Below, one piece after another: positions 1 to 53,864 of a stretch of DNA of 53,864 nt. Under the pieces are notes generated by a model, which had not been told where the DNA came from, searched no databases, and saw only the letters and a list, made by a program, of their open reading frames with translations. The DNA comes from Clostridiaceae bacterium (GTDB lineage: Bacteria; Bacillota; Clostridia; Peptostreptococcales; Natronincolaceae), in contig JAFIFG010000036.1 in NCBI GenBank assembly GCA_020832135.1, positions 1 to 53,864 on the forward strand, in the 5' to 3' direction. The position numbers and the translations under genes were made by a program. Each line of letters opens with the position of its first letter. Positions within the stretch are counted from its first letter, which is position 1.

Positions 1-34
1 CCCCCCTAAGCCGCCGATGGCGAAATTGAATTTC

Positions 35-769
35 TTAAATTCCCCTTGCAAAGGCCATGACTGTAACGGATTTTGCTCCTAGCTTCATCAGCTCTTTGCT
101 GCAGGAATTCACTGTTGCTCCAGTGGTGAATACATCGTCTATTAATAGTACTTCCTTGCCTAATATTTCATAGGCTTTTATGACTTGAAAGGCATCTTCT
201 ACATTTTGCTTTCTTTCTGTTTTAGATAAACTGTGCATTATTTTTGTATCTTTTTTTCTAATTAAATTTTTCTTTCCATAGTGTATACCCAAATTCCTGT
301 TAATATATTTAGCCAATAAATTAGATTGATTATATCCCCTTTGTCTTCTTTTGTTGGGATGTAGAGGTACTGCTATAATTATATCGGCTGAAACTCTATG
401 TTTTTTTAGGGTTACCGTCATAATTTCTGCCATGTTTTTAGCTAAGTAGGTGGCATCACTATATTTAAATTTATGTACTAGCCTCTGAATATCACCTTTA
501 TATTCCACTGAGGCTATAACTTTATCAAAATGATACCGCATATCACTACATTCTGAGCATCCTTCTGTAGCATCATTTGTATCTATCCTATTAGGTTTTG
601 CACATCTGGGGCAACTATGATGATCTATAAAGGGAAGCTGCTGTAGACAATCTCTACAGATGCCATATTCCCCTTCACCGCCTAAGTATTTGTTGCATAG
701 GATGCAATTGATATTTGGTGGGTAGATTAAATCCAGTAAAGCTTCTATATATTGGGTTAATACTTCCAT
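35..769 (-). CDS. comF: ComF family phosphoribosyltransferase-like protein
   Basis: 244 residues. An N-terminal zinc-finger-like region carries CxxC pairs (CILC, CRDC, CPRC, CSEC). The C-terminal half is a type I phosphoribosyltransferase fold with the PRPP-loop motif LLIDDVFTTGAT near residues 205-217. ComF/ComFC proteins are needed for natural DNA uptake in Bacillus and act in the cytoplasm during transformation; GntX is the relative in other bacteria. It lies 18 bases downstream of recD2 on the same strand, so the two are probably co-transcribed, which fits a DNA-processing role. The start ATG has an AAAGGGG-type site upstream. Confidence 0.92.
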   Translation of the reverse strand: MEVLTQYIEALLDLIYPPNINCILCNKYLGGEGEYGICRDCLQQLPFIDHHSCPRCAKPNRIDTNDATEGCSECSDMRYHFDKVIASVEYKGDIQRLVHKFKYSDATYLAKNMAEIMTVTLKKHRVSADIIIAVPLHPNKRRQRGYNQSNLLAKYINRNLGIHYGKKNLIRKKDTKIMHSLSKTERKQNVEDAFQVIKAYEILGKEVLLIDDVFTTGATVNSCSKELMKLGAKSVTVMAFARGI

Positions 770-787
770 AGGAAAGCCCCTTTACAT

Positions 788-3019
788 TTAACTTTTCTTC
801 GTATGAAACTCATAAAACTTTCCTAATCTATAGCCTAATCCTGAATAGCGTTGAATAACTTTATTGTTTTGCACCATTCGGTTTAAATAGTTTTCTGTCC
901 CCACCAATACCACCAGTTTCTTTGCACGGGTTATGGCGGTGTAGAGGAGATTTCTTGTCAACAGCATAGGGGGTCCCCATGTTATAGGCATCACCACCAC
1001 AGGAAATTCACTTCCTTGACTTTTATGGATAGTGATACAATAGGCTAATTCTAATTCCTCTAGCTGCGAGAAATTATAGGTCACCAACCTGTTATCATCG
1101 AATAATATAGACAGCTCTTGATCTTCTGTATCGACGGATTGTACATAGCCTATATCTCCGTTAAAAACACCTTCTCCTCTGTCTTCCTCTGCTTCTGGAT
1201 CTTGATTTTTCCATTTCAGGGTGTAGTTATTTTTCATCTGCATGACTTTATCCCCTACTCGAAAAACCTTCTCCTTCACTTCCCTTTCCTGTTTGAAGGA
1301 GGAGGGAGGATTGAGGCCCTGTTGCAGTTCTTTGTTAAGGTTAATAGTTCCTACTTCCCCTTTTTTCATAGGGGTCAGGACCTGAATATCCCTTCTAGGA
1401 TCAAATTTATAATGCTTAGGTAGTCTTTCCTTCACCAGCTGCAGGAGAGTTGTTAGCACCTCTTCCTTTTTATGTTTTGTAATAAAATAAAAATCCTTGT
1501 CCTTTTGATTTAACAGTGGATGTTGTCCCCTATTGATTTTATGGGCATTTACAACGATCATACTTTCTTGAGCCTGTCTAAATACTTCATTCAACCTAAC
1601 TACCTTCACAATCCTACTATCTATAATATCCTTTAAAACATTTCCTGCCCCCACAGAGGGTAGTTGGTCTACATCCCCCACCAGCACCAACCTTGTTCCT
1701 GGAGCCACCGCCTTCATAAGGCTGTTCATCAGTAGGATATCCACCATGGAAACCTCATCTATAATGATGACATTGCTATCTAGAGGGTTATCTTCATCTC
1801 TTTGGAACATCATGGTATCTTCGTCCTCAGAAAATCCTAATTCCAGTAACCGATGAATAGTTTTAGATTCCTTCCCTGTGGCTTCTGTCATTCTCTTGGA
1901 GGCCCTGCCGGTGGGTGCTGCTAAGGTTATCTTCATTTTTAACTTTTCAAACATTTTAATTAAAGTGTTAATGGTGGTGGTTTTTCCTGTTCCAGGTCCC
2001 CCAGTAATAACCAGTAAACCATTTTCCACCGCCTGCTTGATGGCCTCTTTTTGATTCTTAGCAAGGGAGATTCCCTCCTGCTGCTGTAGCAGCTGTAGCT
2101 CCTCCTCTAAATCCACCTCTACAGGATCCAGTTGTACCCTTGATAACTCTATCAATTTTTTACATACATTGCTTTCCGCATAGTAATAGGGCATGGCATA
2201 TACAACCATTTCCTCCTGGTGCTTTTCCAGTTGGATACTTTGTCCTAGGGCTAGACCCTGTATTGCATCCTCCACCCTCTCAGCCTCTGCACCTATTAAC
2301 TCAGCCGTCCGTTCCACCAATAAATTTTTAGGGGCATAGGTATGTCCTTCTAAACTAAAGGTATTCAGCATATATTTGGTTCCTGCATAGATACGATATT
2401 TTGAGTTTGGGTCGATTCCCATAGCTTTAGCAATTCGATCGGCGATAATGAAGCCGATGCCCGTAATATCCTCTGCTAAGCGATAGGGGTTTTCTTGAAT
2501 GGTGGATATGGTTTCTTTGCCGTATTTTTTGTAGATCTTGACTGCATAATTAGGGGATATGGCATATTGAGAAAGAAAGAGAATAATTTCCCGTAGCTCC
2601 CGTTGATCTTGAAAGGCCTCTGCGATGGTTTCTGCCTTTGATTTCCCTATTCCGGGGACTTCTGTTAATCGGTGGGGATGGTATTCTATAATATCCATAG
2701 CATCTTTCCCAAAATGCTCTACAATTCGTTTTGCCATCTTTTTCCCGATACCTGTAATGATGCCGGAGGATAAATAATTGATGATGCCCTCCTCTGATGA
2801 AGGTATAATGGGACGGTATTCCTTTACCTCCAGCTGTTGACCATACATATGGTGTACCTTCCAGTCCCCCTTCACAAGAATCTGTTCTCCCTCCTTCAGG
2901 GTTGGAAGATAGCCTACTATGGTTAATTCATCCTCTGGTGTATCCAACACCGCCACCGTATATCCGTTGGATTCATTCTGATATATAATCTCTATTAATT
3001 TCCCCTCTAATTCCACCAT
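788..3019 (-). CDS. recD2: RecD2-type ATP-dependent DNA helicase
   Basis: 743 residues from the ATG at 3019. That start is preferred because GGGAGG lies 7-8 bases upstream; an in-frame TTG 15 bases earlier falls inside the ribosome binding site. An N-terminal OB-like region is followed by helix-hairpin-helix repeats (GIGKKMAKRI, VPGIGKSKA). Walker A GGPGTGKTTT lies near residue 340 and Walker B IIIDEVSMVD near 420. The C-terminal UvrD-like helicase motif is AYCITIHKSQGSE, with VVLVG at the end. This is the long RecD2 class of 5'-3' SF1B helicases found without RecBC and used in repair. It forms a probable operon with comF. Confidence 0.95.
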   Translation of the reverse strand: MVELEGKLIEIIYQNESNGYTVAVLDTPEDELTIVGYLPTLKEGEQILVKGDWKVHHMYGQQLEVKEYRPIIPSSEEGIINYLSSGIITGIGKKMAKRIVEHFGKDAMDIIEYHPHRLTEVPGIGKSKAETIAEAFQDQRELREIILFLSQYAISPNYAVKIYKKYGKETISTIQENPYRLAEDITGIGFIIADRIAKAMGIDPNSKYRIYAGTKYMLNTFSLEGHTYAPKNLLVERTAELIGAEAERVEDAIQGLALGQSIQLEKHQEEMVVYAMPYYYAESNVCKKLIELSRVQLDPVEVDLEEELQLLQQQEGISLAKNQKEAIKQAVENGLLVITGGPGTGKTTTINTLIKMFEKLKMKITLAAPTGRASKRMTEATGKESKTIHRLLELGFSEDEDTMMFQRDEDNPLDSNVIIIDEVSMVDILLMNSLMKAVAPGTRLVLVGDVDQLPSVGAGNVLKDIIDSRIVKVVRLNEVFRQAQESMIVVNAHKINRGQHPLLNQKDKDFYFITKHKKEEVLTTLLQLVKERLPKHYKFDPRRDIQVLTPMKKGEVGTINLNKELQQGLNPPSSFKQEREVKEKVFRVGDKVMQMKNNYTLKWKNQDPEAEEDRGEGVFNGDIGYVQSVDTEDQELSILFDDNRLVTYNFSQLEELELAYCITIHKSQGSEFPVVVMPITWGPPMLLTRNLLYTAITRAKKLVVLVGTENYLNRMVQNNKVIQRYSGLGYRLGKFYEFHTKKS

Positions 3020-3257
3020 TGTATTTCCTCCCAAACAACTTCCTGATGCTGTTGTACTCTATATGTATAATAAGTATTATTTTCCTATTTAATATTTTTA
3101 CCCTTTGAAAGCATATTCCAAGCCTTTTTCCACATACTATAAATTATATCATATTGTTTCTTCTCTGCAATTACTAAAATGATTGATAGGTATAGTTATA
3201 CATATCAGACAAAAACCTTTATAAATAGGGATTTGCATAAATATACTAGGCAAAAAC

Positions 3258-3299
3258 GACAAAAAAACTGCATAAAAGCTATATCTATACTTTTATGCA
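3258..3299 (-). terminator. Rho-independent terminator after yvrJ-like gene
   Basis: Read on the minus strand, TGCATAAAAG and CTTTTATGCA form a perfect 10-bp stem with an 11-nt loop, followed by GTTTTTTTG. It lies 12 bases after the stop of the small YvrJ-like gene and closes the sigma/DUF1659/DUF2922/YvrJ transcript. Nothing else is evident between it and recD2 except the presumed recD2 promoter. Confidence 0.75.
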
Positions 3300-3310
3300 A
3301 TCCTATGTTT

Positions 3311-3469
3311 TCATCTATTTCTTGTGATGGTCATAGTTTCTATGGATTTTGCCAATTGATGTATGCTAACCGTCAATCCCTCTAGCTTCCCTTCAATTCT
3401 TATCAATAAATAAATGGATAGAACAATGGGAAACCCTAAATTAGCAATTTGGTTCAATACTTCATTCAT
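3311..3469 (-). CDS. yvrJ: YvrJ family small membrane protein
   Basis: 52 residues, read directly from the minus strand. It begins MNEVLNQIANLGFPIVLS and continues with a hydrophobic stretch and IEGKLEGLT. The pattern N-x-GFPI-x-hydrophobic-x-R-x-E-x-KLE is the hallmark of the YvrJ family, which are single-helix membrane peptides. The site AAGGGTGG lies upstream of the ATG. In Bacillus subtilis yvrJ sits beside yvrI, a sigma-factor gene. Here it is the last gene of a run that starts with a sigma factor, which supports both calls. The function of the family is unknown. Confidence 0.8.
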   Translation of the reverse strand: MNEVLNQIANLGFPIVLSIYLLIRIEGKLEGLTVSIHQLAKSIETMTITRNR

Positions 3470-3526
3470 ATAGTACACCACCCTTCTTTATTATGGCATC
3501 ATTATATTTTCTCCTTTTTTTGTTTA

Positions 3527-3551
3527 GGACAGAGGATTTTTTCCTCTGTCC
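3527..3551. repeat. GGACAGAGGA hairpin between DUF2922 and yvrJ genes
   Basis: GGACAGAGGA and TCCTCTGTCC form a perfect 10-bp stem around a short T-rich loop. It starts 11 bases beyond the DUF2922 stop. Neither strand has a clean T-tract after the stem, so it is more likely a REP-like hairpin or an RNA processing/stability element than a terminator. A degenerate relative (GGGACAG, T-run, CCTCCGTC) occurs at 51723-51743. Confidence 0.55.
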
Positions 3552-3562
3552 CTATTAATGTC

Positions 3563-3781
3563 CTACTGCAGGTCTAATACTTCCTCCTGTGTAACGATAA
3601 CTTTTGCCTCTTCTACAGCTGCAAACTCTGCCCCTCCTACTTTAAAGATGTTTTGGTCTATCATGTTTTCCATAGCTGTCTTCACATCCTGTGGGGTTAG
3701 ATCTAACCGAGAATCGTTGACATTGATTCTTGCCAATCTATCATCGGTCTTCTTAAAGGTCATCTGCAATACTCTTCTCAA
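3563..3781 (-). CDS. DUF2922 family protein
   Basis: 72 residues from the TTG at 3781. AAGGAGG lies 8 bases upstream of this TTG; an in-frame GTG nine bases earlier overlaps the ribosome binding site and is less likely. The pattern LQMTFKKTDDRLARINVNDSR followed by LTPQDVKTAMENMIDQNIF matches the DUF2922 family: a beta-strand, a regulatory-looking helix and NIF. These short proteins have no known function and usually sit next to a DUF1659 gene, as here (36 bases apart). Confidence 0.82.
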   Translation of the reverse strand: MRRVLQMTFKKTDDRLARINVNDSRLDLTPQDVKTAMENMIDQNIFKVGGAEFAAVEEAKVIVTQEEVLDLQ

Positions 3782-3817
3782 GTTCTTCACCTCCTTGTTA
3801 TGATTTTTCTACTGCTG

Positions 3818-4042
3818 TTACTCTTGAGTTATTTCCTTTTCATCTGTTCTTAGTACCGCCTTTACCGGCTTTTCCTGTAGCCCTGAGATTTCTATAGCTA
3901 CATTGTACACAGCTTCATCTTCAGCCTCTGGTTTAACATTGCTGTAGCTTCTAGAGGATAAAGTTTCTTTACCTTCATCATCTAGACCTTCAATGAACTG
4001 TAATCTCAATCTTGAGCTTGCCCCTACTGTTCTTATTGCCAT
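3818..4042 (-). CDS. DUF1659 family protein
   Basis: 74 residues starting MAIRTVGASSRLRLQF. The ATG at 4042 is chosen because GGGGAGG sits 8 bases upstream; an in-frame GTG at 4051 overlaps that site. The family is short, beta-rich and of unknown function, and is nearly always paired with DUF2922. It is predicted cytoplasmic, with no signal peptide. It is the second gene of the sigma-factor run. Confidence 0.82.
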   Translation of the reverse strand: MAIRTVGASSRLRLQFIEGLDDEGKETLSSRSYSNVKPEAEDEAVYNVAIEISGLQEKPVKAVLRTDEKEITQE

Positions 4043-4117
4043 ACATTTCACCTCCCCTCCATGTATTTGTTGCTGCTTACATTTAATAGATGTTTTGAGG
4101 TGAAAAGTATTAGCATG

Positions 4118-4696
4118 TTATTTTAAATTTTTTAATGATTTTTCCAAATTTTTTAAGGCAGTTGCCTTTGTTTTTGCTACGGATATAGGGTGAATGCTTC
4201 TATCCCCACCTATTTCCTTAAGGGTTTGTCTTTTGAAATAATATGCATTTATAGTCTCCTGCTGGCGGGGGGACAAGTTCTTAATTGCCGCCATAAGCTG
4301 CTGTTTTTCCTCTTTTCTAATGGACTCCTCCTCTATATTGACCTTTTCATCCTCCAGTAAGTCCTCCAGTGTAGCTGTGTTATCTTCTCCATTTATCCTT
4401 TGATTCAAGGAATAATGGTACTTTTCTTTTCTTCTTCTATTTTGATAATAATGTCTTAGTTTTGTCGTTATATACCCTAAAAAAGGTATCTTTCTAGATG
4501 GGTCAAAATCTTGTAATGCCTTTAAAATTTCCAGTATCCCCTCCTGATAAGCATCCTCATCTACTCCCCTTGTGCCTCCATACCTTTTACTATAGGACAG
4601 CACTAGAGGCTTCAACCTATGGAGTAATTCCGCCACAGCCTCCTGCTGTCCCTCTATAGCCTGTGTAACCATTCTCTCAAATTCCTTATTCACCAT
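4118..4696 (-). CDS. Sigma-70 family RNA polymerase sigma factor (YvrI-like)
   Basis: 192 residues from the ATG at 4696. The frame stays open to 4867, but that extension runs back into the metK terminator; AAGGG lies 5 bases before 4696, so the short start is preferred. Region 2 is visible as ALQDFDPSRKIPFLGYITTK with the preceding DEDAYQEGILEIL. Region 4 is LSPRQQETINAYYF followed by a helix-turn-helix-like TLKEIGGDRSIHPISVAKTK. The small downstream partners (DUF1659, DUF2922, YvrJ) suggest a YvrI-like role as an alternative sigma factor. Its targets cannot be read from this window. Confidence 0.85.
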   Translation of the reverse strand: MVNKEFERMVTQAIEGQQEAVAELLHRLKPLVLSYSKRYGGTRGVDEDAYQEGILEILKALQDFDPSRKIPFLGYITTKLRHYYQNRRRKEKYHYSLNQRINGEDNTATLEDLLEDEKVNIEEESIRKEEKQQLMAAIKNLSPRQQETINAYYFKRQTLKEIGGDRSIHPISVAKTKATALKNLEKSLKNLK

Positions 4697-4847
4697 CATC
4701 ACCCTTAGGGAAGATGCATCTTCGTTTATTACCGGTGATTTGATTATATAGGAGGAATAGCTCCTAAGCCTAAGTGGGAATGGAGGAAATTGTGCCCAGA
4801 ATAAGGGGTGTTTCAAAGGAGAATGGAATTGTTTCATGTGGAAAAGC

Positions 4848-4897
4848 ATAAAAAAAAGACCTAACAACTCGGGGAAAACCCCTTATTATTAAGTCTT
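4848..4897 (-). terminator. Terminator downstream of metK and the MITE-like element
   Basis: On the minus strand, AAGACTTAA pairs with TTAGGTCTT (one mismatch) around an inner GGGG-TTTT-CCCC hairpin, followed by a run of eight T. It would end metK read-through before the sigma-factor gene, and it argues against starting that gene at 4867. Confidence 0.7.
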
Positions 4898-4940
4898 ATA
4901 TTTTAATCTTTTTTCATTACTGATCTTTAGTTGTCCTTCT

Positions 4941-5153
4941 ACTACATTCAGATGAAACTCAAATATATTAAGAGAATGCATTTGAAAGTATTGTAACAAC
5001 TCTCGATGAATGGAAATGGAAAATCCGTTAAAAACTTGGTATGTTTGAGCATAGCGAGTTTGCCAAGTTTAGGATTTTGCATTGGAATGAATCATAGAGT
5101 TGTCAATACTTGAAATAGCATGAGTGTATATATTTGAGTTTCAACACTACATT
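4941..5153. mobile_element. MITE-like inverted-repeat element with 8-bp flanking direct repeat
   Basis: A 197-bp segment (4949-5145) fills most of the metK-sigma interval. TGAAACTCAAATATAT at 4953-4968 is a perfect 16-bp inverted match to 5128-5143. Further inside, the arms keep pairing imperfectly (GTATTGTAACAACTCT against AGAGTTGTCAATAC; AAAATCC against GGATTTT; CTTGG against CCAAG) around a centre with GAGCATAGCGAG. The 8-bp ACTACATT occurs immediately outside both ends (4941-4948 and 5146-5153), as expected for a target-site duplication. There is no coding capacity. Confidence 0.6.
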
Positions 5154-5179
5154 TAATAGTAGCACTGAAGTTTATAATA

Positions 5180-6370
5180 TTACTTTACCAACTCATCATT
5201 CTTAAGTAATTCTACCTTATCAGTTTTTTCCCATGGAACATCAACATCTGTTCTTCCAAAATGTCCGTAGGCAGCTACTTGTCTATAGATTGGTCTTCTT
5301 AGGTCTAAGTCTTTAATAATAGCCGCTGGTCTTAGGTCAAAGTGTTTTCTTATAAGTTGAACCAATACTTCTTCCTCTACCTTACCAGTTCCAAAGGTCT
5401 CCACCATAATGGATACCGGCTCAGCCACACCAATAGCATAGGCTAATTCGATTTCACATTTGTCCGCTAGTCCTGCAGCAACGATGTTTTTAGCAACGTA
5501 TCTTGCAGCATAGGCAGCTGAACGGTCTACCTTTGTTGGATCTTTTCCAGAGAAGGCACCCCCACCGTGTCTAGCATATCCACCGTAGGTATCAACGATA
5601 ATTTTTCTTCCAGTTAATCCAGCATCCCCTTTAGGTCCACCAATAACAAATCTTCCTGTAGGGTTGATATAGTATTTTGTGTTTTCATCTAATAATTCAG
5701 ATGGAACAATTTTATCAATTACATGTTCTCTTAAATCAGCTTCAATGGTTTTTCTGTCTACCTCAGGACTATGCTGTGTAGAGATAACAATAGCATCTAT
5801 TCTTACAGGCTTGTCCCCATCATACTCCACTGTTACCTGAGTTTTTCCATCAGGACGAAGATAGGTTAATGTATCATTTTTTCTTACCTCTGATAATCTT
5901 TTTGCTAACTTATGGGAAAGAGAAATAGGTAGTGGCATTAACTCTTCTGTTTCATTACAAGCATAACCAAACATAATACCTTGGTCCCCAGCTCCTGTTG
6001 CCTCTAGGTCATCCTGCATTCCACCTTCTCTTCTTTCAAGGGCTTCATCTACACCCATAGCAATATCAGGTGATTGCTCATCAATAGCTGTTAAAACTGC
6101 ACAGGTATCACTATCAAAACCATACTTTGCTCTTGTGTAGCCAATTTCTTCAATAGTCTTTCTAACAACCTTAGGAATATCTACATAGCAATCGGTAGTG
6201 ATCTCCCCCGCCACCAATACTAGTCCTGTAGTTACACTTGTTTCACATGCAACTCTTGCCTTTGGATCTTTTTCAAATATAGCATCTAAAATGGAGTCCG
6301 AAATTTGGTCACAAATCTTATCTGGATGTCCTTCTGTTACAGATTCTGAAGTAAATAATCTTTTCGCCAT
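5180..6370 (-). CDS. metK: S-adenosylmethionine synthetase
   Basis: 396 residues, the usual family length. It makes SAM from methionine and ATP in the cytoplasm. Visible signatures are [20 protein letters not shown] at the N-terminus, [12 protein letters not shown] near 125, and the P-loop-like [20 protein letters not shown] near 265-285. AAGGAGG lies 6-7 bases before the ATG. A SAM-I riboswitch with its own terminator and a TTGACA-17-TATTAT promoter precede it, so its product is expected to shut off its own transcription. Confidence 0.98.
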
Positions 6371-6450
6371 TTAAATCCTCCTTTTCTTTAATTGTATAAT
6401 GTTATTTTCCTATTTTTAATGAAATTTATCCATACTGTCAGTATTTAACC

Positions 6451-6600
6451 ACAAAAAACCTCTTCTCAAAAAGAAGAGGTTACTATCACCTAGTTCGGTC
6501 CTCATCTTCCAGAATGAATATCCTGTGGGAATTAGCACCGTACTTTCTACGGTTGCCGGGTTTCGTCGGGCCCATCCCTCCACCACTCTTGATAAGGTAT
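6451..6600 (-). ncRNA. SAM-I (S-box) riboswitch with terminator
   Basis: The minus strand reads CTTATCAAGAG, then GGTGGAGGGA, then GCCCGACGAAACCCGGCAAC, GGTGCTAATTCC and GATGAG, in the canonical order of the SAM-I aptamer (about 6486-6600). It is followed by a perfect stem, AACCTCTTCT with AGAAGAGGTT, and a run of T (6450-6481). SAM binding to this class favours the terminator. It sits 80 bases upstream of metK. Confidence 0.97.
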
Positions 6601-6629
6601 CAAGATTTTTATTTAATTTAACAGATTTT

Positions 6630-6658
6630 ATAATATCATTGGTTATTTTATCTGTCAA
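6630..6658 (-). promoter_or_regulatory. Predicted sigma-A promoter of metK riboswitch transcript
   Basis: On the minus strand TTGACA (6653-6658) and TATTAT (6630-6635) are separated by exactly 17 bases. The start of transcription would fall about 25 bases before the SAM-I aptamer. Confidence 0.7.
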
Positions 6659-6750
6659 GATGAAAATCTCAGGATAATTTTTTTCTGGATAGCAAATGCT
6701 ATTATTATATTGCAAAAGAAGAATTTTCAACTTAAAAAGGAGGATTTGAT

Positions 6751-8163
6751 TTGAGTTTTAAAAAAGATAGAAGAAGCAGTAATTTTAAAATACCCCATAC
6801 CTATACCATTATATTTTGTATTTTGATTTTAATTTCTCTCGCCACCTATATTGTTCCTGCTGGCGAATATGAAAGAGCAGAAATAGAGGGAAGAACTGTG
6901 GTGGTTCCTGACTCCTATACTGTGGTGGAAAGACAGCCTCAAGGTATGGGAAGTCTGCTGCAGGCTCCCCTTGAAGGTATAGAGGCTGCTTCTGGTATTA
7001 TAGGATTTATTTTAATTATTGGGGGAGCATTTGCCGTCATTCAAAAAACGGGAGCCATTAATGCTGGCATTTATCGTGTTACGGGAAAAATGAAGGGACG
7101 AGAAATTTTTATTATTCCCATTATTATGTTTATGTTTTCCGCCGGTGGTGCTATCTTTGGAATGTCAGAGGAATTGATGCCCTTTGTAGGTATTTTTGTT
7201 CCCTTTGCCTTAGCTTTAGGTTATGACACCATTACAGGTATAGCTATCTGTTATATTGCTGGACAGATAGGGTTTTCCACAGCATTTTTAAATCCTTTTA
7301 CCGTAGGTATTGCCCAAGGTATAGCAGAACTGCCTCCCTTTTCAGGTATTACCTATAGATTAATTGCTTGGTTCCTCACCACCTTATTTGGTGTCATCTA
7401 TGTTATGGTTTATGCCAATAAAGTAAAGAAAAACCCCGAGACCAGCATTACCTACCATCATGATCAAAAACAACGACAGGCTTTAGATGAAGGATTTGCT
7501 ACAAATCATAATTTCAATAGTCGTCATGCATGGGTTTTAGGTGTATTTTTCATAGGTATATTAGCTTTAATCTACGGTGTTATTCAGTATGAATGGTGGA
7601 TTAATGAGATTTCAGCTATTTTCCTAGCTATAGGTTTAGCGGCAGGTATTGCTGGAAAATTAAGTGCCTCTGAGATTGCCGACTCTTTTATAGATGGTGC
7701 TAAAGATTTATTAAGTGCTGCCTTGATTGTAGGTCTAGCAAGAGGTGCCCTTATTCTCGCTACAGAGGGAAAAATTATAGACACGGTTTTAGTAAGCATT
7801 TCCGGTGTAGTTGGTGCTTTCCCTAGACTGATTTCCGCCTATATGATGTTTTTTATTCAGACCATCCTTAACTTTTTCGTTCCCTCCGGTAGTGGTCAAG
7901 CGGCATTAACCATGCCTATTATGGCTCCCCTAGGAGAGTTGGTGGGATTAACACGACAAACAGCAGTATTAGCCTTCCAATTGGGGGATGGCTTTACTAA
8001 TATGATTATTCCAACCTCCGGTGTCCTGATGGGTTCTCTAGGCTTAGCCGGCATCACTTGGGATCAATGGGCAAGCTGGATGTGGAAGCTACAAGTTTTA
8101 TTTTTAATTATTGGGTGTTTACTATTAACTCCTGCGGTTCTCATGAATTTTGGACCCTTTTAA
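6751..8163 (+). CDS. yfcC: YfcC family membrane transporter
   Basis: 470 residues. It has about a dozen hydrophobic segments, beginning YTIIFCILILISLATYIVPA, and the family motif ending IVPAGEY. GSGQAALTMPIMAPLGELVG near residue 375 and the GDGFTNMIIPTSG block are typical of the YfcC/C4-dicarboxylate-anaerobic (DcuC-like) carriers; the substrate cannot be told. The start is TTG at 6751, with AAGGAGG 7 bases upstream. It is divergent from metK and has no riboswitch on its own side. Its stop overlaps the stop of the convergent gene by 4 bases. Confidence 0.87.
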   Translation: MSFKKDRRSSNFKIPHTYTIIFCILILISLATYIVPAGEYERAEIEGRTVVVPDSYTVVERQPQGMGSLLQAPLEGIEAASGIIGFILIIGGAFAVIQKTGAINAGIYRVTGKMKGREIFIIPIIMFMFSAGGAIFGMSEELMPFVGIFVPFALALGYDTITGIAICYIAGQIGFSTAFLNPFTVGIAQGIAELPPFSGITYRLIAWFLTTLFGVIYVMVYANKVKKNPETSITYHHDQKQRQALDEGFATNHNFNSRHAWVLGVFFIGILALIYGVIQYEWWINEISAIFLAIGLAAGIAGKLSASEIADSFIDGAKDLLSAALIVGLARGALILATEGKIIDTVLVSISGVVGAFPRLISAYMMFFIQTILNFFVPSGSGQAALTMPIMAPLGELVGLTRQTAVLAFQLGDGFTNMIIPTSGVLMGSLGLAGITWDQWASWMWKLQVLFLIIGCLLLTPAVLMNFGPF

Positions 8164-8627
8164 ATGCTCACCACAACATAGCTTAAAATAAACATAATGA
8201 TACCGGCAATACTGGCTCCAACAGCAATGGATGGCAAGGCATATTTGAAGGGGATATTGAATAAACTGGCGGCAAGACAGCCACTCCACACACCGGAAGA
8301 GGGCAAGGGGATTGCCACAAACAGTATTAAACCTATAACACTATACTTTTGTATTTTTTTACTCTTGTTGACTGTTCGCTTTATAGTTTTATCTATGAAA
8401 CTTTTAAATAATGCTGTGTTTCTTAAATAATCAAATATTGGTTGAATAAATAATAGTAATAAAGGTACTGGTATTAAGCTTCCTAGAATACCTAATAATG
8501 TTGCATGCAGAGGGTGCATGCCTAAGGAGATACCTATAGGTATGGCTCCTCTGAGTTCAATTAAAGGCATGGCGGCTATAAGTAGTACCATTATTTCACG
8601 TGTTACACGATCTAATAAAGCTTCCAT
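8160..8627 (-). CDS. COG2426 / small multidrug export family membrane protein
   Basis: 155 residues from the ATG at 8627, which has AGAGGTGAC just upstream; an in-frame start 42 bases earlier lacks a site. Four to five membrane segments are visible. The family motif is MPLIELRGAIPIG, followed by GSLIPVPLLLLF and IPLPSSGVWSGCLAA. The family is annotated as a putative small multidrug exporter, but direct evidence is thin. The 3' end is convergent and overlaps yfcC by 4 bases, leaving no room for a separate terminator. Confidence 0.82.
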   Translation of the reverse strand: MEALLDRVTREIMVLLIAAMPLIELRGAIPIGISLGMHPLHATLLGILGSLIPVPLLLLFIQPIFDYLRNTALFKSFIDKTIKRTVNKSKKIQKYSVIGLILFVAIPLPSSGVWSGCLAASLFNIPFKYALPSIAVGASIAGIIMFILSYVVVSI

Positions 8628-8875
8628 AAAGTCACCTCTATTTTCATGGTAGGTAAATATTTTTAACAATTTTGTAATGTTTTTTTAATGTTTATCTATA
8701 GTAAATTATGCTATAATGTTTTATAATAATAGTATAGATTTTCCAAAGGGTTTATGTTGATTTTTGACTTATAAATTTCTACAAAATTCGTGTTTATTTT
8801 ATACAATTGCTTCTTGTTTTTGGGGGGAAGTTGTTATAATAATTTAAATCTAATCTGACGATAAGGGGTGTATCT

Positions 8876-9034
8876 ATGAACAGAGTAGAGGAATTAAAAA
8901 TAGAGATAGAAATATTGAGAAGCAGACTAGGAAAATACTTAATCAACAATGAAGATTTCGACAAAATGTTTAGCCTAAATATAATGTTGGATAAACTCAT
9001 CGTAGAGTATCATCGTTTAACTATGTCTAATTAA
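8876..9034 (+). CDS. Spo0E family sporulation regulatory peptide
   Basis: 52 residues starting MNRVEELKIEIEILRSRLGK. Two short helices joined by NNEDFDKMFSLN end in the LDKLIVEYHRL segment that matches the Spo0E-like signature (S-x4-LD-x-LI-x-x-Y). Members dephosphorylate Spo0A~P and delay sporulation. The site AAGGGGTG precedes the ATG, with a TATAAT at 8835-8840 upstream. It is flanked on the right by a strong hairpin terminator, so it is a single-gene unit. Confidence 0.82.
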   Translation: MNRVEELKIEIEILRSRLGKYLINNEDFDKMFSLNIMLDKLIVEYHRLTMSN

Positions 9035-9054
9035 AAATAATAAAATAATATATA

Positions 9055-9100
9055 AAAATAACAACAGCAGAGAATGAAAAATCTGCTGTTGTTATTTTTA
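9055..9100. terminator. Bidirectional terminator between spo0E-like and AEC genes
   Basis: AACAACAGCAGA (9060-9071) and TCTGCTGTTGTT (9082-9093) form a 12-bp perfect stem, with ATTTTTA tails on both strands. It serves the Spo0E-like gene on plus and the AEC transporter on minus. Confidence 0.85.
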
Positions 9101-9115
9101 TATATTGAACTGTTG

Positions 9116-10042
9116 TTAGATGAATAAAGTTAATAAAGGAATAGTAATGAGGGAAAGTAACGTGGTAATAAATATTCCCTTTGATGCTAAATAATAATCG
9201 GAATTATATAGGGTTGCAAATACTGCGGTATTAGCTGCAGCCGGCATTGCTGAAATTACTACCGGTACCCCCAGTAATAGTCCACGAAGCCCCATCACCC
9301 ATAAGACCCCCATTACAATCATTGGAATTACAATGAGTCTAGCAAAGGAAAGCCATAGGATTTTTTCTTCATTCATCACATCCTTAATGGACATATCCGC
9401 CAGCAAAGATCCTATCACGATCATGGATAAGGGTGTTGTCGCATCCCCCACGGATTCCAATGCTACCAAAATAGGTGGCGGTAATTCTATAGAAAGCAGG
9501 AAGAAAGCGAATCCTAAAATCACCGCAATGATTCCTGGGTTCAATAAAATCTCCATAAAATTTATTTTAGCACTCCCCCCATCATCATTACGACAAAAAA
9601 CATAGACACCAAGACTTAGAAGAATAAAGTTAAAGGGTAAATTATAAAGAGCTGTATAAAAAACCCCTGTATCCCCATAAATAGCACTTACAACGGGATA
9701 CCCCATATAACCTACATTAGAGAAAATCAAGATAAACTGAAAGACATCCTTTTTTTCTCCCTCCACCTTTAAAAGCTTTGGTATAAGGTAGGAGATACCT
9801 ATGGTAATCGCATAGATCAAGAAGGAAATCAGTATCATTTTTATACTGTCGATCATCAGCTCTCTAGAATATTCAAACTGCATGGATCTAATAATCAAGG
9901 CTGGTAGTGTTACCTTTAGCACCAAATTACTTAAGCCTTTGTTTAGTGTGTTATCTATAAACTTTAATTTTTTTGCACCATAGCCCATAATCATCATAAG
10001 AAATAAAGTTAAAATTGCATTAAATGTATTGAAAAAAGTCAA
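9116..10042 (-). CDS. AEC family (auxin efflux carrier-like) transporter
   Basis: 308 residues with about ten membrane segments in the two-bundle pattern of the family. The N-terminus is FLMMIMGYGAKKLKFID. FSNVGYMGYPVVSAIYGDTG near residues 105-125 and VVISAMPAAANTAVFATLYN near 265-285 are the conserved blocks. In bacteria these carriers move organic acids such as malate or malonate; the substrate here is unknown. The start is TTG at 10042, 7 bases after AAGGGGG. Confidence 0.9.
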   Translation of the reverse strand: MTFFNTFNAILTLFLMMIMGYGAKKLKFIDNTLNKGLSNLVLKVTLPALIIRSMQFEYSRELMIDSIKMILISFLIYAITIGISYLIPKLLKVEGEKKDVFQFILIFSNVGYMGYPVVSAIYGDTGVFYTALYNLPFNFILLSLGVYVFCRNDDGGSAKINFMEILLNPGIIAVILGFAFFLLSIELPPPILVALESVGDATTPLSMIVIGSLLADMSIKDVMNEEKILWLSFARLIVIPMIVMGVLWVMGLRGLLLGVPVVISAMPAAANTAVFATLYNSDYYLASKGIFITTLLSLITIPLLTLFI

Positions 10043-10149
10043 ACCTATTCCCCCTTTTCGTCCTTTAGCAAACTAGGAAATGTCGAAGAAATCCACTTGC
10101 ATTATTATAATAACAGAAGCAGAGAATTGACACAACGAAAAGCCATAAA

Positions 10150-10180
10150 ACAAAAAAATAACAAGGGACCACTGGTCCCT
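10150..10180 (-). terminator. Terminator after GerMN gene
   Basis: AGGGACC and GGTCCCT form a perfect 7-bp stem with a 3-base loop. It is followed on the minus strand by TGTTATTTTTTTG and lies 7 bases past the GerMN stop. Confidence 0.8.
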
Positions 10181-10187
10181 CGTATCA

Positions 10188-10766
10188 TTAAAATTCTATG
10201 TCTTCTCTTGTTAGCGGTTCCTCTATAAAAATATGCCCCATCAGTGTTTCTCTCTTGCTACCATCCACCAATATTTGTACCCCTTGTATATTCTCTAGCT
10301 CTAATAGAGAGTACACGATTTGTTGTAGGACTAGTGACTCCTGCATAGAGCCTCCGCTTAATTGCTCACTGGATAAATTAACATAGGCAATGTTTTCTGC
10401 TGTCTCTACACTTAGTATTCTTATATTTTCTAAGGCAGTAGCTAACTCTTCATCCTGAGGTTCCTTTTGTAATTCAGCTAGAATGATTTCCTCTAGTGGT
10501 CTTTCTCCTGCTGTTACTGTTTTTTCCACCGGTATGATTCTTTCAAGGGAATCGTCTCCAGTCATAACATACTCATGGTTTACAAAATACAGTGTTACTT
10601 CTATTTCTTCGACCTCTGGCTCAGGATCCACCACAACATCTCCATTGCCATTTTCCTCTACTTCTCCATTTTCTACTGGAGGTGGATTTTCTACTGACCT
10701 TCTACCACAAGCCCCCAAGGTTACGATCATTGCCATAACCAACATAATCAACATAATTTTTTTCAT
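10188..10766 (-). CDS. GerMN domain lipoprotein
   Basis: 192 residues. The signal peptide ends in lipobox LGAC (Cys at about 20), followed by a proline- and acid-rich spacer to about residue 55. The GerMN domain (about 57-190) shows VTLYFVNHEYVMTG, RPLEEIILAEL, NIAYVNLS and QIVYSLLELENIQGVQILVDG. The domain occurs in GerM and related spore-wall or germination proteins and in LpqB-like lipoproteins. It would be anchored outside the membrane. It follows the two-component genes by 100 bases on the same strand and may respond to them. Confidence 0.88.
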   Translation of the reverse strand: MKKIMLIMLVMAMIVTLGACGRRSVENPPPVENGEVEENGNGDVVVDPEPEVEEIEVTLYFVNHEYVMTGDDSLERIIPVEKTVTAGERPLEEIILAELQKEPQDEELATALENIRILSVETAENIAYVNLSSEQLSGGSMQESLVLQQIVYSLLELENIQGVQILVDGSKRETLMGHIFIEEPLTREDIEF

Positions 10767-10865
10767 ATTTATCTTCCTTCCTATTTTGTCTGTTTTTTAT
10801 TTTCTCTTTCTGTAATTCTATTATATACTGTAACTTTAAAGATGGAGTGAAGAAGTGTAAAGAAA

Positions 10866-12284
10866 TTATAAAGAATTCTTTAAAGAAGTATTAGGAATAA
10901 CGATGGTAATACTTGTCCCTTCCTTTATCTTGCTTTTAACCTCCAACTCCCAGTGATGTAGCTTTACCACTCTGCTGACGATGGAAAGCCCAATACCAGC
11001 ACCTCCAGTGTCTCTGGACCGCGAGAGATCCGTACGATAAAACTTTTCAAAAATAGATTGTAGTTCCTCTTCCTTAATACCAATACCGTTATCTTCTATC
11101 GTAATTTCATAGCTATATTTTTTTCTTCTTCCCTTTATATATACCCTATTTTGAGCTTTTTCAACATCCCTGTATTTCATTGCATTATCTATAAGGTTAA
11201 TAAACACTTCCTTGATCCTATCCCCATCGCATATTATATTGGGGGTGTCTTCAATCATTGTCACCACTTCAACACCATATTTTTGTGCCAAGGGATTTAA
11301 AATCTTTACACTTTCCTCCACCATTTCCTTTAGAGAAAATATATCCTTCCTTATTCCTGTCTCCTCAATTTTTGTCAAAGTAAGCAAAGACCCCACCAGT
11401 GCCGATAATCTATCTATCTCTGAATCCATATCTCCTAAATATTCCCTATAGACCTCTATATCATCCTCACCATATAACAAAGAATCAATCAATGCCTTCA
11501 TAGAGGCTAAGGGAGTCTTCAATTCATGGGAAACATCCCCTATAAATTGTGTTCTTCCCTTATCTATTCTGTGAAGTTCTTTGCTCATATAATTGAAATT
11601 CTCCGCCAGTTGCCCTATTTCATCTCTAGACTCTATAGAAACCGTCTTCCCCAACTGTCCCTCACCTATTTTCTTAGCTACCTTAGATAAGGAAACAATA
11701 GGCTTAGATATGCTTCGGCCAGCAAATACCGCCACCATCATAGCTAAAAATGCAGCCGTCACCGATAGTATCATTAACCGTTGCCGGAAGTCATGTATGG
11801 TCCTAAAAGCCTCTTCAACACTCACTGAAACTAACACAGCTCCTATGGCACTTCTACTGTCTCCCGTAGTCTCTATAATAGGCACAGCCACCTGTAAAAT
11901 ATATTTATCAGTTTGATAGTAGCCTAGTTTTTCCTTCATTTGCAGGGCTTGACGAACCTCTTGGTTGTTTATCACTGTATTTTCCAAAAGGTTAGAGGTA
12001 TCCACCATTACCCTGCCTACATTATCCAGGACTAAAGTCCTAGCTCCACCACCCGTCATATACTGATTTATACTTCGTTTCAATGCTAACGGCTGTTGTA
12101 TATTATTCCTGCTTATACTAGAGACAATGTTGGCTGTCTTTAGGGCATTTACCTCGATCTCCCTTAGAATTGACTCCTGCATGCTTTCTACAGCAAAAAA
12201 GTTAATCATAAAGAGGGGTATAGCAATTAATAGAATATAGATGAAGGTCAGTTTTTGCTTAATGGAGGTAAACAATCTAATCAA
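10866..12284 (-). CDS. HAMP-domain sensor histidine kinase
   Basis: 472 residues. Membrane helices are at about 12-32 and 170-192, enclosing a ~135-residue extracellular sensor. HAMP follows at about 193-245. HisKA has the phospho-accepting His in DVSHELKTPLASM near 250. HATPase boxes are INLIDNAMKY, DNGIGI and GGAGIGLSIV. It acts at the membrane on the adjacent OmpR-type regulator; the stimulus is unknown. The start TTG overlaps the regulator's stop by 4 bases, indicating translational coupling. Confidence 0.94.
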   Translation of the reverse strand: MIRLFTSIKQKLTFIYILLIAIPLFMINFFAVESMQESILREIEVNALKTANIVSSISRNNIQQPLALKRSINQYMTGGGARTLVLDNVGRVMVDTSNLLENTVINNQEVRQALQMKEKLGYYQTDKYILQVAVPIIETTGDSRSAIGAVLVSVSVEEAFRTIHDFRQRLMILSVTAAFLAMMVAVFAGRSISKPIVSLSKVAKKIGEGQLGKTVSIESRDEIGQLAENFNYMSKELHRIDKGRTQFIGDVSHELKTPLASMKALIDSLLYGEDDIEVYREYLGDMDSEIDRLSALVGSLLTLTKIEETGIRKDIFSLKEMVEESVKILNPLAQKYGVEVVTMIEDTPNIICDGDRIKEVFINLIDNAMKYRDVEKAQNRVYIKGRRKKYSYEITIEDNGIGIKEEELQSIFEKFYRTDLSRSRDTGGAGIGLSIVSRVVKLHHWELEVKSKIKEGTSITIVIPNTSLKNSL

Positions 12285-12961
12285 TCCCTTCTAAAATAAT
12301 AACCCACACCCCATTTTGTTTGAATCATAGGGGAGTTTTTATCTATATCCTTTAGCTTTTCCCTAAGGTTTTTAATATGCACATCAATGGTTCTAGTATC
12401 CAAACAGGGTTCCTGCCACACCAATCTAAAGATTTCTTCCCTAGGGAAAACCCTTCCCTTGTTTCTAATCAACAAATGTAGTATATCAAACTCCTTCGGT
12501 GTTAAATCTATCTCCTTTGAAGCCTTCTTTACCACTCTATATCCAGGATCCACCTCTAGATCTCCAAAGGTATAAAGATCTTCCCTAGTTTCCTGTTGAT
12601 TTTTCTCCATTCGTCTAAGTATTGCCCTCATCCGTGCTATAAGCTCTCTTGTGTTAAAGGGCTTTGTCATATAATCATCCGCCCCTAGCTCCAACCCTAA
12701 TATTTTATCTATATCACTATCCTTCGCCGTCAGCATAATAATGGGAACATTGCTTTTTTGTCGTACCATCCGACAAACACCAATACCATCTATTTTAGGT
12801 AGCATTAGGTCCAATATTAAGATATCAAAACCTCCACCTTCAAAGATAACCAATCCCTCTTCCCCATCATAGGCAACAGAAACCTGGAAACCCTCCTGTT
12901 CTAGACTTTTCTTTAGCCCCTTTACCAGTAATCTCTCATCATCAATAATTAACACCTTCAT
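12281..12961 (-). CDS. OmpR-family response regulator
   Basis: 226 residues. The receiver domain has the acidic pair near residues 7-8, phospho-acceptor Asp51 in ILDLMLPKIDG, and Lys in LTAKDSD. The C-terminal winged helix shows LTPKEFDILHLLIRNKGRVF and TIDVHIKNLREKL. It is a DNA-binding transcription factor. GGAGG lies upstream of the ATG. It is the first gene of the pair with the histidine kinase; the GerMN lipoprotein gene downstream is a candidate target. Confidence 0.95.
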   Translation of the reverse strand: MKVLIIDDERLLVKGLKKSLEQEGFQVSVAYDGEEGLVIFEGGGFDILILDLMLPKIDGIGVCRMVRQKSNVPIIMLTAKDSDIDKILGLELGADDYMTKPFNTRELIARMRAILRRMEKNQQETREDLYTFGDLEVDPGYRVVKKASKEIDLTPKEFDILHLLIRNKGRVFPREEIFRLVWQEPCLDTRTIDVHIKNLREKLKDIDKNSPMIQTKWGVGYYFRRD

Positions 12962-13021
12962 GGACTATACCTCCTACATTTCTCTATATACCTATTATAC
13001 AACTTTTTATGACTTTCAAAC

Positions 13022-13050
13022 AAAAGAAAATAACAGAGAATAAATCTCTG
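13022..13050 (-). terminator. Terminator after VanZ gene
   Basis: CAGAGA and TCTCTG form a 6-bp stem, followed on the minus strand by TTATTTTCTTTT. It abuts the VanZ stop and separates it from the response regulator. Confidence 0.6.
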
Positions 13051-13575
13051 CTACAGTTTTTTATCCTGTGCTGCTCTGTTTTTTCTCCTATAGATGTCTT
13101 CTGTAAATTTACTTAATAAAATAGCTATAGTAATGCCTATCCCATCTATAAAAACATCCATGACTTCACCGCTTCGCCCAGGTATGAAGTTTTGGTAGGT
13201 TTCATCCAAGCTTGCACATAAAAGTGCTATCAAACCACTGTAAAGATACTTCCTTTTTCCCCCTAATCCAGTGAAATGTAGGGCTGTAATTATGAAGAGG
13301 GTTAAAGTAAAGTATAAAAAAGCATGGGCTTTTTTTCTCACCAATCTGTGTAGATTGTTTATCTGAAAATAGTCTGTCGGCATCCTCGCCTCAATAGCCT
13401 CCACTACATCCTCTACCCTTTCCACAACAATAATGCTTTTTTCCCTTGACACTTCTGCAGGGTCAGAAGAGAAACTGAAAATCAGAAAGATCCAGCCTAT
13501 CACCAGACACCAAGCTACTCGTTTCTTCAATATAAGGTTCCTTTCTCTGCTGAATAAATCAATTATTTTTTCCAT
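13051..13575 (-). CDS. VanZ family membrane protein
   Basis: 174 residues with four predicted membrane segments. Family blocks are WIFLIFSFSS near residue 30, KKAHAFLYFTLTLFI near 92, and LCASLDETYQNFIPGRSGEVMD near 125-150. VanZ-like proteins are linked to teicoplanin resistance and envelope changes in some Gram-positives, but most are uncharacterised. It is a single-gene unit with its own terminator. The ribosome site is weak (AAGGAG 13 bases from the ATG). Confidence 0.87.
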   Translation of the reverse strand: MEKIIDLFSRERNLILKKRVAWCLVIGWIFLIFSFSSDPAEVSREKSIIVVERVEDVVEAIEARMPTDYFQINNLHRLVRKKAHAFLYFTLTLFIITALHFTGLGGKRKYLYSGLIALLCASLDETYQNFIPGRSGEVMDVFIDGIGITIAILLSKFTEDIYRRKNRAAQDKKL

Positions 13576-13749
13576 TTATTAGTATATGCTCCTTCTTTAA
13601 GAATTATTACATTGGTTTTAGAACCTTATGGTTTTATTTTAACATAAAATTGCAATCAAATTAGAGGGAGTTTTTATCCCTGCAGGCCAAATGTGATAAA
13701 TATATAATCTTAACCACTAAGTTAGAGAAACAATAGGCTTAGCATATTA

Positions 13750-13781
13750 AAGCCCTGTCTTCTAGAATGAGGACAGAGCTT
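13750..13781 (-). terminator. Candidate terminator of the kinase-like/lectin-like gene
   Basis: AAGCCCTGTC pairs with GACAGAGCTT (one G-T pair) around a 12-base loop, 32 bases after the gene's stop. The T-tract is weak (TTTAATAT), so termination is not certain. Confidence 0.4.
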
Positions 13782-13812
13782 AATAGTGGTGCTTCGCTAA
13801 AGTTTAATTTGC

Positions 13813-15273
13813 TTATTTATATACATCTATTTTTACATCATCAATCCAAACTGTAGGATCTGAACTAACTACAGTCATATTTATTTTGGTAATTTTCTTA
13901 GGTGGTATATCAAAATTTATTCTTTCCCATACCCCGGTTAGTCTAGGATAGTGTTGTATAGATTTTTCAAATATTACATGCTCGTTATCATATCCATGAA
14001 AATCCAAATTGATTTTTTCTAGTTTATCTGACATAATCCATAAAAATAGGGTATTGGTTCCCTCTAAGTTTACATCAACATTGTTGAAAGCTATACTTTT
14101 GGATAGTCGATCCTCAGTACCTTTAAATTTCAAAGAATATACTCCATTACGAAGTGTACTTTTATCAGCCATTGTAAGTTCTGAAGTTAAATAGCTGATA
14201 TTAAGCTTCTCAAGACTCTCTGAAGCAACATGATCTTGCTGTAACTCATCTAACCCTATGTTACTTTCTGTATCATCACCTTTTGCATTGATTTTCCTAC
14301 TATAACCTTCACTCCAGTTGTTATGTTTATCTCTAACTTGTAAAGAAGCTTCATTCATACCTTTCTCTTTTTCTGTTAAAGTTAAGTCTTTTGAAGTCTC
14401 ACTTAAAAATATTTCATTTTCTTTTTTTATCTCTTCAGTGATATTTAAAACCCTACTTGCTGCACCTGTCCATAACAAAGCACTTGATCCTATGATTAAT
14501 CCTACAATTAGAGTTTTTTTAATATAAGGGAGTTTTGATTCTTTCATAAATTGTTTTGCATCATAATTATTGTCGTCTTTTGTCCAAATATCTTGGGTGG
14601 TTTTCTTTAAATCTAAACTACTTAAAATATTAGTGTAAATTTGCTCAAAATCTTGAAATATATCACTTAAGCTTTTATATTTATGAGTGTTGTACTCTAG
14701 GTTGCTTATAAGGGCTATAATCTCGCTTACATCAGTATGCTTATCTCTGGATGTTATATTCGAGAAGAGAATGGTGGCAAGTACAGTACCGACACTTTGT
14801 GCTACCTTTTTAAAGTTATATTTTTTATGACCCTCATCTTCTTTTATAAGAAAAACTTCATTAAATGAAATATTTTTATCTTTCATCACTATCTGGGACT
14901 CTTCTATTAACATATCTTTAATATCATCAGGAAAGCCATCATACTTAACTATCTTCCCTAGATATTGATAAGCTAAATTCAACCGCTTTTTTATATCTAA
15001 CGTATTTTGTTTAATATATTCCTTTAGATCTATTCCTTGATTAACACTTGTAGCAAAAACAACCTCATCTCCAAGTTCTTCAAAGTAAACTAAGTTTTGT
15101 AATCGTTGTAATTGATCTTTAAATTTCTTCTGTAAAAACCTTTTATCACGTAACACATTAATTATAACGTATTCATCCTTCTTCCCTTTGGGAGAACCAA
15201 TGAATATATTTTGAATATCATTAGTTTTAAATATTTGATGAATATCAAACATTTGAATATAATTACTACTCAT
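13813..15273 (-). CDS. Membrane protein: kinase-like N-domain without catalytic motifs, one TM, lectin-like C-domain
   Basis: 486 residues; I do not recognise a named family. Residues 1-225 resemble a decayed protein kinase: strands at YVIINVLRDK, then a helix, then a hinge-like FATSVNQGIDLKEYI, then helical lobes. The expected VAIK lysine, HRD and DFG motifs are absent. A single hydrophobic helix lies at about 252-272. After a charged linker (280-360), residues 370-486 look like a jelly-roll carbohydrate-binding fold (RNGVYSLKFKG, TLFLWIMSDKLEKINLDFHG, WIDDVKIDV). This would put the N-domain inside and the lectin-like domain outside. EssB/YukC-like pseudokinases are a loose analogue only. 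It is a single-gene unit. Confidence 0.6.
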   Translation of the reverse strand: MSSNYIQMFDIHQIFKTNDIQNIFIGSPKGKKDEYVIINVLRDKRFLQKKFKDQLQRLQNLVYFEELGDEVVFATSVNQGIDLKEYIKQNTLDIKKRLNLAYQYLGKIVKYDGFPDDIKDMLIEESQIVMKDKNISFNEVFLIKEDEGHKKYNFKKVAQSVGTVLATILFSNITSRDKHTDVSEIIALISNLEYNTHKYKSLSDIFQDFEQIYTNILSSLDLKKTTQDIWTKDDNNYDAKQFMKESKLPYIKKTLIVGLIIGSSALLWTGAASRVLNITEEIKKENEIFLSETSKDLTLTEKEKGMNEASLQVRDKHNNWSEGYSRKINAKGDDTESNIGLDELQQDHVASESLEKLNISYLTSELTMADKSTLRNGVYSLKFKGTEDRLSKSIAFNNVDVNLEGTNTLFLWIMSDKLEKINLDFHGYDNEHVIFEKSIQHYPRLTGVWERINFDIPPKKITKINMTVVSSDPTVWIDDVKIDVYK

Positions 15274-15446
15274 TTGTAAACCTACCTTACTTATAAATTT
15301 AGTTAAATCTAAAGAAAGTATTATAATAAATCAAAATTCTACATTTTTTTACTAAATCCTCTAACATTTACAAGATAATTTAACTCAAGGTACAAATGCT
15401 TGCTAGGATTGCAATAAATAGGACTGAAGTACTATGAAAATAATAT

Positions 15447-15472
15447 GTTTAAATTCGTAATAAGATGGTATA
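15447..15472 (+). promoter_or_regulatory. GTTTAA-N14-GGTATA promoter A (SigB/SigF-like)
   Basis: GTTTAA at 15447-15452 and GGTATA at 15467-15472 are 14 bases apart, which resembles SigB-type promoters (GTTTAA, GGGTAT). The 17-base block ending in GTTTAAA and the downstream AATAAATAGAA are shared with promoter B. No housekeeping promoter overlaps them. Confidence 0.45.
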
Positions 15473-15479
15473 TACATAA

Positions 15480-15556
15480 TAAATAGAAACTCATACCCCC
15501 CTCTATTTATCTAAAAGGGGCTATTTCATATACTGGTGAAATAGCCCCTTTGTTTA
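15480..15556 (+). ncRNA. Candidate short transcript A
   Basis: A promoter-like element, a ~35-base leader and a 15-bp perfect terminator stem would give a transcript of about 75-80 nt with no reading frame. CCCCCCT at 15496-15502 could pair with AGGGG of the terminator stem, which would give an alternative fold. Confidence 0.35.
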
Positions 15557-15557
15557 G
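15514..15557 (+). terminator. Terminator hairpin, copy A of a repeated family
   Basis: AAAGGGGCTATTTCA (15514-15528) and TGAAATAGCCCCTTT (15537-15551) form a perfect 15-bp stem, then TGTTTAG. The same core recurs at 15881-15918 and 19597-19638. Confidence 0.75.
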
Positions 15558-15623
15558 TGTGTGTATGCTTTTTATTTTAATATTATTTTTTTAAAAAAAT
15601 ATATATAATTTTCAAAATAATAT

Positions 15624-15649
15624 GTTTAAAGTGAAAGAACAGTGGTATA
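15624..15649 (+). promoter_or_regulatory. GTTTAA-N14-GGTATA promoter B (SigB/SigF-like)
   Basis: GTTTAA at 15624-15629 and GGTATA at 15644-15649 are 14 bases apart, exactly as in promoter A. The spacer bases differ while the two boxes and the flanking AAAATAATAT and AATAAATAGAA are kept, as expected for a functional promoter pair. Confidence 0.45.
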
Positions 15650-15656
15650 TATGAAA

Positions 15657-15925
15657 TAAATAGAATCCGATAACTCCCTACCAATCTAATAAACTTACCA
15701 AATATTTAATTTATAGGATGTTTATTAGGTTACTAAAAAAAGAAAGGATAAGCTGTAGCAGAGAAACGTAAGAATAAAAGGTTTTATCTAAAAGGAGGCG
15801 TTGCTGAAGAATATGACTAACGAAAATCCACCGAAGTCACAGGAAGATTGGTATAGTTATTTCCGATTCTATTTTACCTAAAAGGGGCTATTTCATATGA
15901 TGATGAAGTAGCCCCTTTGTTTTTT
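15657..15925 (+). ncRNA. Candidate transcript B (structured leader and micro-ORF)
   Basis: From promoter B to the terminator at 15881-15918, about 270 nt. A 12-bp stem with one wobble (AATCTAATAAAC near 15684 with GTTTATTAGGTT near 15720) lies in the leader. It is followed by a purine-rich stretch, then AAGGAGG and a very short reading frame. I do not recognise it as a known riboswitch class. Confidence 0.35.
15813..15881 (+). CDS. Candidate micro-peptide, aromatic-rich
   Basis: 22 codons starting MTNENPPKSQEDWYSY and ending FRFYFT. The stop codon abuts the terminator stem. AAGGAGG is 14 bases before the ATG, which is long; an in-frame TTG at 15801 would add four residues but is too close to the site. 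Correct order of promoter-like boxes, ribosome site, frame and terminator favours a real gene, but it could be chance. Function unknown. Confidence 0.3.
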   Translation: MTNENPPKSQEDWYSYFRFYFT

Positions 15926-15926
15926 G
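15881..15926 (+). terminator. Terminator hairpin, copy B of a repeated family
   Basis: AAAGGGGCTATTTCAT (15881-15896) pairs with ATGAAGTAGCCCCTTT (15903-15918) with one wobble, then TGTTTTTTG. The T-tract is only good on the plus strand, which supports a plus-strand transcript here. It also lies just past the stop of the minus-strand HD-GYP gene. Confidence 0.8.
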
Positions 15927-15940
15927 TTTTAATATAGCCG

Positions 15941-16567
15941 TTAACCATTCAGAACATTTATTGATTGCCAATTTGTGCTGTTTTCTTTTTGGTTGTTAAC
16001 TAATAATTCATAAAGTATGTCATAGCTTTTTTTGAAAATTTCTGGATCAAGCTCTTTTCCTTGCATTTGTTCCATAATCTCTAGTGTGTTATGTATTCTA
16101 AAAGTTCTATATACCCTAGGCTGAATCATAGCTTCAAACATATCTGCTATCTTTATAATTCTACTATGTAATGGGATATCTTTACGTGAAATTTTATCAG
16201 GATAGCCTGTCCCATCCCAATTTTCATGATGATGTCTTATTGCTTTAGCGATCTTTATTGTTTCATCGCCTAAGCTTTCCACACTTAAATATAGTTCCTG
16301 GGAATGAATAGCATGTTTCATCATGATGCTCCGTTCCTTAGTAGATAAACTCCCTTTTTTGTATAAAATAAATTCAGGAACCTTACTTTTTCCAATATCA
16401 TGATATAATGCTGCTTCATAAAGATGTGGCTTTTCACTATTACATAAATCTATGGCATCAGCTATTTTTAGAGCTATATTAGCAACATTACTAGAGTGTA
16501 TAAGTATTTCTAAAGAAAAATCATGTTTTGTTAAATTAAAATAGGTGTCTTTTTTAATGCTCTTCAT
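15941..16567 (-). CDS. HD-GYP domain protein (probable c-di-GMP phosphodiesterase)
   Basis: 208 residues, essentially one HD-GYP domain. The HD pair is in ALYHDIGKSKVPEF near residue 60, followed by HSQELY and the family signature HHENWDGTGYPDKI near 115-128. The C-terminal helix includes KIADMFEAMI. The class hydrolyses c-di-GMP to GMP via pGpG. There is no membrane segment or partner domain. It follows the chemoreceptor by 27 bases and should share its c-di-GMP-riboswitch-controlled transcript, so it would lower the ligand that controls it. Confidence 0.9.
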   Translation of the reverse strand: MKSIKKDTYFNLTKHDFSLEILIHSSNVANIALKIADAIDLCNSEKPHLYEAALYHDIGKSKVPEFILYKKGSLSTKERSIMMKHAIHSQELYLSVESLGDETIKIAKAIRHHHENWDGTGYPDKISRKDIPLHSRIIKIADMFEAMIQPRVYRTFRIHNTLEIMEQMQGKELDPEIFKKSYDILYELLVNNQKENSTNWQSINVLNG

Positions 16568-16594
16568 TGTATCCGTTATCCCCTTGTAACTGTT

Positions 16595-18676
16595 TTAGTA
16601 TTTAAATTTCGCGATACTTCCTTGCATCTCTTCTGCTAATCGTGCCAATGCATCACTGGCATTAGCTATTTCTTCCATAGATGCAGTTTGCTCTTCTACT
16701 GATGCTGAAGCTTCCTCAGTACCTGCTGCATTTTCTTGTGAGATAGCCGATAGGTTCTCAATAATGCCTATGATTTCGTCCCTTTTGCCTTCCATGCCTC
16801 GTCCTGATTCATTGATTGACGTTATTACTTCCTTCATCTTTTCAATTGCATTATCTATCCCTTCGAATTTCTCATTAGTCAATTCTACACTTTTTGTTTG
16901 TGATGCTACAATTTTACCTACCTCTTGCATTGTATGAACAGCATGTCCTGTTTTATCTGTTAATTCCTTAATAATACCAGCAATTTCTTCTGTAAATTCA
17001 TTAGATTGTTCTGCTAGTTTTCGTATTTCTTCTGCTACTACTGCGAAACCTCTACCGGCTTCACCAGCTCTAGCTGCTTCTATAGCTGCATTTAGTGCCA
17101 ATAGGTTGGTTTGCTCTGCAATATTTTTAATCATTTGGCTAGCATTTTCTATTTTCTCTGCACTTTCATTAGTATTTACAATAATCTCTTGTACTTCTTT
17201 TGATGACTTATTATTCATATTTGTCTTTTCCACCAAGTCTTTTACTATTTCAAATCCTTCATCCTTTAATATGGTTACATCATTAGTAGAGCTATTTAAC
17301 TGCTTGATGTACTGTTGTTCCTTTTCTATTAATTCACCTAATGCCGTAATATGCTCTACTCCCTTTTCTGTATCCTTTGCCTGATCATTTGCTCCTTTAG
17401 CAATTTCTTCAATGGTTCTAGCTACTTCATCTGCTGCCGTAGCCGACTGCTGACTGGTGGCAGTAAGCTCTTCTGAAGAAGCTGCTACCTGTTGTGAGGT
17501 GTCTGCTATATTTTTTATTAGAAAACCCACTTGCTGAAACATAGTGTTTATCATATGAGACAGTTCTCCTATTTCATCCTTAGAAGCAATGTCTGATCGA
17601 ACATTAAAATTTCCCTCAGCACCTTCAGAAACTATTTTTCTAAGAGACACAAGAGGTTTTGTTATTTTATTTGACATTGACAATCCACATAGTATAGCGA
17701 CAATTAGCATCACCAAAGCTACTACCATACTTCTGTAGGAGGCTTCAATAAAATTACTTAAAGCTGCATTTCTATTCTGAATAGCTATTACCCCCCAGTT
17801 ATCCGATGCACCCGGCAGTTGTATACTAGAGTATGCTACTACTAACTCATCTCCGTTTTTATCTTCAAAACTGGTTGTGCCAACCTCTCCTTTTAATGCT
17901 TGTTCTGCCAGTTCCCTATATTCTGGTTCTAAATCTATCGTTACGACTTCTGTTATATGGCTTCCATTTTCATCTAATACTGGATTATTATTATTGTCAT
18001 ATACTAGCACTGTTTTTTCATAGGTTTTTAGATTATATAATTCTGATACATAGCTTCTATCTGGGTGTGCAACTATGGTTCCTTCTCCATCAATAACCAA
18101 AGAATATCTATCCTGTGAAGAATAAGCATCTATAATGTTTTGCACCTCACCCAACAGAATATCTGAACCCATAATCCCTACAAGTTCACTTTCTTGATTG
18201 TGTATAGGTATAATTACTGAAGTTACAGGCATGTTACCTGTTATCGAATAGTAGGATTTACTTACGAAAGGTTGTCTCTCCTCCATTGCCTTAATAAACC
18301 ACCAACGAGTAGATCGATCGCCATTCTCTCCAGAGGATCTTGCCGTCTGCATACCATCTGTTCCCTGAATAAAAAACAAATCAAAAAATGGGTACTTTTT
18401 AATAGTATCCTCTAGAAAGCCTCTTTGATTGTCAGGCTCAAACTCATAAATATCTCTAGAGGATTGTATGTTATCTGTTATTACATAGGCTTTTTCAATA
18501 AAACCAGTGACATTGTCCACTATTGTATTAGCATAGAACATATGCTCATCCTTAATATTTTGCTCTTGTAAATTGAGAGTAAAATAATAATTTGAGAATG
18601 TAACAATAGAAACTGCCGCTACTAAAAGAACCACTATTAACCCCACTATTTTTCTTTTCAAAGAATTTTTCACCAT
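16595..18676 (-). CDS. Methyl-accepting chemotaxis protein with dCache sensor
   Basis: 693 residues. Membrane helix at about 10-30. A double-Cache-like extracellular sensor spans about 35-305 ([54 protein letters not shown]). The second helix is at about 308-332, then HAMP. The signalling domain contains the conserved hairpin tip [19 protein letters not shown] followed by [18 protein letters not shown]. It signals through CheA/CheW; the ligand is unknown (amino acids or organic acids are usual). AAGGGGTG lies before the ATG. A c-di-GMP-I riboswitch precedes it. Confidence 0.95.
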
Positions 18677-18737
18677 TTAACACCCCTTATAATTAGTTTT
18701 TTTGATAATTCCCACTTTATAATTTTTATAAAATTAC

Positions 18738-18890
18738 AAAAAAAGAAGACACACGTAATAAAGGTGCCTTCTTCAACTACTAATGATTCCATTAGTATGT
18801 TTTTGGAAACCTGGCAATCATAGAAATGAAAACTTCCTTTAGACCCATGGCTTTGCGTCCTTATTTTTCAATAAGTTTGCCTTTATCAAT
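18738..18890 (-). ncRNA. c-di-GMP-I (GEMM-I) riboswitch with terminator, upstream of chemoreceptor
   Basis: The minus strand reads AAGGCAAAC, a GAAA-capped hairpin (TTATTGAAAAATAA), GGACGCAAAGCC, GGGTCTAAA and TTGCCAGGTTTCC in the order of the GEMM-I aptamer (about 18800-18890). AAGAAGGCAC and GTGTGTCTTCTT then form a terminator stem (18744-18774) followed by TTTTTTTG, 62 bases before the chemoreceptor start. c-di-GMP would switch between termination and read-through. The GAAA loop may dock into its receptor as in the family. Confidence 0.95.
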
Positions 18891-19274
18891 GTTGTTGATA
18901 TAACTATGGAATTTTTCATCAATGGGAACTAAGCCCTAGAAAAGGTTGCTACAAAATAGCACTCCAGACTTAACTTCAATGACATACTTCGATATTTATC
19001 TTGCAATTCCTTCTTTTTTTACTTTAGTATAATTTTTTTAACCATTAAAAAATTTATATGTGAAATATTTAAAAAGTGTAGAAATTTGACGATTTATTAG
19101 TTATAATGAAAAAAAATAGGACCTAAGCACTACGTTGATCGTTTCTAGATTATCAAAGAATAAACTTGAAAACTAATTCTTAAAAAGTGGATGAAATCTA
19201 GCATTCTTAAGGAACACTGCATTGATTTGACTCTGTGGTTTTCAAAAACACTAAAAACATAAGGAGGGATAGAG

Positions 19275-19457
19275 ATGTTATCAAACTCTACGAAAAATCA
19301 ATTTAAAAAAAGTATTGTAACAGAGATTCAAGAGTTAAAAAGAACCTTAAAAGAAGTTAAACAGAAAAGTATAAATGAAGAAAATAGCTTGTTACTCCAA
19401 ACCATTGATGCTAGATTAAGTGAAAAAATAAAGGATTGTACACTGCCTAAAAATTAA
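19275..19457 (+). CDS. Small helical protein of unknown function
   Basis: 60 residues, MLSNSTKNQFKKSIV then a long basic helix with heptad-like leucines (IQELKRTLKEVKQK) ending in CTLPKN. AAGGAGGG lies 7-8 bases before the ATG, an excellent site, and a terminator follows at 19597. It has no membrane segment or recognised family. The 380 bases upstream to the riboswitch hold no other gene. Confidence 0.6.
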   Translation: MLSNSTKNQFKKSIVTEIQELKRTLKEVKQKSINEENSLLLQTIDARLSEKIKDCTLPKN

Positions 19458-19596
19458 TTAAGTAGCAATAAATATCATACATATATAATTAATTATAGTA
19501 CTAGATACTAGGATCCCCACAGTTATACCTATAATTTCAAACATGAGTATTCAGTAATGGGATGACTTGAAAATACTATATAAGGAAGAATATAAA

Positions 19597-19645
19597 ACAA
19601 AGAGGCTACTTCATATAATTATGAAGTAGCCTCTTTGTTTTAGTG
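19597..19645. terminator. Bidirectional terminator, copy C of a repeated family
   Basis: ACAAAGAGGCTACTTCAT (19597-19614) and ATGAAGTAGCCTCTTTGT (19621-19638) form an 18-bp perfect stem with TTT-rich tails on both strands. It ends brnQ on minus and the 60-residue gene on plus. The core is shared with the hairpins at 15514 and 15881. Confidence 0.85.
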
Positions 19646-20938
19646 TATATATCCTTCTTTCTTTTTTGTGTAATTAGATACTAAATAAAAGATAAGTCCT
19701 GTTGCAATAGCTGGTACAATCCATCCAAATCCTTGGGCAGTTAATGGTAATGCCTGCATTACATCACTTACTACTGGGATGGGAATATTGAAGCTTCCTA
19801 AGACATCAAGCAAACTTACCACCAAGGTAGCAAATACTGCTCCAGTATAGATAGCTTGACTCTTCATATATTTATCTAAAAATGCCAATGCCACCAATAC
19901 AATAATAATTGGATACAATACCAATAATATAGGTTCTGCTAAGGTTATAATCCTATCAACTCCAATGTTGGAAATACCCATACTAACCAATGCAGTAGCA
20001 ATGGCTATCGTCTTGTAGCTTAGCTTTCCATTGGAAGCTTTACTAAAATATTCTCCAGCCGTGGCTGTTAATCCAATAGAGGTGGTTAAGCATGCCATTC
20101 CAACAGCAAGTGCTAATAAAACTTGACCAAAGGTTCCCAGCAGATTGTTGGTAATACTTATAATCACTTGCGATCTAGATATATCCATTGGTAGTTCTCC
20201 AGCAGTTGCCCCCAGGTAGGCTAGTCCACCGTAGACAATTGCCAACCCTGCTGCCGCCACCATTCCTGCCTGAACTGTTAATTGTGCTATTTCTGTATTT
20301 TCCTTGTATCCTTTAGCTCGAATTGCCCCCACGATAATTCCACCAAGAATAGTAGCCCCCATGGCATCCATTGTTTGATATCCCTCCGCAAAACCATTAG
20401 CAAAGGAGATATTCATACCAGTATCTATAATCATACCCTGTGGTTGAAAAACACCCTTTACAATAATAGTAATCATCGTAAGTAGAAGAATTGGTGTAAG
20501 GATCTTACCAATATTATCAATTAAGGATGAAGGCTTTAAAACAAAAACTAATACAATAGCAAAGTATATGGCTGAAAAAAGAATGGAATTAAAATTAGGA
20601 AAAAAAGGCAGGATACCCATTTCATACGTAGTGGCACTTGTTCTTGGAATTGCTACTAATGGTCCTAATGTTAAGATAACTGCAAAGGTTAAAAGCTTTC
20701 CAAACCTTTTATTCGCCTTTGATGCCAATTGCTCTAAATCTCCCCCAAACTTAGACACTGCTATAATTCCCATAAGTGGTAGCCCTACCCCGGTTAAGAG
20801 AAAACCACCAATAGCTGGTAATAGGTGTTTACCAGCATTCTGTCCTAAGGCTGGTGGGAAAATTAAGTTCCCTGCTCCAAAAAACATTGCAAATAAGGCA
20901 AATCCAATAACAAAAACATCCTTTGTTTTTTTATTCAT
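19640..20938 (-). CDS. brnQ: BrnQ branched-chain amino acid carrier
   Basis: 432 residues, about twelve membrane helices. The N-terminus FALFAMFFGAGNLIFPPALG is the LIVCS family signature. PRTSATTYEMGILPF near residue 100 is also conserved. It imports leucine, isoleucine and valine with Na+ or H+. AGGAGGTATACTT precedes the ATG. I see no T-box or other leader, and the upstream 340 bases to the next gene hold only promoter-like AT-rich sequence. Confidence 0.95.
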   Translation of the reverse strand: MNKKTKDVFVIGFALFAMFFGAGNLIFPPALGQNAGKHLLPAIGGFLLTGVGLPLMGIIAVSKFGGDLEQLASKANKRFGKLLTFAVILTLGPLVAIPRTSATTYEMGILPFFPNFNSILFSAIYFAIVLVFVLKPSSLIDNIGKILTPILLLTMITIIVKGVFQPQGMIIDTGMNISFANGFAEGYQTMDAMGATILGGIIVGAIRAKGYKENTEIAQLTVQAGMVAAAGLAIVYGGLAYLGATAGELPMDISRSQVIISITNNLLGTFGQVLLALAVGMACLTTSIGLTATAGEYFSKASNGKLSYKTIAIATALVSMGISNIGVDRIITLAEPILLVLYPIIIVLVALAFLDKYMKSQAIYTGAVFATLVVSLLDVLGSFNIPIPVVSDVMQALPLTAQGFGWIVPAIATGLIFYLVSNYTKKKEGYIH

Positions 20939-21279
20939 AAGTATACCTCCTGTTGTTAAATATTTATCTATTTGACATTGATTTCTTTTCTCAATTATAA
21001 TTATAGCATAGGTTTGTTATAAAAAATGGCTTTTGATAATAGTCGAAATAGAAGTAATATCAACAATTATTTAAATTGTTAAAATTTAATGAGTAGTTGA
21101 TAATGAATTTCATATAATGTAGTATTTTGAAACTACTTGATAATAAGAAGTAAAAGGTAAATATAAAAAGTTTTTTCGTTATTTTTTTATCAATGATATT
21201 TATTGAATTTTCTGTAAAAGTGAATTACAATTTAAGATATCAATTGGATTCATATAATAAAACTTTGGAGGTGTTGTTT

Positions 21280-21546
21280 GTGCCATATTTTGTAGCTTTT
21301 CTAGAAACCATAGATCCTAAAAAGGATGCAGAAATTCTTGATGTTCATAAGGCATATTTAAAAAAATACATAGAGGAAGGAAAGATTTTCGCCAAAGGTC
21401 CCTTTACGGATCATACGGGAGGCCTTATTCTTTATAAGGCTGGTTCCTATGAAGAAGCCAAAACAATAGCAGAGAATGATCCTGTTATCAAGGAACAAAC
21501 CAGAAGGATGATTTTCAAACAATGGAAGAGTACTTTGCCTGAATAA
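21280..21546 (+). CDS. YciI-like protein
   Basis: 88 residues from the GTG at 21280, which has GGAGGTG 6 bases upstream; the open frame extends to 21193 without a site. The fold is ferredoxin-like: PYFVAFLETIDPKK, HKAYLKKYIEEGKIFAKGPF, GGLILYKAGSYEEAKTIAENDP. Those Gly-Pro-Phe and DP motifs define the family. The role is unclear; relatives include small dehalogenase-like or muconolactone isomerase-like enzymes. It is followed by a strong terminator. Confidence 0.85.
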   Translation: MPYFVAFLETIDPKKDAEILDVHKAYLKKYIEEGKIFAKGPFTDHTGGLILYKAGSYEEAKTIAENDPVIKEQTRRMIFKQWKSTLPE

Positions 21547-21613
21547 TTATCTTATTACATATTTATTTTTTTATTATATGTATAATACTGTAATATTTGG
21601 AGATAATTTTACT

Positions 21614-21684
21614 AATGAGAATATATTGACTAGGTATTTTAGTCCCCCTTTAATCCTAGTCAGTCCCTATATTCTCATTTTTTA
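21614..21684 (+). terminator. Long terminator after yciI-like gene
   Basis: AATGAGAATATA (outer) and GACTAGG (inner) pair with CCTAGTC and TATATTCTCATT, with a 6-base bulge, then TTTTTATT. The outer 12-bp and inner 7-bp stems make a long, stable hairpin on the plus strand. Confidence 0.75.
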
Positions 21685-21713
21685 TTGCCTTTTTTCCAAA
21701 AAAAGAGAACCTT

Positions 21714-22283
21714 TTATATGGCTCCCTCTATCTGTTGCATAATAGCTGATCTTTTTTCCTTTATCCTGTTATTATAGGTTGCTACTATTTCCTTCATTAA
21801 ATCATCCGATAATTGATTCTCTTGAAGTTCAGCTTCCATTTCCTTTATAATATCCTGAAATATAGCCTCCATGGATTCCTCCAACATATTGGCGGCCTGA
21901 AGATACTTTCTAGCCAGCTGTGTTTGATTTAATTGATTTCCAGACTTTTGCTGCTGATACTCTTCATATGCCCTTTCAAAAAGTACCTCTATCTTTTTAT
22001 CTGTCACATACTCCAGTCTTTCTAGTTTTCCTATATATTTGTTAGGTATATCTTTTTCAGGATTTTTATTTTCAGTAGAAGGTTTTAATTGATTTGATGC
22101 TTCCATATCACCAATATCTTGTAAATCTATGTCCTCAAAACTAAAAAAGTCTTCACTAAATTCCTCCTGCAATTGGGTTCTAAGATTATGGTCCACACCA
22201 AAGAAATAATTATAACCCCAAACCCCAGCACCTATAGCAACCACCAGTACACACAAGACAATAACAAGTACTTTTTTCTTCAT
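21714..22283 (-). CDS. Membrane-anchored helical protein of unknown function
   Basis: 189 residues. An N-terminal hydrophobic helix (about 4-24, VLVIVLCVLVVAIGAGVWG) follows three lysines and acts as anchor or signal peptide; no lipobox. An acidic, Phe-rich stretch (40-60) is followed by two long charged helices (85-185) with many Glu, Gln and Lys. Predicted outside the membrane. AGGAGTG precedes the ATG. I do not recognise a family. Confidence 0.6.
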   Translation of the reverse strand: MKKKVLVIVLCVLVVAIGAGVWGYNYFFGVDHNLRTQLQEEFSEDFFSFEDIDLQDIGDMEASNQLKPSTENKNPEKDIPNKYIGKLERLEYVTDKKIEVLFERAYEEYQQQKSGNQLNQTQLARKYLQAANMLEESMEAIFQDIIKEMEAELQENQLSDDLMKEIVATYNNRIKEKRSAIMQQIEGAI

Positions 22284-22393
22284 CCATATGCACTCCTATT
22301 CCTTTTGTTATAAGTTCTACATAAATTGTATTATAACATTTTGTCATAGGTTTATACAGTTACTATATTTACCTTTGAAAAAAATCCCTTTAT

Positions 22394-22777
22394 CTACTTA
22401 GCTCTTATAACCTCTACATCATATCCATCTGGATCCGTTACAAAGTAATATCTTGGAGGACTGCCAGGAAGTCCCATTAACTCTGTAACTTTATATCCCA
22501 TTTCTTGATGCCTTTTTTGCGAAGCTTCTAAATCATCCACAGCAACTGCTGTGTGGCTAAAACCATTACCTATTTCATAAGGTTTATCGGGGTTGTAGTT
22601 ATAAGTTAACTCTAATTCATACTGACCTGACTCATCACTTAAGTACACTAAGGTAAATTCATGTTCTGGAAAATCCTTTCTTTGTGTTTCCTTTAATCCC
22701 AGTGCTTCCTGATAAAATTTCAATGATTTTTCTAAATCCATGACTCTAAAACAAGTATGAAGCATTTTGTAATTCAT
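22394..22777 (-). CDS. gloA: Glyoxalase I-like VOC protein
   Basis: 127 residues, two beta-alpha-beta-beta-beta modules. The metal ligands of class I glyoxalase can be seen: His in MLHTCFRVMDLEKS, Glu in YELELTYN, His in FSHTAVAVDD and Glu in YDVEVIR. The enzyme converts methylglyoxal hemithioacetal to a lactoyl-thiol; in Firmicutes the thiol may be bacillithiol or another thiol. AAGGAGAG precedes the ATG. Confidence 0.9.
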   Translation of the reverse strand: MNYKMLHTCFRVMDLEKSLKFYQEALGLKETQRKDFPEHEFTLVYLSDESGQYELELTYNYNPDKPYEIGNGFSHTAVAVDDLEASQKRHQEMGYKVTELMGLPGSPPRYYFVTDPDGYDVEVIRAK

Positions 22778-22906
22778 AAATTTATCTCTCCTTTTTCTAT
22801 AGGCTTTCTATGTACACATGTCACCTAACAGAGGTGCTATCTTTATTATATACCCTTTCCTCTATATGTAAAACCTACTCTTTGAAACTCCATCATCAGT
22901 AAAATC

Positions 22907-22946
22907 AACAAGTCCTTTAAAGGATTCTTTCCTTAAAGGACTTGTT
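22907..22946 (-). terminator. Terminator after 63-residue gene
   Basis: AACAAGTCCTTTAA (22907-22920) and TTAAAGGACTTGTT (22933-22946) form a perfect 14-bp stem. On the minus strand it is followed by GATTTTACTG, a modest T-tract. Confidence 0.65.
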
Positions 22947-22960
22947 GGTTTTACTTACTT

Positions 22961-23152
22961 CTATTCTTCATAATTTGAAAGTGTTCTATTAGCTGTTGTT
23001 ACAGCGTTATCTATGGCAGCTATAGTACTTTGTATCTGGACTTTATTTTGTTGCTTTTCTACAGTTTGTAATGCTTGAGTTAAATTGTTTTTACAAGTTT
23101 CCAGTTGAGTGTATACCTCTTGTACCTGTTGTCTTGCATTCTTATTATTCAT
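22961..23152 (-). CDS. Small Gln/Asn-rich helical protein of unknown function
   Basis: 63 residues, MNNKNARQQVQEVYTQLE at the start and ANRTLSNYEE at the end. It is rich in Gln, Asn and Thr with a single Cys and is predicted all-helical and soluble. AGGAGG lies 9 bases before the ATG and a 14-bp terminator follows, so the gene is well supported. No family recognised; a small spore-associated protein is one possibility. Confidence 0.6.
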   Translation of the reverse strand: MNNKNARQQVQEVYTQLETCKNNLTQALQTVEKQQNKVQIQSTIAAIDNAVTTANRTLSNYEE

Positions 23153-23378
23153 ACTGATCTTCCTCCTAAAAAATTAATTTTAAAATAATTTGCCAAATTA
23201 CTTTAAATCTCACTTTATTATTTGTTTTTTTAGGTAAAATATTCTCAATTTAACTCTACAATATTGTTCCTTTATTCCACACCAACAGTAAGCTTTTCTA
23301 TTTAACCTTTAAAAATTGGGTAGTATATATAACAATAGAAATTATATTTTGTACTCAATAGCAGAGAGGAGGATTTCT

Positions 23379-23846
23379 ATGGATAAGAAAAACTATATGA
23401 AACCTAGTAAAGAAGAATTGCAGAAAAAATTAACTCCCCTACAATATAAAGTCACTCAAGAAAGTGCTACAGAGACACCTTTTTCTAATGAATATTGGGA
23501 TCATAAGAAAGAGGGGATCTATGTAGATATCGTAACAGGAGAGCCTCTTTTTAGTTCATTACATAAGTATGATGCCGGCTGTGGATGGCCTAGCTTTACA
23601 ACTCCTCTTACTAAGGAAAGTCTTCAGGAAAAAAAGGATCGTAGTCATGGTATGATACGTACCGAGGTAAGGAGTAAGCATGGTGACTCTCACCTGGGTC
23701 ATGTTTTTGAAGATGGCCTTAAGGATAAAGGTGGCTTAAGATACTGTATTAATAGTGCAGCATTACGTTTTATTGCTGTTGAAGATTTGGAGAAGGAAGG
23801 ATATGAAGAATACCTTCAATTTTTTAAAGATAGGAAGAAAAAATAG
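23379..23846 (+). CDS. msrB: Peptide-methionine (R)-S-oxide reductase
   Basis: 155 residues from the ATG at 23379, with GAGGAGG just upstream; an upstream in-frame start lacks a site. The core reads [47 protein letters not shown] and catalytic Cys in [11 protein letters not shown]. It reduces the R-epimer of methionine sulfoxide in damaged proteins. The zinc CxxC pairs of some MsrBs are absent. There is no MsrA domain fused. Confidence 0.95.
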
Positions 23847-23858
23847 CATAAAAATAAT

Positions 23859-23928
23859 ACTGTGCATAACTATCACTAATGATTATTAGTTATGCACAGT
23901 TTAAGCTCTTGATTCACAGTTTTCTGTG
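23859..23928. repeat. Twin-hairpin element 1 with DnaA-box-like arms; also terminator
   Basis: ACTGTGCATAACTA (23859-23872) and TAGTTATGCACAGT (23887-23900) are a perfect 14-bp inverted repeat; each arm contains TTATGCACA, a match to the DnaA-box consensus TTATNCACA. A second hairpin, CACAG/CTGTG, lies at 23915-23928. On minus the stem is followed by ATTATTTTTATG, so it can terminate the desulfhydrase transcript. A similar element is at 25259-25330. Confidence 0.55.
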
Positions 23929-23931
23929 GAT

Positions 23932-24924
23932 CTACTTACATGCTTGAAATTTATCGCCTTGAGGAAACAATCCAAAAATACCCCCTGTATGAATAAAGAG
24001 GAGGTTCTTATGTTCTTTAAAGGTTCCTTTTTTTATTTCTTCCACCAATCCATACATGGCCTTTCCTGTGTACACCGGATCCAGAATCACTCCCTCTAGC
24101 TTAGCTAAATTATGAACAAAAGCTAATTGCTCAGAGGTGCTTAATCCGTACCCTTCACCTACATATCCATCCATCATATGAATACTGTCTTTTGTAAATT
24201 CTAATTCATCACCAGTATACTGTAGACTTTCCTTCACCAGCTGTTCTACCCTGTTTTTAAAATGATCTGCACTATCACATACATTTACTCCATATATCTT
24301 TGCATTGTTTTTCTTTATCTCATTGGCATAGAATAACCCTGCATAGGTACCCCCTGAACCCACTGCAGTAACAATGGCATCGAATTTTACACCCATTTCC
24401 TTCTCTTGATGTAAAATCTCCTCCATTGCCTTATAATATCCGAAGCTACCAATTCCGTTAGAAGCTCCTTCCGGTAGGATATAGGCTTTGTGTCCCCTTT
24501 TGGCTAAATTTTCCTTTATTTCCTCCATAATCTCTGTTCTTTTTTCCTTATAGGCTTCCGGGGTAATCAAACGAGTCTCCGCCCCTAAGATTTTATCTAA
24601 AAAATAATTTCCTTCTACACCATCCTCTTCACTGCCTCTAAGCACCAAATAAGCACCTATTCCCAGCTTGGCAGCAACAGCGGCTGTAGCTCTAGCATGG
24701 TTGGATTGAATGCCTCCACAGGTAATTAAGTAGTCACAACCTTCATCTAGTGCTTCCTGCACAGCAAATTCTAATTTCCTTACCTTATTTCCAGCTACTT
24801 CCGTTCCAGTTTGATCATCTCTTTTTATATAGATTTCTATATTGCCTAAACTCTTGCTCAACCTTTCTAGCTTTTCTATTCTAGTAGGTAAATTTGCAAG
24901 ATTTATTGACTTTGGTAATTTCAT
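23932..24924 (-). CDS. dcyD: D-cysteine desulfhydrase / PLP-dependent deaminase family
   Basis: 330 residues, fold type II PLP enzyme. The PLP lysine lies in VAGNKVRKLEF near residue 45-55. GGIQSNHARATAAVAAKLG near 75 binds cofactor and substrate, and VGSGGTYAGL near 190 binds the PLP phosphate. The family includes D-cysteine desulfhydrase and 1-aminocyclopropane-1-carboxylate deaminase; the two cannot be separated with certainty here, and the former is commoner. AAGGGGATATAG precedes the ATG. Confidence 0.85.
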   Translation of the reverse strand: MKLPKSINLANLPTRIEKLERLSKSLGNIEIYIKRDDQTGTEVAGNKVRKLEFAVQEALDEGCDYLITCGGIQSNHARATAAVAAKLGIGAYLVLRGSEEDGVEGNYFLDKILGAETRLITPEAYKEKRTEIMEEIKENLAKRGHKAYILPEGASNGIGSFGYYKAMEEILHQEKEMGVKFDAIVTAVGSGGTYAGLFYANEIKKNNAKIYGVNVCDSADHFKNRVEQLVKESLQYTGDELEFTKDSIHMMDGYVGEGYGLSTSEQLAFVHNLAKLEGVILDPVYTGKAMYGLVEEIKKGTFKEHKNLLFIHTGGIFGLFPQGDKFQACK

Positions 24925-25057
24925 CTATATCCCCTTCCCTTCATGGTAAATTTTATCTATTTACAATATATCATCCTACTTCACAATTTCCCACAGTTTT
25001 TTGATACTCATTTCATAATTTCATACCATACTATTAATTTCTAAGAAACATTAAAAA

Positions 25058-25168
25058 GAGCATCTACGACGCTTTCGCTAGGAAACCCTAGGTTCCCTTC
25101 GACGACAGCCAAGCTGTCTGAGCACCTTCCTGAAAACGGGCAGGGGATTCCATCCCCTACAACCCCTT
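25058..25168. repeat. GC-richer hairpin block (REP-like or relic structured RNA)
   Basis: About 110 bases visibly richer in G+C than the surroundings. Hairpins: a near-palindrome GGAAACC-CTA-GGTTCC (25081-25096), GACAGC-CAA-GCTGTC (25104-25118), and AGGGGAT-TCC-ATCCCCT (25142-25158). No reading frame. Relatives of such blocks are dispersed in many Firmicutes, but the identity cannot be fixed from one copy. Confidence 0.45.
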
Positions 25169-25173
25169 TTTTA

Positions 25174-25240
25174 TTTAATAGGAAAGTAGAACTTTCCTAT
25201 TAAATAAAAAATCCTTTAAAGACTTCCTCTTTAAAGGATT
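25174..25240. repeat. Two adjacent perfect hairpins
   Basis: TTTAATAGGAAAGT (25174-25187) with ACTTTCCTATTAAA (25191-25204), 14 bp and 3-base loop; then AATCCTTTAAAGA (25210-25222) with TCTTTAAAGGATT (25228-25240), 13 bp and 5-base loop. The second is followed by TTT on plus. Both lie between the methyltransferase stop and the hairpin block and may stop transcription entering from either side. Confidence 0.6.
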
Positions 25241-25258
25241 TTAAAATTGACTTTTATT

Positions 25259-25330
25259 TGTGTATAACCACTGAAAATCATTTTAGTTGTGCACAATTTA
25301 TGGTTCTTACCCACAATATTTTGTGGTTAA
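25259..25330. repeat. Twin-hairpin element 2 with DnaA-box-like sites
   Basis: TGTGTATAA (25259-25267; reverse complement TTATACACA) faces TTGTGCACAA (25287-25296); a second hairpin CCACAA-TATT-TTGTGG is at 25311-25326. TTACCCACA (25307-25315) and TGTGGTTAA (25322-25330) are one or two changes from DnaA boxes. The two-hairpin layout and spacing match element 1 at 23859, also just downstream of a minus-strand gene. Confidence 0.5.
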
Positions 25331-25371
25331 CTTTTCTTCTATATCTAAATATTGTTTATAACTTTTTATCT

Positions 25372-26136
25372 TTATTTAATTGCCCTCATAATATAAGCCG
25401 GCAGGAAATACTCTTCACTTTCTTCAAACTTTTTTAAGAGTTCCTCCGTTAACTCAGTATACCCTTGAATGAGCTTTTCATTATGGAGATCATTTCTTCC
25501 TTTAATGAGGGATTGCTTTCGCTTATCTAAAAACTTGATGGCCATTTCAGAGTTTATTTTTTCTTTAAACTCACGAGATTCCACCTCCATAAACCCCGCC
25601 GTTTCCAATACTTCCTTTAAATCCTGGGGATGGATTTCATTAAAATGTGCCATTGCCTTCAAGGTATTAATACTTTTAATGATTCTAAGACGCTTAGACC
25701 AGTATTCATAATCCCCTACATTCACAGACCAAATGGGCATCTCTTCATTAATTAAAAGTTTTCCACCTGGTTTTAATACGCGATAAAATTCCTTCACTGC
25801 CTTAACGGCCCTTAGAGGAAATTGGTTGACAGAGGATAGGGTATAATTACAAATAATAGCATCTACAGATTCAGAATCCATAAAATCAAGATTACTTAAA
25901 TCTCCTTTAATTAAAGCTAGTTCTTCAAAATCATCCTTGAGTCTTTCTTCTATCTCTTTAAAGTGACTATCATCAATATCTACAGAGAAAAGCCTAGTTT
26001 TCCAGCCATTTTCTCGGACCTTCCTTGCAATGATGGAGGTAGTGTTCCCCCAGCTAGTGCCCCCCTCCAGTACGATCTTTCCATCTAAGTTGACCTCATT
26101 CCATAAATACTTATCAGCAGTGACAATCTTATACAT
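25372..26136 (-). CDS. Class I SAM-dependent methyltransferase
   Basis: 254 residues. Motif I is atypical, GKIVLEGGTSWGNTTSII near residue 18-36. LFSVDID marks the acidic residue that binds the SAM ribose. IICNYTLSSVNQFPLRAVKAVKEFYRVLKPGGKLLINEE is given here only in part as VLKPGGKLLINEE, motif III. The substrate is unknown; ubiquinone-type and small-molecule methyltransferases share this pattern. GGAGGGGATATA precedes the ATG. Confidence 0.8.
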   Translation of the reverse strand: MYKIVTADKYLWNEVNLDGKIVLEGGTSWGNTTSIIARKVRENGWKTRLFSVDIDDSHFKEIEERLKDDFEELALIKGDLSNLDFMDSESVDAIICNYTLSSVNQFPLRAVKAVKEFYRVLKPGGKLLINEEMPIWSVNVGDYEYWSKRLRIIKSINTLKAMAHFNEIHPQDLKEVLETAGFMEVESREFKEKINSEMAIKFLDKRKQSLIKGRNDLHNEKLIQGYTELTEELLKKFEESEEYFLPAYIMRAIK

Positions 26137-26209
26137 TATATCCCCTCCCTAGCATTATCTCTATTCAAATTTCTATATTTATAGTATATGATTTAAATGA
26201 ATTTTTTTA

Positions 26210-26542
26210 TTAATCTTTTCTATTCAAATCTTCATCAAATTCATTTCTTAAAATAAGCAAGGCTTCCATCATTCTAGGAAATCCAGCAGATGGTGCCACC
26301 AACAGTATGGCATGCTCTATTTCATCCCTTGTACATCCAGCCTTTGAAGCCTTCCATATATGGGTTTTTAATGCATAGGAGTAACCCAGTGAAGCAGAAA
26401 TAGAAATTTTAATTAACCAACGATTTTTCTCCTCTATAGGCCCCTCCTTCTCATGAATTATTTTCCCATAATTGGTATAGGCCTCATACACATCCTTATG
26501 TCTCTCCATAAGATACTGTAAATTTTCTTGTATAACATCCAT
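26210..26542 (-). CDS. Carboxymuconolactone decarboxylase-like protein lacking the CxxC pair
   Basis: 110 residues from the ATG at 26542; an in-frame ATG 9 bases earlier touches the AAAGGAAG site. All-helical, with the family block HIWKASKAGCTRDEIEHAIL near residues 60-80. The usual CxxCxxH of AhpD-like peroxidase partners is replaced by SxxLxxH, so thiol redox chemistry is unlikely. It sits between a methyltransferase and a lipoprotein gene on the same strand; function unknown. Confidence 0.78.
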   Translation of the reverse strand: MDVIQENLQYLMERHKDVYEAYTNYGKIIHEKEGPIEEKNRWLIKISISASLGYSYALKTHIWKASKAGCTRDEIEHAILLVAPSAGFPRMMEALLILRNEFDEDLNRKD

Positions 26543-26584
26543 AATACACATCTTCCTTTCTTATTAACTTTAATTATGTGATTT

Positions 26585-27406
26585 TTAATTTTCACTTTCT
26601 CTAAATCTCACAGCAATCTTCTCTCTTAATAAATATTCACCGTCTTTAGCACTATATTCTCCTATCTCCAAACTTCCCTCTTCCGTTTGTGGTGTAGGAT
26701 AGCTTACTTCTGCATCAAAGTCTCCCCAATAAGGTCCACCAGCATAGGCCTGCATAGGTTCCTCATGAATAAGCTCTTCTTCTTCATCTAGAATTCTTAC
26801 AACAAAAGCACCTTCAAAGGCAATAATTTTCCCCCGAACCCTTACCGGATTGAATATTGCTTCATTGTCTTGAGGTGTTTCCAGATTTGCAAAAACCAAT
26901 GTAGACTCCGACTCAAGTACCTCTCCATCCCCTGTTCGCACTTCATATTGACTGACGGAATCAGATATAATAGCCAATGTAGCAGAAGGATAAGTCTGTA
27001 CTTGTGTGACTAGTGCATCTTCATCAGGTGCTATTACCTCCATAGTTATAATCCTTGGATACTCTTCTTCATCATAATCCTTTATGTGAATTCCATATCC
27101 TCCTGTTGGTTGTGCACCAGGGTTAATTCTTATGTAGGTTATCTCGGGATGCTCAAAAACATAAGCACCTTCTTGTGTCTCATCAAATTGTTGGAACCAT
27201 TCTCTAGCCTCCTGCAATACCTCCTCCTCTTCCACTATGGTGATTCTATCCTCTAAGCCTTCCTCTATTGTGTATTTTTCAACAACAGTCTCACCTTCCT
27301 CAGCAGGCTCTTCTGGAGGAGTAGGTGCTGGCTCTGGCTCTGCTGCACAAGCTACTAAAGCAACTATTAGCAACATACTTATGATTAAGATAAAAAATTT
27401 TTTCAT
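26585..27406 (-). CDS. Gmad2-domain lipoprotein
   Basis: 273 residues. Signal peptide with lipobox LVAC (Cys near 20), then a Glu/Pro-rich spacer. Residues about 50-150 form a mixed alpha/beta region (EWFQQFDETQEGAYVFEH, TYIRINPGAQPTGGYGI) akin to protease-complex-type domains. Residues about 175-270 match the Gmad2 immunoglobulin-like fold (NPVRVRGKIIAFEGAFVVRI, DGEYLLREKIAVRF). It would be tethered outside the membrane; Gmad2 proteins are common in spore formers and often pair with GerMN domains. GAGGAGGG precedes the ATG. Confidence 0.82.
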   Translation of the reverse strand: MKKFFILIISMLLIVALVACAAEPEPAPTPPEEPAEEGETVVEKYTIEEGLEDRITIVEEEEVLQEAREWFQQFDETQEGAYVFEHPEITYIRINPGAQPTGGYGIHIKDYDEEEYPRIITMEVIAPDEDALVTQVQTYPSATLAIISDSVSQYEVRTGDGEVLESESTLVFANLETPQDNEAIFNPVRVRGKIIAFEGAFVVRILDEEEELIHEEPMQAYAGGPYWGDFDAEVSYPTPQTEEGSLEIGEYSAKDGEYLLREKIAVRFRESEN

Positions 27407-27454
27407 AAAAACCCTCCTCTCTTTTTACTAGTGTTTGATTGTGGCTTATATATT

Positions 27455-27507
27455 ATTTACCCAAATAAAAATAAGTCTCCCAAAGATTTTTGATCTTTAG
27501 GAGACTT
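27455..27507 (-). terminator. Terminator after Nif3-like gene
   Basis: AAGTCTCC-AAAGAT pairs with ATCTTT-GGAGACTT (one C bulge) around a T-rich loop at 27473-27507, followed on minus by ATTTTTATTTG. Confidence 0.8.
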
Positions 27508-27525
27508 TATGTTGTTATCGATTGA

Positions 27526-28353
27526 CTAGCTAGGGTCAATCAACCCACTCATTCTAATAATTTCAATACCCTTTTCCTCTAGAGCCTTAGCCAATTGATT
27601 AATTCCTACGGAATCACTGGCCATATGACCTGCCACTACTACGTTTCCTATGTTTTGTTCCTTAACAGCTTTAATAACATCCTCAGGCATATGCATTGCT
27701 ACTAAAGTACCTACACCGGCTTCAAAATATGCCTTATGTACCTTTACTCCACCACCTGTGCCTCCCGCCATGGTAACAAAGGTTTTTCCAGCATAGTCCT
27801 CTTTGCCTCCTACACGAATGACTGGCTTAGCCATTGTTTTTTGATATTCTGGCAGGGTTTCCAATGCATCTACCACGTCCTGCAGAGTAGCCTTTGGCTT
27901 ATCCTTAAGCTTTTCGTCTAAAAGACTTTGTACTGTACGTTCTGCTAAGATATCTGTTGGTGTGTGGATCCCCATGAAGGGCATGTTCAATAACTTAGCT
28001 GCCGATACAGCTCTATCGTAATTAGAAACATGAAGTGCTCTTTCTATTTCTCCCTTTTTTTCTGACAAAGCTTTTTGTGCCTTATTAATAGGTACTCCAG
28101 CCCTCAACATACTGTCAATTTGATTATCCATTACCTTGTGTAGGTTGATTCGAGGACTTCCCCCCGATGGATGGTGGGTAATAACTAGATCCGCACCTAA
28201 GTCCCTAGCCAATAGCATTTCCGCCAATTCCATATCTACACCAATAGCTACCTTTTTAATATTTTCTCCCTCAACAATAATACCAGTATCCTCCGGCATG
28301 TCCTCCAGACCAGCTAGTTTTAAGGCAAGGTCCATAATTTCTTGTGTATTCAT
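27526..28353 (-). CDS. Nif3-like dinuclear metal centre protein
   Basis: 275 residues. Metal-binding motifs are LVITHHPSGG near residue 60, GIHTPTDILAERTV near 130, and VVAGHMASDSVGIN near 240. A short GGTGGGVKVHKAY segment marks the second module. The Nif3/YqfO family forms hexameric rings; the biochemical role is unsettled (GTP cyclohydrolase I type 2 was proposed for relatives). GGGAGGC precedes the ATG. Confidence 0.88.
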   Translation of the reverse strand: MNTQEIMDLALKLAGLEDMPEDTGIIVEGENIKKVAIGVDMELAEMLLARDLGADLVITHHPSGGSPRINLHKVMDNQIDSMLRAGVPINKAQKALSEKKGEIERALHVSNYDRAVSAAKLLNMPFMGIHTPTDILAERTVQSLLDEKLKDKPKATLQDVVDALETLPEYQKTMAKPVIRVGGKEDYAGKTFVTMAGGTGGGVKVHKAYFEAGVGTLVAMHMPEDVIKAVKEQNIGNVVVAGHMASDSVGINQLAKALEEKGIEIIRMSGLIDPS

Positions 28354-28610
28354 TATTTTAGCCTCCCATCAGTAAATTCACATCTACAATGCCACTCCTA
28401 TCCATTATATGTTAAATCACATGTAATAATCAAATCAAAATTCAGAAACTTAAGAAACAACCCTAAATACTCCGCTACTTAAGGATACAACAGCAATAGC
28501 TGCTATTAAATTCCCCACTAAAAAGGAATTTTTCTTACTATCATTGTATGGTTTATTCTTTAATTGCACACACTATCCTTGATATCGTTTCAATAGAATG
28601 GAGGATAACA

Positions 28611-28856
28611 ATGAAAAATATTGCCACCAAAGAATTAAATTATTTAAAGGACTTTCTATCTTGGGAATTGCTGAGTGTGAAAAAATGTAACCAATATGCC
28701 CAACAGGAAACCAATCAACAAAGAAAACAACTATTTCTTGACACTGCAAATATACATCAACAAAATTATATGAATCTATTAAACTATGCTAAAAAACAAA
28801 GAAAGCAGAGTGAATTCTGCTCTCTTATTTTATTGTTATCCAAGCTTTACTTGTAA
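28611..28856 (+). CDS. Spore-coat (CotF)-like small helical protein
   Basis: 81 residues from the ATG at 28611, 6 bases after GGAGG; the frame is open further upstream without a site. TKELNYLKDFLSWELLSVKK, CNQYAQQETNQQRKQLF and HQQNYMNLLNYAKK form a two-helix ferritin-like pattern seen in small clostridial coat proteins. That assignment is by pattern only. Its 3' end overlaps the convergent MATE gene by 21 bases, so the last seven codons are shared antisense. Confidence 0.6.
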   Translation: MKNIATKELNYLKDFLSWELLSVKKCNQYAQQETNQQRKQLFLDTANIHQQNYMNLLNYAKKQRKQSEFCSLILLLSKLYL

Positions 28857-30209
28857 GCTCTTCTTATAGGATTGTCTCTTCAGTAAAATCATAAACCAGG
28901 CTACCAATATAATTCCCTTCAGGACACTACTGATACTAATGCTCCACCAAACCCCATTTAACCCCAATGCCGTTGAAGAAAGAATTAATGCTGCTGGTAT
29001 TCTAAGGCCATTCATTGTAATTCCTACAATAGAAGGTGGTATGGTTCTTCCTAATCCATTGAAGGCTCCAGATGTTGTGATTTCAATGCACATAAACAGC
29101 TGAGACAAACCTAAAATCTGCAAATATACGATGCCATAGGCCACCGCCTCCGGCTCCGGTAGAAAAATACTAAAGATGGGTCCAGCAGCAAATATTAATA
29201 ATGCTGTCACCCCTAAACCAAATACACTTACAATCTTCAGGGCAGTATAATACCCCTTCTCAACCCGCTCCCATTTTTCAGCTCCATAATTTTGCCCCAC
29301 AAAGGCACTAAGGGCAGTTGAAAACCCTCCTGCCGTCATCCAAGAAAGGGCTTCTATTTGAGATCCTACCCTTTGTACTGCAATAGGTACTGCTCCCCAC
29401 TGGGCAACAATTCTCGCAATAAACATGGAGAATATAGTGAACAAAGCACTCTGTAAGCCCGCCGGTAAACCTAGCTTAACAATAGACCTCATATGGCTTA
29501 AATCAGGCTTTTTCAAGAGGGCAAGACCAGAAAAAACTTCTCCCTTGACCTTCATAATACTATATAGAAAAATCATGGTTACAGATGACTGAGCTATCAC
29601 TGTGGCTATAGCAGCTCCCTTTATTCCCAAGGCTGGAAACGGACCTAGCCCTAAGATCATTAAGGGATCAAGCACCATATTAATCATCAAGCCAATACCA
29701 TTAATCATAAAGGGCGTTCTACTATTTCCATAACCATTTAAAATACCAGTTAACACTGGATTGGTGAAGTAGAAAACCATACCAAAGGATATGATAACCA
29801 AATAGGATATTGCCATTTCAGTTACTTCTACGTTGTCTATATTAAAGAAGCCAATTAAAGATCGCCTAAATACTATAAGTATAGATCCATAAAGAAGAGC
29901 TAGAAAAACAACCAGCTGAAGAGTATGCCGGATGTAGCGCTTTGCCTCCTTAACATCTTCCCTTCCAATAGATTGAGATACCCCTACCTCTGCACCTATT
30001 TTAGGAATTAAAATAAATGCAAAGGCTAACCAAGTAAAGAAGCCTGCAGTCCCTATAGCTGCTACAGCATTACTTCCTACTCTACCTATCCAAAGCATAT
30101 CCGTCATATTATAGGCCAATTGAACAAAGGATGTTCCCATAATAGGTATAGCTAATTTTACTAAAGCTTTTGAAATATTACCTTCTGTTAATTTATTTTT
30201 TCCCCCCAC
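28836..30209 (-). CDS. MATE family efflux transporter
   Basis: 457 residues, twelve membrane helices in two six-helix halves. Half 1 begins KALVKLAIPIMGTSFVQLAY with TDMLWIGRVGSNAVAAIG; half 2 begins SIVKLGLPAGLQSALFTIFS with QRVGSQIEALSW and SAFVGQNYGA. It exports drugs or metabolites with Na+ or H+ exchange. The start is GTG at 30209 with AAGGGGG 11 bases upstream. Single-gene unit. Confidence 0.92.
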   Translation of the reverse strand: MGGKNKLTEGNISKALVKLAIPIMGTSFVQLAYNMTDMLWIGRVGSNAVAAIGTAGFFTWLAFAFILIPKIGAEVGVSQSIGREDVKEAKRYIRHTLQLVVFLALLYGSILIVFRRSLIGFFNIDNVEVTEMAISYLVIISFGMVFYFTNPVLTGILNGYGNSRTPFMINGIGLMINMVLDPLMILGLGPFPALGIKGAAIATVIAQSSVTMIFLYSIMKVKGEVFSGLALLKKPDLSHMRSIVKLGLPAGLQSALFTIFSMFIARIVAQWGAVPIAVQRVGSQIEALSWMTAGGFSTALSAFVGQNYGAEKWERVEKGYYTALKIVSVFGLGVTALLIFAAGPIFSIFLPEPEAVAYGIVYLQILGLSQLFMCIEITTSGAFNGLGRTIPPSIVGITMNGLRIPAALILSSTALGLNGVWWSISISSVLKGIILVAWFMILLKRQSYKKSLQVKLG

Positions 30210-30411
30210 TTTTCATCTTACCCCCTTCTACATAATGCTTTAAAAAAGCATCACACCCTATATCAGCCTAAACTCCAGGAAATAGGGCACTAAAAAAGCC
30301 CTTTAAAGAATTTTTCTTTAAAAGACCTTTTGCACTATTTATTTTATAATTTTATTATATGCCAATGGAGTGAGAATTACAATATACATTAAATATACTC
30401 TCTAATATTTC

Positions 30412-30454
30412 AAAAAAGGACATTGGTGCTATCTTAATAGATAACACCAATGTC
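30412..30454 (-). terminator. Terminator of the maltodextrin operon
   Basis: GACATTGGTG-TATC (30419-) pairs with GATA-CACCAATGTC (-30454), a stem of about 14 bp with one bulge and a short loop, followed on minus by CTTTTTTG. It lies 30 bases past the glgP stop. Confidence 0.85.
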
Positions 30455-30483
30455 TATATGTGAATATGGGGAAACTAGCAACT

Positions 30484-32859
30484 TTATGCTTTACTACCTT
30501 CAATCTTCCATATATCTCTTGCATATTCTTCTATGGTTCTATCACTACTAAATTTGCCTGCAGACACCATATTTATCCAACATTTTCTTGCCCATGTCAA
30601 TTCATCTCTATAGGCTGTATCCACCTTGTTTTGAGCCTCTCTATAATTTTCAAAATCCTTTAAAAGGAAATAATGATCAGCTTTATGCCAATGGGCCCCC
30701 TTCAATAAAGCATCATGTAATTCCTCGAACATACCTGTACCACCATCATCAAAGGTTCCGTCTATCAAGGTATCTACTACTCTTTTTAATCCTTCAACTC
30801 TTTGATAATAGTCCTTAGGTTCATAGCTATCCTGCATAGCTTCAAACTCCTCTAGCTTCATGCCAAAGATAAAATTATTTTTCTCTCCTGCCTCTTGAAC
30901 TATTTCTACATTTGCCCCATCATAGGTGCCAATGGTGGGAGTGCCATTTAGCATAAATTTCATATTTCCTGTGCCAGAGGCCTCCTTACCTACGGTGGAG
31001 ATTTGTTCAGAAACATCAGCAGCTGGAAAAAGTTTTTCTCCATAGGTTACATTATAGTTTTCTACAAAAACCACTTTTATTTTATCCTTTGTTTGAGGAT
31101 CATTGTTTACCAATTTGGCAATCCCATGAATGTATTTTATAATTCCTTTTGCCCGAACATAGCCCGGAGCTGCCTTTGCACCGAAGATAAAGGTTCTAGG
31201 AACTATATCTTTAATAGGTTCTTCCTTTACTCTATAGTATAAATCTAAGATATGAAAGGCATTTAATAATTGGCGTTTATACTCATGTAATCGCTTGATC
31301 TGCACATCAAAGATTGAGTTTGTATCAAGAAGGATACCTTCTTTTTCATAAACATATGCTGCCAATTGTTTTTTCTTGGTGGTTTTAATAGCTATAAATC
31401 TTTTTAGCATTTCTTCGTTATCAGCATATTTCTCTAGTTCCTTTAATCTAGATAGATCAGTGACCCATTCCTCTGTATCTAAAAGCTCTGTAATCATGGA
31501 AGCTAGCTCTTTATTACAGAGACTTAGCCATCTTCTTGGTGTGATGCCATTGGTTTTATTTTGAAATCTTTCAGGGTAAAGCTCATACCATGCCTTCAAT
31601 TCTTGATGTTTCAATATTTCCGTATGAATTTCCGCTACACCATTGGTGGTGTGGGAGCCATGAATGGCCAACCATGCCATATGGATTACTCCGTTGTCTA
31701 TAATTTTCATGCTCTTTATTCTTTTAGCATCATATCCCTTTTCTTTTAAGGAAGTAACAAACCTTGCATTAATCTCTTTAATAATTTCATAAACCCGTGG
31801 AAGTATTTTTCTATAAAGATTTATGTTCCACTTTTCTAGGGCCTCTGCCATAATGGTATGATTGGTGTAGGAGAAGGTCTTCAGGGTAATGTTCCAGGCT
31901 TCTTCCCAATCTATCTCCTCGTGATCCATCAGTATCCTCATGAGCTCTGGAATAGCTACCACAGGATGGGTATCATTTAATTGTATAGCGTGGTATCTAG
32001 GGAAATCTTCAAAATGATTTCCATGGTTTGCTTTAAATTGTTTCACTACATCCTGTAGCGAGGCGGAAACAAAGAAATATTGTTGCTTTAACCGTAGTAT
32101 CTTTCCTTCTCTTTTAGAATCATTTGGGTACAATACCCTTGATATATCCTCTGCTCTATTCTTCTCCTTCACCGCTCCATCATACTGTTGATCATTAAAC
32201 AGCTTAAAGTCAAAATCCTTGAAGGCTTCACTTTGCCACAGCCTCAATTTGTTGATGGTTTCGCCTTTATAGCCAATAATAGGTGTGTCATAGGGCACTG
32301 CCTTTACACTGCCATCCCCAAAGTCTACCTTTACTATGTCCTCTCCACGTCTCAAGGACCAAGGATCTCCTTGTTGTAACCAATCGTCTCCTTCTTCCAC
32401 TTGAAAACCATCCTCAAATATTTGTTTAAAAATTCCATAATTATATCGAATGCCGTAGCCGGTTACAGGTAAGTCCATGGTGGCACAGGAATCTAGAAAG
32501 CAAGCCGCTAATCTTCCTAATCCCCCGTTACCCAATCCAGCATCTTCTTCTATTTTTTCCACACCATCAATATCTATTTCCAACTCTTCTAAAGCCTGCT
32601 TTACCTCTTCATGGATACCTAGATTTAATAAATTGTTTCCAAAGGCTCTTCCCATTAAGAATTCAGCAGAAAGATAGTGGGCCTGTTTTCCCCTACTATG
32701 TTTTTCCTCTGTTTCCACCCACTTTTCTAGCATGTTTTCCATGATGGCTTTTACAACGGCATAGTATTTTTCGTCCCCTGATGCTGAGCCTAGGTTCTTC
32801 CCAAAATATCCTTTAAGATTTTTCTCAATACTCTCTTTAAATTTATTCCTATCTAACAT
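30484..32859 (-). CDS. glgP: Glycogen/maltodextrin phosphorylase
   Basis: 791 residues, normal for the GT35 family. It cleaves alpha-1,4-glucans with phosphate to glucose 1-phosphate. The PLP site is EASGTGNMKFMLNG near residue 650. GLGNGGLGRLAACFLDS near 110 and NDTHPVVAIPELMRIL near 300 are conserved. It is the last gene of the maltodextrin operon, 8 bases after malQ, so it probably serves imported maltodextrin rather than storage glycogen. AGGGAGG is only 3 bases before the ATG. Confidence 0.96.
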   Translation of the reverse strand: MLDRNKFKESIEKNLKGYFGKNLGSASGDEKYYAVVKAIMENMLEKWVETEEKHSRGKQAHYLSAEFLMGRAFGNNLLNLGIHEEVKQALEELEIDIDGVEKIEEDAGLGNGGLGRLAACFLDSCATMDLPVTGYGIRYNYGIFKQIFEDGFQVEEGDDWLQQGDPWSLRRGEDIVKVDFGDGSVKAVPYDTPIIGYKGETINKLRLWQSEAFKDFDFKLFNDQQYDGAVKEKNRAEDISRVLYPNDSKREGKILRLKQQYFFVSASLQDVVKQFKANHGNHFEDFPRYHAIQLNDTHPVVAIPELMRILMDHEEIDWEEAWNITLKTFSYTNHTIMAEALEKWNINLYRKILPRVYEIIKEINARFVTSLKEKGYDAKRIKSMKIIDNGVIHMAWLAIHGSHTTNGVAEIHTEILKHQELKAWYELYPERFQNKTNGITPRRWLSLCNKELASMITELLDTEEWVTDLSRLKELEKYADNEEMLKRFIAIKTTKKKQLAAYVYEKEGILLDTNSIFDVQIKRLHEYKRQLLNAFHILDLYYRVKEEPIKDIVPRTFIFGAKAAPGYVRAKGIIKYIHGIAKLVNNDPQTKDKIKVVFVENYNVTYGEKLFPAADVSEQISTVGKEASGTGNMKFMLNGTPTIGTYDGANVEIVQEAGEKNNFIFGMKLEEFEAMQDSYEPKDYYQRVEGLKRVVDTLIDGTFDDGGTGMFEELHDALLKGAHWHKADHYFLLKDFENYREAQNKVDTAYRDELTWARKCWINMVSAGKFSSDRTIEEYARDIWKIEGSKA

Positions 32860-32867
32860 CTGCCTCC

Positions 32868-34343
32868 CTACCTTCCGTAAAGCTTTGTAATTTCATGAAT
32901 TTTCTCAGCTAACTCTATAGTTAAATCTTCTCTTTTTACTCTCCAATGCCAATTACCACCAATGGTGGAGGGTATATTCATTCTAGCTTCGCTCCCTAAG
33001 CCTAAGAAGTCCTGTAGCTGTGCTATAGCTAAATCTCCTACAGAACTCCAAGCCCCTCTAATAAATCCCCAATGATAGCCTTCCTCTTCATTAAGTTTTA
33101 AATATCTTTCAGCAAACTCTACATCCTTTAGGGGTGCCGTATGAAACCACCCCGTCACCGTATCATTGTCATGGGTTCCAGTATAAACTACACAATTTTT
33201 ATCGTAATTATGGGGGAGATAATCACTTTCCTCTCTAGTATCAAAGGCGAATTGTAACACCTTCATGCCAGGATACTCTGTTTTCTCCCTTAGGGTAATT
33301 ACCTCCGGTGTTAAAAATCCTAAATCCTCTGCTATGATGTTTACATCCCCTAGTTTTTCTTTGATTGCATCAAATAATTTTATGCCAGGACCCTTTACCC
33401 AAGCTCCCTCTTCAGCAGTTTTTTCTCCGTAGGGTACTGCCCAATAGGATTCCAATCCTCTAAAATGATCTATCCTTATAACATCATATAGCTTCATACT
33501 ACCTTTGATTCTCTCTATCCACCAGTCAAAGCCCCTACTTTCTAGAAGGTCCCATCGATACAATGGATTACCCCATAATTGTCCTGTTTTAGAAAAGGCA
33601 TCCGGTGGACATCCCGCCACCTTGATAGGTCGCTTGTTTTCATCCAATAAAAACACTTCACTATTTTTCCATGTATCCACACTGTCTTCCGCCACATAGA
33701 TAGGTATATCTCCAATGATACTGATGCCACTGTTGTTAGCATATTTCTTTAATTCCTCCCATTGCTGAAAGAATAAAAATTGAATAAAAATCCAATATTC
33801 TATTTCCTCCTGCAATGTTTCTTTATAGTAATCCATGGCTTCTTTTTCCCTAAACTTAATGGCCTCATCCCACTCCTGCCACGATGTTAAATCAAAATGA
33901 AACTTTAGGGCCATATATAAACCATAGTCCTCTATCCATTCTATGTTTGCTTTTTCAAAGATCTCTACTGCTTTTTTGTATCTTTCTCTTCCTCTCTCAA
34001 ATGCCTTTCTCAAAACCCATAATTTATGATGAAGCACCTTGTTATAGTCCACTTTTTCTGGGTTGTTACCAAAATCCAGTCCTTCAAATTCTTCTATTTG
34101 TAGTAGATCATCCTCTTTAAATAGATCTAAGTCTATAAAAAGAGGATTTCCTGCAAAAGTAGAAAAGGATTGATAGGGTGAATCCCCATATCCAGTAGAA
34201 CCTATGGGCAGAATCTGCCAATATTTTTGTCCCGCCTCCACTAGAAAACCTACAAATTCGTAGGCTTCCTTCCCAAAGCTTCCTATACCATAGGGACTAG
34301 GTAAAGATGTAATATGCATCAATATCCCGCTACTTCTCTCCAT
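32868..34343 (-). CDS. malQ: 4-alpha-glucanotransferase
   Basis: 491 residues, GH77. RSSGILMHITSLPSPYGIGS at the start is typical. The catalytic Asp lies in VIRIDHFRGLESYWAVP near residue 290, the acid in NIIAEDLGFLTPEV near 340, and TGTHDNDTVTGW holds the third carboxylate. It rearranges maltodextrins so that GlgP can phosphorolyse them. GGGAG lies before the ATG, 30 bases after the GH31 stop. Confidence 0.96.
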   Translation of the reverse strand: MERSSGILMHITSLPSPYGIGSFGKEAYEFVGFLVEAGQKYWQILPIGSTGYGDSPYQSFSTFAGNPLFIDLDLFKEDDLLQIEEFEGLDFGNNPEKVDYNKVLHHKLWVLRKAFERGRERYKKAVEIFEKANIEWIEDYGLYMALKFHFDLTSWQEWDEAIKFREKEAMDYYKETLQEEIEYWIFIQFLFFQQWEELKKYANNSGISIIGDIPIYVAEDSVDTWKNSEVFLLDENKRPIKVAGCPPDAFSKTGQLWGNPLYRWDLLESRGFDWWIERIKGSMKLYDVIRIDHFRGLESYWAVPYGEKTAEEGAWVKGPGIKLFDAIKEKLGDVNIIAEDLGFLTPEVITLREKTEYPGMKVLQFAFDTREESDYLPHNYDKNCVVYTGTHDNDTVTGWFHTAPLKDVEFAERYLKLNEEEGYHWGFIRGAWSSVGDLAIAQLQDFLGLGSEARMNIPSTIGGNWHWRVKREDLTIELAEKIHEITKLYGR

Positions 34344-34373
34344 AATTTTTGTTCTCCCTCTTTCCCCAAGATT

Positions 34374-36533
34374 CTAGTCATGTATTACATCAATTGTTTG
34401 CTTCCTTCTATTACCTCTTGTATCTATCACTTCAACATGTAATTTTTCTACCGTCCTATTTCCCCGATTTTCAGCCTTGATTTTAAAGATTTCCCCTACC
34501 TTCTCAATTTCTACTATAATTTCAGTATAGTTTCCATTTCTAAACTCCTTCGTTTTTCCATCGTCATCGTAATAGATATAACTGGCCTTCGTATCCACAA
34601 AAGCAATCATCTGTAATTCTCTGTGATCTAATGCTTCTACATTTAATCCCGTTTTTCCCAACACTAGCATTTTGTTTTTTCTTATAAATATAGGGGTTTC
34701 CTCAAGGGCTACTTCTAAATAATGGTCTCCCTTTTCCATAACCCTATAATTTCCTTCATGGTTTTTATGAACTCCCCATAAAAGCATCTCTTCCGGTAGC
34801 CAAACATATCTCCCTATGGCATTCTCCTCATATAAGGGTGCTATCATCAAGGTCTCCCCAACCAGTAGCTGATCTTCAACCCTTCTAGATCTTTCATCTG
34901 GGTATTGAAAGGCCAGTGGTTGAAAATATACATCCTTCTTTAATAGAGCCTTCATATACTCCGAGTAAATATAGGGTATTAATTTATACCTTAATTCAAT
35001 GGTACTCCTTAGAACTTCTATTGTTTCCCCATCAAAAGCAAAAGGTTCCTGCCTTCTGGTCCCCATAGCTGAATGATTTCTGAATAAGGGGGTGAAGATA
35101 CTGAATTGTGTCCATCTAATCATTAGCTGTTGATTTACCTCTCCACTGAAACCACCGGTATCTGCTCCACTATATAAAAAACCACACATATTTAAGGAGG
35201 GCATCATTTTTATATTTAATAATAAATGCTGCCACCAAGAATGATTATCCCCCGTCCATATACCTCCATAGCGGTGCATACCTATGTAAGAGGCTCGAGA
35301 AAATAACAGAAACCGTTTATTAGGATCTATCTCCTCAAACCCCTCTGCCGCTGCCCTTGTCATGTTATAACCATATAGGTTGTGAAGTTCATGGTGATTC
35401 ACTAATTCTCCCTCCACCCTATGGTAAAAGCTTTGATAATCCTTCAGACTGTTGGATATTCCCCTAAAGCTATCCATAAGGTGAAAGAAGCTATGGATGT
35501 CTAAATTCTTGTTTTTTGATGTTTCTGCTGTTTCGATAGCTTCCTTTAAGCCCTCCTCCGTATAAAAGATGGCGGGCTCATTCATATCATTCCAAAATCC
35601 TTCAATACCATCATTTATTAAATCTTTATATTTTAATCCAAACCATTTTCTTGCCTCAGGATTTAAGAAATCTGGAAAGTGTACCTTTCCTGGCCATACT
35701 GCCGCCACAAAGGGTTTCCCCTTCTTATCAAGACAAAAATAGTTGTTGGCAATTCCTTCTTCATAGACATCATAGCCCTCTTCTATTTTTACCCCGGCAT
35801 CAATAATGGGTATTAGCCGAAAACCCTTCTGCTTCATTCTATTTACAAAATCCCTAAAGTTCGGGAAATTTTCTTTACTAATAGTAAAATCCTTATAATC
35901 CTCCATATAGTCAATATCTAAGTAAATGCTGTCACAGGGAATTCTGTTGTACAGGAGATCCTCTGCTACTTTCTCTACCTCCTGTGCATCCCTGTAGCTC
36001 CATCGACTCTGCTGATAACCAAATGCCCATTTCGGAGGTGCATAGCCCTCACCTAATATTGCTAAAAATTCCCTTGTAATTTCTCTTGCATTCTCGCCTT
36101 TTATAATATAAATATCTACATCTGTAGTTCCAATAGTGATTTCTAAAATATCCTTATGGGTAAAGCCTACATCAAAGGTCACCTTCCCGGGATAGTCAAT
36201 AAAAACTCCAAACCCTACTTCACCATCCATGATGAAAAAGTTATGGGCCCCATAAAGAGATTTCTTATCAGGGGTATGATTGGGATCATCAGAACAATAG
36301 GATTCATAAACCCCACCCCGTTTGTTCATTCCCCTTTGATTTTCTCCTAAACCCCATACAATATCTTCCGAATCCATTTTGTATTTTAGGCAAAGTTCTT
36401 CTTTTTCCTCCACTTGAAAATAATCTATTTGTTTCTTTTGAATAGGCTTTCCTTCCTGCATGACTGCTTCGGTAGCAAAAGGCTGACCTATAGTGTACTT
36501 AGTTACATATTGTTTAATTTCATATACCTTCAT
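34374..36533 (-). CDS. GH31 alpha-glucosidase
   Basis: 719 residues. N-terminal beta domain, then the (beta/alpha)8 barrel with YLDIDYMEDYKDFT and nucleophile Asp in GFWNDMNEPAIF near residue 315. SRASYIGMHRYGGIWTGDNHSWW near 430 is shortened here to GIWTGDNHSWW, a substrate-site block. A C-terminal beta domain follows. No signal peptide, so it acts on imported maltose or isomaltose in the cytoplasm. AAGGTGATATAGG precedes the ATG. It lies between the permease genes and malQ. Confidence 0.95.
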   Translation of the reverse strand: MKVYEIKQYVTKYTIGQPFATEAVMQEGKPIQKKQIDYFQVEEKEELCLKYKMDSEDIVWGLGENQRGMNKRGGVYESYCSDDPNHTPDKKSLYGAHNFFIMDGEVGFGVFIDYPGKVTFDVGFTHKDILEITIGTTDVDIYIIKGENAREITREFLAILGEGYAPPKWAFGYQQSRWSYRDAQEVEKVAEDLLYNRIPCDSIYLDIDYMEDYKDFTISKENFPNFRDFVNRMKQKGFRLIPIIDAGVKIEEGYDVYEEGIANNYFCLDKKGKPFVAAVWPGKVHFPDFLNPEARKWFGLKYKDLINDGIEGFWNDMNEPAIFYTEEGLKEAIETAETSKNKNLDIHSFFHLMDSFRGISNSLKDYQSFYHRVEGELVNHHELHNLYGYNMTRAAAEGFEEIDPNKRFLLFSRASYIGMHRYGGIWTGDNHSWWQHLLLNIKMMPSLNMCGFLYSGADTGGFSGEVNQQLMIRWTQFSIFTPLFRNHSAMGTRRQEPFAFDGETIEVLRSTIELRYKLIPYIYSEYMKALLKKDVYFQPLAFQYPDERSRRVEDQLLVGETLMIAPLYEENAIGRYVWLPEEMLLWGVHKNHEGNYRVMEKGDHYLEVALEETPIFIRKNKMLVLGKTGLNVEALDHRELQMIAFVDTKASYIYYDDDGKTKEFRNGNYTEIIVEIEKVGEIFKIKAENRGNRTVEKLHVEVIDTRGNRRKQTIDVIHD

Positions 36534-36552
36534 CCTATATCACCTTCATTTA

Positions 36553-37452
36553 TTATTTACTGGAACCATCCGTAACACCCTTAATGATGTGTTTCTGTGC
36601 AAAGAAATAAAATATAATAATTGGAATCATGGCTATCACCAAACCAGCTAAAGCTAGATGCCATTTTCTAGAATACTGTCCAAAGAAATAAAACATTCTC
36701 AAAGGTATAGTATGCCATTCAGGTCTATTGATGACTAACTGTGGTAATAGGAAGTCATTCCATATCCACATGACATTCAAAATACTCACCGTCACGGTTA
36801 TGGGCTTTAATAATGGAAATACAATATACCAAAAGGTCTGTAGCTTGTTGCAACCATCTATAACGGCTGCCTCCTCCAGTTCTACTGGAATATTTTTTAT
36901 AAACCCATGATACAATATAATGGACAAACTAGAGCCAAAACCTAAATACATAAATACTAAACCATAGGGGTTTAAAAAGCCTAATATCCCCATAATCCGT
37001 ACCAGGGGCAACATCACCGACTGAAAAGGAATCAGCATAGCTACTGCAAATAAGAAAAATAAAAATGTACTAAGCTTAGTCTTGGTCCTTACCAACATCC
37101 AGGCCGCCATGGAGGCAAATATAATAATTATTATCGTGCTACTAACTGTAATAAACAAGGAATTCATAAAGGAACGTATGAAATTTAATTCATGAAAGGC
37201 CTCCACATAGTTACTACTACTGAAGTACTCCCCAAAGGGAAGGCTCATTACATTTAGAAATATCCCCTTTTGGGTCTTAAAGGAATTGGTTAAAACTATA
37301 TAAAAGGGAGATAGAAATAATATTGCTATGACAATAGCTAATGCACCTAATTTTATATTGGGCTTTTTCTTTGTTTTTTTAGTGCCTTTTACTGACTTTT
37401 TTTGTATTGGGGGATAGGTAGTCTCTGTTTTAACTATTTGTTTAGCCTCCAT
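36553..37452 (-). CDS. Maltodextrin ABC permease (MalG type)
   Basis: 299 residues with six membrane helices after a basic cytoplasmic tail. The EAA loop that contacts the ATPase is EEAAVIDGCNKLQTFWYIVF near residue 195. Its start codon shares one base with the stop of the other permease (TAATG), indicating coupled translation. With its partner it forms the membrane channel of the importer. Confidence 0.94.
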   Translation of the reverse strand: MEAKQIVKTETTYPPIQKKSVKGTKKTKKKPNIKLGALAIVIAILFLSPFYIVLTNSFKTQKGIFLNVMSLPFGEYFSSSNYVEAFHELNFIRSFMNSLFITVSSTIIIIIFASMAAWMLVRTKTKLSTFLFFLFAVAMLIPFQSVMLPLVRIMGILGFLNPYGLVFMYLGFGSSLSIILYHGFIKNIPVELEEAAVIDGCNKLQTFWYIVFPLLKPITVTVSILNVMWIWNDFLLPQLVINRPEWHTIPLRMFYFFGQYSRKWHLALAGLVIAMIPIIIFYFFAQKHIIKGVTDGSSK

Positions 37453-38318
37453 TACATTTCCACCTCCCTCTTTTTGCTGTAATAAATCTGGGTTAAACTA
37501 ATACATGCTACTGCCATTAAAAAGACAACGGCCTTTGCCTGAGCTAACCCAAAGGTATTGAATCTAAAGGCGGTATTGTAAATATGCATAGCCAACATTT
37601 GTGTAGAGTTGAAGGGACCTCCTCCTGTTAAAGAGAGGTTCTGATCATAAAGTTTAAAGGAATTAGATAAAGTAAGAAATACACCTACGGTAAAAGCCGG
37701 TGCCACCAAGGGAATAGTCACGTGTCTAAGCACCTGCCAATTTGTTGCCCCATCTATTTCCGCCGCCTCCAATAGGGATTGAGGTATATTTTCTATAGCT
37801 GCAATATAAATTACCATCATATAGCCCGCCATCTGCCAGGACATTAATATAACTAGGCCCCAAAAACCTGTGCTTGTTGTGGCCAACCATCCCTGTAAAA
37901 AATCAATACCAAACCTTACTCCTACTGCATGAAAAGCCCTTGTAAAAATAAATTGCCATACAAAACCTAAAATAAGTCCACCTATTAAATTTGGCATAAA
38001 AAATATACTTCTTAAAAAATTACTGATTTTTAATCCTCTTGTTACCAATATGGCTAAGCCAAAACCCATTGCATTGATGGTAATTACTGAAACAATGGCA
38101 AATTTAACTGTAAATTGAAAGGCATTTAAAAACTCTCTATCTTGAGTAAAAATTTCTACATAGTTTTTCAAACCTACCCAATCAGCATTGTTGTTGATGC
38201 CATTCCAATCAGTGAAGGAATAATAGATTCCCATCATCATGGGTGCAATAACAACCACAATAAAAGATAGTAAAATAGGTCCAACAAAAAAGCCGAACCA
38301 TAGTTTTGAATGTTTCAT
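37452..38318 (-). CDS. Maltodextrin ABC permease (MalF type)
   Basis: 288 residues, six membrane helices. EAAEIDGATNWQVLRHVTIP near residue 185 is the EAA loop. LSLTGGGPFNSTQMLAMHIY near 230 is conserved in sugar permeases. It follows the binding-protein gene by 59 bases and is coupled to the next permease. Confidence 0.94.
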   Translation of the reverse strand: MKHSKLWFGFFVGPILLSFIVVVIAPMMMGIYYSFTDWNGINNNADWVGLKNYVEIFTQDREFLNAFQFTVKFAIVSVITINAMGFGLAILVTRGLKISNFLRSIFFMPNLIGGLILGFVWQFIFTRAFHAVGVRFGIDFLQGWLATTSTGFWGLVILMSWQMAGYMMVIYIAAIENIPQSLLEAAEIDGATNWQVLRHVTIPLVAPAFTVGVFLTLSNSFKLYDQNLSLTGGGPFNSTQMLAMHIYNTAFRFNTFGLAQAKAVVFLMAVACISLTQIYYSKKREVEM

Positions 38319-38377
38319 GATGACCTCCCCCTTAGATAATAAGGGGAAGAAAAATTCTCCCCCCTATAGGCCTATAA

Positions 38378-39724
38378 CTATCTCATTCTCTCCCATTGAG
38401 CTTGTGAATCGGAGATTAATTCTTCCCAAGTCATACTTCCATCTAAGTATCTTTGAATATTTATACCTAGTACATCCATTCCCCAGCCTGTAGGATATCC
38501 CATAAATACCCAAGGAGTAGTTTTACCAGCCTCTGCATATCGTTGTACTGCTGCCCCTAGAGAATCTTCCGGTTTGAAGTTTTCATATCCACTTAGCGGT
38601 GGAATGAAATAGAATTGATTTACAATGTAATCTTTTCCTGTATCAGAAGTGTATAGCCAGTTTAAGAAATCCTTAGCAACTTCCTTTACTTCTTCACTAA
38701 CATCTTTATTCACTGTCCAATGCATTGGTACCCCAACAGGAATAACATCCTCTTGACCACCAATTACCGGCATTGGTAATATATCTAAATTATCTGCAAC
38801 CGCTGGATCTACGCCCTTTACACCACCATAAACCCAGTTACCCTGTTGAGTAATAGCAACTCTTTCTATAGCAATACCTTCCTCCACCTGTGCTGTATAA
38901 TCTACTGCATTTAAGTTCCTCTTAGAATTTGTATTAGAAGAGTAATCTGCCTGTAAATCTATTAATTTTTTAAAGGCATCTGCATAGTTAAACTCTACAG
39001 TGTTTGCATTAAATGCATCGATAGAACTATCAAATTCTTGACCTAAGAAGGCATTAGAGGTATGAAGTCCTGTTACCCATGTTTCTCTTGCTGCATACTC
39101 AAACACTGCTTCTAGTAGAGGGTACTCATCCTTTAACTCTCCAGCTTTGATTTTGCTGTCTAAAGTTTTAACTGCTTCTTCTAAACTAGCATAGTCTACA
39201 ATACTAGCAGCATCAATGCCAGCCGCTTCAAAGATTCCCTTGTTATATATAAATCCATAGCCTTCAATATTGAAGGGAAGTGCATACACTTTACCATCTA
39301 CAGTAGCACCTGATAAAATACCGTCTAAAGCAAGATCTACCCAAGGTTGATCAGATAGGTCTTCTAGCTTACTCATCCAATCCTCTACATCCTGTGGTCC
39401 ACCTACGTTGAAAATAGCTGGTTCAGCCCCTGATTGGAACTTAGCTCTCAATGCTGCTCCATAGTCATCTCCACCGCCAACAGTTTCGATATTAATCTTC
39501 ACACCTGGATTATCGGCTTCATAAGCTCTAGCAGCTTGTTCTAATTCTCTACCAATCTCTACCTTAAATTGAAAAATATCTACTTCTACTGTTTCCCTTA
39601 CTTCTTCCCCATCTTCCTGTGGAGCACTTGTATCCTGTGGTGTTGATGAGCATCCCGCCAGTAGGAAAGCAGATAAAACCAACATGAAAACCATTCCTAA
39701 TGCTAATTTTTTTCTCATTTTCAT
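38378..39724 (-). CDS. Maltodextrin ABC solute-binding lipoprotein
   Basis: 448 residues from the ATG at 39724, with GGGGGAG upstream; the longer open frame runs into the ATPase gene. Signal peptide with lipobox LAGC (Cys about 24). The mature protein is a type I/II periplasmic-binding-like fold with AYEADNPGVKINIETVGGG and YALPFNIEGYGFIYNKGIFE. It binds the sugar outside the cell and delivers it to the permeases. The enzymes alongside indicate maltodextrin. Confidence 0.93.
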   Translation of the reverse strand: MKMRKKLALGMVFMLVLSAFLLAGCSSTPQDTSAPQEDGEEVRETVEVDIFQFKVEIGRELEQAARAYEADNPGVKINIETVGGGDDYGAALRAKFQSGAEPAIFNVGGPQDVEDWMSKLEDLSDQPWVDLALDGILSGATVDGKVYALPFNIEGYGFIYNKGIFEAAGIDAASIVDYASLEEAVKTLDSKIKAGELKDEYPLLEAVFEYAARETWVTGLHTSNAFLGQEFDSSIDAFNANTVEFNYADAFKKLIDLQADYSSNTNSKRNLNAVDYTAQVEEGIAIERVAITQQGNWVYGGVKGVDPAVADNLDILPMPVIGGQEDVIPVGVPMHWTVNKDVSEEVKEVAKDFLNWLYTSDTGKDYIVNQFYFIPPLSGYENFKPEDSLGAAVQRYAEAGKTTPWVFMGYPTGWGMDVLGINIQRYLDGSMTWEELISDSQAQWERMR

Positions 39725-39746
39725 TTCTTTCTCCCCCTTAACTTTT

Positions 39747-40847
39747 TTATAAGCTAATATTTTCTTCACTGTCATAGTCAAAGATATGACATTTTTCCAT
39801 ATCGAAGATAAAGCCGTGGCACTCTTGCACCTGTAGTCCTTTGGCATCCATAGAATCAATTTTAGCTGTGATTTTTAACCCGTCTACTTCAAAGTAAAGG
39901 AATGTTTCACTACCCATATGCTCCAATACTTGAATCCTGCCCAATACTCCATTTTGGGTTTCATGATCGCCTATGCTTATATCCTCCGGTCTAATGCCAA
40001 ACCATACTTTTTTACCAATATGGCTCCTTACCTTCTCTGCCTTATTTGGTGTTAAAGGCAATTTCACCTCCCCTATTTTTACAAGGATAGTATCATTATT
40101 TTTTAACAATTCTCCCTCAATAAGATTCATTGCCGGAGAACCAATAAAGCCTGCTACAAACTTATTACTAGGCTGATGATATAGGTTCAATGGAGTGTCC
40201 ACCTGCATAATTCTCCCTAAATTCATCACGCAGATTCTATCCCCCATCGTCATTGCCTCCACTTGATCGTGGGTAACGTAAATCATGGTTGTATTTAATT
40301 TTTTATGAAGGAGGGATAGTTGCACCCTCATATGTACCCTTAGTTTTGCATCCAAATTAGATAATGGCTCATCAAACAAGAAAACATCAGGGTCTCTGAC
40401 GATGGACCTACCTACTGCAACCCTCTGTCTCTGCCCTCCAGATAATTCCTTAGGCTTTCTTTTCAATAAATCTTCAATCTCCAATATCTTAGCGGCTTCT
40501 CGTACCTTTTGATCTATAACATTTTTAGGCATTTTCTTAAGTTTTAGAGAAAAGGCCATATTCTCATAAACCGTCATATGGGGGTAAAGGGCATAGTTCT
40601 GAAATACCATTGCAATTCCCCTGTCCTTAGGTGGCACATCATTTACCACCCTGTCTCCTATAGTAATGGTGCCACTGGTGATTTCCTCCAGCCCCGCCAC
40701 CATTCTGAGGGTAGTGGATTTGGCACACCCCGATGGTCCTACGAAAACCATAAACTCTTTGTCCTTTATTTCTAAATCGATGCCATGTACAGCTTTAAAG
40801 TCATTTGGATAAACCTTCTCCACTGCATTTAAAATTACCTTAGCCAT
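39747..40847 (-). CDS. msmX: ABC transporter ATPase, MsmX/UgpC type
   Basis: 366 residues. Walker A GPSGCAKSTTLR near residue 38 has Ala where Gly is usual (GCGKST). Q-loop FQNYALYPHMTVYENMAF, signature LSGGQRQRVAVGRS, Walker B DVFLFDEPLSNLDA, and H-loop VTHDQVEAMTMGDR are intact. A C-terminal TOBE/OB regulatory domain follows (about 240-366). It energises the sugar importer. It overlaps the LacI gene by 8 bases and has AGGAGG. Confidence 0.95.
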   Translation of the reverse strand: MAKVILNAVEKVYPNDFKAVHGIDLEIKDKEFMVFVGPSGCAKSTTLRMVAGLEEITSGTITIGDRVVNDVPPKDRGIAMVFQNYALYPHMTVYENMAFSLKLKKMPKNVIDQKVREAAKILEIEDLLKRKPKELSGGQRQRVAVGRSIVRDPDVFLFDEPLSNLDAKLRVHMRVQLSLLHKKLNTTMIYVTHDQVEAMTMGDRICVMNLGRIMQVDTPLNLYHQPSNKFVAGFIGSPAMNLIEGELLKNNDTILVKIGEVKLPLTPNKAEKVRSHIGKKVWFGIRPEDISIGDHETQNGVLGRIQVLEHMGSETFLYFEVDGLKITAKIDSMDAKGLQVQECHGFIFDMEKCHIFDYDSEENISL

Positions 40848-41877
40848 ATGCTTCCTCCTGACTATTTTTTTTACAAGATTCCCTCTCCAGCAGCTCCGTC
40901 TCTAGAATAAGATGTTGGTGTCCTTGCTTATCTTTTATTACATCAAACAGCACCTCTACACTTCTATAGCCCATTTCCTCACCCGGTTGCTTAACCGTGG
41001 TGATGGATGGGTGGAAAAACTCTGAAAAATCAAGGCCATCAAACCCTATGATAGATATGTCTTCAGGGACTCTCAGTCCCCTCTTGAGTATTGCCTTGGC
41101 TGCTCCTATCGCCATAATATCAGAGGTAACAAAGACTGCCGTTAAATCCAGCTTTTTATCTAAGAGTCTATTCATTGCTGCAAATCCCGATTCAAAGGTA
41201 TATTCCCCTATCTCTAAAAATTGAGGTTCATATTCAATGGCATTCGCCTTTAGAGCTTCCTTGTAACCCCGTACCCTTAACTTTCCTATACTTTTATCTT
41301 CCTCACCAGTACCAATGATTCCAATGTTCCTATGTCCTAGATTACAAAGATAGTCAACAGCACGAAAGGATGCCTTTTCATTTTCTATGATGACACTAGA
41401 AAAAATGCTTTTGTTAACGTTTTCCACAATGTTGGTGGAGGCCAATACAATAGGCGTGCCTAAATCCACCAGCTGTTCTTCATCTAGGTTGTCAAAATCA
41501 CCACCAAGACAAATTAGACCCTTTAGCTTTTTCTCTTTAATTAGTTCAATCGCCTCTTCAATGTCATTGGTGTTATCATTGTTGTAATGGATAATCATGG
41601 AATATCCCTCTCCATCAATTTGTTCTTCAATGGATTGTATGATCTTAGAGAAAAATGGATTGTAGATCCCCTTTACTAAAACCCCAATGTTTTTTGAATT
41701 GCTTCTTTTTAAATTTCTAGCACTATTGTTAGGTATATAATTGTTCTCCTGTATCAACTGCATAATTCTTTCCCTTGTCTCTGCCTTAACATCCGGATGA
41801 TGATTCAAGACACGAGATACTGTACTTACGGCAACTCCAGCCATCTCAGCTATATCTTTAATATTGACGTTTTTCAT
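40840..41877 (-). CDS. LacI family transcriptional regulator of the maltodextrin operon
   Basis: 345 residues from the ATG at 41877, preceded by AAGGTGG. Helix-turn-helix NIKDIAEMAGVAVSTVSRVLN at the N-terminus, hinge helix SARNLKRSNSKNIGVLV, then a sugar-binding core with LGHRNIGIIGTGEED, AVFVTSDIMAIGAAKAI and IIGFDGLDFSEFFHPSITTV. First gene of the operon, with a 20-bp palindromic operator just upstream, so it probably represses the whole operon and itself until sugar binds. Confidence 0.93.
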   Translation of the reverse strand: MKNVNIKDIAEMAGVAVSTVSRVLNHHPDVKAETRERIMQLIQENNYIPNNSARNLKRSNSKNIGVLVKGIYNPFFSKIIQSIEEQIDGEGYSMIIHYNNDNTNDIEEAIELIKEKKLKGLICLGGDFDNLDEEQLVDLGTPIVLASTNIVENVNKSIFSSVIIENEKASFRAVDYLCNLGHRNIGIIGTGEEDKSIGKLRVRGYKEALKANAIEYEPQFLEIGEYTFESGFAAMNRLLDKKLDLTAVFVTSDIMAIGAAKAILKRGLRVPEDISIIGFDGLDFSEFFHPSITTVKQPGEEMGYRSVEVLFDVIKDKQGHQHLILETELLERESCKKNSQEEAYG

Positions 41878-41895
41878 ATGTAACCACCTTTTCGA

Positions 41896-41915
41896 AAACG
41901 TTACCGGTAACGTTT
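41896..41915. promoter_or_regulatory. LacI-type operator palindrome
   Basis: AAACGTTACCGGTAACGTTT, a perfect 20-bp palindrome with the central CG typical of LacI-family operators, 19 bases upstream of the regulator's ATG. Binding would overlap the transcript start or leader and block the operon. Confidence 0.8.
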
Positions 41916-42005
41916 CCAATTCTTAATTTGATTATATCAAAATTTCTTAAAATTTCAAATCTTTTTTTTATTCTTTTGTAAAATTTATTATATCTCTCCC
42001 TATTT

Positions 42006-42047
42006 GGCTAAAAAACAAAGCCCTCCTTCAGGACTTTCATAAGGAAG
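42006..42047 (-). terminator. Terminator after 63-codon frame
   Basis: On minus CTTCCTT pairs with AAGGAGG (one wobble) around a 12-base loop, then GCTTTGTTTTTTAG. It suggests minus-strand transcription through 42051-42242. Confidence 0.5.
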
Positions 42048-42050
42048 ACT

Positions 42051-42242
42051 TTATTGAAATTCATGGCTAGTTCTTATTAATATCAATAAATATAGTTCTT
42101 CAATATATCCGAAGCTTTTCATTTGACGTTTTAAGGTAACCATCTCCCTCTCAAACTCAACTTCATCTTGAAAATCTCCTAAGAAAATGATGGTAAAACC
42201 AATGCAAAAAAAGAAAAAAATAGATATTACTGGACAAAACAT
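42051..42242 (-). CDS. Doubtful short frame with hydrophobic N-terminus
   Basis: 63 codons, hydrophobic MFCPVISIFFFFCIGFTIIF then charged helix DEVEFEREMVTLKRQMKSF. No ribosome site at the ATG, but a terminator follows directly. A start at an internal GTG or ATG near residue 34, after GAGAGGGAG, is also possible. Weak case for a gene; no family recognised. Confidence 0.25.
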   Translation of the reverse strand: MFCPVISIFFFFCIGFTIIFLGDFQDEVEFEREMVTLKRQMKSFGYIEELYLLILIRTSHEFQ

Positions 42243-42389
42243 TTTAAAAATATTATTAAGATAAATAAAAAATTTCTCAATAATTAACTTGTTTTAAAGT
42301 TTAGTAAATTTGTGATATGCACCGGATTTGATAATCATTTGACATTGATAAATATACATGCTAAGCTGAAGAAAAAATGGAGAATAGCT

Positions 42390-43172
42390 ATGAAAATTGG
42401 TACTGGCATCTATTTAGAAAAACTAAATCAAAACCCAGATTTTTATCAAGAAGCATATACCTGTCTTGAACTTCAAGATTTTGTTATGCCTAACAATTTA
42501 GATGAAAATCGTGACAGTCTCATTGATCAATATACTACTGTGCTAAAAAATTATAAAGGACTTTTAACCATACACGGACCCTATATTGATCTACACCCCA
42601 CCAGTTTTGATCCCTTGGTTCGTGACGTATGTGTACAACGTTATCGTCAAGCATTGGGAGCAGCGAAAGCATTAAATGCAAAGTTCATGGTGGTTCATTC
42701 CAATTATGAGAACATAACCCACTATGCAGGCTATGAAACCTACTTTCTGCAGGAAAGCATTTCATTTTGGAAGAACCTGATTAAGGAATTTGAAGCCTCT
42801 AAAGTTACGGCGGTTATAGAAAATATACACAATAAAAATGCTCATTTGATTCGCTCTATCATCGATGCAGTGGATTCTCCCTATTTAGCTGCTTGCTTAG
42901 ATACAGGCCATGCTCATGCTTTAGGTAAAAGTCAGTTAATTACATGGGTTGAATCCTACGGACAACATCTTCAATATATTCATCTTCACGATAATAACGG
43001 AGAACAGGACCAACATTTACCTTTAGGAGAAGGTACTATTGATTTCCAAGTTTTTTTTGCAAAGCTTAAAGAAATACAATATGATTCTGTTATGATTTGT
43101 GAGATTTTTGGAGAAATAGAGAGTCAGCAGAAAAACTTAAAACAGCTAGAAATCCTCATGAAACAGCAATAA
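42390..43172 (+). CDS. Xylose-isomerase-like TIM barrel protein (sugar isomerase/epimerase family)
   Basis: 260 residues from the ATG at 42390, 7 bases after GGAG; the frame is open to 42312 without a site. AP-endonuclease-2-type barrel: LTIHGPYIDLHPTSFDP, KFMVVHSNYEN, AVIENIHNKN, AACLDTGHAHALG, IHLHDNNGEQDQHLPLGEG. Those His, Glu and Asp residues form the metal site. Members isomerise or epimerise sugars or inositols, or cut abasic DNA; the specific reaction is unknown. Alone on its strand, 53 bases before the hydrogenase module. Confidence 0.85.
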   Translation: MKIGTGIYLEKLNQNPDFYQEAYTCLELQDFVMPNNLDENRDSLIDQYTTVLKNYKGLLTIHGPYIDLHPTSFDPLVRDVCVQRYRQALGAAKALNAKFMVVHSNYENITHYAGYETYFLQESISFWKNLIKEFEASKVTAVIENIHNKNAHLIRSIIDAVDSPYLAACLDTGHAHALGKSQLITWVESYGQHLQYIHLHDNNGEQDQHLPLGEGTIDFQVFFAKLKEIQYDSVMICEIFGEIESQQKNLKQLEILMKQQ

Positions 43173-43225
43173 GAGATTTTTAAACCGAATTATAGTTAAA
43201 ATAATAACAACAATGGGGGATTATT

Positions 43226-43477
43226 ATGGTTACAATAAATATTTGTATAGGTAGTGCATGTCATCTTAAGGGAGCTTATAATGTAATTAAAGGACTACAA
43301 ACAATCTTAGAGAAAAGAAACTTAGAAGATATGGTTACCGTAAAGGCTGCCTTTTGTTTAGGAGAATGTACGAAAGCAGTTTCAGTAAAGGTGAATGAAG
43401 ATAAAGTTATATCGGTTAGTGAAGAAACGGTGGAGGATTTTTTTGACAGTCACGTTTCTAGGAGGTTACACCCATGA
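43226..43477 (+). CDS. Thioredoxin-like 2Fe-2S ferredoxin (NuoE-like)
   Basis: 83 residues. The four cysteines of a thioredoxin-like [2Fe-2S] domain are seen in [12 protein letters not shown] and FCLGEC (CxxxC). Probable electron-transfer partner of the hydrogenase-like protein, whose ATG overlaps its stop by 4 bases. GGGGG lies before the ATG. Short stand-alone versions typically accompany group C FeFe-hydrogenase sensors. Confidence 0.87.
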
Positions 43478-45198
43478 GATTCATAAACTTCTCCAGAGAG
43501 AAATGTAATAATTGCTATAGATGTTTAAGGGCATGCCCCTCCAAAGCTATATCAGTTCTTGAAGATTCTACAGAAATCCTTGATGAAAAATGTATTTCAT
43601 GTGGTGAATGTCATGTGGTTTGTCAAGCAGATGCTTTATATATAAATAGCAAGGTTCAGGAAGTAAAAAATGCCATGAAATGTGGTAAAAAGGTTATCGC
43701 AAGTATTGCACCTTCCTTTGCAGGGGCTTTTGACATGAAGGAGGAAGGTCAGATAGTAACTGCATTAAAACAGCTGGGATTTGAAATAGTTGAGGAGACT
43801 GCCATAGGAGCTGAAATAGTACTTGATTATTATAGGCAGTATGTGAAGGAAGGCAGTTATGATAACTTAATTACCACAAGCTGTCCATCAGCTAATTATT
43901 TGATTGAAAAATACTACCCATCTCTTACAAAATATATGATTCCTATAGCCTCACCAATGATCGTTCATGGTAAGTTGATAAAGCATAAATACGGGATGGA
44001 TAGTCATGTAGTATTTATTGGTCCCTGTATTGCTAAAAAAGAAGAAGCAAAAGATTTTCAACATAGTGGAACCATAGATTCCGTATTAACATTTGAAGAG
44101 CTAGATGATTGGTTAAAGGAAGAGAAGATACAATTAAAAGAGTTAGAGTCTGAACCCTTTCATCATGTGTCCTACAGAAGAGGAAGCTCCTTCCCTTTAG
44201 ATGGTGGAGTTCTAATAAATCCTCCAGAGGAAGCTGAAAAAAAGTATGAAATCATAAGGGTTGTAGGTGTAGATAGATGCAAGGACATATTAGAATGCAT
44301 TGAAAATAAAAGCATCCATAGGGTATGTATAGAACTTAATATATGTGAAGGTAGCTGTATAGATGGTGCAGGAATGCCTGGTAATACCAACTACTACATA
44401 AGAGAAAAAAGAGTGAAAAACTATGTAAATAAAAAAACATGCTACTCAAACCATGATGTTGAAATAGAATATGTTGATAAAAATCTAGATTTTAGAAGAG
44501 TATTCTTTGATGAAATGGTTGTTATAGAAAAAGCCTCCCAAGAGGAATTACAAGAAATACTTAGAAAAATGGGAAAGTATAAACCTGAAGATGAATTAAA
44601 CTGTAATGCCTGTGGCTATCAAACCTGTAGAGAAAAGGCTGAAGCTGTTTTTGAAGGGATATCACAAATAAATATGTGTTTGCCCTTTATGAGGGAAAAG
44701 GCTGAAAGCTTAAAAAATGTTAGTTTTGACAATACCCCTAATGCCGTCTTTATTTTAGATCATGACCTACGTGTAAAAGAATTTAATCCTGCTTCAGAAA
44801 AAATATTTCAAATAAAAGCAGAGGCTATAAAAGAGAAACCTATCACCATGCTCATAAATGACGTAGAGTTTCATGAAGTTATGGCAACAAAGAAAAGCCT
44901 TATAGGACGTAAGGTGATTTACCCCAAGTATGGCGTTGTATTAATCGCTAATATATTGTACTTAGAAAAACAAGATATTATTATGGCCATCATGACGGAT
45001 ATAACACTATCCGAAAAGCATAAGGAGGAGCTTGCAAGGGTAAGGGAAAAAACCTTAGATGCCGCTCAAGAGGTAATAGGTAAACAGATGAGGGTAGCAC
45101 AAGAAATTGCAAGTTTATTAGGAGAAACCACTGCAGAAACCAAGGTAACACTTACGAAGCTAAAAGGTGTGGTATTAGGTGAAGAGGGTGATATGTAA
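43474..45198 (+). CDS. Sensory [FeFe]-hydrogenase-like protein with PAS domain
   Basis: 574 residues. Two [4Fe-4S] sites (C11, C14, C17, C21; C40, C43, C46, C50). Hydrogenase core: L1 TTSCPSAN (C137), L2 GPCIAKKEE (C185), L3 CEGSC (C291, C295); these match the four H-cluster cysteines. The proton-transfer cysteine next to C137 is Ser, as in sensory (group C) enzymes. A further FeS domain has C377, C380, C385, C402; a PAS domain follows at about 415-535. No kinase domain: output probably goes to the phosphatase encoded next. Not a high-turnover hydrogenase. Confidence 0.88.
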
Positions 45199-46373
45199 TG
45201 GAATTCTTCATTGATGTTGCCCATGACAGTTTAAATAAGCAGGACGAAGAGCTCTGTGGTGATAAGGTAGAAGTTGTTCATACAGATGAAAGTGTAATTA
45301 TTATATTAGCCGATGGACTTGGCAGTGGAGTAAAAGCCAATATACTTGCCACCATGACAACAAAAATTGCAGGAACTATGCTTAAAGAAGGGGCTAGCAT
45401 CTATGAAACTATAGATACTATTGCAAACACCCTTCCCATGTGTAATGTTAGAAAATTAGCTTATTCCACCTTTAGCATTATAAAAATCCAGAGGGACGGA
45501 AAAGCTTATGTCATTGAATATGATAATCCACCCATGTTTTTTACAAGGAACCATAAACTCATGGAAATTCACAAAAAAGAAATCGTCATCAATGAAAAAA
45601 AAATCATGGAGAGTCATATTACCTTTAAAGAGGGAGATACATTAACATTAGTTAGTGATGGAGTTATTCATGCTGGAGTAGGAGGAATCCTAAATCTGGG
45701 ATGGCAATGGGAAAATGTAGCGGATTATCTAGTAAAGCAAGTTGCAAGAGAAAAATGTGCCAAAGGTATTTCAACAGGCTTAATGGAGACATGTAAATAC
45801 TTATACAATGGTATGCCTGGTGACGACACTACCGTTGTCACTGTTAAAATAAGAAAGCCTGAAACTATAGACTTATTTACAGGACCTCCTGAAGATGAAA
45901 CAATTGATGCAACCATCATAAAGGATTTCATGAAAAAAGGCAGAACAAAAAAAGTTGTCTGTGGAGGAACAGCAGCCAAAATTGTAGCTAGAGAGCTAAA
46001 CCAAGAGGTAATAGTAGACTTAGCATCCATGACAAAAGAGGTGCCTCCTATGGCTAAAATAGAAGGTATAGATCTTGTTACTGAAGGTGTCCTTACCTTA
46101 AGTAAAGTCGTTGAGAAAATAAAAAAGTACTCTGATTATTCAACAAACGGCTATACAATAGAAAACTTGAATGGCAAAGATGGGGCTTCTAACTTAGCGA
46201 GAGTACTTATAGAGGATTGTACTCATCTCAACCTGTGGGTTGGTAAAGCTATAAATCCAGCCCACCAGAATCCAGATCTACCAATAGACTTAAGTATAAA
46301 GCTACAGGTAATAAATGAACTTTCTAAACTAATGCAGAGCTTAGGAAAGAAGGTCTGGATAAATTATATTTAA
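45198..46373 (+). CDS. SpoIIE-type PP2C serine/threonine phosphatase
   Basis: 391 residues. PP2C/SpoIIE core (about 1-225): LADGLGSGVKANILATM with the metal-binding Asp, LVSDGVIHAG, and GDDTTVVTVKI. A C-terminal extension of about 150 residues begins at VVCGGTAAKIVARELNQEV and is typical of hydrogenase-linked phosphatases. It starts on the TAATG overlap with the hydrogenase-like gene, so both are made together. Likely target is an anti-anti-sigma or other phosphoprotein encoded elsewhere; unknown. Confidence 0.85.
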   Translation: MEFFIDVAHDSLNKQDEELCGDKVEVVHTDESVIIILADGLGSGVKANILATMTTKIAGTMLKEGASIYETIDTIANTLPMCNVRKLAYSTFSIIKIQRDGKAYVIEYDNPPMFFTRNHKLMEIHKKEIVINEKKIMESHITFKEGDTLTLVSDGVIHAGVGGILNLGWQWENVADYLVKQVAREKCAKGISTGLMETCKYLYNGMPGDDTTVVTVKIRKPETIDLFTGPPEDETIDATIIKDFMKKGRTKKVVCGGTAAKIVARELNQEVIVDLASMTKEVPPMAKIEGIDLVTEGVLTLSKVVEKIKKYSDYSTNGYTIENLNGKDGASNLARVLIEDCTHLNLWVGKAINPAHQNPDLPIDLSIKLQVINELSKLMQSLGKKVWINYI

Positions 46374-46391
46374 TGCAGATACATTAGTTTC

Positions 46392-46422
46392 GGGGAAACC
46401 TTCAAAGTGGTCTCCCCTTTTC
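46392..46422 (+). terminator. Terminator of hydrogenase-sensor operon
   Basis: GGGGAAACC and GGTCTCCCC pair (one mismatch) around an 8-base loop, then TTTTCT. It overlaps the 3' end of the convergent gene that stops at 46402. Confidence 0.65.
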
Positions 46423-46692
46423 TATTAAGACAAAGGTACTCTCTGGAATATTTATTTTACCCTGTGCAATATCTTTCTTTAGCTGTTCTACTGTTTTATC
46501 AAAATCCTGTAAAAACTTATCACCTGCATTCTTGGATGCTTCTTCATAGATTTCCGAGAAGGTTTTAAGATTACTCTTCCAAGGCAAATCTTTTTCTGCC
46601 TCCTGATTCTTTTTTAAGAAGCTATGATAATTTTTATTTGTCCGCTGAATGACTTCTTCAAAAGCTTCTATACAAAGATCCTTTAGTTGTAC
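46402..46692 (-). CDS. Helical protein of unknown function with non-standard start (GTA?)
   Basis: 96 codons read from the minus strand. AAGGAGG lies 8 bases upstream of a GTA codon at 46692, in frame with VQLKDLCIEAFEEVIQRTN and on to TFVLIEKGRPL. There is no ATG, GTG or TTG near it; the first standard start is a TTG at 46587, giving only 61 residues and no ribosome site. The start may have mutated from GTG (decay) or a rare start is used. All-helical, acidic; no family recognised. Confidence 0.5.
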   Translation of the reverse strand, partial: VQLKDLCIEAFEEVIQRTNKNYHSFLKKNQEAEKDLPWKSNLKTFSEIYEEASKNAGDKFLQDFDKTVEQLKKDIAQGKINIPESTFVLIEKGRPL

Positions 46693-46799
46693 TAAAATAT
46701 CCTCCTTATTTTGTATGAAATTATATAGTATTTATAATTTTGAACCTTAGTATATCATAATATAACCTCTACCCGTTAAGGCATCTTTGTATAAAGTTT

Positions 46800-47465
46800 T
46801 TATGTTCTATGATCAACAACAGCACCTACAATATTTGTCTGTGTATCTTTATATTTTTTTTGAGGATTTTCTAAATCATCTCTATTCGGTATTTTTATAC
46901 TTCTAAAAACTTTATATAATCTTATAACCATCCCCTTCATAGGCTCAAATAAAAATGCTAAAGGTTCCTCCAAGGATTGAATTTTTTCTATAAACACATT
47001 TTCCTGCAAATACATCTCATAACCCTTTTTGATTTCTATCCCTACACTTTCTAGCGGTTCCTGAAATTCAAGCACTATTTCTTTTATTATCTCTAGATAT
47101 TTTGTACCTACTTCTTTATCAAGAATCTGTAAAGAGCCAATAGCTGCATTATATTTTTCTATCAAATTTTCCATATGCTCTACCAAAGTCCTATCTTCTT
47201 TTTTAAAATCCTCCACTGCCTCCTGTAGCTTTCTATGGTCATGATAAAAATTTTTATACTCCTTCCTCAATGCATCCATATGATCGTAAAACAGATCAGA
47301 GGAGATTAAGTAATTAGCCGTGGCCAAATTAGTTTGGTTTTTAGTTGCTTTTATAGGATCGATGGCTTCAACTGCTTCAGACCTATCTACAACAGTTGCT
47401 CTGTGTACATAACTGTTATGAATTCTACGATTGGCAACAGATGAAACTTTTGAATTTTTTGACAT
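46800..47465 (-). CDS. Helical coiled-coil protein of unknown function
   Basis: 221 residues from the ATG at 47465, with AAGGAGGG upstream. N-terminal 60 residues are polar and unstructured (NRRIHNSYVHRATVVDRSE); then a long helical region with MDALRKEYKNFYHDHRKLQ and VEHMENLIEKYNAAIGSLQI. C-terminus KKYKDTQTNIVGAVVDHRT is short and polar. No signal peptide or membrane helix. No family recognised. Followed by the similarly helical 46402 gene. Confidence 0.65.
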   Translation of the reverse strand: MSKNSKVSSVANRRIHNSYVHRATVVDRSEAVEAIDPIKATKNQTNLATANYLISSDLFYDHMDALRKEYKNFYHDHRKLQEAVEDFKKEDRTLVEHMENLIEKYNAAIGSLQILDKEVGTKYLEIIKEIVLEFQEPLESVGIEIKKGYEMYLQENVFIEKIQSLEEPLAFLFEPMKGMVIRLYKVFRSIKIPNRDDLENPQKKYKDTQTNIVGAVVDHRT

Positions 47466-47584
47466 GTACCATCCCTCCTTTTTCAATATATACCCAGGAT
47501 GCTTGTGTAATACAATTTATTTCTTTAACATGTCTTGATTTCTGCATTTTATAAAAATTTTGCCTTAAGATTAAAATTTTAAAT

Positions 47585-47612
47585 TATCGACAATAATTTT
47601 AAGATTTCGACA
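47585..47612. promoter_or_regulatory. Possible pair of Spo0A-box-like sites
   Basis: ATCGACA (one change) and TTCGACA (exact core of the Spo0A box, reverse of TGTCGAA) lie about two helical turns apart between the divergent genes at 47465 and 47744. TATAGT follows at 47624. Only a motif match. Confidence 0.25.
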
Positions 47613-47743
47613 TATAACTCGTGGTATAGTAAAAAAAAATCTTTGTTTTAGGCCTATGGACCTATCCATTTGGCATATTGTATTATTTTTAAAAAAATTA
47701 ATCTTTTCTTCTTTTATATCTCGACTAAAAAGGAGGCATTAAA

Positions 47744-48781
47744 TTGACGACTCTTTTGCTTGAGGATTCAAATGCTGGAATGAGGATTTCGCAAGATATA
47801 TTAAATAAAACCGGTATCGTCTTGTTACCTAAAGGTACGGTTTTATCACTAAGTATCATTAACTATTTAAGAAAATGGCATATTGATCATATACATGTAG
47901 AAGAAGCACAGGTTCCATTCGTTTCAGAAAAGAAAAAACCACAAAAACAACTATCTGATACCTACAAAAGCACCCTCAATGCTACTACAGAAATTATGGA
48001 AGCATTAAAGGGAAGTGCTATCCTAAAGTTAAAAGAAGTCAGAGAAGTCATCTCAGAAATCGGTAATTTTACTGACATCACCTCAACATTAGAGACTATA
48101 TCCCATCTGAAGGCTCAAGATAAATATACTTATCAGCATAATCTTAATGTAGCCATTTACTGCTTATTTCTTGGACGGTGGTTAGAACTAGATGATACTT
48201 CTTTAAAAAAGCTAACCTATGCTGGATTTCTACATGATATTGGTAAATTCAAGGTTTCTGAAGATATACTCCACAAACCTGATAAACTAAATGAAAGAGA
48301 ATTTAAAGAAATCAAATCACACCCTGTTTACGGATATTCAATGGTGAAAAAAAATCCTAATCTTAGTCAATCTATAGCTTTAGGTATACTTCAACACCAT
48401 GAAAGGGAAGATGGACAAGGATATCCATTTGGAGTAGAGGGACCAAAAATTCATTTATTTGCTAAGATTATTGCAGTAGCTGACGTGTTTGATGCAATGA
48501 CTTCAGAGCGCTCCTACAAAGGAAAGCAACCTCCTTTAAAGGTAGCAGAGGAATTAATGAATAATCACTTTAGTGCACTTGATCAAAAGATTGTTAGAAC
48601 CTTTGTCAATAGACTCTCAGACTTTTATATAGGCTCCAAGGTTCTATTAAGTAATGGTGTAGTTGGTGAAATTGTAGCCAAAAATCCTACATCTCCTGCT
48701 AATCCATTAATCAAAATTAATAATGAATTTATCGACTTAAGTGCAGATAGATCAATAACAATAGAAGATATTTTCATGTAA
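47744..48781 (+). CDS. HD-GYP domain protein (probable c-di-GMP phosphodiesterase)
   Basis: 345 residues from TTG at 47744, 7 bases after AAGGAGG. N-terminal 60 residues resemble the small domain that often precedes HD-GYP (GMRISQDILNKTGIVLLPKG, YLRKWHIDHIHVEEAQ). The HD-GYP core has FLHDIGKFKVSEDIL near 160 and HHEREDGQGYPFG near 220, and VADVFDAMTSERSYKG. A C-terminal segment (VLLSNGVVGEIVAKNP) is usual. No membrane helix. Confidence 0.9.
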   Translation: MTTLLLEDSNAGMRISQDILNKTGIVLLPKGTVLSLSIINYLRKWHIDHIHVEEAQVPFVSEKKKPQKQLSDTYKSTLNATTEIMEALKGSAILKLKEVREVISEIGNFTDITSTLETISHLKAQDKYTYQHNLNVAIYCLFLGRWLELDDTSLKKLTYAGFLHDIGKFKVSEDILHKPDKLNEREFKEIKSHPVYGYSMVKKNPNLSQSIALGILQHHEREDGQGYPFGVEGPKIHLFAKIIAVADVFDAMTSERSYKGKQPPLKVAEELMNNHFSALDQKIVRTFVNRLSDFYIGSKVLLSNGVVGEIVAKNPTSPANPLIKINNEFIDLSADRSITIEDIFM

Positions 48782-48813
48782 ATATTCTTGAAATTCAAGT
48801 GCACACCTCCTTT

Positions 48814-48860
48814 AAAGCCGAACAAACCATTTTTATGGTCTATGCGGCTTTTGTTTTGTT
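48814..48860 (+). terminator. Terminator of HD-GYP gene
   Basis: AAAGCCG pairs with CGGCTTT and inner ACCAT with ATGGT, followed by TGTTTTGTTT. The rest of the interval to 49110 shows no gene. Confidence 0.75.
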
Positions 48861-49109
48861 TATATTGCATTGTTTTACTAGTTTAATTTTATAAATATTT
48901 AAAATAATAGTTTAAATTAATAGTTAAAAAGATAAAAATCCATTGTCTGAAGTATAGAAATTGAGTATAATTCTTTAGGTGAAGAGTTGACATAAAAATA
49001 TCTTAGGTTAAGAATCTTATATCATGAAAGTGAGGACAAATAAGTATTTCTTTTATATTCTATCCCTTACGCTTTCATAAAATTCTTTCAAAGCATTTTT
49101 GATTCTTAC

Positions 49110-49691
49110 CTACATTTCTTTCAGGTATTCGACTCCAAATGTAGGGTAAGTACCTTTTTTCTGGTTTTTATAAATATACATTTTCTTATCTGCTAACTCT
49201 ACAGCTCTGTAAAAATCTTCATTGTTTGTAACTTCAGCAACTCCATAGGACATTTCCACATCAACAGTAAATTGATTTTCTTTTCTTAATGTATCTAAAG
49301 CCCGATGCATAATAGTATAAGCACACTCTTCATCACACTTGTCTAATATAAGTAAAAATTCATCCCCACCAAATCTGACAATTAAATCATTTTTTCTGAT
49401 AGAGGATTTAAATGCACTTACAATTTTTATTAATATCTTATCTCCTAAAGTATGTCCATAGATATCATTGATATATTTAAAGTTATCAACATCTATAATA
49501 ATTACCGATGAAGTATACTCTTTTTTATTTCCTTTTGACCCATGTCTTCTTAGCCATTTATCTAAAAATACTCTTGAATAAGCACCCGTCAAATCATCCC
49601 TATAGGCAATCTCTCTATACTTATTCCTACTCCTCTGTAAGAAAGTAGCAATACCAATCAATATAAGAATAATAAGTATTGTTATATCCAA
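49110..49691 (-). CDS. GGDEF diguanylate cyclase
   Basis: 193 residues. One N-terminal membrane helix (about 2-18), then directly the GGDEF domain: YRDDLTGAYSRVFLDKWL, metal-binding Asp in VIIIDVDNFKYIND, active site FGGDEF at 108-112. An RKND at 99-102 fits the RxxD product-inhibition site. It makes c-di-GMP from two GTP. A c-di-GMP-I riboswitch lies upstream, giving self-regulation. AAGGGGGG precedes the ATG. Confidence 0.94.
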   Translation of the reverse strand: MDITILIILILIGIATFLQRSRNKYREIAYRDDLTGAYSRVFLDKWLRRHGSKGNKKEYTSSVIIIDVDNFKYINDIYGHTLGDKILIKIVSAFKSSIRKNDLIVRFGGDEFLLILDKCDEECAYTIMHRALDTLRKENQFTVDVEMSYGVAEVTNNEDFYRAVELADKKMYIYKNQKKGTYPTFGVEYLKEM

Positions 49692-49771
49692 GTATGTCCC
49701 CCCCTTATGATAAGTATTTGAAAAATAAAAATTCCCTGTATTTTATTTTAATATAAGGATCATAATTAATA

Positions 49772-49855
49772 AATTTTCCAACCAGCTACCATACTATCGA
49801 TGTAGTTTAGGCCCTTGGTTTTGTGTCCTTATTTTTCAATAAGTTTGCCCTTAAA
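49772..49855 (-). ncRNA. c-di-GMP-I riboswitch upstream of GGDEF gene
   Basis: Minus strand: AAGGGCAAAC, TTATTGAAAAATAA (GAAA loop), GGACACAAAACC, GGGCCTAAA and GGTAGCTGGTTGG, the GEMM-I order. The GGACGCAAAGCC block of the other copy is GGACACAAAACC here (two changes). No terminator follows within the 80 bases to the gene, so control may be on translation or by another fold. Confidence 0.88.
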
Positions 49856-50276
49856 AAATATTAAATTTTTTATTCATCACAACGTATTACCCCTATTTTT
49901 AATATACTACCCAATGTTTTTATTAAACAACTCCAAAATAGGACTATTTTACTATAGTATTATTTACATTCTCTATCTTTTGAAAATTTTCCTCCTAATT
50001 TATAGTATCATAATACGACTTTCGTTCTTCAATTTTCCGTATATTTCGACATATTTCCTTCTAGTCAAAATTTTTGTCTGCCAAAAGTGTTACCTGTAGC
50101 ATAAGCTAATGACTAATATTAAATCCCTTCCTATATAAATCTAGGTCAATACAATTAATGTTTTGTTAGTAAAAAGAGGATTTAAATTAAGTTAATAGAA
50201 ATAATCAGTCATATGAACTATTTTCTAGAGGGATAATCCATGAAGTAGCTAGTAAAGTATAGGGGGAACCTGATTT

Positions 50277-51578
50277 ATGAGAAGAGAAAAGAAAAAAATA
50301 ATATTGCTTTTGTTAGTCACTCTTATTGCACTCCTTTTCCTACCTTCCTACAATTCTAAAAAAAGCCAGCCAACCTTAGAATCATCCCAGTCTATAGAGG
50401 AAATACCAACAATGAAGGAGGAACCTATACCACCACCTCCTGCAGAAATAGTGATAGCAGCAGTTGGGGATATCATGGTGCATGGACCTCAATTAAGGGC
50501 TCAATACGACTCTGAAAGTAATCAATATGACTTTACAAATAACTTTCAATTTGTAAAAGATTATTTAAAGGAAGCTGATTTAACCATAGGTAATTTAGAA
50601 ACCACCTTTGCTGGAGAAGAAAAAGGTTATTCAAGTTTTCCAATGTTTAATACACCCGATGCCTTGGCGGATGCATTGAAGGAGGCGGGATTTCAAATCA
50701 TTTCCACTGCTAATAATCATACGATTGATACTGGAAGCAAGGGAATGTTCAGGACCGTCGATGTACTGGAAAGCAGAGGGCTTAAGGTGACGGGTACCAG
50801 GAGAGATGAAAATACCGATAACTTTATTATAGAAACAATAAACGATATCAAGGTTGGATTAACATCTTACACCTATGAAACACCAAGATTTGGTGAATAT
50901 AAAACCCTCAATGGAATCAAGATGCCTAAAGAGATTGAGGATCATATCAATAGCTTTTCCTATGAATATCTAGATGAAGATTTATTAAAGATAGAAGAAA
51001 CCATTAAGGAAATGAAGGGGCAAGGTGCAGAGGTGATTGTATTTTATGTGCATTGGGGGGAAGAATACCAACGACAGCCCAACAGATACCAAAGGTATAT
51101 CGCACATCAGCTAAGTAACTATGGTGTAGATATTGTATTTGGCAGTCACCCCCATGTAATACAACCTATTGAGTTTATTGAATCAGAAGATGGTGAACAA
51201 AAGACATTGGTGGTGTATTCTTTAGGAAACTTTTTATCCAACCAACGCTATGAGATATTGAAAAACAGATATACTGAAGATGGAATTATTGTTAATGTAA
51301 AAATTGAAAAGGACTTTAAAGAGGATCATGTAAGTATTAAGGAAGTCAGTTATATACCAACTTGGGTCTATAGATATTACCCCCATGGAAAACCTATTTT
51401 TGAAATCATCCCAGTGGTGGAAGCATTAGAAAATCTAGATAGCTACCATATAACAAATCAACAGATGCTATGGAGAATGCAAAACTCAAAAAATAATACA
51501 ATAGAACTAATAGACTCCCAATCAATGGAATCAGAGGCTATACCCATTTATGTAGAAGGACAAAGCACCCCAAAATAG
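50277..51578 (+). CDS. CapA family (poly-gamma-glutamate capsule type) metallophosphatase-like protein
   Basis: 433 residues. Membrane anchor at about 8-25 (IILLLLVTLIALLFLP), Pro/Ser-rich spacer, then a calcineurin-like domain: AAVGDIMVHGPQ, GNLETTFAGEE, STANNHTIDTGSKGM, FYVHWGEEYQ, VFGSHPHVIQPIEF. CapA proteins act at the surface in capsule export or attachment. AGGGGGAA is 11 bases before the ATG. It precedes a GH113-like hydrolase, suggesting a cell-surface polysaccharide locus. Confidence 0.9.
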   Translation: MRREKKKIILLLLVTLIALLFLPSYNSKKSQPTLESSQSIEEIPTMKEEPIPPPPAEIVIAAVGDIMVHGPQLRAQYDSESNQYDFTNNFQFVKDYLKEADLTIGNLETTFAGEEKGYSSFPMFNTPDALADALKEAGFQIISTANNHTIDTGSKGMFRTVDVLESRGLKVTGTRRDENTDNFIIETINDIKVGLTSYTYETPRFGEYKTLNGIKMPKEIEDHINSFSYEYLDEDLLKIEETIKEMKGQGAEVIVFYVHWGEEYQRQPNRYQRYIAHQLSNYGVDIVFGSHPHVIQPIEFIESEDGEQKTLVVYSLGNFLSNQRYEILKNRYTEDGIIVNVKIEKDFKEDHVSIKEVSYIPTWVYRYYPHGKPIFEIIPVVEALENLDSYHITNQQMLWRMQNSKNNTIELIDSQSMESEAIPIYVEGQSTPK

Positions 51579-51708
51579 TAATTCTTTAAACAAAAGGACC
51601 ACTGATACAGCGATATGGTAAAGCTTATCCTAAATAACATAGCTTTAAAAGGTTCTATATGAATTCTATTAAGAATACATATTAAAACGGAATAGAGAGT
51701 TCGTTGCT

Positions 51709-51773
51709 CGTCTATAGTGAAAGGGACAGTTTTTTCCTCCGTCGAATGATTGAATTTAAGAAATCTATAGACG
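51709..51773. repeat. CGTCTATAG / CTATAGACG inverted repeat in leader
   Basis: Perfect 9-bp arms at 51709-51717 and 51765-51773 around a 47-base loop that holds a degenerate GGGACAG-T-run-CCTCCGTC (51723-51743). The right arm ends 20 bases before the proposed TTG start of the next gene. Might be a regulatory leader or a relic repeat. Confidence 0.35.
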
Positions 51774-51792
51774 ATTGAATGGAGTGGTATTA

Positions 51793-52965
51793 TTGCTAAG
51801 AAACATTCTTATCGGTATAGTGATTATTTTAATAATACTGATATTTTTTTTAATACTATATAAACTACAGACAATAGACTCAAATCATATGGATGAATCC
51901 CAAAAGGACCCAACCGATTCAATAGATTCGATTGGGTCCAGTCAAAAACCTCTTGATTTAGAAGAGAAAAATGACGGGAAGGATATAGTAGAGCATAAAT
52001 ACAAACGGGGTGAGTTTCAAGCAGGTATTAATCTGCTTGTTTATGGACATCTCAATATATCAAATGCCCAAAAATTATTTAAACACTTACAAAAGCTAGG
52101 GATAAATAGCATCGCTATTGCATACCCTTTTTTCCAGTCAGATTGGCAAGCTGACCAGGTAATGATTAACCCTGCAATAACACCTACTATGGAAGAAATA
52201 AAAGGACTTATCTTATCAGCTCATGCTGAGGATTTAAGCGTTATGCTACGTCCCATTCTGGATGAAAAAAGCATCATGTCCTCAGGCCATTGGAGAGGTA
52301 CCATTGAACCGAAAAACCCCGAGATGTGGTTTGGCAGTTACCGTTCATTGTTACTTCCCTATGCCGAGCTAGCACAAGAGATGAATGTCGAGATATTTAA
52401 TATTGGCACTGAGCTTAATTCGCTTCAGCATAACAGGTATAGTGATGAATGGTTAAGACTCATCAAGGAAATCAGAGAGGTTTACCAAGGAGAATTAATT
52501 TATTCATTTAATTGGGATTGTTTTCGTGAAATCCCCTCGATTGAATTTGTTTCTATGCTGGATTACGTAGGAATTGATGCTTATTTTCCCTTAAATGCTC
52601 CAGATGGTGCAAGTGTAGAGGACCTTGAAGAAGCTTGGAAAAAATGGACAAAGGAAACCAATGAGATCCTCATGAATGAATCAATTATCATAACGGAAGT
52701 CGGGATGATTCCAATATCAGGTGCCTATCGCAAACCCTACCTATGGAGCATACCTGGTGGAAAGCTTGATTGGCAAGCACAAGCCAACTACTACGAGGCC
52801 ACTTATAGTGCATGGAGATCTATGACCAAAGGTATCTATTGGTGGAGTGTCACTGTGGATGAATCTGATCCCAATGTTATAGACTACTCACCACTTGGAA
52901 CACCAACAGAAGAAGTTCTTAAACAGCTTTTTCTGAAAAATACATCTAAAGGTATCAAGGATTAA
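51793..52965 (+). CDS. GH113-like glycoside hydrolase, membrane-anchored
   Basis: 390 residues from the TTG at 51793, 8 bases after GGAG; an in-frame TTG at 51775 lacks a site. Membrane anchor at about 3-25 and a Ser/Asp-rich linker. (beta/alpha)8 barrel with acid/base Glu in FNIGTELNSLQ near residue 215 and probable nucleophile in IIITEVGMIP near 305, and GIYWWSVTVDES. The family includes beta-mannanase. It may trim or degrade surface glycan made or attached by neighbours. Confidence 0.8.
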   Translation: MLRNILIGIVIILIILIFFLILYKLQTIDSNHMDESQKDPTDSIDSIGSSQKPLDLEEKNDGKDIVEHKYKRGEFQAGINLLVYGHLNISNAQKLFKHLQKLGINSIAIAYPFFQSDWQADQVMINPAITPTMEEIKGLILSAHAEDLSVMLRPILDEKSIMSSGHWRGTIEPKNPEMWFGSYRSLLLPYAELAQEMNVEIFNIGTELNSLQHNRYSDEWLRLIKEIREVYQGELIYSFNWDCFREIPSIEFVSMLDYVGIDAYFPLNAPDGASVEDLEEAWKKWTKETNEILMNESIIITEVGMIPISGAYRKPYLWSIPGGKLDWQAQANYYEATYSAWRSMTKGIYWWSVTVDESDPNVIDYSPLGTPTEEVLKQLFLKNTSKGIKD

Positions 52966-52980
52966 AACATAAAGAATATA

Positions 52981-53025
52981 AAAAGACGATTCTCCTAACT
53001 TGTGTTAGGTAGAGTCGTCTTTTTT
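52981..53025 (+). terminator. Terminator between GH113-like gene and last gene
   Basis: AAAGACGA-TCT pairs with AGA-TCGTCTTT and inner CCTAAC with GTTAGG around TTGT, with short bulges, then TTTTTG. Strong hairpin on the plus strand. Confidence 0.85.
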
Positions 53026-53159
53026 GTAGTGTAGAATAATGATTGTAAATTCTGAAGTTTAGGGCATGTGCGTATGGTATCTTTTGAGTTCATCCTTAAT
53101 ATCTTAATAGTATAGATTCATTATTAAAAACAATTTCTGTTAGAAAGGAGGCATATCAA

Positions 53160-53864
53160 GTGTGTCTATGTAAAGGAAAAATACGTTTCTTGACCACAAT
53201 GACAATGATTGGGATTCTTTTAATTAGTCTCTTTTCCACAAACACTAGTGTAAAAGCCGTTGAAGTTTTGGATAAGGAAGCTCCAAACGTACTAGTTATA
53301 TTCTCATCCAAGAACAATGAAATTGATGAACACCAGCGTATGCTTGATATGCTACTGGGTCACTTTACAGATAACATAGTCTTTAAGGCTAGCTCCCAGG
53401 TAGAAGAAAAAGATCTAGAGGAAGTGACCCATCTCTTTTACTATGGGCAGCAAAAGGAAGTGCTACCTCAAACTTTTTTACAAATCCTTCAACCTTATTC
53501 AGGAGTTATGGTGGCTATCGGCTATAATGTAGATCAAATAGGCGATCGTTTTTCTTTTCTAAATCTACTTCCCATTAAAGCAGTCATCGATGAAATCACC
53601 TTACCTCATAATTCTGATAAACAACTCTCCTTTGTACCACAGCTTATATTGAACATGTACCTAGTAGATCATCAGCATTCAAGATCGTTATTAATGGGAA
53701 GAAAGAAAAACAATGAATATCCCCTTTTTGTTCACCAGCATACAAACTACTATTTTGCCTCCCCATATATTATGCCACCTTTTTCTATTGCCTTCGCAGA
53801 AGTGCTTTATGAGGTTTTTAAAGAAGAAGGTCAGATGACAAATCCAGCTTATATCCGTTTAGAG
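53160..53864 (+). CDS. Secreted protein, DUF2334-like (3' end outside the window)
   Basis: 235 codons to the window edge, incomplete. Start GTG at 53160, 6 bases after AAAGGAGG. Signal peptide TMTMIGILLISLFSTNTSVK (cleavage near residue 32). The mature part begins APNVLVIFSSKNNEIDEHQR, followed by QILQPYSGVMVAIGYN, a Rossmann-like pattern seen at the N-terminus of DUF2334 (polysaccharide-deacetylase-like) proteins. The catalytic part, if any, is beyond the edge. Follows the GH113-like gene in the same direction. Confidence 0.6.
   Translation, partial: MCLCKGKIRFLTTMTMIGILLISLFSTNTSVKAVEVLDKEAPNVLVIFSSKNNEIDEHQRMLDMLLGHFTDNIVFKASSQVEEKDLEEVTHLFYYGQQKEVLPQTFLQILQPYSGVMVAIGYNVDQIGDRFSFLNLLPIKAVIDEITLPHNSDKQLSFVPQLILNMYLVDHQHSRSLLMGRKKNNEYPLFVHQHTNYYFASPYIMPPFSIAFAEVLYEVFKEEGQMTNPAYIRLE

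Follow-up and report, generated by a model that had tools for sequence, protein, structure and literature searches.

Two transcription units at the locus

The window, by which we mean the whole stretch of 53,864 nucleotides that was analysed, carries on its forward strand two neighbouring units that begin and end alike. A 17-base block, AAAATAATATGTTTAAA, is identical at 15437-15453 and 15614-15630, GTTTAA-N14-GGTATA occupies 15447-15472 and 15624-15649, and AATAAATAGAA comes next in both units. A repeat search of the window paired the unit starts (66 nt, 74% identity, 177 nt apart) and likewise the terminators (55 nt, 87% identity, 367 nt apart). We assign the following features to the two units, and expect transcription of unit 2 to start near 15655.

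15447..15472, forward strand: unit 1 promoter; -35 GTTTAA 15447-15452, -10 TGGTAT 15466-15471; architecture as in homologs
15479..15510, forward strand: unit 1 short stem; AUAAAUAGA 15479-15487 with UCUAUUUAU 15502-15510, C-rich loop AACUCAUACCCCCC
15514..15551, forward strand: unit 1 terminator hairpin, from repeat pair and fold
15624..15649, forward strand: unit 2 promoter; -35 GTTTAA 15624-15629, -10 TGGTAT 15643-15648
15655-15920, forward strand: unit 2; its promoter is followed by 5' arm, loop containing Shine-Dalgarno sequence and ORF, and terminator
15659..15686, forward strand: unit 2 5' arm; helix 1 15659-15667, helix 2 15669-15675, helix 3 15679-15686
15676-15678, forward strand: unpaired, conserved CCC segment of unit 2, between helices 2 and 3
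15793..15798, forward strand: Shine-Dalgarno sequence AGGAGG, 14 nt upstream of ATG
15813..15881, forward strand: small ORF MTNENPPKSQEDWYSYFRFYFT plus stop, with frame-specific conservation in 31 homologs
15846..15873, forward strand: 3' arm of the helix, within the ORF; 15846-15853, 15855-15861 and 15865-15873, 24/24 pairs in the window copy
15881..15918, forward strand: unit 2 terminator hairpin; its first base is also the final one of the stop codon

The first-pass annotation had described two units with this box pattern and a common terminator hairpin, and they are indeed present to an extent exceeding chance: the window has two occurrences of GTTTAA-N12-16-GGTATA, where 0.08 would be expected, and none of 100 shuffles reached two. 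A genome scan for the boxes, which that annotation had called for beforehand, found GTTTAA-N13-15-GGTATA at 10 places genome-wide compared with 2 for a reversed control pattern; because there are 10 such places, the boxes alone are not peculiar to this locus. Relative to shuffles, unit 1 folds with a z of -6.0 and unit 2 with a z of -4.4, the terminator hairpin being inside both folded stretches.

The locus was also said to fit no known RNA family, and this agrees with our searches. Rfam gave no family here at the gathering level, a permissive search of the locus gave 16 matches, every one below its own cut-off (for instance, RsaE/RoxS at 16.9 bits versus a cut-off of 79, with CsfG absent from these permissive matches), and no family exceeded its gathering threshold in 12 related loci.

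Spread of the element in related genomes

When unit 2 was used as a DNA query, 27 of 98 genomes gave matches, its own included, some of them by short pieces only. From the better matches we read 19 stretches, 18 of which contain an ORF of the approximate form M..[DSN]PPK....[DG]W[YH]SYFRFY.. followed by a stop; L014, L016, L017 and L022 deviate from this pattern, and L006 lacks an ATG. A model of the 3' part of the element built from 18 sequences (R1) matched 16 of the 20 genomes of the own family, with the own genome counted and four lacking the element, 37 of 393 genomes in a sample of the order (own genome again counted) and five of 391 in a sample of the class, four of which were already known. 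The weak matches in G160 and G304 of the order sample and in G699 (L105) of the class sample were later dropped because the 3'-arm pattern was not found in them at up to nine substitutions, and two other matches (L063 and L064) are, by position, the reverse strand of terminators. Named genomes were scanned with a pattern, which turned up 25 places; the 5' arm stands upstream in 18 of them, and we set aside the seven without it. The element occurs across several families of a single order; the named genomes with it include, among others, Alkaliphilus, Natronincola, Tindallia, Anoxynatronum, Geosporobacter, Anaerosolibacter and Thermotalea.

A second full copy lies on another contig of the window's genome (L061), beside a tdk-like gene. 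Genes that we take to be tdk-like and DUF1385-like often flank the element in its own family; outside that family it occurs in other neighbourhoods, and no co-conserved neighbour gene was found across the loci. Searches for the element returned no match in plasmids and two in phages, at E of about 5. The possibility that the arms are the ends of a mobile element was set aside because the promoter and terminator beyond them are conserved along with the arms, family f5 excepted. Could absence of the sigB operon account for the four family genomes that lack the element? This proved no explanation, because a wider motif found rsbV in them where our first motif had missed it.

In two loci (L007 and L014) the loop is enlarged by short tandem repeats (GTAGTAAAAGTAAGTTA-like), so that the arms are 510 and 676 nt apart, and the helix is kept.

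A 24-bp helix joins the ends of the transcript

The leader of unit 2, with the consensus AAATAGAATCCGGTAGCTCCCTACCAATC, complements the final codons of the ORF; together they form a helix of 24 bp between the 5' arm and approximately the last 11 codons. For its analysis 34 loci were chosen, of which 31 passed the pattern, two were added by hand and one (L066) was omitted, the compact forms described below being excluded. Across the 33 homologs, with both arms joined, 97.5% of 789 helix cells are paired and changes on both sides are seen at 13 of the 24 pairs, in 53 cells; none of 500 shuffles, which ignore relatedness, reached any of these values. Controls in which one arm was slid by 1-3 bases gave at most 50.1% paired cells, four such pairs and eight such cells, a comparison that somewhat favours the helix because the structure was drawn from the same sequences. 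Five pairs in helices 2 and 3 each show changes on both sides in at least five sequences.

RNAalifold found the helix unprompted in 15 full-length homologs, and folding of single sequences placed at least 15 of the 24 pairs above a probability of 0.5 in 30 of 31 homologs, the remaining one (L018) having seven. Both arms are conserved in sequence as well as in pairing. For RNAs of dual function one looks for RNA structure that is conserved independently of coding, and both the covariation and the compact hairpins of family f5 provide it here; activity of the RNA itself would be a prediction from sequence. The idea that the CCC segment acts as a covarying anti-Shine-Dalgarno sequence found no support by eye.

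A conserved micropeptide reading frame

The ORF of the window, MTNENPPKSQEDWYSYFRFYFT, has 22 amino acids and its homologs have 21-26, as start codons were picked by a rule that allowed 18-27 amino acids and preferred ATG. Independent of the start rule is the position of the stop, which lies two codons past FRFY or its variant in 28 of 31 sequences, three codons past it in two and five in one. In a frame test outside the helix (30 sequences), differing codons scored a mean BLOSUM62 of 0.73 in frame versus -0.56 and -1.30 in the other frames, and within the helix (31 sequences) they scored 1.06 versus -0.18 and 0.05; the test ignores relatedness and yields scores without a significance value. 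Also, insertions between PPK and W are of whole codons. Codon pattern and stop position lend support to translation of the frame, as judged from these comparisons.

By our scoring, the distance from the Shine-Dalgarno sequence to the start codon that the rule picked is 14-20 nt in the own family, which is longer than usual, and 4-11 nt in other families, with 1 nt in L087. In L006 neither ATG nor GTG stands where a start would normally be; there is only a TTG, 2 nt past the Shine-Dalgarno sequence. In the window copy the Shine-Dalgarno sequence is outside the helix, and over the homologs its mean unpaired probability is 0.43 versus 0.50 for the loop interior, values by which it is not clearly predicted to be less accessible than the remaining loop.

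By eye, the peptide is polar and aromatic with no hydrophobic stretch. Pfam, NCBIfam and PHROGs gave no family at E <=10 for the window peptide, in searches whose HMMER filters can lose such short proteins. The strings WYSYFRFY, SYFRFY, YSYFRFY and DWYSYF were not found in the literature searched, and none of the matches listed for small RNAs or sRNAs of Alkaliphilus concerns the element. As far as these searches go, this is a conserved and undescribed family of an RNA with a micropeptide.

Compact hairpins in a sister family

A second model, R2, made for the hairpin with a short loop, matched four of 393 genomes of the order; being built with a short loop it was, as expected, silent on the long-loop members of the own family. 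In three genomes of family f5 (G045, G070 and G034), which represent three genera, both arms of the helix lie close together. The G045 hairpin alone folds with a z of -6.95, and longer stretches from the other two, which include a terminator-like hairpin, fold with z of -4.98 and -8.30. By eye, ATG, GTG and TTG are all missing from the FRFY frame in two of the three, the third has an ATG without evident Shine-Dalgarno sequence, the stop is 6-8 codons on from FRFY, and a SigB-like promoter was not seen at these hairpins. In all three (L140, L141 and L142) the gene whose 3' end faces the compact hairpin is presumably an RsgI-like anti-sigma gene. Two R2 matches were rejected: G241, matched in two places, of which the one read (L143) is a near-perfect palindrome without an asymmetric loop, and G640 of the class sample, with a low score of 29.8 bits.

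In f5, then, the helix takes the form of a compact hairpin that is apparently noncoding, so that the RNA itself is probably functional as well. These hairpins suggest that the element may occur purely as an RNA and that its reading frame was gained or lost through a change of the loop.

Which sigma factor reads the promoter?

GTTTA[AT]-N12-15-[N][GC]GTA[AT] was found in 25 of 33 upstream regions of the homologs (shuffles gave a mean of 0.05 and a maximum of 1), with a box spacing of 13 nt in 22 of the 25. The earlier observation that the boxes are conserved and the spacer is not therefore extends to relatives, which keep the boxes at the same spacing. The pattern was missed in eight regions, two of which (L011 and L015) have a SigA-like TATAAT, and five f6 homologs (L074, L075, L077, L079 and L087) have TGGTATAAT, a sequence that could be taken for an extended -10 SigA site. 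From the -10 box to the arm there are 11-12 nt in 19 of 23 measured cases and 30-32 nt in four, which by eye have an extra AAGAAGG..CCTTCTT-like hairpin. An extra hairpin of this kind between promoter and 5' arm was seen, again by eye, in family f11 (L022, L069, L070, L076 and L102).

The SigB consensus of Clostridioides difficile is WGWTT-N13-17-(G/T)GGTAWA, with GGTWA as printed in PMC7494833 (PMC7494833, PMC7482061), and the window promoters, TGTTT-N15-TGGTATA, fit it as it is given in those accounts. This is a fit of sequence, from which SigB dependence would be predicted. Extended -10 and SigB promoters of that species are described as difficult to distinguish (PMC7438776).

In the own family, GTTTA[AT]-N11-15-GGG[TA]A[AT] occurs upstream of rsbV in eight of 18 stretches (<=2 kb before the sigma gene; a raw count). 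The rsbV motif was present in all 18 family loci examined, from 20 genomes, and all 20 family genomes have SigBFG matches above cut-off, the window's own genome having three. The gene order in G000 is rsbV-rsbW-sigma. Its sigma factor passes the SigBFG cut-off and scores 202 bits with the SigB equivalog, whose cut-off of 315 it does not reach; the SigF and SigG equivalogs give 185 and 149 bits, and another, SigF-named subfamily model gives 212. The RsbW of G000, at 140.7, is just below the cut-off of 145.

Six f4 and f6 genomes that are 98-100% complete (G022, G033, G044, G024, G035 and G046) each have a single SigBFG match at E 1e-60. In all six this factor is downstream of rsbW-like and gyrA-like (by eye) genes; the rsbV motif was tagged in f6 only, f4 having an ORF of similar size in the same place. 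The f4 genome G061 has two SigBFG matches, and G077 and G055 (75% and 80% complete) have none. The promoter is kept in five of the six (L071, L073, L078, L074 and L075), G024 not being among them. Because the promoter persists where the single SigB/F/G factor adjoins rsbW, we favour SigB rather than SigF or SigG as the factor predicted to read it, with SigA, through an extended -10, as a possible one. Of the SigB/SigF class named in the first-pass annotation the SigB half fits, and the assignment to SigF is probably wrong.

In seven of the 18 family loci the interval between gyrA and rsbV holds a short unit with a TGTTTA box, GGGGAA, GAAGCC..CAACCCCCATA and a terminator-like hairpin (L131, which is G000:C126, L121, L123, L125, L126, L130 and L132). 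It had no Rfam match in the four loci scanned, and looks like a second candidate C-rich sRNA with a SigB-type promoter.

Unit 1

Contrary to the picture of two matching units, unit 1 is not equivalent to unit 2. It has no ORF like that of unit 2, and matches R1 weakly, at 33 bits. It has kept the promoter, outer stem, C-rich loop and terminator, and by its sequence it looks like a copy of the element that has lost helices 2-3 and the ORF through internal deletion. Unit 1 could be a relic, or it could serve as a small regulatory RNA, rich in C, that shares the control of unit 2. CsfG/RoxS-type sRNAs use C-rich segments for targeting, and like these C-rich sRNAs of Bacillus unit 1 is short, ends in a terminator and has a C-rich loop. 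No unit like it was found in other family genomes with R1, which is a weak probe for unit 1; a model of unit 1 itself was searched in the own genome alone.

Discussion

What would a transcript of this architecture do? The first-pass annotation had taken both units for small RNAs, which holds in part; the best description of unit 2 is a peptide-coding RNA with an end-to-end helix, and not an sRNA only. We propose, with a probability of roughly 0.55, that unit 2 is a stress-induced, dual-purpose transcript that is made by SigB, closed by its helix and opened by translation. Comparison of sequences provides the promoter architecture, the 24-bp helix, the ORF and the terminator right after the stop. 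SigB-RNA polymerase would make an RNA of about 265 nt, whose 5' end would close onto its own coding sequence and so render it stable and shielded from decay at the 5' end. A ribosome that starts in the loop would have to unwind the helix to complete the peptide, and therefore translation and the closed, RNA-active form would be mutually exclusive. When translated, the RNA would yield the peptide and expose the 5' arm, which includes the conserved CCC segment; without translation the closed hairpin would stay and could act as RNA. More tentative, and in our estimate rather doubtful, is the stronger idea that the same bases serve as the covarying 3' strand of the helix and as the C-terminal codons SYFRFY, with the ribosome toggling between closed hairpin and open messenger. 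Stability, toggling and any target are what we infer from the architecture.

Parts of this arrangement resemble known systems, as far as the accounts that we drew on describe them. The mRNAs of aapA and hok have short ORFs and ends that pair over a long distance to give a stable folded transcript (PMC6733600), and in both respects unit 2 is like aapA/IsoA and hok/Sok. In those systems, however, the pairing hides the Shine-Dalgarno sequence and the product is a small toxic protein, whereas in unit 2 the 3' strand is coding sequence, the helix lies in the last part of the ORF and the peptide, judged by eye, lacks hydrophobic character. Similarly, SR1/SR1P of Bacillus subtilis and VcdRP of Vibrio cholerae are described as small RNAs with a small ORF that also act as RNA, which is what we propose for unit 2. 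Going by those descriptions, unit 2 is set apart from SR1 and VcdRP in that one and the same set of bases, with covariation, forms both the end of its ORF and a structural arm.

Might the RNA be noncoding after all, a regulatory hairpin that binds a protein or targets, with the ORF a by-product of the conservation of the helix? The arms are conserved in sequence beyond pairing, the compact helix exists in f5, where two of three genomes have no start codon in frame, and unit 1 has no such ORF. We nevertheless hold this to be improbable, as conservation is specific to the frame from the start to PPK, outside the helix, the stop position is fixed in 31 of 31 sequences and insertions between PPK and W are of whole codons; also, f5 lacks the early stop, as expected if the other families alone code. 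An explanation of about the same standing retains both RNA and peptide and attributes them to an extended -10 SigA promoter, in which case this would be no stress RNA. The TGGTATAAT of the five f6 homologs, the TATAAT of L011 and L015 and the difficulty of separating the two promoter types in C. difficile (PMC7438776) would agree with it, but the -35 GTTTAA is unlike the SigA hexamer, is held at one spacing (13 nt in 22 of 25) and matches the boxes near rsbV in eight of 18 family loci.

A type I toxin mRNA silenced by 5'-3' pairing in the manner of hok or aapA, with an antisense partner, would share with unit 2 the short ORF, the strong end-to-end helix and a promoter and terminator of its own. 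We consider it quite unlikely, since the polar and aromatic peptide has no membrane segment (by eye) and the helix extends over the end of the ORF and leaves out the Shine-Dalgarno sequence, which is not consistently paired. Boxes of SigB, SigF and SigG overlap, and three SigB/F/G factors in the window genome exceed the cut-off, which would leave room for a csfG-like forespore RNA of SigF or SigG; the single SigB/F/G match next to an rsbW-like gene in all six f4/f6 genomes, with the promoter kept in the five read, makes this very unlikely. That the ORF is an attenuator leader peptide for a downstream gene is hardly to be credited: the short ORF, its paired C-terminal codons and a terminator straight past the stop are as it would require, yet the next two downstream genes of the window are on the opposite strand, and downstream neighbours vary across loci and are often convergent.

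Should unit 2 indeed be a SigB-made, dual-purpose transcript, the stress response of anaerobic clostridia would gain a further, conserved family of RNA and micropeptide, and nature would have supplied an example in which to study how one stretch of bases satisfies a peptide and a helix together. The compact hairpins of f5, mostly without an ORF start, are a natural control for this in a sister family.

Other features of the window

Rfam matches elsewhere in the window are the following.

6499-6598, reverse strand: SAM riboswitch
18802-18891 and 49774-49859, reverse strand: c-di-GMP-I riboswitches
25092-25174, reverse strand: Clostridiales-2 RNA

A third hairpin like both terminators (GAAGTAGCCTCTTTG) is found at 19599-19641, where it ends at the 3' end of a transporter-like gene at 19640-20938 on the reverse strand.
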